Shown here one piece after another: positions 1 to 33,820 of a stretch of DNA of 33,820 nt (position 1 is its first letter; each line of letters opens with the position of its first letter). The position numbers and the translations under genes were made by a program. The notes beneath the pieces were generated by a model. The model made no database searches. It was not told the DNA's origin and saw only the letters and a list, made by a program, of their open reading frames with translations. Origin of the DNA: Natrialba taiwanensis DSM 12281. Its GTDB lineage: Archaea; Halobacteriota; Halobacteria; Halobacteriales; Natrialbaceae. Where the stretch lies: contig NZ_AOIL01000028.1 of assembly GCF_000337595.1 (NCBI RefSeq), forward strand, positions 50,639-84,458, given 5' to 3'.

Positions 1-18
1 GAACCGCTCTTCCGATCT
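1..18. other. Sequencing adapter remnant
   Basis: The first 18 bases (GAACCGCTCTTCCGATCT) match the 3' end of the Illumina paired-end adapter. They are library sequence, not genome. The open amylase frame begins straight after, so this marks an untrimmed contig end. Confidence 0.93.
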
Positions 19-636
19 GAGCAATTTCTCTCTTCGGAAGGGGACGCCCAAATCGATGATCCGTACCTGGAAGACTTGATCTGGGTCAAACGAAATCTGG
101 CGGCCGGCGCGCTGATCGATCGGTACGTCGGTGACGCTCTCTACGTCTTCGAGCGCGAGTTCAATCTGCTGGCCGGCATCAACAACGACGAGTGGGACGA
201 CCGAACCGAGTGGGTCGACACGTCCTGGCCGAACGAGACGCTCGTCGACCACGCCGGCGGGCAGGGCGAGGTGACGACGGACGACGAGGGGCGGGTCGAA
301 ATTACTGTTCCCTCGCAAGGCTGGGTCATGTACGCGCCCGAGAGCGGCGGCGGTGGCGGGTCGGGCGAACTCACGCTCCGAGTGACGGTCGGCGTCGATC
401 ACGGCGAGTCCGTCTACTTCACCGGCAGCACCGACGAACTTACCAACTGGGGCGGTGGCATCGAGGGCACCTGGACGGACGGCGACATCTGGGAAGTGAC
501 CGTCGACGATTCCGGTGAGTTTGAGTGGAAGACGCGCCGCGGCCTGTCCGGCGACACCGGCGGCGTGTGGGAGTGCGGCTCCAATCACGACCGGACGGAT
601 CGTCACCCGTCTCATCAGGGCTGGGAAGACGAGTAG
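19..636 (+). CDS. Alpha-amylase C-terminal part with CBM20 starch-binding domain (5' partial)
   Basis: The frame is open from the adapter junction to the TAG at 634-636, so only about the last 205 residues are present and the catalytic barrel is missing. The first part (LIWVKRNLAAG, then FEREFNLLAGINN) looks like the C-terminal beta domain of a GH13 amylase. A GGGGGSG linker follows (bases 343-366). The final ~85 residues resemble a CBM20 starch-binding domain: VYFTGSTDELTNWGGG near its start, FEWKTRRG, and the closing VWECGSNHDRT with the usual W-E-x-G-x-N-R pattern. CBM20 holds raw starch for the catalytic domain. The enzyme is probably secreted, but the signal peptide would lie outside the window. 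Family assignment is by motif only; another starch-active GH13 enzyme is possible. Confidence 0.8.
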   Translation, partial: EQFLSSEGDAQIDDPYLEDLIWVKRNLAAGALIDRYVGDALYVFEREFNLLAGINNDEWDDRTEWVDTSWPNETLVDHAGGQGEVTTDDEGRVEITVPSQGWVMYAPESGGGGGSGELTLRVTVGVDHGESVYFTGSTDELTNWGGGIEGTWTDGDIWEVTVDDSGEFEWKTRRGLSGDTGGVWECGSNHDRTDRHPSHQGWEDE

Positions 637-705
637 CGCTTGTCGCCCGGCAACGGACGAACTGCCGCCGACAACGGTTGGTTGGTTCCTTCCGGTTCTC
701 GCCCC

Positions 706-711
706 TTTATG
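706..711 (+). promoter_or_regulatory. TATA-like box of the quinone oxidoreductase gene
   Basis: CTTTATG lies about 27-30 bases before the ATG at 736 and no Shine-Dalgarno sequence is seen before that ATG. This fits a leaderless haloarchaeal transcript and supports the 736 start over the longer open frame from 640. Confidence 0.5.
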
Positions 712-735
712 CAGTCGTGTTACAAATGTACGAGT

Positions 736-1707
736 ATGCGAGCGATTGAAGTAACAACATACGGCGACAGCGACCAACTCGAGCAAATCGACGCCGACCT
801 GCCCGAACCGGACGCCGGGGAGGTCCGGATCGAGATAGAGGCCGCGGGCATCAACTTCGCGGACATCATGCAGCGCCGCGGCGCGTATCCCGGCGGTCCG
901 GAAACCCCCTACGTTCCCGGCATGGAAGCCGCAGGGACGGTCGACGCGACCGGCGAGGGTGTCGATCTGAACGAGGGCGACCGCGTCGTCGGACTGCTCG
1001 ACACCGGCGGCTACGCCGAGTACGCCACGGCCAACGCGCAGATGCTCTTTCCGATCCCGGAGGGTATGAGCTTCGAGGAAGCCGCCGGCTTCCCCGTCCA
1101 GTTCCTCACCGCCCACAGCTGTCTGTTCGAGTGGGGCGGCCTCGAAGCCGGCGAGACAGTACTGATCCAGGCCGCAGCGGGCGGCGTCGGCACCGCCGCC
1201 GTCCAGCTCGCCTCGAACGCGGGCGCGGAGGTCTTCGGCACCGCGAGCACGCAGGAAAAACTCGATCTCGCCGCTGAGCTCGGCTGCGATCACCCGATCA
1301 ACTACACGGAGACGGACTTCCGCGAGGTCGTTGACGAGGAGACCGACGGCGAAGGCGTCGACCTCGTCCTCGAATCCGTCGGCGACGACGTCTTCGAGCG
1401 CAGCCTCGACGCGATGGCCCACTTCGGGCGCATGGTCACCTACGGCGTCGCGAGCGGCGTTCCCGCCAGCGCGGAGAACCGCCGACTCCTCTTCGAGAAC
1501 AAGACCGTTTCTGGCTTCCACCTCGGACAGGCCTCCTACCACGACCCCGAGCGGATCATGAAGGCCGTCCCAGATCTGACGGAGGGCCTGACGAGCGGCG
1601 ACCTCGAGGTTATCCTCGGCGAGGACTTCGCACTCGAGGATGCAGCCGAAGCCCACCAGTACATCGAGGACCGCAAGAGTTCGGGAAAGGTCGTGTTGAA
1701 GCCCTGA
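736..1707 (+). CDS. NADPH:quinone oxidoreductase, zinc-independent MDR family
   Basis: The 323-residue product is a medium-chain dehydrogenase/reductase of the quinone oxidoreductase type, which reduces quinones or enones with NAD(P)H in the cytoplasm. The N-terminal GroES-like half has the family pattern GINFADIMQRRG followed by YPGGPETPYVPGMEAAG. The Rossmann half carries the nucleotide-binding AAAGGVGTAAVQLA and a later DLVLESVGDD. The zinc-ligand cysteines of true alcohol dehydrogenases are absent, and the length is usual for the family. The start was chosen from the TATA-like box about 28 bases upstream; the frame is open to 640 but that extension (SPGNGRTAADNG...) does not look conserved. 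The physiological substrate is unknown. Confidence 0.88.
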   Translation: MRAIEVTTYGDSDQLEQIDADLPEPDAGEVRIEIEAAGINFADIMQRRGAYPGGPETPYVPGMEAAGTVDATGEGVDLNEGDRVVGLLDTGGYAEYATANAQMLFPIPEGMSFEEAAGFPVQFLTAHSCLFEWGGLEAGETVLIQAAAGGVGTAAVQLASNAGAEVFGTASTQEKLDLAAELGCDHPINYTETDFREVVDEETDGEGVDLVLESVGDDVFERSLDAMAHFGRMVTYGVASGVPASAENRRLLFENKTVSGFHLGQASYHDPERIMKAVPDLTEGLTSGDLEVILGEDFALEDAAEAHQYIEDRKSSGKVVLKP

Positions 1708-2089
1708 GGTTCGGTGACCGGTCGCTCACTGTGGTGAGCGGTTCGGGTGCGTCGTGTGGTGCGAGAAGCGGTGCGTGACACGGCCAAAAACCGACTCCGT
1801 CGCGGCGACCGTCATCCAGTTCGAGTTCGGGACGATTTCTCGTCCGGTCGGATTGCTGTCGAAGACAGTCCGCGGTGGAACCGACGACGCCAGTCACTGC
1901 GGCCGAGCGTTCGTCAGCGGATCGACTGCGACAGAGCGCTCCGCGGCTACAACGGTCCTCACAAAGTGCTTTGGGGTCGTCTCGGTCTCTCCGAGAGCGA
2001 CTCTATTGGACTCACGTCGACGCGGTGCGGTGGACTTCTCAGCGACACGTCCGGGCAACCCTTATTCCAACGAACACAGTGTAACAGAT
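1708..2089. other. Intergenic region, no gene seen
   Basis: About 380 bases with no convincing frame. Open frames pass through it but have arginine/serine-rich composition typical of non-coding GC-rich DNA. A TATA-like CTTATTCC at 2061-2068 is placed to serve the small ORF at 2090. Confidence 0.5.
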
Positions 2090-2227
2090 ATGGACGAAAT
2101 CGTCTTGGTATTCATCAAAACCATCGAGTTGATTTTCGATCTTGTAGAAACGATCTATCGACGGTTCTTTTCTGACGAGATAGATGACGACAAACAAGCT
2201 CAATCAGGGATTGACGACGTTCAATAA
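2090..2227 (+). CDS. Possible 45-residue amphipathic small protein
   Basis: The ATG at 2090 opens a 45-codon frame. Its product begins MDEIVLVFIKTIELIFDLVE, then has a basic turn (YRRFF) and an acidic polar tail (SDEIDDDKQAQSG). The first ~27 residues would form one hydrophobic or amphipathic helix and the tail has haloarchaeal acidity. A TATA-like CTTATTCC sits 22-29 bases before the ATG, fitting a leaderless start. A longer in-frame extension upstream to 1754 has the composition of non-coding DNA. No family is recognised. Composition and promoter spacing favour a real membrane-associated microprotein, but 45 codons is weak evidence. Confidence 0.45.
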   Translation: MDEIVLVFIKTIELIFDLVETIYRRFFSDEIDDDKQAQSGIDDVQ

Positions 2228-2317
2228 GCGCATGTAGCAAGTGTCCATTCCGCACGACGGCACAGCTGAAGAAACAGATTCCAACGGATCAGTTGACGGA
2301 AACGCGTTCAAGCCGGT

Positions 2318-2863
2318 TCAGTCGCTCTCTACCGCACGAAACGACGCGTCCCACTCGAGTTCGTGATCGACGAACTCGGCTTCGTCAAGCGGCCGCCCGC
2401 CCGCGAACCTGAACTCGCCGGCGACGGTCCGCCCCTCGAGTACGCCCGGAAGCCAGAGCCGGTCGTCCTCCCACATCTGGTCGTAGGGTACCTCGTCGAT
2501 CGGAACCCACTCGGGACGGGCTTCGTCGGAGGGGCGTGGCTCGCCGGCGAACGTCCCGGTCCGGTAGACGTGACAGCGCGTGTGAACCGCGCCGTCGAGC
2601 AGGAACGTGAGTTCGCCCGCCTTCTCGAGGGCCGCGGGATCGAGTTCGAGTCCGACTTCCTCTCGCGTCTCGCGGACGGCGCACTCGCGCGGCGTTTCGT
2701 CGCCTTCGAGTTTCCCGCCGGGGCCGTTGTACCAGCCCTCGCCGAGGCCGCGGCGTTTTTCGATCAGGAGGACCTCGTCGGTGGCATTCGGCGCACCAGC
2801 CGCGTCGTCGGGCCGCCCATCCCCGCGATCGCGAAGCACGAAACAGAGCGTCGCCTCGATCAT
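2318..2863 (-). CDS. Nudix hydrolase (MutT/8-oxo-dGTPase-like)
   Basis: The 181-residue protein carries a complete Nudix box at about residues 50-72: G, five residues (KLEGD), E, seven residues, then RETREEVGL. This loop binds the divalent metals that hydrolyse a nucleoside diphosphate linked to another group. GWYNGPGGKLEGDE resembles the oxidised-purine nucleotide subgroup (MutT/MTH1), suggesting nucleotide-pool sanitation, but substrates are hard to infer within Nudix. A TATA-like CTTTAGTAA sits about 30 bases before the start on the minus strand, so it probably has its own leaderless promoter although it lies only 73 bases behind the next minus-strand gene. Residues 12-30 are a low-complexity D/G/A insertion. 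Confidence 0.9.
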   Translation of the reverse strand: MIEATLCFVLRDRGDGRPDDAAGAPNATDEVLLIEKRRGLGEGWYNGPGGKLEGDETPRECAVRETREEVGLELDPAALEKAGELTFLLDGAVHTRCHVYRTGTFAGEPRPSDEARPEWVPIDEVPYDQMWEDDRLWLPGVLEGRTVAGEFRFAGGRPLDEAEFVDHELEWDASFRAVESD

Positions 2864-2936
2864 ACGAACTCGTTTGGCGACCAGTTACTAAAGCCAGCCG
2901 AACCGGTAGCGATGCGGATCGGCGTCGACTGCCGGT

Positions 2937-3941
2937 CTACGGCCGCTTGCCCGTCAGCGCTTCGCTCGCCGGTGCGAACGAGATCGTCGAGCCCGCACCC
3001 GCCTCTTTTGCGCGTTCGTACAGCATGTGCGCTGCGGCGACGGTTTCGATTCCCGTCCCGCCACTGTCGAAAACCGTGATCTCGTCGTCTCCCGTCCGAC
3101 CGGATGCGGTTCCGGCGACGACCTCGCCGAGTTCAGCATGGATGTGGTCCTCGGTGACGGCACCCGCCTCGAGCGCGGCGAGGAACGAGCCTGCATCGTA
3201 GGTGGCGCGCTCGCGGAGGTCCGGCACGTAGGTGGCCCGTTCGATCGTCGTCGTATCGAGTTCACGCTTGCCCTCCTGGTACTGGCCCATCGCCGTGACG
3301 TGGGTCCCGGGATCGAGGTCGGTGCCGTCAAAGACCGGGTCGCTGGCGCTGGTCGCCGTGATGACCACGTCCGCACCGTCGATCGCCGCCGCACTCGAGT
3401 CGACGGCCGCGACGTCGGCGTCGAGCGCCTCGTCGAACTCGTCGGCGAACGCCGTCCGGCTCTCCCGGGTCGGCGAGTAGACGCGAACGTCGTTGAACTC
3501 GCGGACGGTCGCGGTGGCGTGGACCTGGCCGCGGGCCTGCGGGCCGCTGCCGATGACGGCGAGCGTCGCGGCGTCGTCTCGAGCGAGTTCGTCGACGGCG
3601 ACGGCCCCGGCGGCTCCCGTCTTGAACGGGTTCATGCTCGCGCCGTCGAGGAGGGCGAGGGGCTCGCCGCTCTCGGCGTCGAACAGCGGCGTCATGAACC
3701 AGCCGTCGCCGGAGCCGAAGCCAGCGCCGTACATGTAGCCGCCCATCGCGCCGGTGTCGGGCAGGAGGGCCGCATAGCTGGTGAACATTCCCGCGGGGTC
3801 CTCGCGGAAGAACTTCTGTCGCGGAAACGCGGGCGCGCCGTTGCCGACCTGCCGGTACCCGTCCCGGACGGCGTCGACGTAGTCCGCTGGCGATGCAAGG
3901 TCGTCGATCTCCTCGCTGGTGAGAAACAGCGTGTCCGTCAT
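2937..3941 (-). CDS. Ornithine cyclodeaminase / alanine dehydrogenase family protein
   Basis: The 334-residue protein belongs to the ornithine cyclodeaminase/mu-crystallin family, whose archaeal members include NAD-dependent alanine dehydrogenases and imino-acid reductases. It shows the substrate-domain signature LDGASMNPFKTGAAGAVAVD with K107, the Rossmann motif VIGSGPQARGQ at about 129-139, and ADVVITATSASDPVFDG. The start is MTDTLFLTSEEIDDL; an in-frame extension to 4091 would read into the neighbouring gene's coding region. A T-rich TATA-like CTTTTTCC about 30 bases upstream suggests its own promoter, although the aminotransferase ends only 80 bases before it. Beside that aminotransferase, an amino- or imino-acid oxidoreductase recycling alanine or glutamate is plausible. 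The exact reaction cannot be decided from sequence. Confidence 0.85.
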   Translation of the reverse strand: MTDTLFLTSEEIDDLASPADYVDAVRDGYRQVGNGAPAFPRQKFFREDPAGMFTSYAALLPDTGAMGGYMYGAGFGSGDGWFMTPLFDAESGEPLALLDGASMNPFKTGAAGAVAVDELARDDAATLAVIGSGPQARGQVHATATVREFNDVRVYSPTRESRTAFADEFDEALDADVAAVDSSAAAIDGADVVITATSASDPVFDGTDLDPGTHVTAMGQYQEGKRELDTTTIERATYVPDLRERATYDAGSFLAALEAGAVTEDHIHAELGEVVAGTASGRTGDDEITVFDSGGTGIETVAAAHMLYERAKEAGAGSTISFAPASEALTGKRP

Positions 3942-4021
3942 GCGTGCTCGTTTCGGCTCGAGCAGGAAAAAGCCGTCACAAGCGGCGAACGCGGTGGGAA
4001 AGCGAAACGAACGGCCTCGTC

Positions 4022-5389
4022 TCAGAACACCTCGTCGATCGCCGCTTCGAGTTCGGTGAGCGCCGTCTCGATCTCCGTCGCCGTCGCACACAGCGGCGGT
4101 GCAAGCAGGAGCTGCGTGGCCGGACGACCGGTACCGACGATGACGCCCCGGTCCTCGAGCGCCGCGGCGACGGCCGGCACCGGATTCTCGGATTCACCTT
4201 CGCGCTCGTCACCGCCTGTATCGTCGACGCGCGGATCGTAAAACGGCTCGCCGGTCGCGGGATCGGCGAACTCGACCGCCCGGAGGTAGCCGCGGCCTCG
4301 AACGTCAGCGACGACGTCGGTTCGAGACGCGAGTTCGTCCAGCCCGGTCTCGAGGGCCGGAGCGTTCTCTCGGGCGTTCTCGATGAGTCCGTTGTCGTAG
4401 GCCTCGATGGCGGCGAGCCCCGCCGCGCAGCCGACCGGATGACCGCCGAAGGTCTGACCGAGGTCGAAGCCCTCCTGCTCGATATCCGCGACGAGTTCGG
4501 GCCGCGCCAGGACGCCGGCCAGCGGCGCGTACGAACTCGTGACGCCCTTGGCGAAGGTGAGCAGGTCGGGTTCGATCCCCTCGGTCTCGACGCCGAACCA
4601 CTCGCCGCAGCGGCCGAATCCGGTGATGACCTCGTCGGCGATCAGGAGGATCTCGTACTCGTCGCAGAGTTCGCGCACGCGCTCGAAGTAGCCCGGCGGT
4701 GCCGTGTACGCGCCGCTCGAGCCCGCGACGGGTTCCATCATGATCGCCGCGATGCTGTCTGGCCCCTCGTTTCGGATGACGAACTCGAGGTGGTCGGCCG
4801 CCGCGTCCGCGAGTTCGGCCGGCGTCTCGGCGTCGAACGGCGACCGGTGGGCCATCGGCGGGAGGAACTTCGCCGCGCCGGTCGTGGCGGCGTGGGTTTC
4901 GACGAGGTTGCGGGTTTCGGGGTCGCCGGTCAGGCTGCCCGCGCCGTAGGTCGAGCCGTGATAGGAGCGCCAGCGGGTCAGAATTTTCGATGCGCCGGTG
5001 TGGTTGCGCGCGAGTTGGACGGCGAGTTCGTTGGCTTCGCTGCCGGTGACCGAGAACAGCGCGTGCGAAAGAGAGCCCGGCGCGAGGTCGACGAGTCGCT
5101 CGCCGAGCGCGGCGCGGACGGGCGAGCGCTTCGCGGCGGAGACGTACTGGATCTGCTCGAGTTGTTCGGTCATGCCGTCGATGATCGTCCGGTTGCCGTG
5201 GCCGGCGTTGACGCAGTAGAGTTGCGAGACGAAGTCGAGGTACGTCGTGCCCGTCTCGTCGACGACCGTCGTGCCGTCGCCGTCCGTAATCGCTAACACG
5301 TCGCTGTCGGGGTCGTACCAGTGGGGTATCGTCGTCGGAACCGTCGTCGATTCCTCAGTGGGTCCTTCTAACATGACAGTGGTATCCAC
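4022..5389 (-). CDS. Class-III PLP aminotransferase (taurine/omega-amino acid type)
   Basis: The product (455 residues from the GTG at 5389, 450 from the ATG at 5374) is a fold-type I class-III aminotransferase. Visible are the phosphate-binding TGSEANE (115-121), RSYHGSTYGAGSLTGDP (141-157), the cofactor aspartate in IADEVITGFGR (D252) and the PLP lysine in FAKGVTSS (K281). The N-terminal FVSQLYCVNAGHGN and the KILTRWRSYHG stretch recall taurine:2-oxoglutarate or taurine:pyruvate transaminases more than acetylornithine enzymes. That is my reading of motifs, not a measured match. Neighbours on the same strand are an MFS carrier upstream and an alanine-dehydrogenase-like gene downstream, which fits breakdown of an imported amine with recycling of the amino group. 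GTG versus ATG as start is undecided. Confidence 0.88.
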   Translation of the reverse strand: MDTTVMLEGPTEESTTVPTTIPHWYDPDSDVLAITDGDGTTVVDETGTTYLDFVSQLYCVNAGHGNRTIIDGMTEQLEQIQYVSAAKRSPVRAALGERLVDLAPGSLSHALFSVTGSEANELAVQLARNHTGASKILTRWRSYHGSTYGAGSLTGDPETRNLVETHAATTGAAKFLPPMAHRSPFDAETPAELADAAADHLEFVIRNEGPDSIAAIMMEPVAGSSGAYTAPPGYFERVRELCDEYEILLIADEVITGFGRCGEWFGVETEGIEPDLLTFAKGVTSSYAPLAGVLARPELVADIEQEGFDLGQTFGGHPVGCAAGLAAIEAYDNGLIENARENAPALETGLDELASRTDVVADVRGRGYLRAVEFADPATGEPFYDPRVDDTGGDEREGESENPVPAVAAALEDRGVIVGTGRPATQLLLAPPLCATATEIETALTELEAAIDEVF

Positions 5390-5513
5390 GTGGTTCGGGT
5401 TAACTGTTGTCCCGCAATTCGACTCGCTTTGATCTTGGAGTTAGATCACCACCCAGCGTTCGAACCACGGTCAACACGAATCGTAGCCGTCCAGGACGGC
5501 CCCTCGGCGCGGA

Positions 5514-6794
5514 TCAGTTTCGCCGGTCGCCCGTCTTCGAGAGGACGACGGAGAGGAGAGCGCCGGTCGTGGGAAACACTGCAAGGAGAGCGAAGGTCTG
5601 CCAGACGGAGATCAGCGAGAGGAGAGCGCCCGCGATCGCAGCGCCGGCGGCACCGATGCCGAAGACGCAGAGGTAGGTGTATCCGTACGAGAGGCCGCGA
5701 TCCCCCGGCGGACTGTACTCCGCGATCGTCGCCTGGTACATCGGCTGGAGCGAGAACAGCAGGAAGCCGAGCAGGGAGCCGATCAGCAATAGGGGGACGA
5801 ACCCCATCCGTGCGACCGGGACGAACACCACGGCGACGACGGCGATCGAGGCGAAGATGACCGTCATCCCGGTCTCAGTTTGGATGCGATCGGTGAGCTT
5901 GCCGCCGACGTACTGGCCGGCCATGCCCACCATCAACAGCCCGGCGTAGAGGTACGAGGCCGGATCGAACTCTTCTGCCATCGGGCTGTTGGGATCGAAC
6001 AACTGGAGTTGCTCGATGATGTTCGGCATGAAGTCGCCCAACACGTCGGGCAGGAAGGTCAACGTGCCGCGATAGAAGAGTCCGTTCATCATGACGACGA
6101 CCATCGCGACCGTAAAGCCGACCGTAAACAGCGCCCGGCTATCCGCGACGAACCGCGAGAGCGACATCTGCCGGTCGTCCCCTCGGGTGCCGCCGTCCGG
6201 CTCCGTCTGCACCGCAGCCGTCTCGTCGAAACTCGCCGTCAGCGCGTAGAGCACGCCGATCGCGGCCGGCGCGACGAGCAAGGCCGTGACGAGTTCCCAG
6301 TCGAAGAACAACAGCAACACCGCCGTCAGCAGCGGCCCGAACGCGATGCCGAAGTTGCCGGCGATGCCGTGATAGGCGAATCCGGTGCCGCGTTGTTCGA
6401 CGCCGGTCGAGATCAGCGAGAGTCCGGCGGGGTGGTAAATGCTCGCCGCGATGCCCCAGAGACAGAGCGCGGCCGCGATCATCGCGACTCCCTGGGCGGC
6501 GCTCAACAGCAAGAACGAGCCACCCATCCCCGCCAGACAGCCCATCACGAGTTCGCGCGAGCCGAATCGGTCGACCAGGATGCCGGCCGGCAGCGCACCG
6601 AGACCGAACAGCGCGTAGCCGACGGAGACGGCGACCCCGAGAACGGCGGTATTGACACTGAACTCGGCAAGCCAGATCACCATCAGAATCGGGATCGAGA
6701 GCTCGTAGGTGTGAACGACGGCGTGGGCGATCATCACGAACCCGGTGATCGACCTGTCGTTCCCGGTGAGTCGACCCGAGTGGGCAGTACTCAT
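5514..6794 (-). CDS. MFS transporter
   Basis: The 426-residue protein has about 12 hydrophobic segments in two six-helix halves separated by a polar loop near residues 190-215 (DETAAVQTEPDGGTRGDDRQ), the layout of the major facilitator superfamily. The loop after helix 2 (LGALPAGILVDRFGSRELVMG) is a typical MFS motif A with G-x-L-a-D-r-x-G-s-R. A second motif A-like loop (GGKLTDRIQTE) follows the start of the C-terminal half, and a soluble linker near FLPDVLGDFMPNIIEQLQLF is unusual. The ATG at 6794 was chosen because a TATA-like ATTATG lies about 30 bases before it; the longer frame to 6890 adds a non-hydrophobic leader. It lies between the ThDP enzyme and the aminotransferase and probably moves their substrate or product. 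Specificity is unknown. Confidence 0.88.
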   Translation of the reverse strand: MSTAHSGRLTGNDRSITGFVMIAHAVVHTYELSIPILMVIWLAEFSVNTAVLGVAVSVGYALFGLGALPAGILVDRFGSRELVMGCLAGMGGSFLLLSAAQGVAMIAAALCLWGIAASIYHPAGLSLISTGVEQRGTGFAYHGIAGNFGIAFGPLLTAVLLLFFDWELVTALLVAPAAIGVLYALTASFDETAAVQTEPDGGTRGDDRQMSLSRFVADSRALFTVGFTVAMVVVMMNGLFYRGTLTFLPDVLGDFMPNIIEQLQLFDPNSPMAEEFDPASYLYAGLLMVGMAGQYVGGKLTDRIQTETGMTVIFASIAVVAVVFVPVARMGFVPLLLIGSLLGFLLFSLQPMYQATIAEYSPPGDRGLSYGYTYLCVFGIGAAGAAIAGALLSLISVWQTFALLAVFPTTGALLSVVLSKTGDRRN

Positions 6795-6904
6795 ACTAGG
6801 TTTCACACGCACTGCACGTGGCATAATGGTTGCTAAGCCAGCGATACTGTCCGGACACGCACACGCACCCGTGGCCACACCACTCGACACAACGTCTGCA
6901 CTCG

Positions 6905-8548
6905 TCAGTCGTTCAGCCAGACGCTCGCCTGCGGTTCGTACGGGTCGGTAGGGATCTCGACCAGCGTCGGGCCGTCGCTGTCGATCGCGGCAGTCACGGT
7001 TTCGGTGATCTCCGTCGGGGTCGCGGCCCGCATCGTCTCGAGTCCCATACCAGACGCGATTGCGTCGAACTCGAGCGGGACGTCCTGCCAGCCGTACTCG
7101 CCTTCGTCCATGCGGTAGTTTCGTTCGGCGTCCTCGCTGATGATCGCGTAGTCGCTGTTGGTGAAGACGACGACGGTGACATCGAGGGCTTCGTCAGCGA
7201 GCGTGTGGAGTTCGTGGACGCACATCATCAGGCCGCCGTCGCCGACGAGGGCGACGACGGGTTGGTCCGGGTTCGCGGCTTTTGCGCCGATAGCGGAGGG
7301 GAGGCTCGACCCCATGGTTGCCCAGGAGCCGGGGTTGACGTAGTCGCGCGGCGCGTACGTTTCGAACGCGACGAGCGCCCAGATCCGAGAGCCGCCGGCG
7401 TCGGCGGTGACGACGGCGTCCCGGGGGACGCTATCTCGGATCGCCTCCAGCGCGCTGACGGACGTGATCGGCGATTCGTCGACCGCGCGGAGATCGGCGA
7501 GCCGACGGTCGACGGCGGTTCTCGTTTCACGGGCGCGTTCGCGACCGCCGGTCGCCGCGATCGAGCGCTCGGCGAGTTCAGTATCGAGGGCGGCGAGCGT
7601 GCGCCCGGCGTCGGCAACGATGCCGACCGCCGGATCGTATCCCGTGCCGATGTCGGCGGCGTCGAGGGTGACGTGAACGAGGTCGTCAGGAACGTCGATT
7701 TCCCAGTGGTGCATCGAGACGGCGTCGAAGTCGGTCCCGACGCCTAGCGCCGCATCGGCCGCGGCGATGTGCTCTTTGACTGCGGTCCCGGTGCCGCCAC
7801 AGAGGACGCCACCGAAGAGGTCGTGATCGTCGGGGAAGACGGCCTTGCCCTTGTAGGTGGGAAAGACCGGTGCCCCGAGCCGTTCCGCGACGGCCTCGAG
7901 TTCTGAACTCGCGTCCGCGGCGCGAACGCCGCCACCGGTGATGATGATCGGGCGCTGCGCTGCTGCGAGGAGGGCTGCGGCGTCGCCGACTGAGTCGTCG
8001 GCTGGCGTGGCGGGCGAGTGCGGGTCGGTCTCGCCGGGGTCGGCAAGGGAAACGTCCATCGGCAGGAAGTTCTTCGGAATGCCGACGCGAACGGGCCCCT
8101 TCGGCGGCGTCAGCGCGGTATCGATCGCGCGTTGGAGCTCGGCGATCGTACTCTGTGGCGTCTCGACGGTGACGTTTTCCTTGACGACGTTGTCGTACGT
8201 GTTCGGCGGCGTTTCGTGGATCCCGTCGCCACCCCGGACGTCGGGTTCCGTCTCGACGGCCATGTGAACCAGCGGCGTGCAGTCGTTTTTCGCGTTCTTC
8301 AGGCCGTTCATCGCGTTCATATCTCCCGGACCGGGAATGACGACGGTCGCCGCGAGGCCGCCGCTGCTCTCGGCATACCCCCACGCCTGGTGCGAAACGG
8401 CCGTCTCGTGGCGCGCCATGATGAACTCGATGTCGGTGCGCTCGCTGATCGCTTCGTTCAACGGGAGCGTCTGCTTGCCAGGAATTCCGAACAACGTGTC
8501 GATCCCGTTTGCCACCAACCGCTCGATGACGGCCTCGCTGATTCGCAT
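6905..8548 (-). CDS. Thiamine diphosphate-dependent enzyme (acetolactate synthase/decarboxylase family)
   Basis: The 547-residue protein has the three-domain layout of ThDP enzymes such as acetolactate synthase, benzoylformate decarboxylase and sulfoacetaldehyde acetyltransferase. The N-terminal PYR domain starts VIERLVANGIDTLFGIPG and holds the cofactor-activating glutamate in ARHETAVSHQAWGYA (E48). The central domain contains PIIITGGGVRAADA. The C-terminal PP domain has the metal-binding GDGGLM at about 436-441, ending at NSDYAI about 28 residues later. The GIPG-K and NPGSWATMGSSLP stretches are not those of the biosynthetic IlvB I recall, so a dedicated catabolic decarboxylase or lyase is likelier. 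A TATA-like CTTTACGC sits about 30 bases upstream of the ATG. It heads the minus-strand group that continues into the transporter and aminotransferase genes. Confidence 0.85.
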   Translation of the reverse strand: MRISEAVIERLVANGIDTLFGIPGKQTLPLNEAISERTDIEFIMARHETAVSHQAWGYAESSGGLAATVVIPGPGDMNAMNGLKNAKNDCTPLVHMAVETEPDVRGGDGIHETPPNTYDNVVKENVTVETPQSTIAELQRAIDTALTPPKGPVRVGIPKNFLPMDVSLADPGETDPHSPATPADDSVGDAAALLAAAQRPIIITGGGVRAADASSELEAVAERLGAPVFPTYKGKAVFPDDHDLFGGVLCGGTGTAVKEHIAAADAALGVGTDFDAVSMHHWEIDVPDDLVHVTLDAADIGTGYDPAVGIVADAGRTLAALDTELAERSIAATGGRERARETRTAVDRRLADLRAVDESPITSVSALEAIRDSVPRDAVVTADAGGSRIWALVAFETYAPRDYVNPGSWATMGSSLPSAIGAKAANPDQPVVALVGDGGLMMCVHELHTLADEALDVTVVVFTNSDYAIISEDAERNYRMDEGEYGWQDVPLEFDAIASGMGLETMRAATPTEITETVTAAIDSDGPTLVEIPTDPYEPQASVWLND

Positions 8549-8688
8549 ACCGATGGATGTGCCACACGGGAGCGTAAAGGTTGAGGATCATGTTCGTTCG
8601 GTGGACCGTCTCTGTCAGTGTCGATCGAAAGAGAATCCGCGGAGCCAGCGAGTGGCACGAACCAGCAGCGAGCGGCCGACCGACACCG

Positions 8689-9720
8689 TCACGATGGCCG
8701 CCGCGGGACAAACGGGCCGAAATCAGCCGTTCGAGCGGCAATCGTCGCAATTCGAAGCGCGTAGCTCAACAGCACGACGAACGGGAGAAAGACGAGGGCG
8801 ACCCCGCCCGCGGCGATCGCGAGCAAGACCGCCGTACTCGACACCGTCGTCACGAGCGTCGGATACGAGACCACCAATAGCCCGCCGCCGACGAGCGTCG
8901 GAAACCCGACGTACAACAACAGCCGAGAGAGCACGGCGAGTTCGTGCTGGACGTATAACGTCTTGAACGTCTGCCGAGCGATCGCGAGCAGTCCGAGCAG
9001 TTCGATCAGGTCCTCGAGTGGCTGCGTCTCTTCGAATCCCTCGCTCCACTCCGCTTTGAAGAAGCGGGAAGCATGGTAGTAGTTCCCCTGATGATGCCCG
9101 AGAACGGCCGACAGCGCTTCGAACGTCCCGAATTCGGCCTCGGAGAGCGTCCCCGCGACTGCTTCGCCGTCAGCCTCGAGTTCGTGGACGAAGCGTGCAA
9201 CCTCTTCGCGCTGGCGAGCCGTTGCGTCGGCTGTCATCGATGCCGGAAGCTGTCGCCCCCGATCGACGGTCGCTTGCACGATAACCTCGAGAAACGCCGC
9301 CGGCGAGGCCGGACTCACCGTCACGTCGGTCACCCCCTCGACGCGGCGCTGGAACTCGGTCATCCGTTCGAAGCGCTCGGTCAGTTCGTTCGGCCACCCG
9401 AGTTCCTGCGAGAGCACGAGCTGGTTGATCGCCAGCACGATCGTGATAAAGGGAAGCGTTCCGCCAACGAGCGCGCTGTACAGCGAGCCGACTGCCTCGG
9501 CATCCGTCACCTCGATAACGCCGGCGAGTTGACAGCCGACGACGAGGATGTACAGTCCGCCCGCGAGTATCCCGGCGATCAACAGCCGATTCCCGTCCAG
9601 CAAGAGCCAGCGTTTGATCGGCGACTCTGCAGCCGTCTCGTACGTAAGATCGGTCCCCGACTGGCTCTCGAACGACTCAGTGCGCCGTTTCCGGTCCAAA
9701 TCCCGGTCCCGGTTCTCCAT
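8689..9720 (-). CDS. Conserved haloarchaeal membrane protein, function unknown
   Basis: The 343-residue protein starts with a charged soluble tail (MENRDRDLDRKRRTESFESQ) and then has four hydrophobic segments: two near residues 48-66 and 83-103 (LLIAGILAGGLYILVV, LVGGTLPFITIVLAI) and two near 265-315 (LLLYVGFPTLVGGGLLVV, AVLLAIAAGGVALVFLPFVVLL). Between the pairs lies a soluble region of about 150 residues that is rich in acidic residues and probably helical. No catalytic motif is seen. It is the first gene outside the integrated element on the left, and its start lies about 220 bases from the left attachment site. I do not recognise a named family. Confidence 0.75.
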   Translation of the reverse strand: MENRDRDLDRKRRTESFESQSGTDLTYETAAESPIKRWLLLDGNRLLIAGILAGGLYILVVGCQLAGVIEVTDAEAVGSLYSALVGGTLPFITIVLAINQLVLSQELGWPNELTERFERMTEFQRRVEGVTDVTVSPASPAAFLEVIVQATVDRGRQLPASMTADATARQREEVARFVHELEADGEAVAGTLSEAEFGTFEALSAVLGHHQGNYYHASRFFKAEWSEGFEETQPLEDLIELLGLLAIARQTFKTLYVQHELAVLSRLLLYVGFPTLVGGGLLVVSYPTLVTTVSSTAVLLAIAAGGVALVFLPFVVLLSYALRIATIAARTADFGPFVPRRPS

Positions 9721-9863
9721 ACCACGTCTAACGACACCCCCCGAGGAAAGTGTACGTGGCGACGCAACCCTGCAGTGAACTCGTCAGTACTGTGTTATCC
9801 GACACGTTTGCCGCGCTCGACACATTCTCGAAAACGAAGAAGCGACGTAGGAAACTGAATTCG

Positions 9864-9881
9864 TCGGGTTGAGCAACCCGA
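9864..9881. repeat. Perfect 18-base palindrome, possible terminator
   Basis: TCGGGTTGAGCAACCCGA is a perfect 8-base inverted repeat with a 2-base centre. It lies about 60 bases beyond the left attachment core. Before integration this would have been just downstream of tRNA-Ala on the minus strand, so it may have ended or processed that transcript. No T-tract follows, so an operator is equally possible. Confidence 0.4.
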
Positions 9882-9937
9882 AGCGTTTGCGATGGTCGGC
9901 GAGTTCACGACTGAACGAGTAACAGGACGTGAAGGAG

Positions 9938-9967
9938 TGGACTCGCCGGGATTTGAACCCGGGGCCT
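9938..9967 (-). repeat. Left attachment site core (displaced tRNA-Ala 3' end)
   Basis: These 30 bases are identical to 15180-15209. On the minus strand they read from the end of the variable region through the T arm (TTCAAAT loop) and the 3' acceptor strand CGAGTCC plus A. Identity stops at 9967/9968, which sets the inner crossover limit. Confidence 0.88.
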
Positions 9968-10042
9968 GCGCTCACGCTCGCTACGCTCCCTCCGCGCGGG
10001 GAGTGTGCCAACCAGAGTGCATCTATCTGGGTGTACGACTCC
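9938..10042 (-). pseudogene. Degenerate tRNA-Ala-like sequence beside the integrase
   Basis: Beyond the 30-base core, the minus strand continues to resemble tRNA-Ala. GGAGTCGTA (10042 inward) pairs at six of seven positions with the CGAGTCC acceptor strand. TAGATGCACTC matches the tRNA's TAGATCACTC, and TTGGCA matches the anticodon loop. About 33 extra bases containing repeated CGCTC units stand where the short variable region should be, and the anticodon stem no longer pairs. It looks like a decayed or rearranged tRNA carried at the element end, overlapping the presumed integrase promoter. Chance resemblance of the outer half cannot be excluded. Confidence 0.4.
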
Positions 10043-10055
10043 GTCAACACCAACC

Positions 10056-11063
10056 ATGAGCCTCGAACCATACGCACCACAGGAAGCCGTCACGGACTTC
10101 CTCGAAGACCAGAAAGAAGGACAAGCAAAGAACACCGTACAGAACTACAAGTACGCTCTCCGACCGTTCGTGGACTTCTGCCACGAAAACCAAATAGAGA
10201 ATCTCAATGACCTCACCGGACGGCGACTCAAGGAGTTCAAGACGTGGCGGGGCAAGCAGGTGAGTCTCACCACGCTCCGAAACCAGATGTGGACGCTCAA
10301 GAAGTTCATGCGCTTCTGCCAGGCTATCGAAGCCGTACCTCACGGGCTTCCGATGAAGGTGGAAAGCCTCGTGCCTCAGAAAGACGGTAACGACTCGCGG
10401 GATGAGTTCATCGAGGCGGAGATAGCTGACGTGATTCTCGACTACCTCGAAAAGTACGAGTACGGTTCACTCTGACACGTCACCTTCCTGCTACTGTGGC
10501 GAACAGCCGCACGTCAGGGGAGTATCCACGCTCTCGATGTGGACGACCTCGTGGAAAACCCACCGATGCTGAAGATACGGCATCGTCCAGATACCGGGAC
10601 TCCGCTGAAGAACAAATCCCACGGTGAGCGTAATGTTCCGCTCTCGAAAGAAGACGTGGAAGTGGTACAGGACTACCTCGAAATGAATCATCCCGGCGGA
10701 ACGGACAAACACGGACGCGAACCCCTGTTGATGGGCCGGTCGGTCCGTGCGCAAAAGACCACGATTCAGCGGAACGTCTACACGCTCACACGCCCCTGTC
10801 ACTACGGACAAGAGTGTCCCCACGACCGCAACCCCGATGAATGTGAAGCCACGACCTACAACACTGCCAGTAAGTGTCCATCGAGCGTGAGTCCCCACTC
10901 GATACGGAAGGGCCGGATTATGTACCTCCTCGATAACGACGTATCCATTGAGGACGTCTCCGACCTGGTCAACAGCGGCTATGACACAATCAAGCAGTAC
11001 TATGACAAGCGCTCGAAGACGGAGAAATCCGAGAAGATACGTCAGACGATGCCAGACTGTTAG
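10056..11063 (+). pseudogene. Tyrosine recombinase/integrase with an in-frame TGA
   Basis: Read through, the frame gives 335 codons of a phage-type integrase. The first ~105 residues are a SAM-like core-binding domain (NTVQNYKYALRPFVDFC). The catalytic half has the first arginine in WRTAARQG (R153), a lysine hairpin near LKNKSHGERNVPL, the HxxR motif HSIR (281-284) and the nucleophile in IKQYYDKRS (Y315/Y316). Four cysteines at about 248, 254, 263 and 274 could bind zinc. Codon 140 is TGA (10473-10475), just before the catalytic domain, and the same frame resumes at once (HVTFLLLWRTAARQG). One C-to-T change from CGA (Arg) explains it. All catalytic residues remain, so the loss is recent, or it is a sequencing error. 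It sits next to the left attachment site, as expected for an integrase. Confidence 0.88.
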
Positions 11064-11081
11064 CCTGTTTTTTAAAACGGG
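11064..11081 (+). terminator. Inverted repeat with T-run after the integrase
   Basis: CCTGTTTTTTAAAACGGG begins directly after the integrase stop. Seven of eight stem positions pair, and the six T residues fit an archaeal T-rich termination signal. A second hairpin with CTCCC/GGGAG arms lies at 11095-11116. Confidence 0.5.
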
Positions 11082-11232
11082 TTTCGGTGCCTGACTCCCG
11101 GGGTTTGACCTGGGAGATTGTACTGCAATTTTCGGAGGAATCGACCGCTGTCTGTGGGTTTTCGGTAGTTATATCCAACTGCATCCCGTTATGTACAGTA
11201 GAGGCTTTTCCCGCTATCCTTGACGAATCAGC

Positions 11233-11238
11233 GGGAGG
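11233..11238 (+). promoter_or_regulatory. Shine-Dalgarno sequence of the helicase-like gene
   Basis: GGGAGG ends 10 bases before the ATG at 11249. Such a clear ribosome binding site is uncommon in this window and decides this start over the longer open frame from 11087. A TATA-like GTTATAT near 11168-11175 would give a leader of about 50 bases. Confidence 0.6.
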
Positions 11239-11248
11239 AATCATTCTC

Positions 11249-13099
11249 ATGTCCACAGATACATCTACAGCAGCAGGTCTATCGCAAAATCTCACTCTCG
11301 AACAGATCCGATTTCGTCTTGGCGACGTGATATGGAAGGCATTCGAACACCCACAAACCTCACTCATCGAGGCGCTACCGGCTTCGGGCAAGAGTTACGG
11401 TGTCCTCAGATGGGCAGCTGAAACAGGAAACCAGATCTCTGTCTTCGCTCCACGGCACGAACTCATGGACGAGTACGAGGACTGGTGTGCGGAAGACGAC
11501 CTCGACCTTTCGGTTGCGCGGCTTGCTTCCTTCCACCGCGACTGTGAGAGCGTTTCACTCGACGAGAAGGGAAACCCGACAGATGAACTGACGGAGAAGA
11601 TACTCAGGATATACCGACAGGGAATCAAAGGCGAAACAATCCATCAGAATGCCAGCAGGCTCCTCGGGGAACAACCGCCCTGCCTGGAGCATGGGGAATG
11701 TTCGTTCATCGAGGGGATTAATATCGACCCCGAGCCGTACGATGTCCTTCTCGGACACTATCTCCACGCCTACCAGACTGACTGGACGGAGGAACGTTAT
11801 GTGGCTATCGATGAGTTCCCTGGAGACGCTTTCCTACAAGAGTACACGGGGAAGGTACCACCAGCAGTAACCGCATACGTTGAGGAAGAGGACTTGCTTC
11901 CCTTCCGTGACTACGAGGAGCTGTTTGACCGCCAGTCAGAGTTCCGGGAAGAAGTCGAGCTGTGGAAGCAAAAGGTTTGGTCGCACTACGATGCCAATCA
12001 CGTACTCCAGGCCAAGAACTCGTCTGCACACGCTCTAGGACCGCTAATGACGCTCGCCAATCTGGAGAAAGAGCGGCTGGACAACCGTTGGCGACACGCT
12101 GACCTGGGGAACGGGAAAGTAGCGGCCCGGAATACCGAACACGAATGGTCATTCCTCCTTCCGCCGAACCTTGGGGAAGCAGAGAGTGTCGTGGCTCTCG
12201 ATGGAACACCAGTACTCGAACTGTGGGAACTCGTGATGGGGACAGAGATTGAACGGTTTCCGCTCCTCGATGATAGTGACAGGCAGACATATCTTGAGGA
12301 TGTTCTCGGGCTGGAAATCGTGCAGACTACTGAGAACTGGAACGCCTATCAGGGTGGAGATGGGGTTTCTCCGACGGTCGATATTCCCGTTGTGGAAAAA
12401 TTGAACGATCTCCACGACTCTACCCCTGGAGTAATCACCTCGAAGAAGGGGCTAAAACAGTACAAAGGTCGCGGACTGAACTCCTTGGCATCGAGGACGG
12501 AAAACTACGGGAACCTCAAGGGCAGCAACAGTTTCGGGACTATACGACTCGGCATCGTACTGGGGAACCCCCATCCTGGAGACGACGTCGTAAAGAAGTG
12601 GGGCGCACTCGCCGGTTACTCCATTGAGCGACAGGAAGGGACCTCTGGGGAAGATACCGACTACGGATACTTCGGGAACCGTGTCATGGAGGCGCTGATT
12701 CGGAACGAAGTCCTTCAGGCAGTGATGCGGTTCGGACGGGAGGAGGTGGATGGCGAGAAGGGTGCGACTGTGTACGTCCACACGTCAGCTCTACCGGAAT
12801 GGATAGAGCCAGAGAAGCGAATCGTCTCCGTTGACTCGTGGATGACTCAAGAAAACGGCATGAAGCAGGTGATTGAGGCTATACGTGAACTCAACGAGCG
12901 TGACATTCGCGAATGGAAGACTGGGGACGTAGCTGACAGAATCTCCATCTATGCGCGGTATACCCGAGAGCATCTCAAGAACCTCGTCGAACAAGGCTAT
13001 CTCGAAAGTTGGCAGGGTGGTCGTGGGAATGCTTTCCACTTCTCGAACGTATGTATCGAGGAGGCCCCAGAGTACGGCCACGTTGAGTTCGCCGAGTAG
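11249..13099 (+). CDS. Superfamily-2 helicase-like ATPase with four-cysteine insert and C-terminal winged helix
   Basis: The 616-residue protein has motifs in helicase order: Walker A-like EALPASGKS (41-49), SVFAPRHE (motif Ia position), Walker B AIDEFP with D188/E189, a motif III-like ALDGTPV, GSNSFGTIRLGIVLGNP at the motif V position, and QAVMRFGRE at the motif VI position. Between the Walker motifs are C80, C99, C145 and C151 and then YDVLLGHYLHAY. This resembles XPD/DinG helicases, where four cysteines hold an iron-sulphur cluster before a DVVxxNH stretch. The last ~70 residues look like a winged helix (RDIREWKTGDVADRI, then HLKNLVEQGYLE). Motif VI keeps only one arginine of the usual pair. 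It may drive replication or maintenance of the element; a defence role is also possible. Assignment is by motif order only. Confidence 0.65.
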   Translation: MSTDTSTAAGLSQNLTLEQIRFRLGDVIWKAFEHPQTSLIEALPASGKSYGVLRWAAETGNQISVFAPRHELMDEYEDWCAEDDLDLSVARLASFHRDCESVSLDEKGNPTDELTEKILRIYRQGIKGETIHQNASRLLGEQPPCLEHGECSFIEGINIDPEPYDVLLGHYLHAYQTDWTEERYVAIDEFPGDAFLQEYTGKVPPAVTAYVEEEDLLPFRDYEELFDRQSEFREEVELWKQKVWSHYDANHVLQAKNSSAHALGPLMTLANLEKERLDNRWRHADLGNGKVAARNTEHEWSFLLPPNLGEAESVVALDGTPVLELWELVMGTEIERFPLLDDSDRQTYLEDVLGLEIVQTTENWNAYQGGDGVSPTVDIPVVEKLNDLHDSTPGVITSKKGLKQYKGRGLNSLASRTENYGNLKGSNSFGTIRLGIVLGNPHPGDDVVKKWGALAGYSIERQEGTSGEDTDYGYFGNRVMEALIRNEVLQAVMRFGREEVDGEKGATVYVHTSALPEWIEPEKRIVSVDSWMTQENGMKQVIEAIRELNERDIREWKTGDVADRISIYARYTREHLKNLVEQGYLESWQGGRGNAFHFSNVCIEEAPEYGHVEFAE

Positions 13100-13771
13100 T
13101 TTCGGAAGGGAGGCTATAGTGTGATAAATTGAGGGTTCCGAAACTTGTACCAATGCATTGAGGGGGAATAGGACTGAAGTTGGGGGAATCGGGAAAGCTG
13201 CTTATTTCAATCGAGTATAACCATGCATCGAGGAACGACTTATTTCGGAGAGTGGCTCCGAACTGATAGGCCAATTCATCCTGTATTCTCAAAAATAAAA
13301 CAAGAAGAATCCTTAACCCCCTCAATGCTCCGAAACACTCAGGGGATTGATTCGCTGTCAGACTCTCCATACACTCTGTTTCAATATTCGCAGATCGTGT
13401 GAAATAACGTATCTCAGGGGAGTATTCATCCGTCTATGCATGGAAATTGCCGAGTTAGGTGATACCGCTATACCATACCGCTGACTCGATATTTCGGACG
13501 AGGAGTGAAAGTGGGAGTTCGTTAGTCCGAGTATAGAGGATTAGCTGAAAATGAATATAACTCTAATTCAGTTCATAAACGGTGGGAGAAGACGGAAAAC
13601 GGCGATAAAACCCACATGTTGGAGGGATATAACCCTCTTCATTGCTCAACTCACTACAATTTTAGTATAGGTCTGAAGGTACTATATCGGACTCTAAGGC
13701 ACTCAAGCTTCATACTCTCTGTCTGTTGATGGGATAACGTTTTTATATTTGGGGGGTGTAAAAATGATTGA
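13100..13771. other. AT-rich non-coding region with recurring short motifs
   Basis: No gene is seen in 670 bases. TTTCGGA or its complement TCCGAAA/C recurs at about 13100, 13137, 13243, 13257, 13329 and 13492. ATGCAT-centred sites occur at 13151-13166 (CAATGCATTGAGGGGG), 13221-13235 (CCATGCATCGAGGAA) and 13435-13443. GCATTGAGGGG at about 13155 is answered by its complement at 13317-13328. Other inverted pairs are GAGGG/CCCTC at 13622-13637 and AGTCCGA..TATAG at 13524-13536 with 13682-13693. The density suggests a replication origin or a multi-site operator of the element. I cannot match it to the haloarchaeal origin-recognition box with confidence. Confidence 0.5.
13742..13749 (+). promoter_or_regulatory. 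TATA box of the winged-helix gene
   Basis: TTTATATT, followed by a G-run, lies 23-30 bases before the ATG at 13772. This is the spacing of a leaderless archaeal transcript and fixes that start. Confidence 0.6.
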
Positions 13772-14776
13772 ATGGGGAAAGATCGTCTATATGATGTTCC
13801 CGGGGTGACGAAGAAGGTACTGCGGCTGGTGATTAAAGGTAAGAACACCCAAGAGGAGCTCGCAGATGGCCTTGAATGTGCTGAGAGAACAGTCTACAAT
13901 AAGATCCATGATCCGAAGATTCTCGGCTTCCTTGAGAAGGAAGACGGCAGGTATGTCATAAGCGACAAACCCCAGCTTATGAAGCTATTCCAACTCGATG
14001 ACCGGGGAGTTTTAAAAGAGAAGTTTGAAAATCTACCGGGGGTGCAAGAAGTCAATGATGAGTTAGTCGGTGGGAGTCTTTCTTTTGTTCGGGTCGGACG
14101 GATCATCAGTTACTACACCGAATCTGAGGCAATAGACGAGGACGCATTCGTTACATATGGTCGTGTATATTCAAAATGGTTTGACTATCTGGGGATGGGT
14201 TATGAGCACAATCAAACACTTTACCGTCAAAAGCCCACAAATTACGAGCAAGGTAGCATCGGTAGAAATTCCGGCGAAGGATTTCCTCAAGTGCGACCAG
14301 ACAAGGTCTTTGAAGCTCTCGAAATCATAGGGCAGGGAGCCCGCTCACCATCGGAAATAGCAGAGGTCTATGACTACTCGGAGAATCATGTCAATAAGCT
14401 ACTGAGCACTCTCTATTCTCTTAATTTGGCTTATAGAAACTCAGCAGTAAAATTGACTGAGCTCGGAGAAAGGGTCAAAGACGCACCGGAGGAAGAACGA
14501 AAAAAGTTGATCCGTGACTCCTTATTAGATCTCACTCTGGTCAAAAAATACTGCGAATTAGCTCCTGAAAGTCCGTTTAAGAATCAGGAACTAATGGAGC
14601 AAGTCGGTAGAAGCCTTGGTCGAGACTGGAGCGATACTACCCGGTCGACTAATGCTAAAAGAATCTACCAATGGCTATTGTACTCCGAACTGTTTAGGGA
14701 AGTGAAAAGAGGGACATTAGCCCCTACAGCTACGGCGAACCGAAAGGGTGTAGCATCTTTGGGGGATTATGAGTAA
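13772..14776 (+). CDS. Putative double winged-helix DNA-binding protein of the element
   Basis: The 334-residue product is not recognised. Residues ~15-65 look like a helix-turn-helix with wing (KNTQEELADGLECAERTVYNKI, then GFLEKEDGRYVI). Residues ~180-235 look like a second (GARSPSEIAEVYDYSENHVNKLL, then YRNSAVKLTELGERV). Each is followed by a similar short helix pattern: TYGRVYSKWFDYLGM at ~128-142 and TRSTNAKRIYQWLLYSELF at ~290-308, so the protein may be an internal duplication. It lacks the strong acidity of host proteins, and its gene is AT-rich with non-host codons, so it came from elsewhere. Lying between two non-coding stretches with repeated sites, it could be a replication initiator, partition protein or repressor. 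No nuclease or polymerase motif is visible. Confidence 0.75.
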   Translation: MGKDRLYDVPGVTKKVLRLVIKGKNTQEELADGLECAERTVYNKIHDPKILGFLEKEDGRYVISDKPQLMKLFQLDDRGVLKEKFENLPGVQEVNDELVGGSLSFVRVGRIISYYTESEAIDEDAFVTYGRVYSKWFDYLGMGYEHNQTLYRQKPTNYEQGSIGRNSGEGFPQVRPDKVFEALEIIGQGARSPSEIAEVYDYSENHVNKLLSTLYSLNLAYRNSAVKLTELGERVKDAPEEERKKLIRDSLLDLTLVKKYCELAPESPFKNQELMEQVGRSLGRDWSDTTRSTNAKRIYQWLLYSELFREVKRGTLAPTATANRKGVASLGDYE

Positions 14777-15179
14777 CTCTGAATCGGGCGTTTGGAGTCT
14801 GATTCTCTCCTCCTTGATGAGCACTTCCCCGGAAATCCGTCCGCAAAATCAGAAAATTCGCGCGCGGAGCTACATACCGATCTCGCGCACGCACCATGCA
14901 ATGTTCCAACCGGGGTAGGAATTCATTGAACCGGTCAGTACTCTCCTCCTCAATGCATTGTTACTCCCCCTTTCGGAATCGCGTCTCTACTAACCAATAC
15001 GTTGCCTTCCGAAACTCGATTGTAGAAAACCCAAGTACGTCGAAGGGATAGAGAGGTAACGGTGGGAGGCCACAAGGGACGATTTTGGCGGGTGAAAGCG
15101 GCAAGGCAGACGTTCAACGGTGTTGTGGGTTTATAAAGAGGCCGCGCCTTCTGTCGATTGTTGACGGAGAGAACTTGGA
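14777..15179. other. Non-coding right end of the element
   Basis: About 400 bases with no gene. CCTCAATGCATTG at 14948-14960 is the inverted counterpart of CAATGCATTGAGG at 13151-13163. TTTCGGA at 14971-14977 and TTCCGAAAC at 15007-15015 repeat the motif of the region before the winged-helix gene. A TATA-like TTTATAAAG lies at 15130-15138. Confidence 0.45.
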
Positions 15180-15209
15180 TGGACTCGCCGGGATTTGAAC
15201 CCGGGGCCT
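15180..15209 (-). repeat. Right attachment site core (inside tRNA-Ala)
   Basis: This is the second copy of the 30-base direct repeat. It supplies the T arm and 3' acceptor strand of the intact tRNA-Ala, so the tRNA keeps its function after integration. Confidence 0.88.
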
Positions 15210-15251
15210 CTCCCATGCCAAGGGAGTGATCTACCCCTGATCTACGAGCCC
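15180..15251 (-). tRNA. tRNA-Ala (GGC anticodon)
   Basis: The minus strand folds into a complete 72-base cloverleaf. The acceptor GGGCTCG pairs with CGAGTCC (one G-U), the D arm is GATC/GATC, the anticodon stem is CTCCC/GGGAG with loop TTGGCAT (anticodon GGC, alanine), and the T arm is CCGGG/CCCGG with loop TTCAAAT. The discriminator base is A and CCA is not encoded. A TATA-like TTTATCT on the minus strand (15284-15291) lies about 35 bases before the 5' end. Its 3' part is the integration target of the adjacent element. Confidence 0.97.
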
Positions 15252-15667
15252 TCGTTCGCAGTACTTGCTTTCCCACGGGAATAGATAAACCCCTCGAAAT
15301 CGTCGGGGTGGCCCTGTCGTTACCTCACACGCCGACTCTATTCGTCTCTCCGACGAGTTCAGTGGCCGCGCCGATCCGTTCGATCCCCCGCTCGTGGAAC
15401 GCTGTTTGGCGCAGGTCGGTCCCCCGATGCCGCGGCGAAACGAAAGCATATTGAAGACTGCCGCGACGGTCGCTCTAGATCTAGAAACCCTTTAGTCCGT
15501 CCCGCTGAAAGCGACGGTGGGAAGCGCACGGCCGCAAATCTGACTGTGCCACTCGCTTGGGTGGCTTGGGATTGCGGAAGTGCATCATGCACGTTCAGAC
15601 AGTTGGGTCGCTGTACGGCATCGACTGTCGCGTCTTCGAGCGGTCAGTGCGGTTCCTATCCTCACCA
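15252..15667. other. Intergenic region between tRNA-Ala and rps15
   Basis: No gene is seen in about 415 bases. It holds the minus-strand tRNA promoter near 15284-15291 and, further on, a TATA-like GCATATTG at 15448-15455 and CCTTTAG near 15489 that could start plus-strand transcription of the ribosomal group with a long leader. A 12-base perfect palindrome TCTAGATCTAGA lies at 15474-15485. Confidence 0.45.
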
Positions 15668-16138
15668 ATGGCACGAATGCATACGCGCCGTCGTGGCTCG
15701 TCCGGTTCGGACAAGCCCGCGGCAGACGAACCACCGGAGTGGAGCGACGTCGACCCCGACGAAGTCGAACAGCGGGTCGTCGAACTGGCAGAACAGGGCC
15801 ACGATCCCAGCCAGATCGGGATCAAACTGCGTGACGAGGGTGTCACAGGAACGCCTGTCCCGGACGTGAAGCTGGTGACGGGCAAGAAGATCACCCAGAT
15901 CCTCGACGAAAACGATGCCAAGGCAGACATCCCCGAGGATCTCCGTAATCTGATGGAGCGCGCCATCCGCCTGCGCGAGCACGTCCAGGAGAATCCGCAG
16001 GACTACCAGAACAAGCGTGCCCTGCAGAACACGGAGTCGAAGGTCCGCCGACTCGCCGACTACTACCGCGGCGACGAACTCGAGCCGGACTTTGCGTACT
16101 CCTACGAGATCGCGGTCGATCTCCTCGAAGAGAACTAA
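15668..16138 (+). CDS. rps15: Ribosomal protein uS15 (S15P/S13e)
   Basis: The 156-residue product is the archaeal-type small-subunit protein uS15, which binds 16S rRNA near the central domain junction. The archaeal N-terminal extension MARMHTRRRGSSGSDKP and the stretch VEQRVVELAEQGHDPSQIGI are as in halophilic archaea, followed by the conserved rRNA-binding helices (RALQNTESKVRRLADYYRG). Length is usual for haloarchaea. The ATG at 15668 was chosen because it gives the canonical MARMHT start; the frame is open further upstream to 15557. It heads a plus-strand group with the RecJ-like, Pcc1 and eS1 genes. Confidence 0.97.
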   Translation: MARMHTRRRGSSGSDKPAADEPPEWSDVDPDEVEQRVVELAEQGHDPSQIGIKLRDEGVTGTPVPDVKLVTGKKITQILDENDAKADIPEDLRNLMERAIRLREHVQENPQDYQNKRALQNTESKVRRLADYYRGDELEPDFAYSYEIAVDLLEEN

Positions 16139-16187
16139 CGCGTCCGACTCGTCGAGACACGACCACCTGCACGATCATCCACGTTCA

Positions 16188-17501
16188 ATGTCCACTGACG
16201 GCCACGCCGGCTCTACCGCCGTGACACACGCCCCCGACATCGAGAGCGCCGGCTTCGTTCGCATCGTCACGCGAGCGGACGGCGATGCGCTCGCAGCGAG
16301 CGGTATTCTCGCCACGGCGCTCTCTGATTCGGGAATCCCATTTCAGGTGACGGTCGCCCGAACGGTCGGTGATCGAACCGACCGAGTTCAGGGACAGGAT
16401 GAGCGAGACAGCGACGAGCTGACGGTCGTCTTCGGTGCCGTCGACGCGGGTAATGCCAAGGCCGTCGTCCGGTTGGACTCGGACGACCGTCCGGCAACGC
16501 TCGCAGCGACCGACCTCGTTCGCGAGTTCAGTACGGACGGCTCGACGGCAGTCGCCGGGGTTGATCCGGTGCTCGCGCTTGCTGGTCTCGTCGCAGCCGG
16601 TGTCGAACCCGGCGCTGGCGAGAGCGAATGGCTCCTCGAGAGTGCTCGTGAACGCGGGCTCGTCGAGCGCCGACCCGGTGTCGCGGTTCCGACCGTCGAC
16701 CCGGTCGACGGCCTGGCGCACTCGACGCGATTGTGCGCGCCGTGGTCGGGCGATCCCGAGGCGACTCGCGATGCGCTCGCGGGTACTGAACTCGAGTTCG
16801 ACGAGCCAGCCTCGTTCGGCGCGGACGCGCATCGGACGATCGGCTCGCTCGTCGCGCTCGATGTCGTGGGAGCCGAGGCGGCCACCGATGCGGCCGCAAC
16901 GTCGATCCAGCGCGTGCTACAGCCGTACGCGATTACCGGGACTGGATCCGATTCTGAGGACGAGTACGCCTTTCCCACCGTCGGCGGCTACGCCGACGTG
17001 CTCGAGGCGACGGCTCGCACGGAACCCGGTACGGGAGCCGCACTGGCGATGGGCCACGACGCCGTCGGACCGGCGCTTTCGGCCTGGCGAACGCACGGAA
17101 AACGCGCACACGACGCGCTCGAGACGGCCTCGACCGGCCGCTACGACGGGTTGTTCGTCGTCGGTATCGACGCCGGTCCCGTCGAAGCGGTTGCTCGCCT
17201 GGCCGTCGAGTTCCGATCGCCGGAGCCGACGGTGCTCGCCATCGGCGATGGTGAAGCGGCGATCGCGACTCGCGAGTCCGAGTCGCTTGCGGCGACCGTC
17301 GAAGCGGTGACGCGAGAACTCGACGCCGATGGGATCCGTGCCGAGTACGATGTTGGGCATCGCCGCGGATATCTGCAGTACGACGTCACCGTCGATGACG
17401 CTGCTGCGGACGATAGCGTTGGAGGCGACGAGAGCGCGGAAGACGAAGAGAGAACGGTGGACAATTCGACGATCATCGCGGCAGTGAGGGAGCACTACTG
17501 A
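16188..17501 (+). CDS. RecJ-like (DHH superfamily) protein with degenerate active site
   Basis: The 437-residue protein occupies the place between rps15 and pcc1 where haloarchaea, as I recall, carry a RecJ-like exonuclease gene. Its start, VTRADGDALAASGILATAL (27-45), matches the first DHH-family motif (normally H-x-D-x-D-G) but has no histidine. Where the DHH triad should stand it reads VRLDSDDRPATLAATD (~94-109), without the histidine pair. A DHHA1-like C-terminal part is present (YDGLFVVGIDAGPVEAVARLA). Active RecJ uses these residues to bind Mn2+ and degrade single-stranded DNA, so this copy is probably non-catalytic, like Cdc45 and broken RecJ homologues that join the GINS/MCM replisome. 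The tail (residues ~400-425) is very acidic. The next gene begins 2 bases after its stop. Confidence 0.75.
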   Translation: MSTDGHAGSTAVTHAPDIESAGFVRIVTRADGDALAASGILATALSDSGIPFQVTVARTVGDRTDRVQGQDERDSDELTVVFGAVDAGNAKAVVRLDSDDRPATLAATDLVREFSTDGSTAVAGVDPVLALAGLVAAGVEPGAGESEWLLESARERGLVERRPGVAVPTVDPVDGLAHSTRLCAPWSGDPEATRDALAGTELEFDEPASFGADAHRTIGSLVALDVVGAEAATDAAATSIQRVLQPYAITGTGSDSEDEYAFPTVGGYADVLEATARTEPGTGAALAMGHDAVGPALSAWRTHGKRAHDALETASTGRYDGLFVVGIDAGPVEAVARLAVEFRSPEPTVLAIGDGEAAIATRESESLAATVEAVTRELDADGIRAEYDVGHRRGYLQYDVTVDDAAADDSVGGDESAEDEERTVDNSTIIAAVREHY

Positions 17502-17503
17502 TC

Positions 17504-17905
17504 ATGCCATCGGAGACAGACACGGAGCTGGCACCAGCACCTCACGGACGCGCCACGATCCGCACCGACCACGACGATCCCGAACTCGTCGCACGGGCGC
17601 TTCGCCCGGACAACACCGACGAGATGGAGACCGTCGTGGCGGACGAGACGACCGTCGTCACCCGGATCGAGCGCGAGACGACGGGCGGACTGCACTCGAC
17701 GGTCGACGACTACGTCGTCAATCTCGAGGTTGCAGTCGATGTTGCTCGCATGGCGCGAGACGCTCCCGATGGGCGAGACGACAATGTCGCGGATAGCGAC
17801 GCCACGGACGCCCCGCCCGCAGACGCGACTGAACAGCACGACGACCCAGCGGACACGGGTACTGTGTCCGACGCTGATACCACAACACAAGAACACAATG
17901 AGTGA
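17504..17905 (+). CDS. pcc1: KEOPS complex subunit Pcc1
   Basis: Residues ~14-88 form the Pcc1 domain (HGRATIRTDHDDPELVARAL, then TTVVTRIERETTGGLHSTVDDYV and NLEVAVDVARMA). This small dimeric subunit nucleates the KEOPS complex, which makes t6A at position 37 of ANN-decoding tRNAs. The remaining ~45 residues are a disordered D/T/A-rich tail that is haloarchaeal in style and lengthens the protein to 133 residues. The gene follows the RecJ-like gene by 2 bases and overlaps the start of rps3ae by 8 bases, so the three are surely co-transcribed. Confidence 0.92.
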   Translation: MPSETDTELAPAPHGRATIRTDHDDPELVARALRPDNTDEMETVVADETTVVTRIERETTGGLHSTVDDYVVNLEVAVDVARMARDAPDGRDDNVADSDATDAPPADATEQHDDPADTGTVSDADTTTQEHNE

Positions 17906-18539
17906 ACGCTCAGTCTCACGTGCGAAACAGGAAAAGCGGTGGTACACCGTGCTCGCTCCGGAGCAGTTCGACCGGACCGAACTCGGCGAGACCCCCGCAG
18001 ATGAACCGGAAAAAGTCTACGACCGAACCATCGAAACGACGCTCGGCGACCTCAACAACAACGCCAGCGAGAACAACACAAAGCTGACCTTCAAGATCAC
18101 GGACGTCGGCAGCGACACCGCCTACACCGAGTTCCAGAAGCACTCGCTGACCCGCGACTACCTGCGCTCGTTGGTCCGCCGCGGTGCCTCGAAGATCGAG
18201 GCCTACGTCACCGTCCTCACGACGGACGACTACCGCGTGCAGGTCCAGCCAGTCGCTTTCACGACCAAGAAGGCGGACGCAAGCCAGGAGAAAGCCATCC
18301 GCGAACAGATGGTCCAGATGGTCGAGGAGGCGGCCGCGGAGCGCACCTTCGAGGAACTCATCGACGGTGTCGTCGAGGGGCGACTCTCGTCGGCGATCTA
18401 CGGCGAAGCCAAGACGATCTACCCGCTTCGCCGGGTCGAGATCCAGAAGGCAACGCTCGAAGCCCACCCCGAGGAAGTCGCCGAAGAGGAAGCGACCGCG
18501 GTCGATGTCGACGACGAAGACGTCGCGACGAGCGACTAA
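17898..18539 (+). CDS. rps3ae: Ribosomal protein eS1 (S3Ae)
   Basis: The 213-residue product is the archaeal/eukaryotic small-subunit protein eS1. It is recognised by KRWYTVLAPEQFDRTELGETPA at the start, TRDYLRSLVRRGASKIEAYV in the middle and IYPLRRVEIQKATLEA near the end. The last ~25 residues are an acidic haloarchaeal tail. Its ATG lies inside the end of pcc1 (8-base overlap, ATGAGTGA), which implies translational coupling. A T-rich tract 20 bases after the stop probably ends the transcript. Confidence 0.97.
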   Translation: MSERSVSRAKQEKRWYTVLAPEQFDRTELGETPADEPEKVYDRTIETTLGDLNNNASENNTKLTFKITDVGSDTAYTEFQKHSLTRDYLRSLVRRGASKIEAYVTVLTTDDYRVQVQPVAFTTKKADASQEKAIREQMVQMVEEAAAERTFEELIDGVVEGRLSSAIYGEAKTIYPLRRVEIQKATLEAHPEEVAEEEATAVDVDDEDVATSD

Positions 18540-18560
18540 CCGATTCGACTGAGACGCCCG

Positions 18561-18571
18561 TTTTGTTTTTT
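18561..18571 (+). terminator. T-rich terminator after rps3ae
   Basis: TTTTGTTTTTT lies 22 bases after the rps3ae stop in otherwise GC-rich DNA, between two convergent genes. Archaeal polymerase terminates at such T-tracts. Confidence 0.65.
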
Positions 18572-18641
18572 CGCCGCCAGCATCCGAGCAGCGCCGCCGG
18601 AAGAACAACCACTGTCTGCTCCTGAAGCGACGAGTTCGTTG

Positions 18642-20087
18642 TTAGCCGAGATGGATCGGATCGACCTTCATGAACTCTCGCAGGACGACCGTTGCGTACG
18701 ACCCCTTGGGAAGCGAAAACGAGAGGGTGAGTGCATCTGACTCGTCTTGCTCGGCCTGCTCGGCCTGCTCAATGCCGAGTGCAGTGCGGAGGAGGATCGG
18801 TCGTCGCGTGCCTGTCGAGTGGAACTCGCCAGGGAGGTCGAAGTCGCCGGGTTCGAGGCCAAGGTCGTCCAGCACGTCTCGCTCGATTTCGCCAGGTTTG
18901 CCGTCGGCGAGTTCAGTGTCGGTGCCGACGAGCGGAGCGGTGACGAAGGCGCGGTTGCGCTCGCAGTGGCGGGTTACTGATTGGATGCGGCGCTCGTCGA
19001 CGCGCTGGAGGCGGTCGGTATCGGGGAGCGTGAGTTCGGCGGGGATGTCGTCGCCGGTGTCGGTAAAGCAGACGCCGTCGCCGGCGACGGGGCGGTCGAA
19101 GGGAAGGCCGCGTTCGAGACGTTCGCCAAGGAACAGGTTGAACGCGTAGGATTGGGCGGCGTGGACGAACAGGCGCTGGAGGTTCGAGGGGACGGACTCG
19201 AGTGCGGCACGGAAGTCGTCGGGGCCGGGGTCGCCGTCGCACGCGGCGAGTTCGTGAAGCATCGAGCGTTCGTAGCGCAGCCGATTCGGGAATCGGTCGA
19301 GCGCCTGTTGCCAGTCTCTCGTCTCCTCGATGAACGTCCGGGCCGCCTGCGTCCCGTCGGGTTCGGCCTCGGTCGGAGCGCCCAGGTAGGCCATCACCGC
19401 GCCTTCCCAGTCGCCGCGGGCGATTTCGAGGCCGACTTCGTGGGTGACCGGGCGGCGGCTGCCGAACCGCTGCTGGCCGAAGTAGTTGGGGACGCCGATC
19501 GGGGCGGAATCGCTCGGTTCGGTTGCTCCCGACCCGTCGGCCGACGGTCCGCCGTCGCTGTCGTCGTCGGTTCGACCGACCGTCCCGTCGAACGATCCGA
19601 ACGCCCGTAGTTCGCGGGCGATATCGGTCGCGTTCGCCGGCTCCGCGGGATCGCTGATGACGACCTCGAAGGCGTTGCCCGCAAGGTCGCCGAACTCGAG
19701 CGAGCGGCCGGCGCGCCCGAGGGGTTCGAGTTCAGCGTCGTTGATGTCCGGCAGGTCCACCGCGTCCGTGCTGTAGACCGAAAAGAGCTGTGTAGTGACG
19801 GCATATTTGTCCTTGGTGCCGGCCCAGTTGATCCGTTCGCGGGAGACGCCGAGGGCGTCCGAGATGCGCGCGGCGAAGTCGTTCGTGTCCCACCCGTGAA
19901 GCGTCGCCCGGAAGACGAAGTGCGGATAGGCGTCTGTCGACGCGTCGATCGGTTCGGTTGAGAAGCGTTCGAGTTCACGAACGCGAAAGTGGTCGTCGGC
20001 CGCACGGAGGCGGCCGCCGGTGCCGTCGGTGTCGCTGACGTAGGCTGTCATTCCGACGGCGTGTTCGGTGGGGTGTGCCGGGCGCAT
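18642..20087 (-). CDS. truD: tRNA pseudouridine(13) synthase TruD
   Basis: The 481-residue protein is the archaeal TruD, which converts U13 of tRNA to pseudouridine. The catalytic aspartate stands in [13 protein letters not shown] (D93). [14 protein letters not shown] near the start, [19 protein letters not shown] in the middle and [18 protein letters not shown] at the end are TruD signatures. The ATG at 20087 gives the usual haloarchaeal start [12 protein letters not shown]; the frame continues upstream to 20291 without conservation. Two low-complexity stretches are haloarchaeal insertions: [20 protein letters not shown] before the NYFGQQ motif, and an [10 protein letters not shown] run near the C-terminus that comes from a 9-base tandem repeat. 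Confidence 0.95.
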
Positions 20088-20289
20088 GCTGATGGGAGGT
20101 TTGCGTGCGGAGACTAAATCGGTTTGTTCTCGCGGTCCACGCAGTGTGTCGGCTGGTGTCCGTCTCGGCGCTCTCCGCGGGCGGTCATCGGGAGTCGTGA
20201 ACGGATCGGGACGGGCCGATACGGTTATTGCCGCTGCTTGCCTCCTGGCAACAGGCAATCGAGTATCGATCTGTCTTTGCCGCCCGATC

Positions 20290-20511
20290 ATGAATACGAA
20301 TCACTCCCCCGAGGATCACACAGAAGCGACGGAGACCTTCGAAGCGGACCTCAAAACGCTGATCACGTCCGCGTTCGCACACGGTGCCGCCATCGAAGCG
20401 ACGTGGGTGATCACGACGCCACTGGCTGATGCCCCCGACTGGATCGTCACGGTCGAACGCGAGAACTCGGATCCGCAGTCGTCTGACTCGCATGCGTCAC
20501 CGGAGAAATGA
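20290..20511 (+). CDS. Small conserved-looking hypothetical protein, 73 residues
   Basis: The ATG at 20290 opens 73 codons. An acidic start ([21 protein letters not shown]) is followed by a compact core, [34 protein letters not shown], with alternating hydrophobic residues typical of two beta strands, then a polar tail. A TATA-like GTTATTG lies about 60 bases upstream. The composition is protein-like and haloarchaeal, and the frame is clearly better than its shadows. No named family is recognised. With the next gene it interrupts the truD-pth2 pair. Confidence 0.6.
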
Positions 20512-20567
20512 GCCGAACCGATCAGTACTGCTGATGTTTTGTTCCCCCTTCATGAATCGACAATAAA

Positions 20568-20577
20568 GGTTATATGA
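20568..20577 (+). promoter_or_regulatory. TATA-like box before the winged-helix regulator
   Basis: GGTTATATGA stands in a locally AT-rich patch after the 73-residue gene. It would give a leader of about 65-70 bases before the ATG at 20667, longer than most in the window. Confidence 0.4.
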
Positions 20578-20666
20578 ACCCCCGTCAATTTGTACGTGTA
20601 CTCTACTGAAGTCGGGGCGCGAGAGTCGTCGGCAATCGAGAGAAGTGTAAGTGAAGTACGGAGCGT

Positions 20667-21137
20667 ATGATGTCCGATACACGCAACTCCATCGATGACG
20701 CGACGGAACCACGACTGATCACTTCGACCGACCTGTTTGCCGCCTTCGCCGTCAAACGGCGACAGTATACGCTCGCCTATCTGGCGGCACACCCAATGCC
20801 GGTCTCGATCACTGACCTCGCTACCTTTATCACACGGTCAGAACTCAAGTCCGACGACAGTTCGCTCGATGCGACCGACGATATGGCCGAACGGCAGCTT
20901 TCCCATACCAATGGCCGCTACACTGACCGCTACGAACGCGTCCTGACCGACCTCTATCACGTCCACCTGCCACACCTGTCCGATGCCGGCCTCCTCACCG
21001 CAACCGACGAGACTGAACTCGTCGAGTTGACGGTCGATCGGTGTGTTCTGTCGCCGTATCTCGACCTTGCCGGGGTTACCGTTGATCTTGACAGTACCAC
21101 CGACATCGACATCGAAATCGACGGTGACAGTGCATAA
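20667..21137 (+). CDS. Haloarchaeal winged-helix regulator (DUF7344-like)
   Basis: The 156-residue protein has a helix-turn-helix in VKRRQYTLAYLAAHPMPVSITDLATFITR (~28-57), then an acidic linker, then RYERVLTDLYHVHLPHLSDAGLL (~90-112). The last stretch closely matches the x-x-L-x-H-x-H-L-P-x-L-x-x-x-G-x-x pattern of haloarchaeal DUF7344-type regulators. The tail is rich in aspartate and beta-branched residues. These proteins are presumed DNA-binding transcription factors and their ligands are mostly unknown. Two adjacent ATG codons (20667, 20670) are possible starts. It is convergent with pth2. Confidence 0.78.
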   Translation: MMSDTRNSIDDATEPRLITSTDLFAAFAVKRRQYTLAYLAAHPMPVSITDLATFITRSELKSDDSSLDATDDMAERQLSHTNGRYTDRYERVLTDLYHVHLPHLSDAGLLTATDETELVELTVDRCVLSPYLDLAGVTVDLDSTTDIDIEIDGDSA

Positions 21138-21270
21138 CGCGACCAGCACGTGCGGTACAGTTAGTCGAATGATGCGAACTGTTGTCAGTCAGTTCCAGCG
21201 CATCCGCGACCCGTCCTGCGGTTGCACCGGAAAATCGAGACAGCAGACCGTCTGATACAGACCGTGGGAG

Positions 21271-21609
21271 TTAGAACAACGAGAGTTCACCGGTCACGCT
21301 ATCGACCCGGTCATCGCCGGCCGGTCCGACCGCAAGCGCAGTGACGGTCCCCGGCTCGAGTTGCGTGTGGCCGGCATCCCGGATGATCGCGTTCGGAATG
21401 CCGTCTCGATCCGCAATCTCCGCGAGTTCGTGGAGTTGGCGCTCGCTCGTTCCTTTGAGGACGACCTTCTTCTGTCCGCCTTGCTTCCACTGATTCCGAA
21501 GTTGACTATCGGCCTTCTCGTAGGCCGACAACGACGCGTGTGCGACCTGTGCGGCGAGTTTTCCCTGTCCCATTCCGATATCCGTTCGGGCGACGATGGC
21601 CTGTTTCAT
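21271..21609 (-). CDS. pth2: Peptidyl-tRNA hydrolase Pth2
   Basis: The 112-residue product is the archaeal/eukaryotic-type peptidyl-tRNA hydrolase, which frees tRNA from prematurely released peptidyl-tRNA. It begins [27 protein letters not shown] with the conserved GKxxAQxxHA motif. [16 protein letters not shown] and the C-terminal [23 protein letters not shown] are family signatures. Length is exactly as expected. The in-frame extension up to 21687 runs into the intergenic region and lacks conservation. Confidence 0.96.
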
Positions 21610-21713
21610 ACGGGTGTTCTCGAGGGGGGCAGGTAAAGCAACGGCGATTACGAGCATCGGGTGGCAGTTGTGACGACCGATACGCATTTCGTTCGAGAGG
21701 ACGAACGGCCACT

Positions 21714-22337
21714 ATGAGGCGAACGCGGCGAGCGATTCTCGCCACGACGGCGGCCGTCGGTATCGGTGGTGTTGCTGGCTGTCTCGGGAATGGGGGCCCA
21801 CCGGATGCACCGGTCAACGGCGATTCGGACGCCGACGTGTCCGTTACTATCTACGAAGACTTCTCCTGTCATTTCTGCCAGGCGTTCAAACTCCAGGTCT
21901 ATCCCGAACTCGAAAATCAGTACATCGAACCGGGAGAGATTCAGTACGAGTTCCGCGATTTCCCGGTTCCGGTAAAGGAGAAATGGTCGTGGGAAGTTGC
22001 CAGCGCGGCACGCGAGGTCTTCGAGGACGAAGGTAACGACGCCTTCTGGACTTTCGCGAGCGACATCTACGAGCACCTCGGGTCCTACACCTACGATGTC
22101 ATCGAGGAGGTCGCTGACGACGCCGGAGCGGATGGCGGGGCCGTCCGCGAGGCCGCCGAGGACGAGCAACACCGATCGGTGATCGAGGACAACAAGTCCC
22201 ACGGCGACTCGAACGATGTCGCCGGGACGCCGACCGTCTTCGTCGACGGCGAGCAAGTCGAGTTCTACGAGAGCGACGACTTCGTGATGATGGCACTCGA
22301 GCAGACGACGACGGCGATCGAAAACGCACTGGAGTAA
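21714..22337 (+). CDS. DsbA-family thioredoxin lipoprotein with Tat signal
   Basis: The 207-residue protein begins with a twin-arginine signal (MRRTRRAILATTAAVGIGGVAGC) ending in a lipobox with C23, so it is probably exported folded by Tat and lipid-anchored outside the membrane. After a short spacer comes a thioredoxin fold with the CxxC active site CHFC in VTIYEDFSCHFCQAF, a helical insertion (~95-160), and the cis-proline motif AGTPTVFVDGEQV. This is the DsbA/Com1-type layout for disulfide oxidation or isomerisation of exported proteins. The ATG follows pth2's divergent start by about 100 bases; dcd lies 81 bases downstream. Confidence 0.9.
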   Translation: MRRTRRAILATTAAVGIGGVAGCLGNGGPPDAPVNGDSDADVSVTIYEDFSCHFCQAFKLQVYPELENQYIEPGEIQYEFRDFPVPVKEKWSWEVASAAREVFEDEGNDAFWTFASDIYEHLGSYTYDVIEEVADDAGADGGAVREAAEDEQHRSVIEDNKSHGDSNDVAGTPTVFVDGEQVEFYESDDFVMMALEQTTTAIENALE

Positions 22338-22418
22338 GTGGAGAGCGGAAGGCCGCGTCGGTCCGGCGCGACGACGGCAATCGGAACAGTTTCACATCCA
22401 CCGTTCGACTCGTCGGAT

Positions 22419-23015
22419 ATGATCCTCTCCGATGCGGACATCAGCCGCCGACTCGACGCGGGCGACCTCGTCGTCGAACCGCTCGACGATCCGGAACTGC
22501 AGATCCAACCGGCGAGTATCGACCTCCGACTGGGACGGGAATTCCTCGAGTTCCAGCGGACGAACATCCCCTGCATTCACCCCGACTCCGAGCGCGAGGT
22601 CGACGAGTACGTCACCGAGACGCTCGTCGAGGACGGCGACGACTTTATTCTCCATCCGGGCGATTTCGTTCTCGGAACGACCTACGAGCGCGTCGAGATT
22701 CCGGCGGACCTGATCGCCCACGTCGAGGGCCGCTCCTCGCTCGGCCGCCTCGCCGTCGTGGTCCACGCCACTGCGGGTCTCTGTGATCCCGGCTACCGGG
22801 GACAGATCACACTCGAACTCTCGAATCTCGGAACGGCACCCGTCGCGCTGACGCCGGGCATGCGTATCTCACAGCTTACCTTTACGGAACTCAAGACGGA
22901 GGCGGAACGGCCCTACGGCAGCGAGCGCGGCTCGAAGTATCAGGATCAGGACGGTCCGCAGGCCTCGCGCATCCAGAGCGACCACGAGTTCGGCGGCGAA
23001 CAACTGGACCGCTAA
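22419..23015 (+). CDS. dcd: dCTP deaminase
   Basis: The 198-residue product belongs to the dCTP deaminase/dUTPase trimer family, which converts dCTP to dUTP for thymidylate synthesis. Visible are [13 protein letters not shown], the [10 protein letters not shown] motif, EGRSSLGRL, and the active-site stretch [20 protein letters not shown] with the catalytic glutamate. The start at 22419 gives the canonical MILSD. Whether it also has dUTPase activity, as in the methanogen bifunctional enzyme, cannot be told. It may be read with the thioredoxin gene 81 bases upstream. Confidence 0.95.
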
Positions 23016-23043
23016 CGGACGACCGTCCCGCGAACTCGAATCT

Positions 23044-23394
23044 TCACCGATACCGGGCGACCGCAATCGCGACGGCGAGCCCCAAAACGACGCCGACGGC
23101 GAGCGAACTGACGGCACCGAATATCGTGCCGGCCGCGATGAGGATACCGCCGACGAGACCGACTGCGAATCCGCCCATTGCGCCCGCAAGATCAGGCCTC
23201 CCGTCGGAGGTGTCGTCGGTGAGTTTCAGGGCGACGCCGATCGTTGCAACGGCACCGGTGACGAAGCCGGCCGGCAGCCCGAGGAACTGCGGATACGCGA
23301 CCCAGTGACCCGTGATCTCGGTCACCCCGAGTCCAATTCCGAGAAATGCGGCGATGCCGGCACCGATCGCGACGACAACTGCCTTGACGCTCAT
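23044..23394 (-). CDS. Small haloarchaeal membrane protein, 116 residues
   Basis: Four hydrophobic segments separated by short loops: AVVVAIGAGIAAFLGIGLGV, FLGLPAGFVTGAVATIGVAL, and two in the glycine-rich AGAMGGFAVGLVGGILIAAGTIFG and VGVVLGLAVAIAVARYR. The only polar loop is TDDTSDGRPDL. No functional motif is seen. It converges with dcd, leaving 28 bases between the stops. Confidence 0.75.
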   Translation of the reverse strand: MSVKAVVVAIGAGIAAFLGIGLGVTEITGHWVAYPQFLGLPAGFVTGAVATIGVALKLTDDTSDGRPDLAGAMGGFAVGLVGGILIAAGTIFGAVSSLAVGVVLGLAVAIAVARYR

Positions 23395-23608
23395 CGATCC
23401 GTTCGTTTACACCCCAGCGATAAGTATGTTCGAGTTCAGGTCGGCCGTCTCTGCACTCGATCTGCACACCTGACGTGCGATCTGGGGTTTGTGGCCCGTC
23501 AATCGCGATCCGCGATCCCCGAGCCGCGAGCCACGATCCGCGAACCGCAAACGACAGCCCGAATCCCCGGAAAGTTAACCCCGCTGCGGTCCAAGTCCAG
23601 CCTACCGA

Positions 23609-24508
23609 ATGCAATTCGTCGAAGAACTAGTGGTCGACGAGTTCCTGCCGACGGTCCGCTCGCTCCTGGCCGGGGAGTTGCGCGACCGGGGGCTCACCCA
23701 GAGCGAAGTCGCCACCGTCCTTGGGATCAGCCAGAGCGCCGTCTCGAAGTACGCTCACGGCGACGTTGCCACGAACGACCGTATCGCCGCCGACGAGCGC
23801 GTCGACAGCCTCGTCGACGAACTCGGTGCCGGACTCGCGTCCGGGGACATCACGCCCGTCCAGGCGTTGATCGAAATCGAGGTCCTCATCCGCGAACTCG
23901 AAACCGGCGGCGACCTGCTCGCTCAGCTCCACGAAGAGGCCGTTCCCGAACTCGCCGATCACGGATCGAGCTTCCGGGTGCACGATCCCGAGAACGACCG
24001 GCGGACCAGCGAGCGCGTCCTCTCGTCGCTCAGACGCGGCCTGCGGATTCTCGAGAACGCGAGCGGCTTCGCCGGCTTGATCCCAGCGGTCGGCTCGAAC
24101 CTGGTCGCCTGCACGCCCGATGCATCGAATATTGACGACGTCGCCGGCGTTCCCGGGCGGATCTTCGACGTGAAGGGAAAGGCGACGGTGCCGGCCGATC
24201 CCGAATTCGGCGTCTCCGAACACGTCGCGACGGTCCTGCTCTCGGCGCGCCGCCACGGCGCGACCGCCGAAGCGGCGATCAACGTCCGGTACGACGCCGA
24301 CGTGCTCGCCGAACTCGAGGAGCAGGGCCACGAAACGGCCGAGTTCGACGAGAGCGACGATGTCGGCTCGAGCGTCGGTGCGGCGATCGACGACCACCCC
24401 GACGCGACGGTGCTGTACCAGACCGGCGGGCCGGGAATCGAACCGCTGATCTACCTCCTGGGTCCGGACGCGGAAGCCGTCTCGGACGACGTGCGCTCGC
24501 TGCTCTAA
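23609..24508 (+). CDS. thiR: ThiR: HTH plus ThiN-domain thiamine regulator
   Basis: The 299-residue protein joins an N-terminal helix-turn-helix (RGLTQSEVATVLGISQSAVSKYAHGD, ~27-52) to a C-terminal ThiN domain (~125-299, including IPAVGSNLVACTPDASNIDDVAGVPGRIFDVKGK and TVLYQTGGPGIEPLIYLLGPDA). In other archaeal proteins ThiN condenses the two halves of thiamine phosphate. In the HTH-fused form, described in Haloferax as ThiR, it serves as a ligand sensor that represses thiamine genes. One reported target is thi4, present 3 kb downstream in this window. A TATA-like AAAGTTAACC lies about 30 bases before the ATG, giving a leaderless transcript. Confidence 0.88.
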   Translation: MQFVEELVVDEFLPTVRSLLAGELRDRGLTQSEVATVLGISQSAVSKYAHGDVATNDRIAADERVDSLVDELGAGLASGDITPVQALIEIEVLIRELETGGDLLAQLHEEAVPELADHGSSFRVHDPENDRRTSERVLSSLRRGLRILENASGFAGLIPAVGSNLVACTPDASNIDDVAGVPGRIFDVKGKATVPADPEFGVSEHVATVLLSARRHGATAEAAINVRYDADVLAELEEQGHETAEFDESDDVGSSVGAAIDDHPDATVLYQTGGPGIEPLIYLLGPDAEAVSDDVRSLL

Positions 24509-24642
24509 TCTGGAGACCGGAGAGAAACCCGCCGCTGCGGATGACGCGCCGTCCCGATCGCCGCCCCAGCGCCACCGCAAGCTTTTGGGACACCTGTCGA
24601 GAACACAGACCGAACGCGACGAACGGAGACCGGAACCGACCG

Positions 24643-25314
24643 ATGACGATCGAAACCACACAGGAGTTCTACGGGCGCTGGGCGCACCTCTACGATCTGA
24701 TCGCGCGTCGAACACCGGGCGTGTCGCGGCTTCGGCGGCGGGTCGCCGCCGCCTGCCGACTCGATCCCGGCGATACCGTCGTCGAGATGGGCTGTGGAAC
24801 CGGAGCGAACCTCCCCTATCTCCGCGAGCAGGTCGGCCCCGAGGGTACCGTCATCGGTATCGACGTGACGCGGCCGGTACTCGACCGCGCCACCGCCACG
24901 GCGGCCGACCGATACGACAACGTCCACGTCGTCCGCGGGGATGCGACGCGGCCACCGATCCCGTCCACCGGCATCGACGCCGTGCTCGCAACCTTCGTCG
25001 TCGGCATGCTCGACGATCCCGCCGGGGCGGTCGACGACTGGTGCGAACGCGTCGGCCCCGGCGGCCACGTCGTCCTCGCCAATGCCGCCCGCAGCGAGGC
25101 GTGGTACGCCCCGCCGGTCAACGCCGTCTTCCGCGCCATCGTCGTCCTCTCGACCCCGCCGACGACGCAACTTCGCTACGAGTATCCGCCCCACGTGCGG
25201 CTGGACGAGCGCATCGATGCGGCACACACCCGACTCAGAGCGAACTCGAGCGCCGTCGCCGACGAAACGCACCTCTTCGGCGTCGTTCGACTCACCGGTG
25301 GTGAACTCGAGTAA
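24643..25314 (+). CDS. Class I SAM-dependent methyltransferase
   Basis: The 223-residue protein has a Rossmann-type methyltransferase core. Motif I is VVEMGCGTGANLPYL, then GTVIGIDVTRPVLDRA with the acidic residue that holds the SAM ribose, then VVRGDATRPPIP, and a motif IV-like AVLATFVVGMLDDP. The N-terminal FYGRWAHLYDLIARRTPGVSRLRRR is like small UbiE/phospholipid-type methyltransferases. The ATG at 24643 (MTIETTQEFY) was chosen over the open extension to 24541. The C-terminal 60 residues would form the substrate lid. The substrate is unknown. It follows thiR in the same direction by about 135 bases. Confidence 0.85.
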   Translation: MTIETTQEFYGRWAHLYDLIARRTPGVSRLRRRVAAACRLDPGDTVVEMGCGTGANLPYLREQVGPEGTVIGIDVTRPVLDRATATAADRYDNVHVVRGDATRPPIPSTGIDAVLATFVVGMLDDPAGAVDDWCERVGPGGHVVLANAARSEAWYAPPVNAVFRAIVVLSTPPTTQLRYEYPPHVRLDERIDAAHTRLRANSSAVADETHLFGVVRLTGGELE

Positions 25315-25352
25315 CTATCGATGAGACGGCAAAACAGAACCGAAGTTCAGGA

Positions 25353-25763
25353 CTACGCCGGTGCCTCGAGTTCTTCGAACTCGCGAACTCGATTCCGGAC
25401 CGTGTCCGAAAGCGGCGTCGGGTGTCCCGTGTCGGGATCGACGCGGACAATCGTCGTTTCCGCGGTCGCGGCAATTTCGTCGCCGGTACGGATCTCGTAG
25501 GCCAGCGTACAACTGCTGTCGCCGAGGTCAGTCACTTCGAGCGCGACGACGGGGTCGTCGTCCATCGTAATCGGACGTTCGTACGAAATTTCGAGATTCG
25601 CGATGACGAACGCCAGTTCCTCCTGGGGAGTCTCGAGAACGTCCGCGATGTAGTCGGTTCGGGCGGCTTCGAGGTAACTCGCGTAGACGGCGTGGTTGAC
25701 GTGATCCATCGGATCGAGGTCGCGGTACCGAACGGGAACCGCGACGGTAAACTTCTCACTCAT
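25353..25763 (-). CDS. Hotdog-fold acyl-CoA thioesterase (4HBT family)
   Basis: The 136-residue protein matches the 4-hydroxybenzoyl-CoA thioesterase/YbgC-type hotdog family. VRYRDLDPMDHVNHAVYASYLEAAR near residue 11 carries the conserved aspartate and the D-H-V-N-H-a-x-Y pattern at the active site, followed by a long hydrophobic helix. LEISYERPITMDDDPVVALEV and CTLAYEIRTGDEIAATAETTIV complete the strands. Such enzymes cleave acyl-CoA thioesters; the chain is not predictable here. The ATG at 25763 is preferred to a start at 25790, which adds MCDPLSKHT. Confidence 0.9.
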   Translation of the reverse strand: MSEKFTVAVPVRYRDLDPMDHVNHAVYASYLEAARTDYIADVLETPQEELAFVIANLEISYERPITMDDDPVVALEVTDLGDSSCTLAYEIRTGDEIAATAETTIVRVDPDTGHPTPLSDTVRNRVREFEELEAPA

Positions 25764-25879
25764 TGTGTGTTTCGAAAGCGGGTCGCACAAAAGTACACAT
25801 CGGTTTCGACGAGTTGCCGCTTCGCGAATTCGGGAGAGCGACGAAACGCGGATCCGGACGTGTCGAACGACGACAGCGG

Positions 25880-26650
25880 CTACGCCGACTCGCCGTACAT
25901 CGCGGCGTGCTCGGCACAGAACGCGGGCTCGCGCAACTGCGCCTCGATCAGTTCCTCGTGATAGTGCGCGTTAAAGAGTCGGCAGGAGTCCCGCTCGCAG
26001 AACGGTTCGCCCGTCTCCAGATAGTGCACTGCCTGCAGGACATACCCCTTCAGCGCGTCGGTCGTCCGCGGATCGTCCGCGACCAGGAACTCGCCTTCGA
26101 CCTGATTCTCGAGCACTTCCCGCGGCGGCGTATCGCCCGACAACAGGGCATGGCGCTGCTTCTCTTCGTAGTACGCCTCGGGCTTCGCCGGCGCTTCGTA
26201 GAGGCCGGGGACCGAGATCAGCGCCGGCTGTCCGAGGACGGAAACTCGCTTGTGCCAGCGGCCGTCGTGCTCGCCCCAGGTCCCGATCGCTCTGTCGAGC
26301 ACCGGAACGTGTACCGCATCGAGTTCACGATCGGCCGCCGGCAACGCCTCGTTCAGCGCGCGCTGAATTCCGATACCATCGTAGAGTACCCCTCCCTCGC
26401 GCTCGGGATCATCGAGCGCTCGCTCCTCGTATCGGATCGTCCCCAGCATGGTGTTTCCCGTGCTGAACTCGTGCGGCGATTGCACGCGCGCCTCGGCGAA
26501 CCGTTCGGCGAGGTCGTCGGTGCGGTGTACGTCGAGGAACCGATCGCGAACGGAAACGGAAGCGTCGACGTGCGCTTCGAGCCAGCCGGCGATGGCCTCA
26601 ATGTCGGCCACCGTCGTCGGCGCTCGATAAATGACGATTTGCTCGACCAT
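25880..26650 (-). CDS. Conserved archaeal protein with Cys/His-rich C-terminus (putative metalloprotein)
   Basis: The 256-residue protein starts MVEQIVIYRAPTTVADIEAI and ends with FCERDSCRLFNAHYHEELIEAQ and EPAFCAEH. The tail offers C-x4-C, H-x-H-E and a final C-x2-H, a likely metal site. From memory this resembles an archaeal family annotated as a putative metallopeptidase related to archaemetzincins (DUF6775), but I cannot confirm it. The canonical HExxHxxGxxH zinc motif is not seen. The middle part (NTMLGTIRYEERALDDPE, then LYDGIGIQRALNE) is globular. The ATG at 26650 was chosen as giving a clean first strand; the frame is open to 26770. It is divergent from the small gene at 26775. Confidence 0.7.
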   Translation of the reverse strand: MVEQIVIYRAPTTVADIEAIAGWLEAHVDASVSVRDRFLDVHRTDDLAERFAEARVQSPHEFSTGNTMLGTIRYEERALDDPEREGGVLYDGIGIQRALNEALPAADRELDAVHVPVLDRAIGTWGEHDGRWHKRVSVLGQPALISVPGLYEAPAKPEAYYEEKQRHALLSGDTPPREVLENQVEGEFLVADDPRTTDALKGYVLQAVHYLETGEPFCERDSCRLFNAHYHEELIEAQLREPAFCAEHAAMYGESA

Positions 26651-26774
26651 ATATTCTCTAGTTGTACCACAGAGTGAATCAGTTACGGTCGGCGTCGAAC
26701 GCGGACCCCGCACATTCATCACCGAACAAACATCACGGTACGACATGTTCCCGCCGTTCGTCTCTCGCAATTCG

Positions 26775-27050
26775 ATGGTATCGGACGAGGCAAGCCCGTT
26801 CCTACAGGCATATCGGGACGTTGTTATCTACGACGGACCCGAGCCAGACGACGTGCTCTACGAGGGACCGCTCGTCGTCCACGGAAACGGCTGGCTTGAA
26901 CTCGAGGGAGATCGGCTCCTCTCACCGAGTGCCGTTCATCACGTCGACATCGACGATGGTGAGGCTGAAGTCGACGACCGATCCGGTGACTTGTCTACAG
27001 ACGGGAAGCGAGATCACGGTCACGATCGGGACACCGAGTACGGATTTTAG
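26775..27050 (+). CDS. Hypothetical haloarchaeal protein, about 91 residues
   Basis: From the ATG at 26775 the product has a compact part (FLQAYRDVVIYDGPEPDDVLYEGPLVVHGNGWLELEGDRLLSPSAVHHV) that reads as a small beta barrel or SH3-like fold, then a disordered D/H-rich tail. An upstream ATG at 26745 (MFPPFVSRNS...) is also in frame. The acidity and good strand pattern support a real gene. No family is recognised. Its stop overlaps the end of the decayed epimerase on the other strand by 4 bases. Confidence 0.55.
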   Translation: MVSDEASPFLQAYRDVVIYDGPEPDDVLYEGPLVVHGNGWLELEGDRLLSPSAVHHVDIDDGEAEVDDRSGDLSTDGKRDHGHDRDTEYGF

Positions 27051-27473
27051 CTGTCGATAAACGACGGTCCGTCGACGAGTTCAGTTTCGGCATCCCGCCA
27101 GGTGTGGGCGGGTTCCCAGCCGAGTTCAGTTGTCGCTTTGGCCGTCGAGAACGCGGATTCCTCGCCTTCGAGGTTGCATTCCGCCGGCCGCGCTCCGAAG
27201 ACGGTCTCGATCACGTTCGCGGTGGGTCGGCCGAGGTAGTTATCGGCGGCCATCGCGTGGGACGCTTCGTGGCCGTCGATATCAGCTGCAAGCGCGGCAT
27301 CGACGATCGAGACGACGTCGCGGATGTCGACGTAGGATCAGAAGTTACCGCTCGGTTCGGCTGTCTCGGGGGGCGCTCGAGATCGATGCCGATACCTCGT
27401 GGCCGTCGGTTGCGAAGTGATCGACCGCCCAGCTCCCCGCACCGCCGGCCGCACCGGTAACGACGAGTTTCAT
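27047..27473 (-). pseudogene. NAD-dependent epimerase/dehydratase remnant with internal deletion
   Basis: The minus strand begins MKLVVTGAAGGAGSWAVDHF, the Rossmann start of an extended short-chain dehydrogenase, and runs only ~40 codons to RTER before a TAA. It resumes in another frame with YVDIRDVVSIVDAALAADIDGHEASHAMAADNYLGRPTANVIE and the typical C-terminus FSTAKATTELGWEPAHTWRD. About 150-200 residues, including the catalytic YxxxK, are missing between the two parts. The gene has lost its centre and is not functional. Functional relatives epimerise or reduce nucleotide sugars. It lies next to thi4, on the same strand. Confidence 0.8.
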
Positions 27474-27626
27474 GTCCGAACGCTGTATCACGGCCGCGAA
27501 AACGGTGTGGATTTCGGTGGGGGACGACGATTGCTACCTTGAGATGGGCGTTGCTGGCCGAGTGGGCATTCAGACACCTTCTTCCGACGCGACTACTATC
27601 ACCACAACCACCTACCGACCGGTCGC

Positions 27627-28556
27627 TCAGTCGTCCGCCGGCGCGGCCCGCGAAGTCAACTCGACCGGCTCGGCGTCGACTTCGAGTTCGTCGAGCGCGA
27701 CCTGGGCGGCGCGCTTGCCGGAGACGAGCATGGCACCGAAGGTGGGCCCCATCCGCGGGAGACCGTAGGTCGTCGCGGTTGCCATTCCGGTCGCGATCAG
27801 GCCATCGTGGACGAGACCGGTGTGCTCGACGACGGCGTCCTCGGACTTGCCGACCCACATCGAGTCGTGACCGGGCGAGTCGTGGCCGGGCGCGCCGTAG
27901 CTGTCGTCGCCGGTCTGGTCCATGCCCGTAGCGCTAGTCTCGGCGTCGCCGATGCCCGGGGCGTCGAGGACGCCGCGCTCGTCGAGTTTCTTGACCGCCA
28001 TCGCGTCGTGGCCGGTCGCATCGATGACCAGATCCGCCTCGACCGCGATCGGATCGACGCAGGTGATCTCGCGCGGGAGCGCGTGGACCGGCGTCCAGTT
28101 CATCACGATCCCTGAGACCTTGTGATCCTCGCGGATGACGATATCGGTGAACTCGGTCATATTCTGCATCTTCGCGCCGGCGTCGCAGGCGGCCTTGATG
28201 AGTCCGGAACAGGCCTCAGGACCGTTTGCGATGTACAGTCCCTCGCTATCCTGGGACTGTTTGTACGAGACGTCGAGGTCCGCTAAGACCTGCTGGGCGG
28301 GGTCGCGGACGGTAACTTTGTTCATCAGGAAACCACCGAGCCAGAACCCGCCGCCGAGGTAGTTGTTCTTCTCGACAACCATCGTCTTGACGCCGCGCTC
28401 GGAGAGTTCTTTCGCGGCCGTGAGCCCGGAGGGCCCGCCGCCGATGATGATGACGTCCGAGTCCGAGAAGTCCATGAACTCCTCGGTCCATTCCTGTCCG
28501 ATTGCGCGCGTTACGTCGGCTTCGCCGACCTGGCTGAACTGATCAAACTCGCTCAT
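27627..28556 (-). CDS. thi4: Thiamine thiazole synthase Thi4
   Basis: The 309-residue protein makes the thiazole half of thiamine from NAD and glycine. It has the FAD/NAD-type fold with [17 protein letters not shown] (36-51), [16 protein letters not shown] and [11 protein letters not shown]166 in [23 protein letters not shown] lies where yeast THI4 has its sacrificial sulfur-donor cysteine and Methanocaldococcus has histidine; a Haloferax Thi4 cysteine at nearly the same number is, as I recall, reported essential. The start [10 protein letters not shown] at 28556 is canonical; the frame is open 18 bases further (MIPPSC). A haloarchaeal insertion ([20 protein letters not shown] and [11 protein letters not shown]) occupies ~215-245. 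ThiR, encoded 3 kb away, probably controls it. No riboswitch is seen upstream. Confidence 0.94.
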
Positions 28557-28796
28557 ACAACTAGGTGGTATCATCCAGTAGTGAAAAGTCTATCGCGATG
28601 ATTCGCAAGGGCGCGTGAAAAACGGATCAAGCAGAAGAGCCGGTGGGAGGCCCGATATCGTCGCTACGGCATCAGCGACGGCTTCGGCGGGCATCCGACT
28701 GCTCTTCTCGCACGTAGGGTAGTTCGAGGCTCCCGAGTGAACCCCGCGTTTCGGCCCATGCAATAGAACGGGCGACGAACAGCTGAGAGGACTGTG

Positions 28797-28830
28797 GTTT
28801 TATCTTGCTCAGTACGAATTACGTTCGTAC
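28797..28830 (+). promoter_or_regulatory. Promoter with perfect palindromic operator before the DUF4129 operon
   Basis: A TATA-like TTTTATCTT (28797-28805) is followed at 28812-28830 by GTACGAATTACGTTCGTAC, a perfect 7-base inverted repeat around a 5-base centre. The palindrome ends 4 bases before the ATG and covers the expected transcription start, a position where a bound repressor would block initiation. Confidence 0.6.
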
Positions 28831-28834
28831 GTGA

Positions 28835-29530
28835 ATGCGTCAAAATAGGTCCGTCCTGATCGCAACTGCGTTCCTTTCGATCCTGACGCTCGGCGTTACC
28901 GCCTCTGTCCTCGAGACAACGCCGATCACCACCACCTATGATGTCTCCGCTGAGAGTTCCGCTCCGGGAGGCCTGTCCATCATGGATGTTCTGCTATTGC
29001 TCGTCGTTTCGTTTTTCGACCTGTTCGGGATCGAGTTCGATCCCGCCATCCTCGGGACCGGCACCGGTTCTTGGGCCGGCGGGCTCGGTCTGCTCCTCGC
29101 ACTTCTGCGCTCGGCCGCGCTTCCCCTCGTCGGTATCGGCGCGGTCGTCGCCGTTCTCCTGCTCGTCAGTCGTCGGGTCCCCGAGTCGAGCGCTGTCATC
29201 GGTCTCTCCGCGCTGGCGACCCGGCGGCGGTCGGCGACACGCTCAGCGCGTTCGGACGAGACGGGCGAATCCTGGCCACCCGCCGAGCCGGAATCCGGCG
29301 TGGCCGAGGCGTGGGTCGAGATGACCGAACCGCTCGAACCGGACCGGCCGCACTGTCGCACGCCGACGGAGTGGGCCGAGACCGCTATCGACGCCGGCTT
29401 CGACGAGAGCGCCGTAACCGCAGTCACGGAACTGTTTCGGGAGACCCGCTACGGTGAGGCGGCCGAAACAACCGCGTACCGACGGAAAGCGAGGCGTGAA
29501 CTCGAACGGCTCGACGGTGATTCCGAGTGA
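28835..29530 (+). CDS. DUF4129 domain membrane protein
   Basis: The 231-residue protein has an N-terminal signal-like helix (SVLIATAFLSILTLGVTASVL), a hydrophobic segment in MDVLLLLVVSFFDLFGI, and a transmembrane helix near 100-120 (LPLVGIGAVVAVLLLVSRRV). Its cytoplasmic C-terminal part is RTPTEWAETAIDAGFDESAVTAVTELFRETRYGEA, the DUF4129 signature. DUF4129 proteins sit beside DUF58 and MoxR genes and transglutaminase-like proteins in many prokaryotes; their role is unproven. The stop overlaps the next gene's GTG by 4 bases. The operon begins here, behind the palindromic promoter. Confidence 0.85.
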   Translation: MRQNRSVLIATAFLSILTLGVTASVLETTPITTTYDVSAESSAPGGLSIMDVLLLLVVSFFDLFGIEFDPAILGTGTGSWAGGLGLLLALLRSAALPLVGIGAVVAVLLLVSRRVPESSAVIGLSALATRRRSATRSARSDETGESWPPAEPESGVAEAWVEMTEPLEPDRPHCRTPTEWAETAIDAGFDESAVTAVTELFRETRYGEAAETTAYRRKARRELERLDGDSE

Positions 29531-30108
29531 GCAACCCGAGATCGATTATTCGATGGATATCCGCCGCTGGCGGCATCCTCTCACTCTGTGCCGGGCTCGC
29601 CGTCTTGGTCGCCCCGCCGATCGGCGGCGCTCTTCACTGGCCGTGGGATGATGAAATACTGCTGGTCGCGTTTTTCGTCGTCGTGTTCGTGATCGCGGGT
29701 CTTCTCCTCCCGTTTGTTCTGCTCGACGATTCCGACCGGGCGGATCGCACGCCGCCGGAACCGATTCCATCGACGCCGCCACCCGGACGCGGGCTCGAAC
29801 ATGTTCTGGATCGACGATGGCTCCTGTCGCTCCCGCCGGCTCGACGGCACCGCGTTCGAGGCGGGCTCAGACGGACGACCATTCGAACGATCGTCCGAAC
29901 TGAAGGGTGCGCCACGGAAACAGCCCGCGACCACCTCGCGGACGGAACGTGGACGGACGATCCGGTCGCGGCGGCGTTCGTTCGTCCCGAACCCGAATCG
30001 GACGGCTCACTTCTCCGATCGCTCCGGGAACGGTTGTACTTCACGCGAAGGGCGCGGCGAACGGCGCGGGCGGTTCTGATGCTCGCCGCGGAGGACGCCC
30101 GTCGATGA
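29527..30108 (+). CDS. Membrane protein of the DUF4129/DUF58 operon (DUF7269-like)
   Basis: The 193-residue product, starting at a GTG inside the previous stop, has two transmembrane helices near the start (AAGGILSLCAGLAVLVAPPIGG and ILLVAFFVVVFVIAGLLLPFVLL). An arginine-rich cytoplasmic region follows (LDRRWLLSLPPARRHRVRGGLRRTTIRTIVRTEG), then a helix reading CATETARDHLADGTWTDDPVAAAFV. The position between DUF4129 and DUF58 genes and this tail fit the haloarchaeal DUF7269 family; that label is from memory. The ATGA overlap with the next gene shows coupling. Confidence 0.78.
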   Translation: MSNPRSIIRWISAAGGILSLCAGLAVLVAPPIGGALHWPWDDEILLVAFFVVVFVIAGLLLPFVLLDDSDRADRTPPEPIPSTPPPGRGLEHVLDRRWLLSLPPARRHRVRGGLRRTTIRTIVRTEGCATETARDHLADGTWTDDPVAAAFVRPEPESDGSLLRSLRERLYFTRRARRTARAVLMLAAEDARR

Positions 30109-31361
30109 CAGCTCGGCGAACGACTCGCTGGAATAGCGCGCTGATCGCCGCCCTCCTCACCAGCGGAATCGGTGCGCTAGTAGCGGACCCGACGCTATTG
30201 CTCCTCTCGATCCCGCCCGTCGTCTTCGCCGTCTATTCGCACGTCCCCGCGTCGCCCGCCACGACGCTCGAACTCGAACGGTCGTGTACCGAGCCCGCCC
30301 CCTCACACGGGCAGGCCGTGGAAGTGACGGTCACGCTCAAAAACGCGGGCGACCGGACGCTCCCCAACGTGTGTCTCGTCGACGGAGTCCCGCCGATGCT
30401 CTCGGTTACCGACGGCTCGGCCCGACACGCGGCGGCGCTCGGCCCCGGCGACAAGACGACCTTCTCCTACACGGTTACCGCGAAACACGGAACCCATCGT
30501 TTCAGGCCGGCCGCCGTCGTTCTCGAGGATATCAGCGGCAGCGTCGCGGTCGAGACGAACGTCGAGACGGAAACCGAACTTGCCTGTCGGTCGCCGGTTC
30601 GAACCGCGACGCTCGAACAGATAGCACACCGGTATGCAGGATCGACTATCACGGTCGATAACGGACACGGAACCGTATTCTCAACTGTCCGTTCCTACCA
30701 ACCGGGAGATCCACAGCGAACAATCGACTGGAACCGCTACGCGCGCGACCGCGAGCTGACCACGATCAGTTTTCGCGACGAGCGCTCTCGAGCCACTCTC
30801 CTCTGTCTCGATGCGCGAGAAGTCTGCTACCGCTCAGACAGTAGCGACGAACCGCACGCCGTCTTCTACGCGTGTACCGTCGCGCGCGAATTACTCGATA
30901 CCATCGCGACCGCGAACGGACCGGTCGGGCTCGCGGTCTTCGGTACCAAACAGCGGTACATTACCCCGAACACCGGAGCGCACCACGTCGAAACAATACG
31001 ACAAACGCTCAACGATCCGAAACTGCTGCCGCTCGAACCGCCGAACAGAACTCGTCCCGGAGACACCGATGAACTACCGATTCGGCCGCTTCGAACGCGG
31101 TTCGGGGAGGCTAGCATCCTCCTGATATCTCCGTTACTCGACGACTCCCCGCTCGAAACGGCTCGAACCCTCCGCACAGACGGCCAGCCGGTGACGGTTA
31201 TCTCGCCGGCCGTCACGGCGACGCGGTCGCTCGGGACTGCGGTCGCAGGACTCCGACGGGACAACCGTCTAGGGGCCCTTCGGCGATCGAACGTGACGGT
31301 TATCGACTGGGATCCCGAGACGGCCCTCGAGACGGCGATACGAGCGGGGGCGAACCGATGA
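30105..31361 (+). CDS. DUF58 domain protein
   Basis: The 418-residue protein starts with two membrane helices (ALIAALLTSGIGALVADP, LLLLSIPPVVFAVYS). A CARDB/Ig-like beta domain follows (~55-160, VEVTVTLKNAGDRTLPNVCLVDGVPP). The DUF58 core has its hallmark at ~196-218: VRSYQPGDPQRTIDWNRYARDREL. A VWA-like C-terminal region follows (LLCLDAR, then PVGLAVFGTKQRYITPNTG and VIDWDPE). DUF58 proteins work with MoxR AAA ATPases, possibly in metallo-protein or envelope maturation, but no moxR is seen here. Starts overlap at both ends with neighbours by 4 bases (ATGA). Confidence 0.9.
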   Translation: MTARRTTRWNSALIAALLTSGIGALVADPTLLLLSIPPVVFAVYSHVPASPATTLELERSCTEPAPSHGQAVEVTVTLKNAGDRTLPNVCLVDGVPPMLSVTDGSARHAAALGPGDKTTFSYTVTAKHGTHRFRPAAVVLEDISGSVAVETNVETETELACRSPVRTATLEQIAHRYAGSTITVDNGHGTVFSTVRSYQPGDPQRTIDWNRYARDRELTTISFRDERSRATLLCLDAREVCYRSDSSDEPHAVFYACTVARELLDTIATANGPVGLAVFGTKQRYITPNTGAHHVETIRQTLNDPKLLPLEPPNRTRPGDTDELPIRPLRTRFGEASILLISPLLDDSPLETARTLRTDGQPVTVISPAVTATRSLGTAVAGLRRDNRLGALRRSNVTVIDWDPETALETAIRAGANR

Positions 31362-32086
31362 GCGGCCTTCCGGATAAGCCGACCGATCCGACTCCAGCGA
31401 GCGCGAGCGCCGGCGTTGCATTCGTCGCGGTTTTCGGTGCGTGCATCGCCGGGTCAACGGATCCGAGACAGACGGCCCCGCTCCTTTTGGAAGCGATCGG
31501 GCTGACACTCCTCATCGGCGGGGGACTGCTCCGCCGCCGCCGGTATCGACTCGTCGGAAGCGCGGTCACCGGATTCGGATTCATCGTTGCCACCGTGGCG
31601 CTTGGTGCCTCTGTCACCCTTTCTCTTCCGTTGTCTCCGTTACTCATCCTGCTCGCGTCGGGGTCCGGAACGCTACTGGTAACCCTCGGCGTATTTCCCG
31701 TATATGGTAGGTTCGCCCGATCGTTCACGACAGCCGGTGTTGCACTCGTATTCGCCGGCGTGACAGCAACTGCTCTCATCGACGGAGCGCCACTGTGGCG
31801 ATCGACGGTCGCCGTAACGATGGTGCTTCTCTCGTGGGACACGGCCGAGCGAGCGGTCACGCTCGGCGAACGGGTCGGCGGCGCTGCTGAAACCCGCTCC
31901 GTAGAACTGGCCGGAGCGATGGCGAGTTCAGGTGTGGCTCTGATAGCAATCATCCTCACGATCGCCGTCTCCCGTATCCCGGCCATCGGGTCTTCCATCG
32001 GAGGACTGGCACTGCTTTTGGTCGCAACCACGACGTTTCTCCTCGCGCTAGCTCACTTTCCCCAGATGCCGACCCCTCGACAGTGA
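31358..32086 (+). CDS. Polytopic membrane protein ending the DUF58 operon (DUF7519-like)
   Basis: The 242-residue protein has about eight hydrophobic segments, for example AGVAFVAVFGACIAGS, LLLEAIGLTLLIGGGLL, AVTGFGFIVATVALGASVTLSL, LLILLASGSGTLLVTLGVFPVY and LALLLVATTTFLLALAHF. The central loop LLSWDTAERAVTLGERVG is the only conserved-looking polar motif; SWDxAE recalls the haloarchaeal DUF7519 family. Its ATG lies in the DUF58 stop (ATGA). The operon ends here and about 150 bases separate it from the convergent halocyanin gene. Confidence 0.75.
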   Translation: MSGLPDKPTDPTPASASAGVAFVAVFGACIAGSTDPRQTAPLLLEAIGLTLLIGGGLLRRRRYRLVGSAVTGFGFIVATVALGASVTLSLPLSPLLILLASGSGTLLVTLGVFPVYGRFARSFTTAGVALVFAGVTATALIDGAPLWRSTVAVTMVLLSWDTAERAVTLGERVGGAAETRSVELAGAMASSGVALIAIILTIAVSRIPAIGSSIGGLALLLVATTTFLLALAHFPQMPTPRQ

Positions 32087-32234
32087 CACGCACGGAACGC
32101 TGTCTCTCGATGTGATTACAATTCGATGCCGCTGCTCGGGCGGGACCGTCGAAGAAAATGGATTCCGCTCTCAACCGTCGATCCTTGCCCCTCGGACGAG
32201 CCGCGAACGGTGACCCGCCTCCTCATACTCCCGC

Positions 32235-32672
32235 CTACTCGCTGACGATGATCGTCCCGACCATGTCCGCATTGACGTGCGGAATACAGATGTACTCGTA
32301 CCGGCCGGGGACCTCGAAGGTGTGCTCGAACGTCTCGCGGGTATCGAGCCCGCCGCTGTGGTTCTCGCGCCACTGCTCGCGAGCGGTCGCGTCGTCCTCG
32401 AAGCCGCCGGTCGCGAAGTACTCCGCATCGTCCGGGATGCCCGATTCGAGCGCCGTAATCGTGTGAATCGCCCCGCTCGTGTTCTTCCAGACGACCGTCT
32501 CCCCGACAGTGGCCTCGTACTCCCGAGGGAGGAACTCGTTGCGAGTCATCCCGATGGTGCAGTCGTCGCCGCTGCAGGGCGAATCGTCGAACACACCGAG
32601 GGTGGACGTACAGCCGGCGAGGCTGGCCGAGAGGGACGTGCCGACGGCGGCGAGATAGGCGCGCCGGTTCAT
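32235..32672 (-). CDS. Halocyanin-like blue copper lipoprotein
   Basis: The 145-residue protein starts with a Tat-type signal (MNRRAYLAAVGTSLSASLAGC) ending in a lipobox at C21, so it is exported and membrane-anchored. The plastocyanin-like domain has all four type-1 copper ligands: H70 in SGAIHTITA, C129 and H132 in YEYICIPH, and M137 in NADMVG. Two further cysteines (C33, C38) in SPCSGDDC near the start could form a disulfide. Such proteins carry electrons at the outer face of the membrane. It is divergent from pssA and convergent with the DUF58 operon. Confidence 0.94.
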   Translation of the reverse strand: MNRRAYLAAVGTSLSASLAGCTSTLGVFDDSPCSGDDCTIGMTRNEFLPREYEATVGETVVWKNTSGAIHTITALESGIPDDAEYFATGGFEDDATAREQWRENHSGGLDTRETFEHTFEVPGRYEYICIPHVNADMVGTIIVSE

Positions 32673-32846
32673 ACCGAACGCTTGGGAGACTCGCGATATA
32701 ACCGCCCCGGTTCCGGGCTCCGGTTCGACGCTCGAACCACCGTCAGCACTGTCCGCTTGGAGCCCTGTCTCTGCCCTTTCTGCCCACTATCTGCGCTCTC
32801 CCCAGCCATGCACCAAAATCTCTGCCGGCTCCCGCGCCGTCCCACA

Positions 32847-32894
32847 CGACTCCCATATCCGCCGATTCCCATACCCACCGGCTCCCATACTCGC
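32847..32894 (+). repeat. Three tandem 16-base repeats upstream of pssA
   Basis: Three contiguous imperfect units, CGACTCCCATATCCGC, CGATTCCCATACCCAC and CGGCTCCCATACTCGC, share CG-x-(C/T)TCCCATA. A weaker fourth unit (CGGCTCCCGCGCCGTC) lies at 32826-32841. They end about 55 bases before the preferred pssA start. Confidence 0.75.
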
Positions 32895-32948
32895 CCTGTC
32901 GTCATGAAACGAAAACACGTAAGGTACACGCCCGCCGAATCCGCGAGT

Positions 32949-33674
32949 ATGCTCCCCCGGTTCGTCGGGCGACTGGGCGTCGCCGACGCGGTGACGATCG
33001 CCAATGCCGCCCTGGGGTTTGTCGCCGTCGTCGTCGCCTTCGTCGACATCGACCTCGCCGCCCGACTCATCCTGCTCGCCGCCGTCGCCGACGGTCTCGA
33101 CGGTATCCTGGCCCGCCGCTACGGCGGCACCGATGCCGGCCCCTACCTCGATTCCCTCGCCGACGTCGCCTCCTTCGCCGTCGCCCCCGCCACCCTCGCG
33201 TTCGTCGTCATCACGGGCGGGCTCGACATCTCGTACGAGACCGTGACTGGTGAACTCCTGCTCGTCTCCGGCGTCTGCGCGCTGTTCGTCGCTATGGCCG
33301 TCGCTCGACTCGGCCTCTACACCGCCTACGATACCGCCGTCAACTACACCGAAGGCATCCAGACGACCCTCGCGGCGACCGTCCTCGGCGCGGCGATCCT
33401 CGCCGGCGTCGCCAACCCCTGGCTCGTCCTCGCCGTGACGGGCGCGTTCTGTTACCTGATGGTCTCGCGGATCAGCTACCCGGACCTGCTCGCCCGCGAC
33501 GCCGCCATCATGGGCGTCGTCCACGTCCTCGCAATCTTGATCCCGAATTTCGCCGGTCGCACGTTCCCCTACGCCCTCTTGACGCTCGGACTCGCCTACA
33601 TGACGCTCAGCCCCTGGTTCTACTGGCGCGAGGAAACTCCCCAGCAGGGGACGACCGCGCATGGAAACGCTTAG
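32949..33674 (+). CDS. pssA: Archaetidylserine synthase (CDP-alcohol phosphatidyltransferase)
   Basis: The 241-residue membrane protein has the CDP-alcohol phosphotransferase signature D-G-x2-A-R-x8-G-x3-D-x3-D in DGLDGILARRYGGTDAGPYLDSLAD, with about seven transmembrane helices around it. It would transfer serine to CDP-archaeol to form archaetidylserine. In haloarchaea this enzyme works with archaetidylserine decarboxylase and the archaeosortase system that attaches lipid to S-layer proteins. The ATG at 32949 gives the usual start MLPRFVGRLGVADAVTIANAALG; an ATG 45 bases upstream (MKRKHVRYTP) is in frame and possible. The tandem 16-base repeats lie just upstream. Confidence 0.88.
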   Translation: MLPRFVGRLGVADAVTIANAALGFVAVVVAFVDIDLAARLILLAAVADGLDGILARRYGGTDAGPYLDSLADVASFAVAPATLAFVVITGGLDISYETVTGELLLVSGVCALFVAMAVARLGLYTAYDTAVNYTEGIQTTLAATVLGAAILAGVANPWLVLAVTGAFCYLMVSRISYPDLLARDAAIMGVVHVLAILIPNFAGRTFPYALLTLGLAYMTLSPWFYWREETPQQGTTAHGNA

Positions 33675-33749
33675 GACAATCCTGACACGACCGTAGCGTA
33701 TGAACAGTGGTACGCGTCGGCGTCGTCCCACCCCCGGGGCGGTGAGAGT

Positions 33750-33820
33750 ATGAGCGAGGACGACACGCCGGACCAGACCGATCAGGAAGCGGAACCAGCA
33801 GGCGAAGAATCGGAACAAAC
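33750..33820 (+). CDS. Start of an acidic protein (3' partial)
   Basis: The ATG at 33750 opens a frame that runs off the window after 23 full codons. The product begins MSEDDTPDQTDQEAEPAGEE, a very acidic disordered start typical of haloarchaeal proteins. It overlaps by three bases the stop of a 17-codon plus-strand frame from 33700 that I do not consider a gene. The family cannot be told. Confidence 0.5.
   Translation, partial: MSEDDTPDQTDQEAEPAGEESEQ

Follow-up and report, generated by a model that had tools for sequence, protein, structure and literature searches.

The region examined here is a 33,820 bp stretch (the window) of contig NZ_AOIL01000028.1 from Natrialba taiwanensis DSM 12281, and all positions given below refer to it. 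An initial annotation of the window had placed an integrative element at a tRNA-Ala gene, defined by exact 30-base repeats at the tRNA 3' end, an adjacent integrase and AT-rich foreign DNA. The insert is 5,242 bp and lies between exact 30 bp direct repeats, the right copy of which forms the 3' end of an intact tRNA-Ala(GGC) gene, the sole Rfam match in the element region (Table 1). The G+C content drops from approximately 0.64–0.68 in the flanks to 0.53–0.55 across the integrase and helicase genes and approximately 0.45 across the cargo, in agreement with the annotated foreign origin.

Table 1. Features of the tRNA-Ala(GGC) element in the window
Feature	Position	Strand	Basis or remarks
attL	9938–9967	+	Exact 30-nt match to tRNA-Ala 3' end; left-flank colinearity with two relatives to 9950
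Tyrosine recombinase (integrase) gene	10056–11063	+	In-frame TGA at 10473–10475; intact relatives in L068, L113
Predicted XPD/DinG-like SF2 helicase gene (backbone), 616 aa, C-terminal winged helix	11249–13099	+	Alignment, fold search, distribution
Dyad A, TTTCGGAA-N28-TTCCGAAA	13100–13143	+	Begins immediately after helicase stop codon
Inverted-repeat arm beside dyad A, ATGCATTGAGG motif	13147–13167	+	Partner 14944–14964, 90% complementary
Cargo gene, 334-aa tandem winged-helix protein, PF09821-type C-terminal region	13772–14776	+	Relatives in L088, L089
Second cargo gene remnant, ~12 codons, 4-TM protein	14769–14804	+	Overlaps winged-helix stop; L113 comparison
Conserved right border adjoining tRNA	14853–15179		Common to L068 (77.5%), L113 (92%), L142 (80%)
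Second arm of cargo-flanking inverted repeat, CCTCAATGCAT motif	14944–14964	-	Pairs with 13147–13167
Dyad B, second TTTCGGAA-N28-TTCCGAAA copy	14971–15014	-	Far side of cargo
attR	15180–15209	+	30-nt repeat inside tRNA gene
tRNA-Ala(GGC), integration target	15180–15251	-	Intact

Two relatives that are 95–98% identical, G350 and G186, are colinear with the left flank up to position 9950 and with the right flank from 15180. Between these shared flanks, at the same tRNA-Ala, they carry icosahedral-virus-like inserts of 21–24 kb that are unrelated to the window element. The flanks of G350 and G186 independently confirm the element boundaries and, together with the repeats, fully support the annotated integration at tRNA-Ala. 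A comparison with relatives lacking the insert, which had also been proposed, revealed other inserts with the same flank ends, and no strictly empty attB site was found in the genus, where distant congeners lack left-side synteny. The insert has the direct repeats, the neighbouring recombinase gene and the site polymorphism of a tRNA-site integrative element.

The annotated integrase gene does lie beside the att site, but its reading frame is broken by an in-frame TGA that separates the N-terminal SAM-like domain from the C-terminal catalytic domain. The stop is absent from intact 335-codon relatives in two other genomes, L068 and L113 (Haloarcula amylovorans), which are 97% identical, and the window integrase is closest to those of other tRNA-Ala elements. 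As the integrase dN/dS is 0.03–0.04, the stop is recent. The second cargo gene lacks 549 nt relative to L113, which carries the intact 4-TM gene, and only its remnant adjoins the winged-helix gene; the cargo had been described as having no further gene. Both the integrase stop and the lost cargo gene were overlooked in the initial annotation. The window copy is decayed and, because of the integrase stop codon, is probably unable to move by itself.

By predicted fold and motifs, the protein encoded next to the integrase is an XPD/DinG-like SF2 helicase. The best match in a fold search was XPD (3crv, E 1.9e-13), with DinG next and CasDinG also matched. It has the predicted fold of XPD/DinG SF2 helicases (PDB 3crv, 2vl7 and CasDinG 7xf0), with residues 200–279 a low-confidence region, and, like them, it carries motifs I, II and VI and has an insert with cysteines separating the first two of these motifs. 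The Walker A, DEFP and QAxxRFGR motifs are conserved in the alignment, as are Cys80, Cys99 and Cys151, which are invariant, and Cys145 (9/10); these four are candidates for an iron–sulphur site between motifs I and II. Unlike those helicases, to which its sequence identity is approximately 10–12%, the window protein has an additional C-terminal winged helix.

Of 391 haloarchaeal genomes, 123 contained helicase relatives. Forms that stand alone lie in elements at tRNA genes for Ala, Lys, Gly, Val, Leu and Thr, and the same region is present in circular haloarchaeal plasmids of 8.9–23.7 kb, where some forms are fused to a DnaG-type primase. In the plasmids NZ_CP095486 (8.9 kb), NZ_CP100453 (10.8 kb), CP002990 (23.7 kb) and NZ_CP034690 (14.0 kb), the helicase region shares 28–36% identity with the window protein, and three of the four also encode a site-specific integrase, as the window element does. 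Unlike in the window, the helicase of the plasmids forms the C-terminal portion of a protein of 1,062–1,764 aa, in two cases with a detectable DNAG_N domain. Since the window helicase has its relatives in the C-terminal half of these large plasmid proteins, a minimal replicon, one of the origins initially suggested, fits the ancestry of the element best. However, no primase, polymerase or Orc1/Cdc6 gene is present among the three genes of the window element, and its capacity for autonomous replication is therefore uncertain.

Of the two genes first annotated as cargo, a helicase-like ATPase and an unrecognised double winged-helix protein, both are present, but the first belongs to the backbone. 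The second does contain a double winged helix, but it is not entirely unrecognised, as residues 200–309 match Pfam AAA_assoc_C (PF09821; E 2.5e-9). Its relatives in L088 and L089 are 62% and 51% identical, and winged-helix relatives are found elsewhere, mostly sharing an operon with a HerA/DUF87 ATPase and small winged-helix proteins. The helicase and winged-helix genes, which the initial annotation suggested seeking as a pair in other Halobacteria, are not a conserved pair: the cargo of the two close helicase relatives is different or truncated, and the winged-helix relatives in L089–L094 are found without the helicase. The helicase belongs to the backbone, and the winged-helix gene is one among many cargos.

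In L068 and L113, the same repeats enclose closely similar backbones. L068 shares the integrase and helicase with the window (90% identity over 3,270 bp) and the right border, with different cargo between them. L113 shares the integrase (97%), the helicase (88%), the C-terminal half of the winged-helix gene and the border. The right border is kept in L068, L113 and L142 despite differing cargo. A further hybrid, L141, retains the integrase end and the helicase end with its dyad, but has another helicase. In all, 12 relatives are bounded by tRNA-derived repeats and are 4.6–12.3 kb long. Similarity of the integrase tracks the tRNA gene: it is 86–97% at tRNA-Ala and 41% at tRNA-Lys, although the helicase at tRNA-Lys is 75% identical. 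Therefore, the modules recombine.

Cargo in these relatives includes type I R-M, IIG R-M, an AspBHI-like (methyl-directed) nuclease and ApeA. Of 13 att-bounded elements, only 4 had identifiable defence cargo, and a PADLOC search of the window cargo returned no known defence system, only weak winged-helix similarities. The mobile defence unit first proposed is supported for relatives that hold known defence genes at the cargo position, but not for the window copy, whose cargo has no match among known defence systems. The insert could instead be mainly a defensive island, in which the helicase and winged-helix protein form an undescribed anti-virus system with a DinG-like helicase effector and the integrase is a mere carrier. 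DinG-type helicases serve type IV CRISPR systems, the fold of the window helicase matches CasDinG, and the family carries defence genes. However, the helicase stays the same across differing cargo, the helicase and winged-helix genes do not co-occur, and the PADLOC match is absent, and we consider such an island improbable. The element is best read, from these comparisons, as belonging to a plasmid-like integrative family with an exchangeable, often defensive, cargo slot.

The initial annotation had noted repeat-rich non-coding DNA on both sides of the winged-helix gene, and this DNA contains two copies of a 44 bp dyad, TTTCSGAA-N28-TTCSGAAA, against 0.01 expected per shuffled element. Across the 391 genomes the dyad occurs at no more than 14 places, and 11 of these are within or beside elements of the same element family; two others (in G273 and G295) are in an unrelated coding gene and were treated as coincidental. 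In most close family members it begins 0–3 nt after the helicase stop; the repeats were also considered as iterons of the winged-helix gene, but it is the helicase that they follow. The dyad is not universal in the helicase family, as it is absent or unrecognisable in L080–L083 and the fused plasmid forms. Because the helicase stop of the plasmid proteins, unlike that of the window protein, is not followed by a dyad, the dyad does not act as a general origin for this helicase family. The DNA fold z-score was -3.5 for dyad A and -1.75 for dyad B. Covariation of the arms was weak, with one pair changed on both sides and 27 of 500 shuffles as good; it hints at an RNA hairpin and does not prove one. 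In appearance, the window dyads are origin-like.

The insert might instead be a dead remnant of a former plasmid that has lost most of its genes, with the dyads nothing more than bidirectional transcription terminators or silencing sites where the backbone genes end. The broken integrase, the deleted partner gene and the position of one dyad just past the helicase stop, as for a 3' element, would fit this. However, there are intact relatives under selection (dN/dS 0.03–0.14), the compact plan recurs in many genomes, and the second dyad lies beyond the cargo and does not always follow a gene. The exact 28 nt spacing with a variable spacer also suggests protein binding at the dyad. A dead remnant is therefore rather unlikely.

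A satellite of a virus had also been suggested. Such an element would need a helper, viral or plasmid, to replicate or be transferred, and would use the same tRNA-Ala site as the icosahedral proviruses found in its closest relatives. The HJIV1/NVIV1-like proviruses in G350 and G186 do use the same site and have a tyrosine integrase next to it, and the window element is very small and without its own primase. However, the 21–24 kb proviruses carry virus-like genes, among them one for a packaging ATPase, that the window element lacks. No packaging or capsid gene was found among its three genes, consistent with the absence of structural genes noted initially. IMG/VR scans with the helicase and winged-helix protein families returned no relative of either, INPHARED phage records contained no helicase relative, and homologous proteins are found on plasmids. 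A viral origin was rejected, and dependence on a helper seems a poor prospect.

We conclude that the insert probably belongs to a family of small, plasmid-like integrative elements of haloarchaea, of which it is a decayed copy. As its anatomy and known families suggest, the element would circularise and integrate by recombination between the tRNA 3' end and its own copy, via the adjacent tyrosine recombinase. The backbone would consist of the integrase, two conserved dyad sites and an XPD/DinG-like helicase that stands alone but is akin to the replication proteins of plasmids. This helicase probably replicates or maintains the circle together with host polymerases, acting at the dyads and at GCATYGAGG motifs close to them, and in the circle the two dyads would part a backbone arc from a cargo arc. 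As hybrids exist and similar borders surround different cargo, cargo is probably swapped between elements through recombination in the conserved borders, and it is often an anti-virus system. The window cargo is probably what is left of a pair of genes forming one unit: a DNA-binding protein with tandem winged helices, which may have a sensing or regulatory role, and a 4-TM partner in the membrane, whose gene has been deleted. A more speculative and rather unlikely reading is that the paired dyads are dedicated cargo-exchange or replication sites of a modular archaeal platform, with the cargo arc, often a defence system, replaceable as a block by an element-encoded mechanism and the winged-helix and 4-TM genes forming a new two-gene defence unit. 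If so, archaea have a small counterpart of the bacterial cassette-carrying defence elements.

The element family is widespread and little described. Small haloarchaeal integrated elements are mostly recorded as hypothetical genes next to a tRNA. In the present case, a single backbone (integrase, XPD/DinG-like helicase and paired dyads with an exact 28 bp spacer) can be traced across many genera while the cargo varies, and it offers a signature with which to look for similar elements and for unrecognised defence genes in their cargo slot. It is also a concrete case of defence genes travelling on 5–12 kb units, and raises the question of how a plasmid-like element with a helicase, but without a primase, polymerase or Orc1/Cdc6, is maintained. 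Archaeal integrative plasmids and elements that target tRNA genes include the pT26-2 family and thaumarchaeal iMGEs (PMC6972569, PMC6563490, PMC8371274). Like these, the window element has direct repeats, one of them inside a tRNA gene, a neighbouring tyrosine recombinase and variable genes. Unlike them, it is haloarchaeal, its integrase is classical rather than gene-splitting, and its backbone comprises only the integrase, the XPD/DinG-like helicase and the paired 44 bp dyads.

The window (contig C28:50639–84458) comes from a haloarchaeal genome of 4.6 Mb and carries a 5,242 bp unit between two direct repeats at a tRNA-Ala(GGC) gene. As the initial annotation had claimed, the 30-nt repeats are identical, the right one forming the 3' end of the tRNA, and the insert is AT-rich foreign DNA, with a G+C content of 0.53–0.55 in the integrase and helicase genes and approximately 0.45 in the cargo, against 0.64–0.68 in the flanks. 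Three substantial genes were found in the insert, all in the same orientation (see table).

Features of the integrative element at tRNA-Ala(GGC) (window positions)
Feature	Position	Strand	Remark
Left 30-nt direct repeat	9938–9967		identical to right repeat
Integrase gene	10056–11063	plus	
Helicase-like protein gene	11249–13099	plus	
Dyad A, TTTCGGAA-N28-TTCCGAAA	13100–13143		directly 3' of helicase stop
Winged-helix protein gene	13772–14776	plus	
Dyad B, second copy of TTTCGGAA-N28-TTCCGAAA	14971–15014		far side of cargo
Right 30-nt direct repeat	15180–15209		3' end of tRNA
tRNA-Ala(GGC), complete	15180–15251	minus	

In the two closest relative genomes, G350 and G186, the tRNA-side flank is 95–98% identical to that of the window. 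Both have the same tRNA-Ala and the same left flank, with colinearity extending to 9950 on the left and resuming at 15180, but contain different inserts of 21–24 kb. The packaging ATPase in the G350 insert is 91–92% identical to the HJIV1/NVIV1 icosahedral halovirus ATPase, and the G186 insert has the same gene order. These inserts (loci L109/L110 in G350:C14 and L111/L112 in G186:C33) are HJIV1/NVIV1-like icosahedral proviruses with an integrase adjoining tRNA-Ala. As G350 and G186 carry other inserts at the same tRNA, unrelated elements evidently share this site as an integration hotspot. The proposed comparison of the locus in relatives thus yielded other inserts between the same flanks; a strictly empty site was not found among congeners, and more distant ones lacked left-flank synteny. 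A 19.7 kb virus-like region in a haloarchaeal tRNA-Ala gene was reported previously (PMC3119063).

The same element, with the same 30-nt repeats, was found in L068, a locus in a genome of another family, where it is 7,256 bp. The integrase and helicase genes are 90% identical over 3,270 bp and the last 400 bp are 77.5% identical, but the cargo is entirely different. Between the native helicase gene and the cargo, L068 includes the 3' end of another helicase gene, of foreign origin and followed by a perfect dyad of its own (L068:12206–12418), a visible scar of cargo exchange. Tandem insertion is suggested at the tRNA-Ala of L113 (Haloarcula amylovorans), where another integrase (44% identical) and partial tRNA-Ala-like repeats lie just outside the left end of the element (L113:4858–6126).

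Twelve relatives have tRNA-derived direct repeats at both ends, 4.6–12.3 kb apart, at tRNA genes for Ala, Lys, Gly, Val, Leu, Thr or Arg, and BLAST found an integrase homologue in nine of them. Integrase similarity tracks the tRNA target and not the helicase. The 12.3 kb element L073, at tRNA-Ala in the same family as the window genome, shares 86% identity in the integrase and 49–51% in the helicase, while L069, at tRNA-Lys, has a helicase that is 75% identical and an integrase that is 41% identical. L141 conserves its integrase end (86%) and, together with the dyad, its helicase end (87%), around a helicase that is just 24% identical; L142 retains the right border (80%) with otherwise different content. 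Modules clearly recombine.

In most close relatives the first dyad begins 0–3 nt past the helicase stop. In the near clade (L068–L073 and L113) all dyad copies have a 28 nt spacer in a search that permitted 26–31 nt; 0.01 dyads per element are expected after shuffling. Both arms are altered in L070 yet still match each other, though covariation is weak overall. An exact search of 391 genomes returned 14 places, and the reversed control pattern none. Ten are within family elements (the window, L068, L069, L070, L072, L073 and L141), one is downstream of an L070-type integrase (L158) and two occur within coding genes, homologous and of unrelated type (L159 and L160). The remaining one, a perfect dyad at L157:9580, lies approximately 200 nt away from one end of a tRNA-Val gene, at a locus with no detectable integrase or helicase; it may be all that is left of a lost element. 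A GCATYGAGG-type motif lies close to each dyad, and those either side of the window cargo form a 21 bp inverted repeat. Two dyads enclose the cargo in the window, L069 and L073, with the integrase, helicase and att sites across the circle. No recognisable dyad was found in members with more distant helicases (L080–L083) or downstream of the fused plasmid proteins.

The identification of a helicase-like ATPase was upheld. Sequence profiles matched no named family except for a C-terminal winged helix, and the best fold matches of an AlphaFold model (mean pLDDT 70, pTM 0.70) were XPD (3crv, E 1.9e-13), Xpd4 and DinG/CasDinG. An alignment of 10 members shows conservation of the Walker A (ALPxxGKS), DEFP and QAxxRFGR motifs. 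Between motifs I and II, Cys80, Cys99 and Cys151 are invariant in these 10 and Cys145 is present in nine; they sit where XPD holds its iron–sulphur cluster, and may bind one here. Of 391 haloarchaeal genomes, 123 encode a relative (54 of 86 genera); searches of IMG/VR and of phage records returned none. On circular plasmids of 8.9–23.7 kb (L012–L015), the helicase region makes up the C-terminal part of larger proteins (1,062–1,764 aa), and in two of the four examined the N-terminal domain of a DnaG-type primase (DnaG_N) was detected. Such proteins represent an archaeal family of DnaG-type primase-helicase replication proteins. Given these fusions, replication is the most likely role of the helicase, which here has no primase partner.

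The comparisons establish the integration site, its boundaries, the family, dyad conservation, cargo exchange and decay. Recombination of attL with attR by the integrase would produce a free circle, for whose replication or upkeep the helicase and dyads probably serve, with primase and polymerase presumably supplied by the host; cargo is probably swapped through recombination in the conserved borders. With its tRNA att repeats, adjoining integrase and variable genes, the element is built like archaeal integrated plasmids that have already been described (PMC6972569, PMC6563490, PMC8371274). As we found no description in the open-licence literature of an integrase and XPD/DinG-like helicase backbone with paired dyads, we consider it a variant on these.

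The window copy has decayed. An in-frame TGA (10473–10475) breaks the integrase reading frame between the SAM-like N-terminal and catalytic domains. The arginine-motif region starts from residue 149, the HxxR motif from residue 281 and the tyrosine motif from residue 313, and the first start codon 3' of the TGA comes too late for a restart before residue 149; hence no fragment has a full active site. The L068 and L113 integrases (97% identity) are intact at this position. While a sequencing error could possibly account for the TGA, a genuine stop would be of recent date, as integrase dN/dS against L068 and L113 is 0.03–0.04 (helicase dN/dS against L068 is 0.14). Other integrases of the same type in the genome share only 35–41% identity, and the element would need an integrase in trans to move. 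Decay is also seen in the cargo, where 549 nt present in L113 are absent at 14803/14804. In L113 the winged-helix stop overlaps the start of a second gene, whose 186-aa product is predicted to have four membrane segments; about the first 12 codons of this gene remain in the window; the L113 winged-helix gene has itself lost its N-terminal half. A homologue of the membrane protein (E 7e-9, four predicted segments) follows a winged-helix gene 51% identical to the window's in L089. The most economical guess is that the original two-gene cargo encoded a DNA-binding sensor or regulator and a membrane effector.

Clear defence cargo is present in 4 of 13 att-bounded elements. Type I R-M was found in L073, and in the cargo position of L074 and L076, whose outer ends are unmapped; an AspBHI/Mrr-type methyl-directed nuclease in L070; a type IIG R-M enzyme in L081 and in L123 (ends unmapped); and an ApeA HEPN protein in L083. 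The window cargo protein, initially described as an unrecognised double winged-helix protein, does contain two winged-helix units, but its C-terminal region is PF09821-like. Tandem winged-helix proteins were its top fold matches, at overall TM-scores that were low. The protein is rare, being found in 10 of 391 genomes, and its more distant relatives are encoded in operons alongside a HerA-like DUF87 ATPase and small winged-helix proteins. A conserved haloarchaeal cluster on plasmids and chromosomes (L016, L017 and L090–L094; e.g. L093:6278–11655) encodes several small winged-helix/coiled-coil proteins together with one or two larger relatives of the window's winged-helix cargo protein, and in most cases includes a HerA-like DUF87 ATPase gene in convergent orientation; it is a candidate defence or maintenance system.
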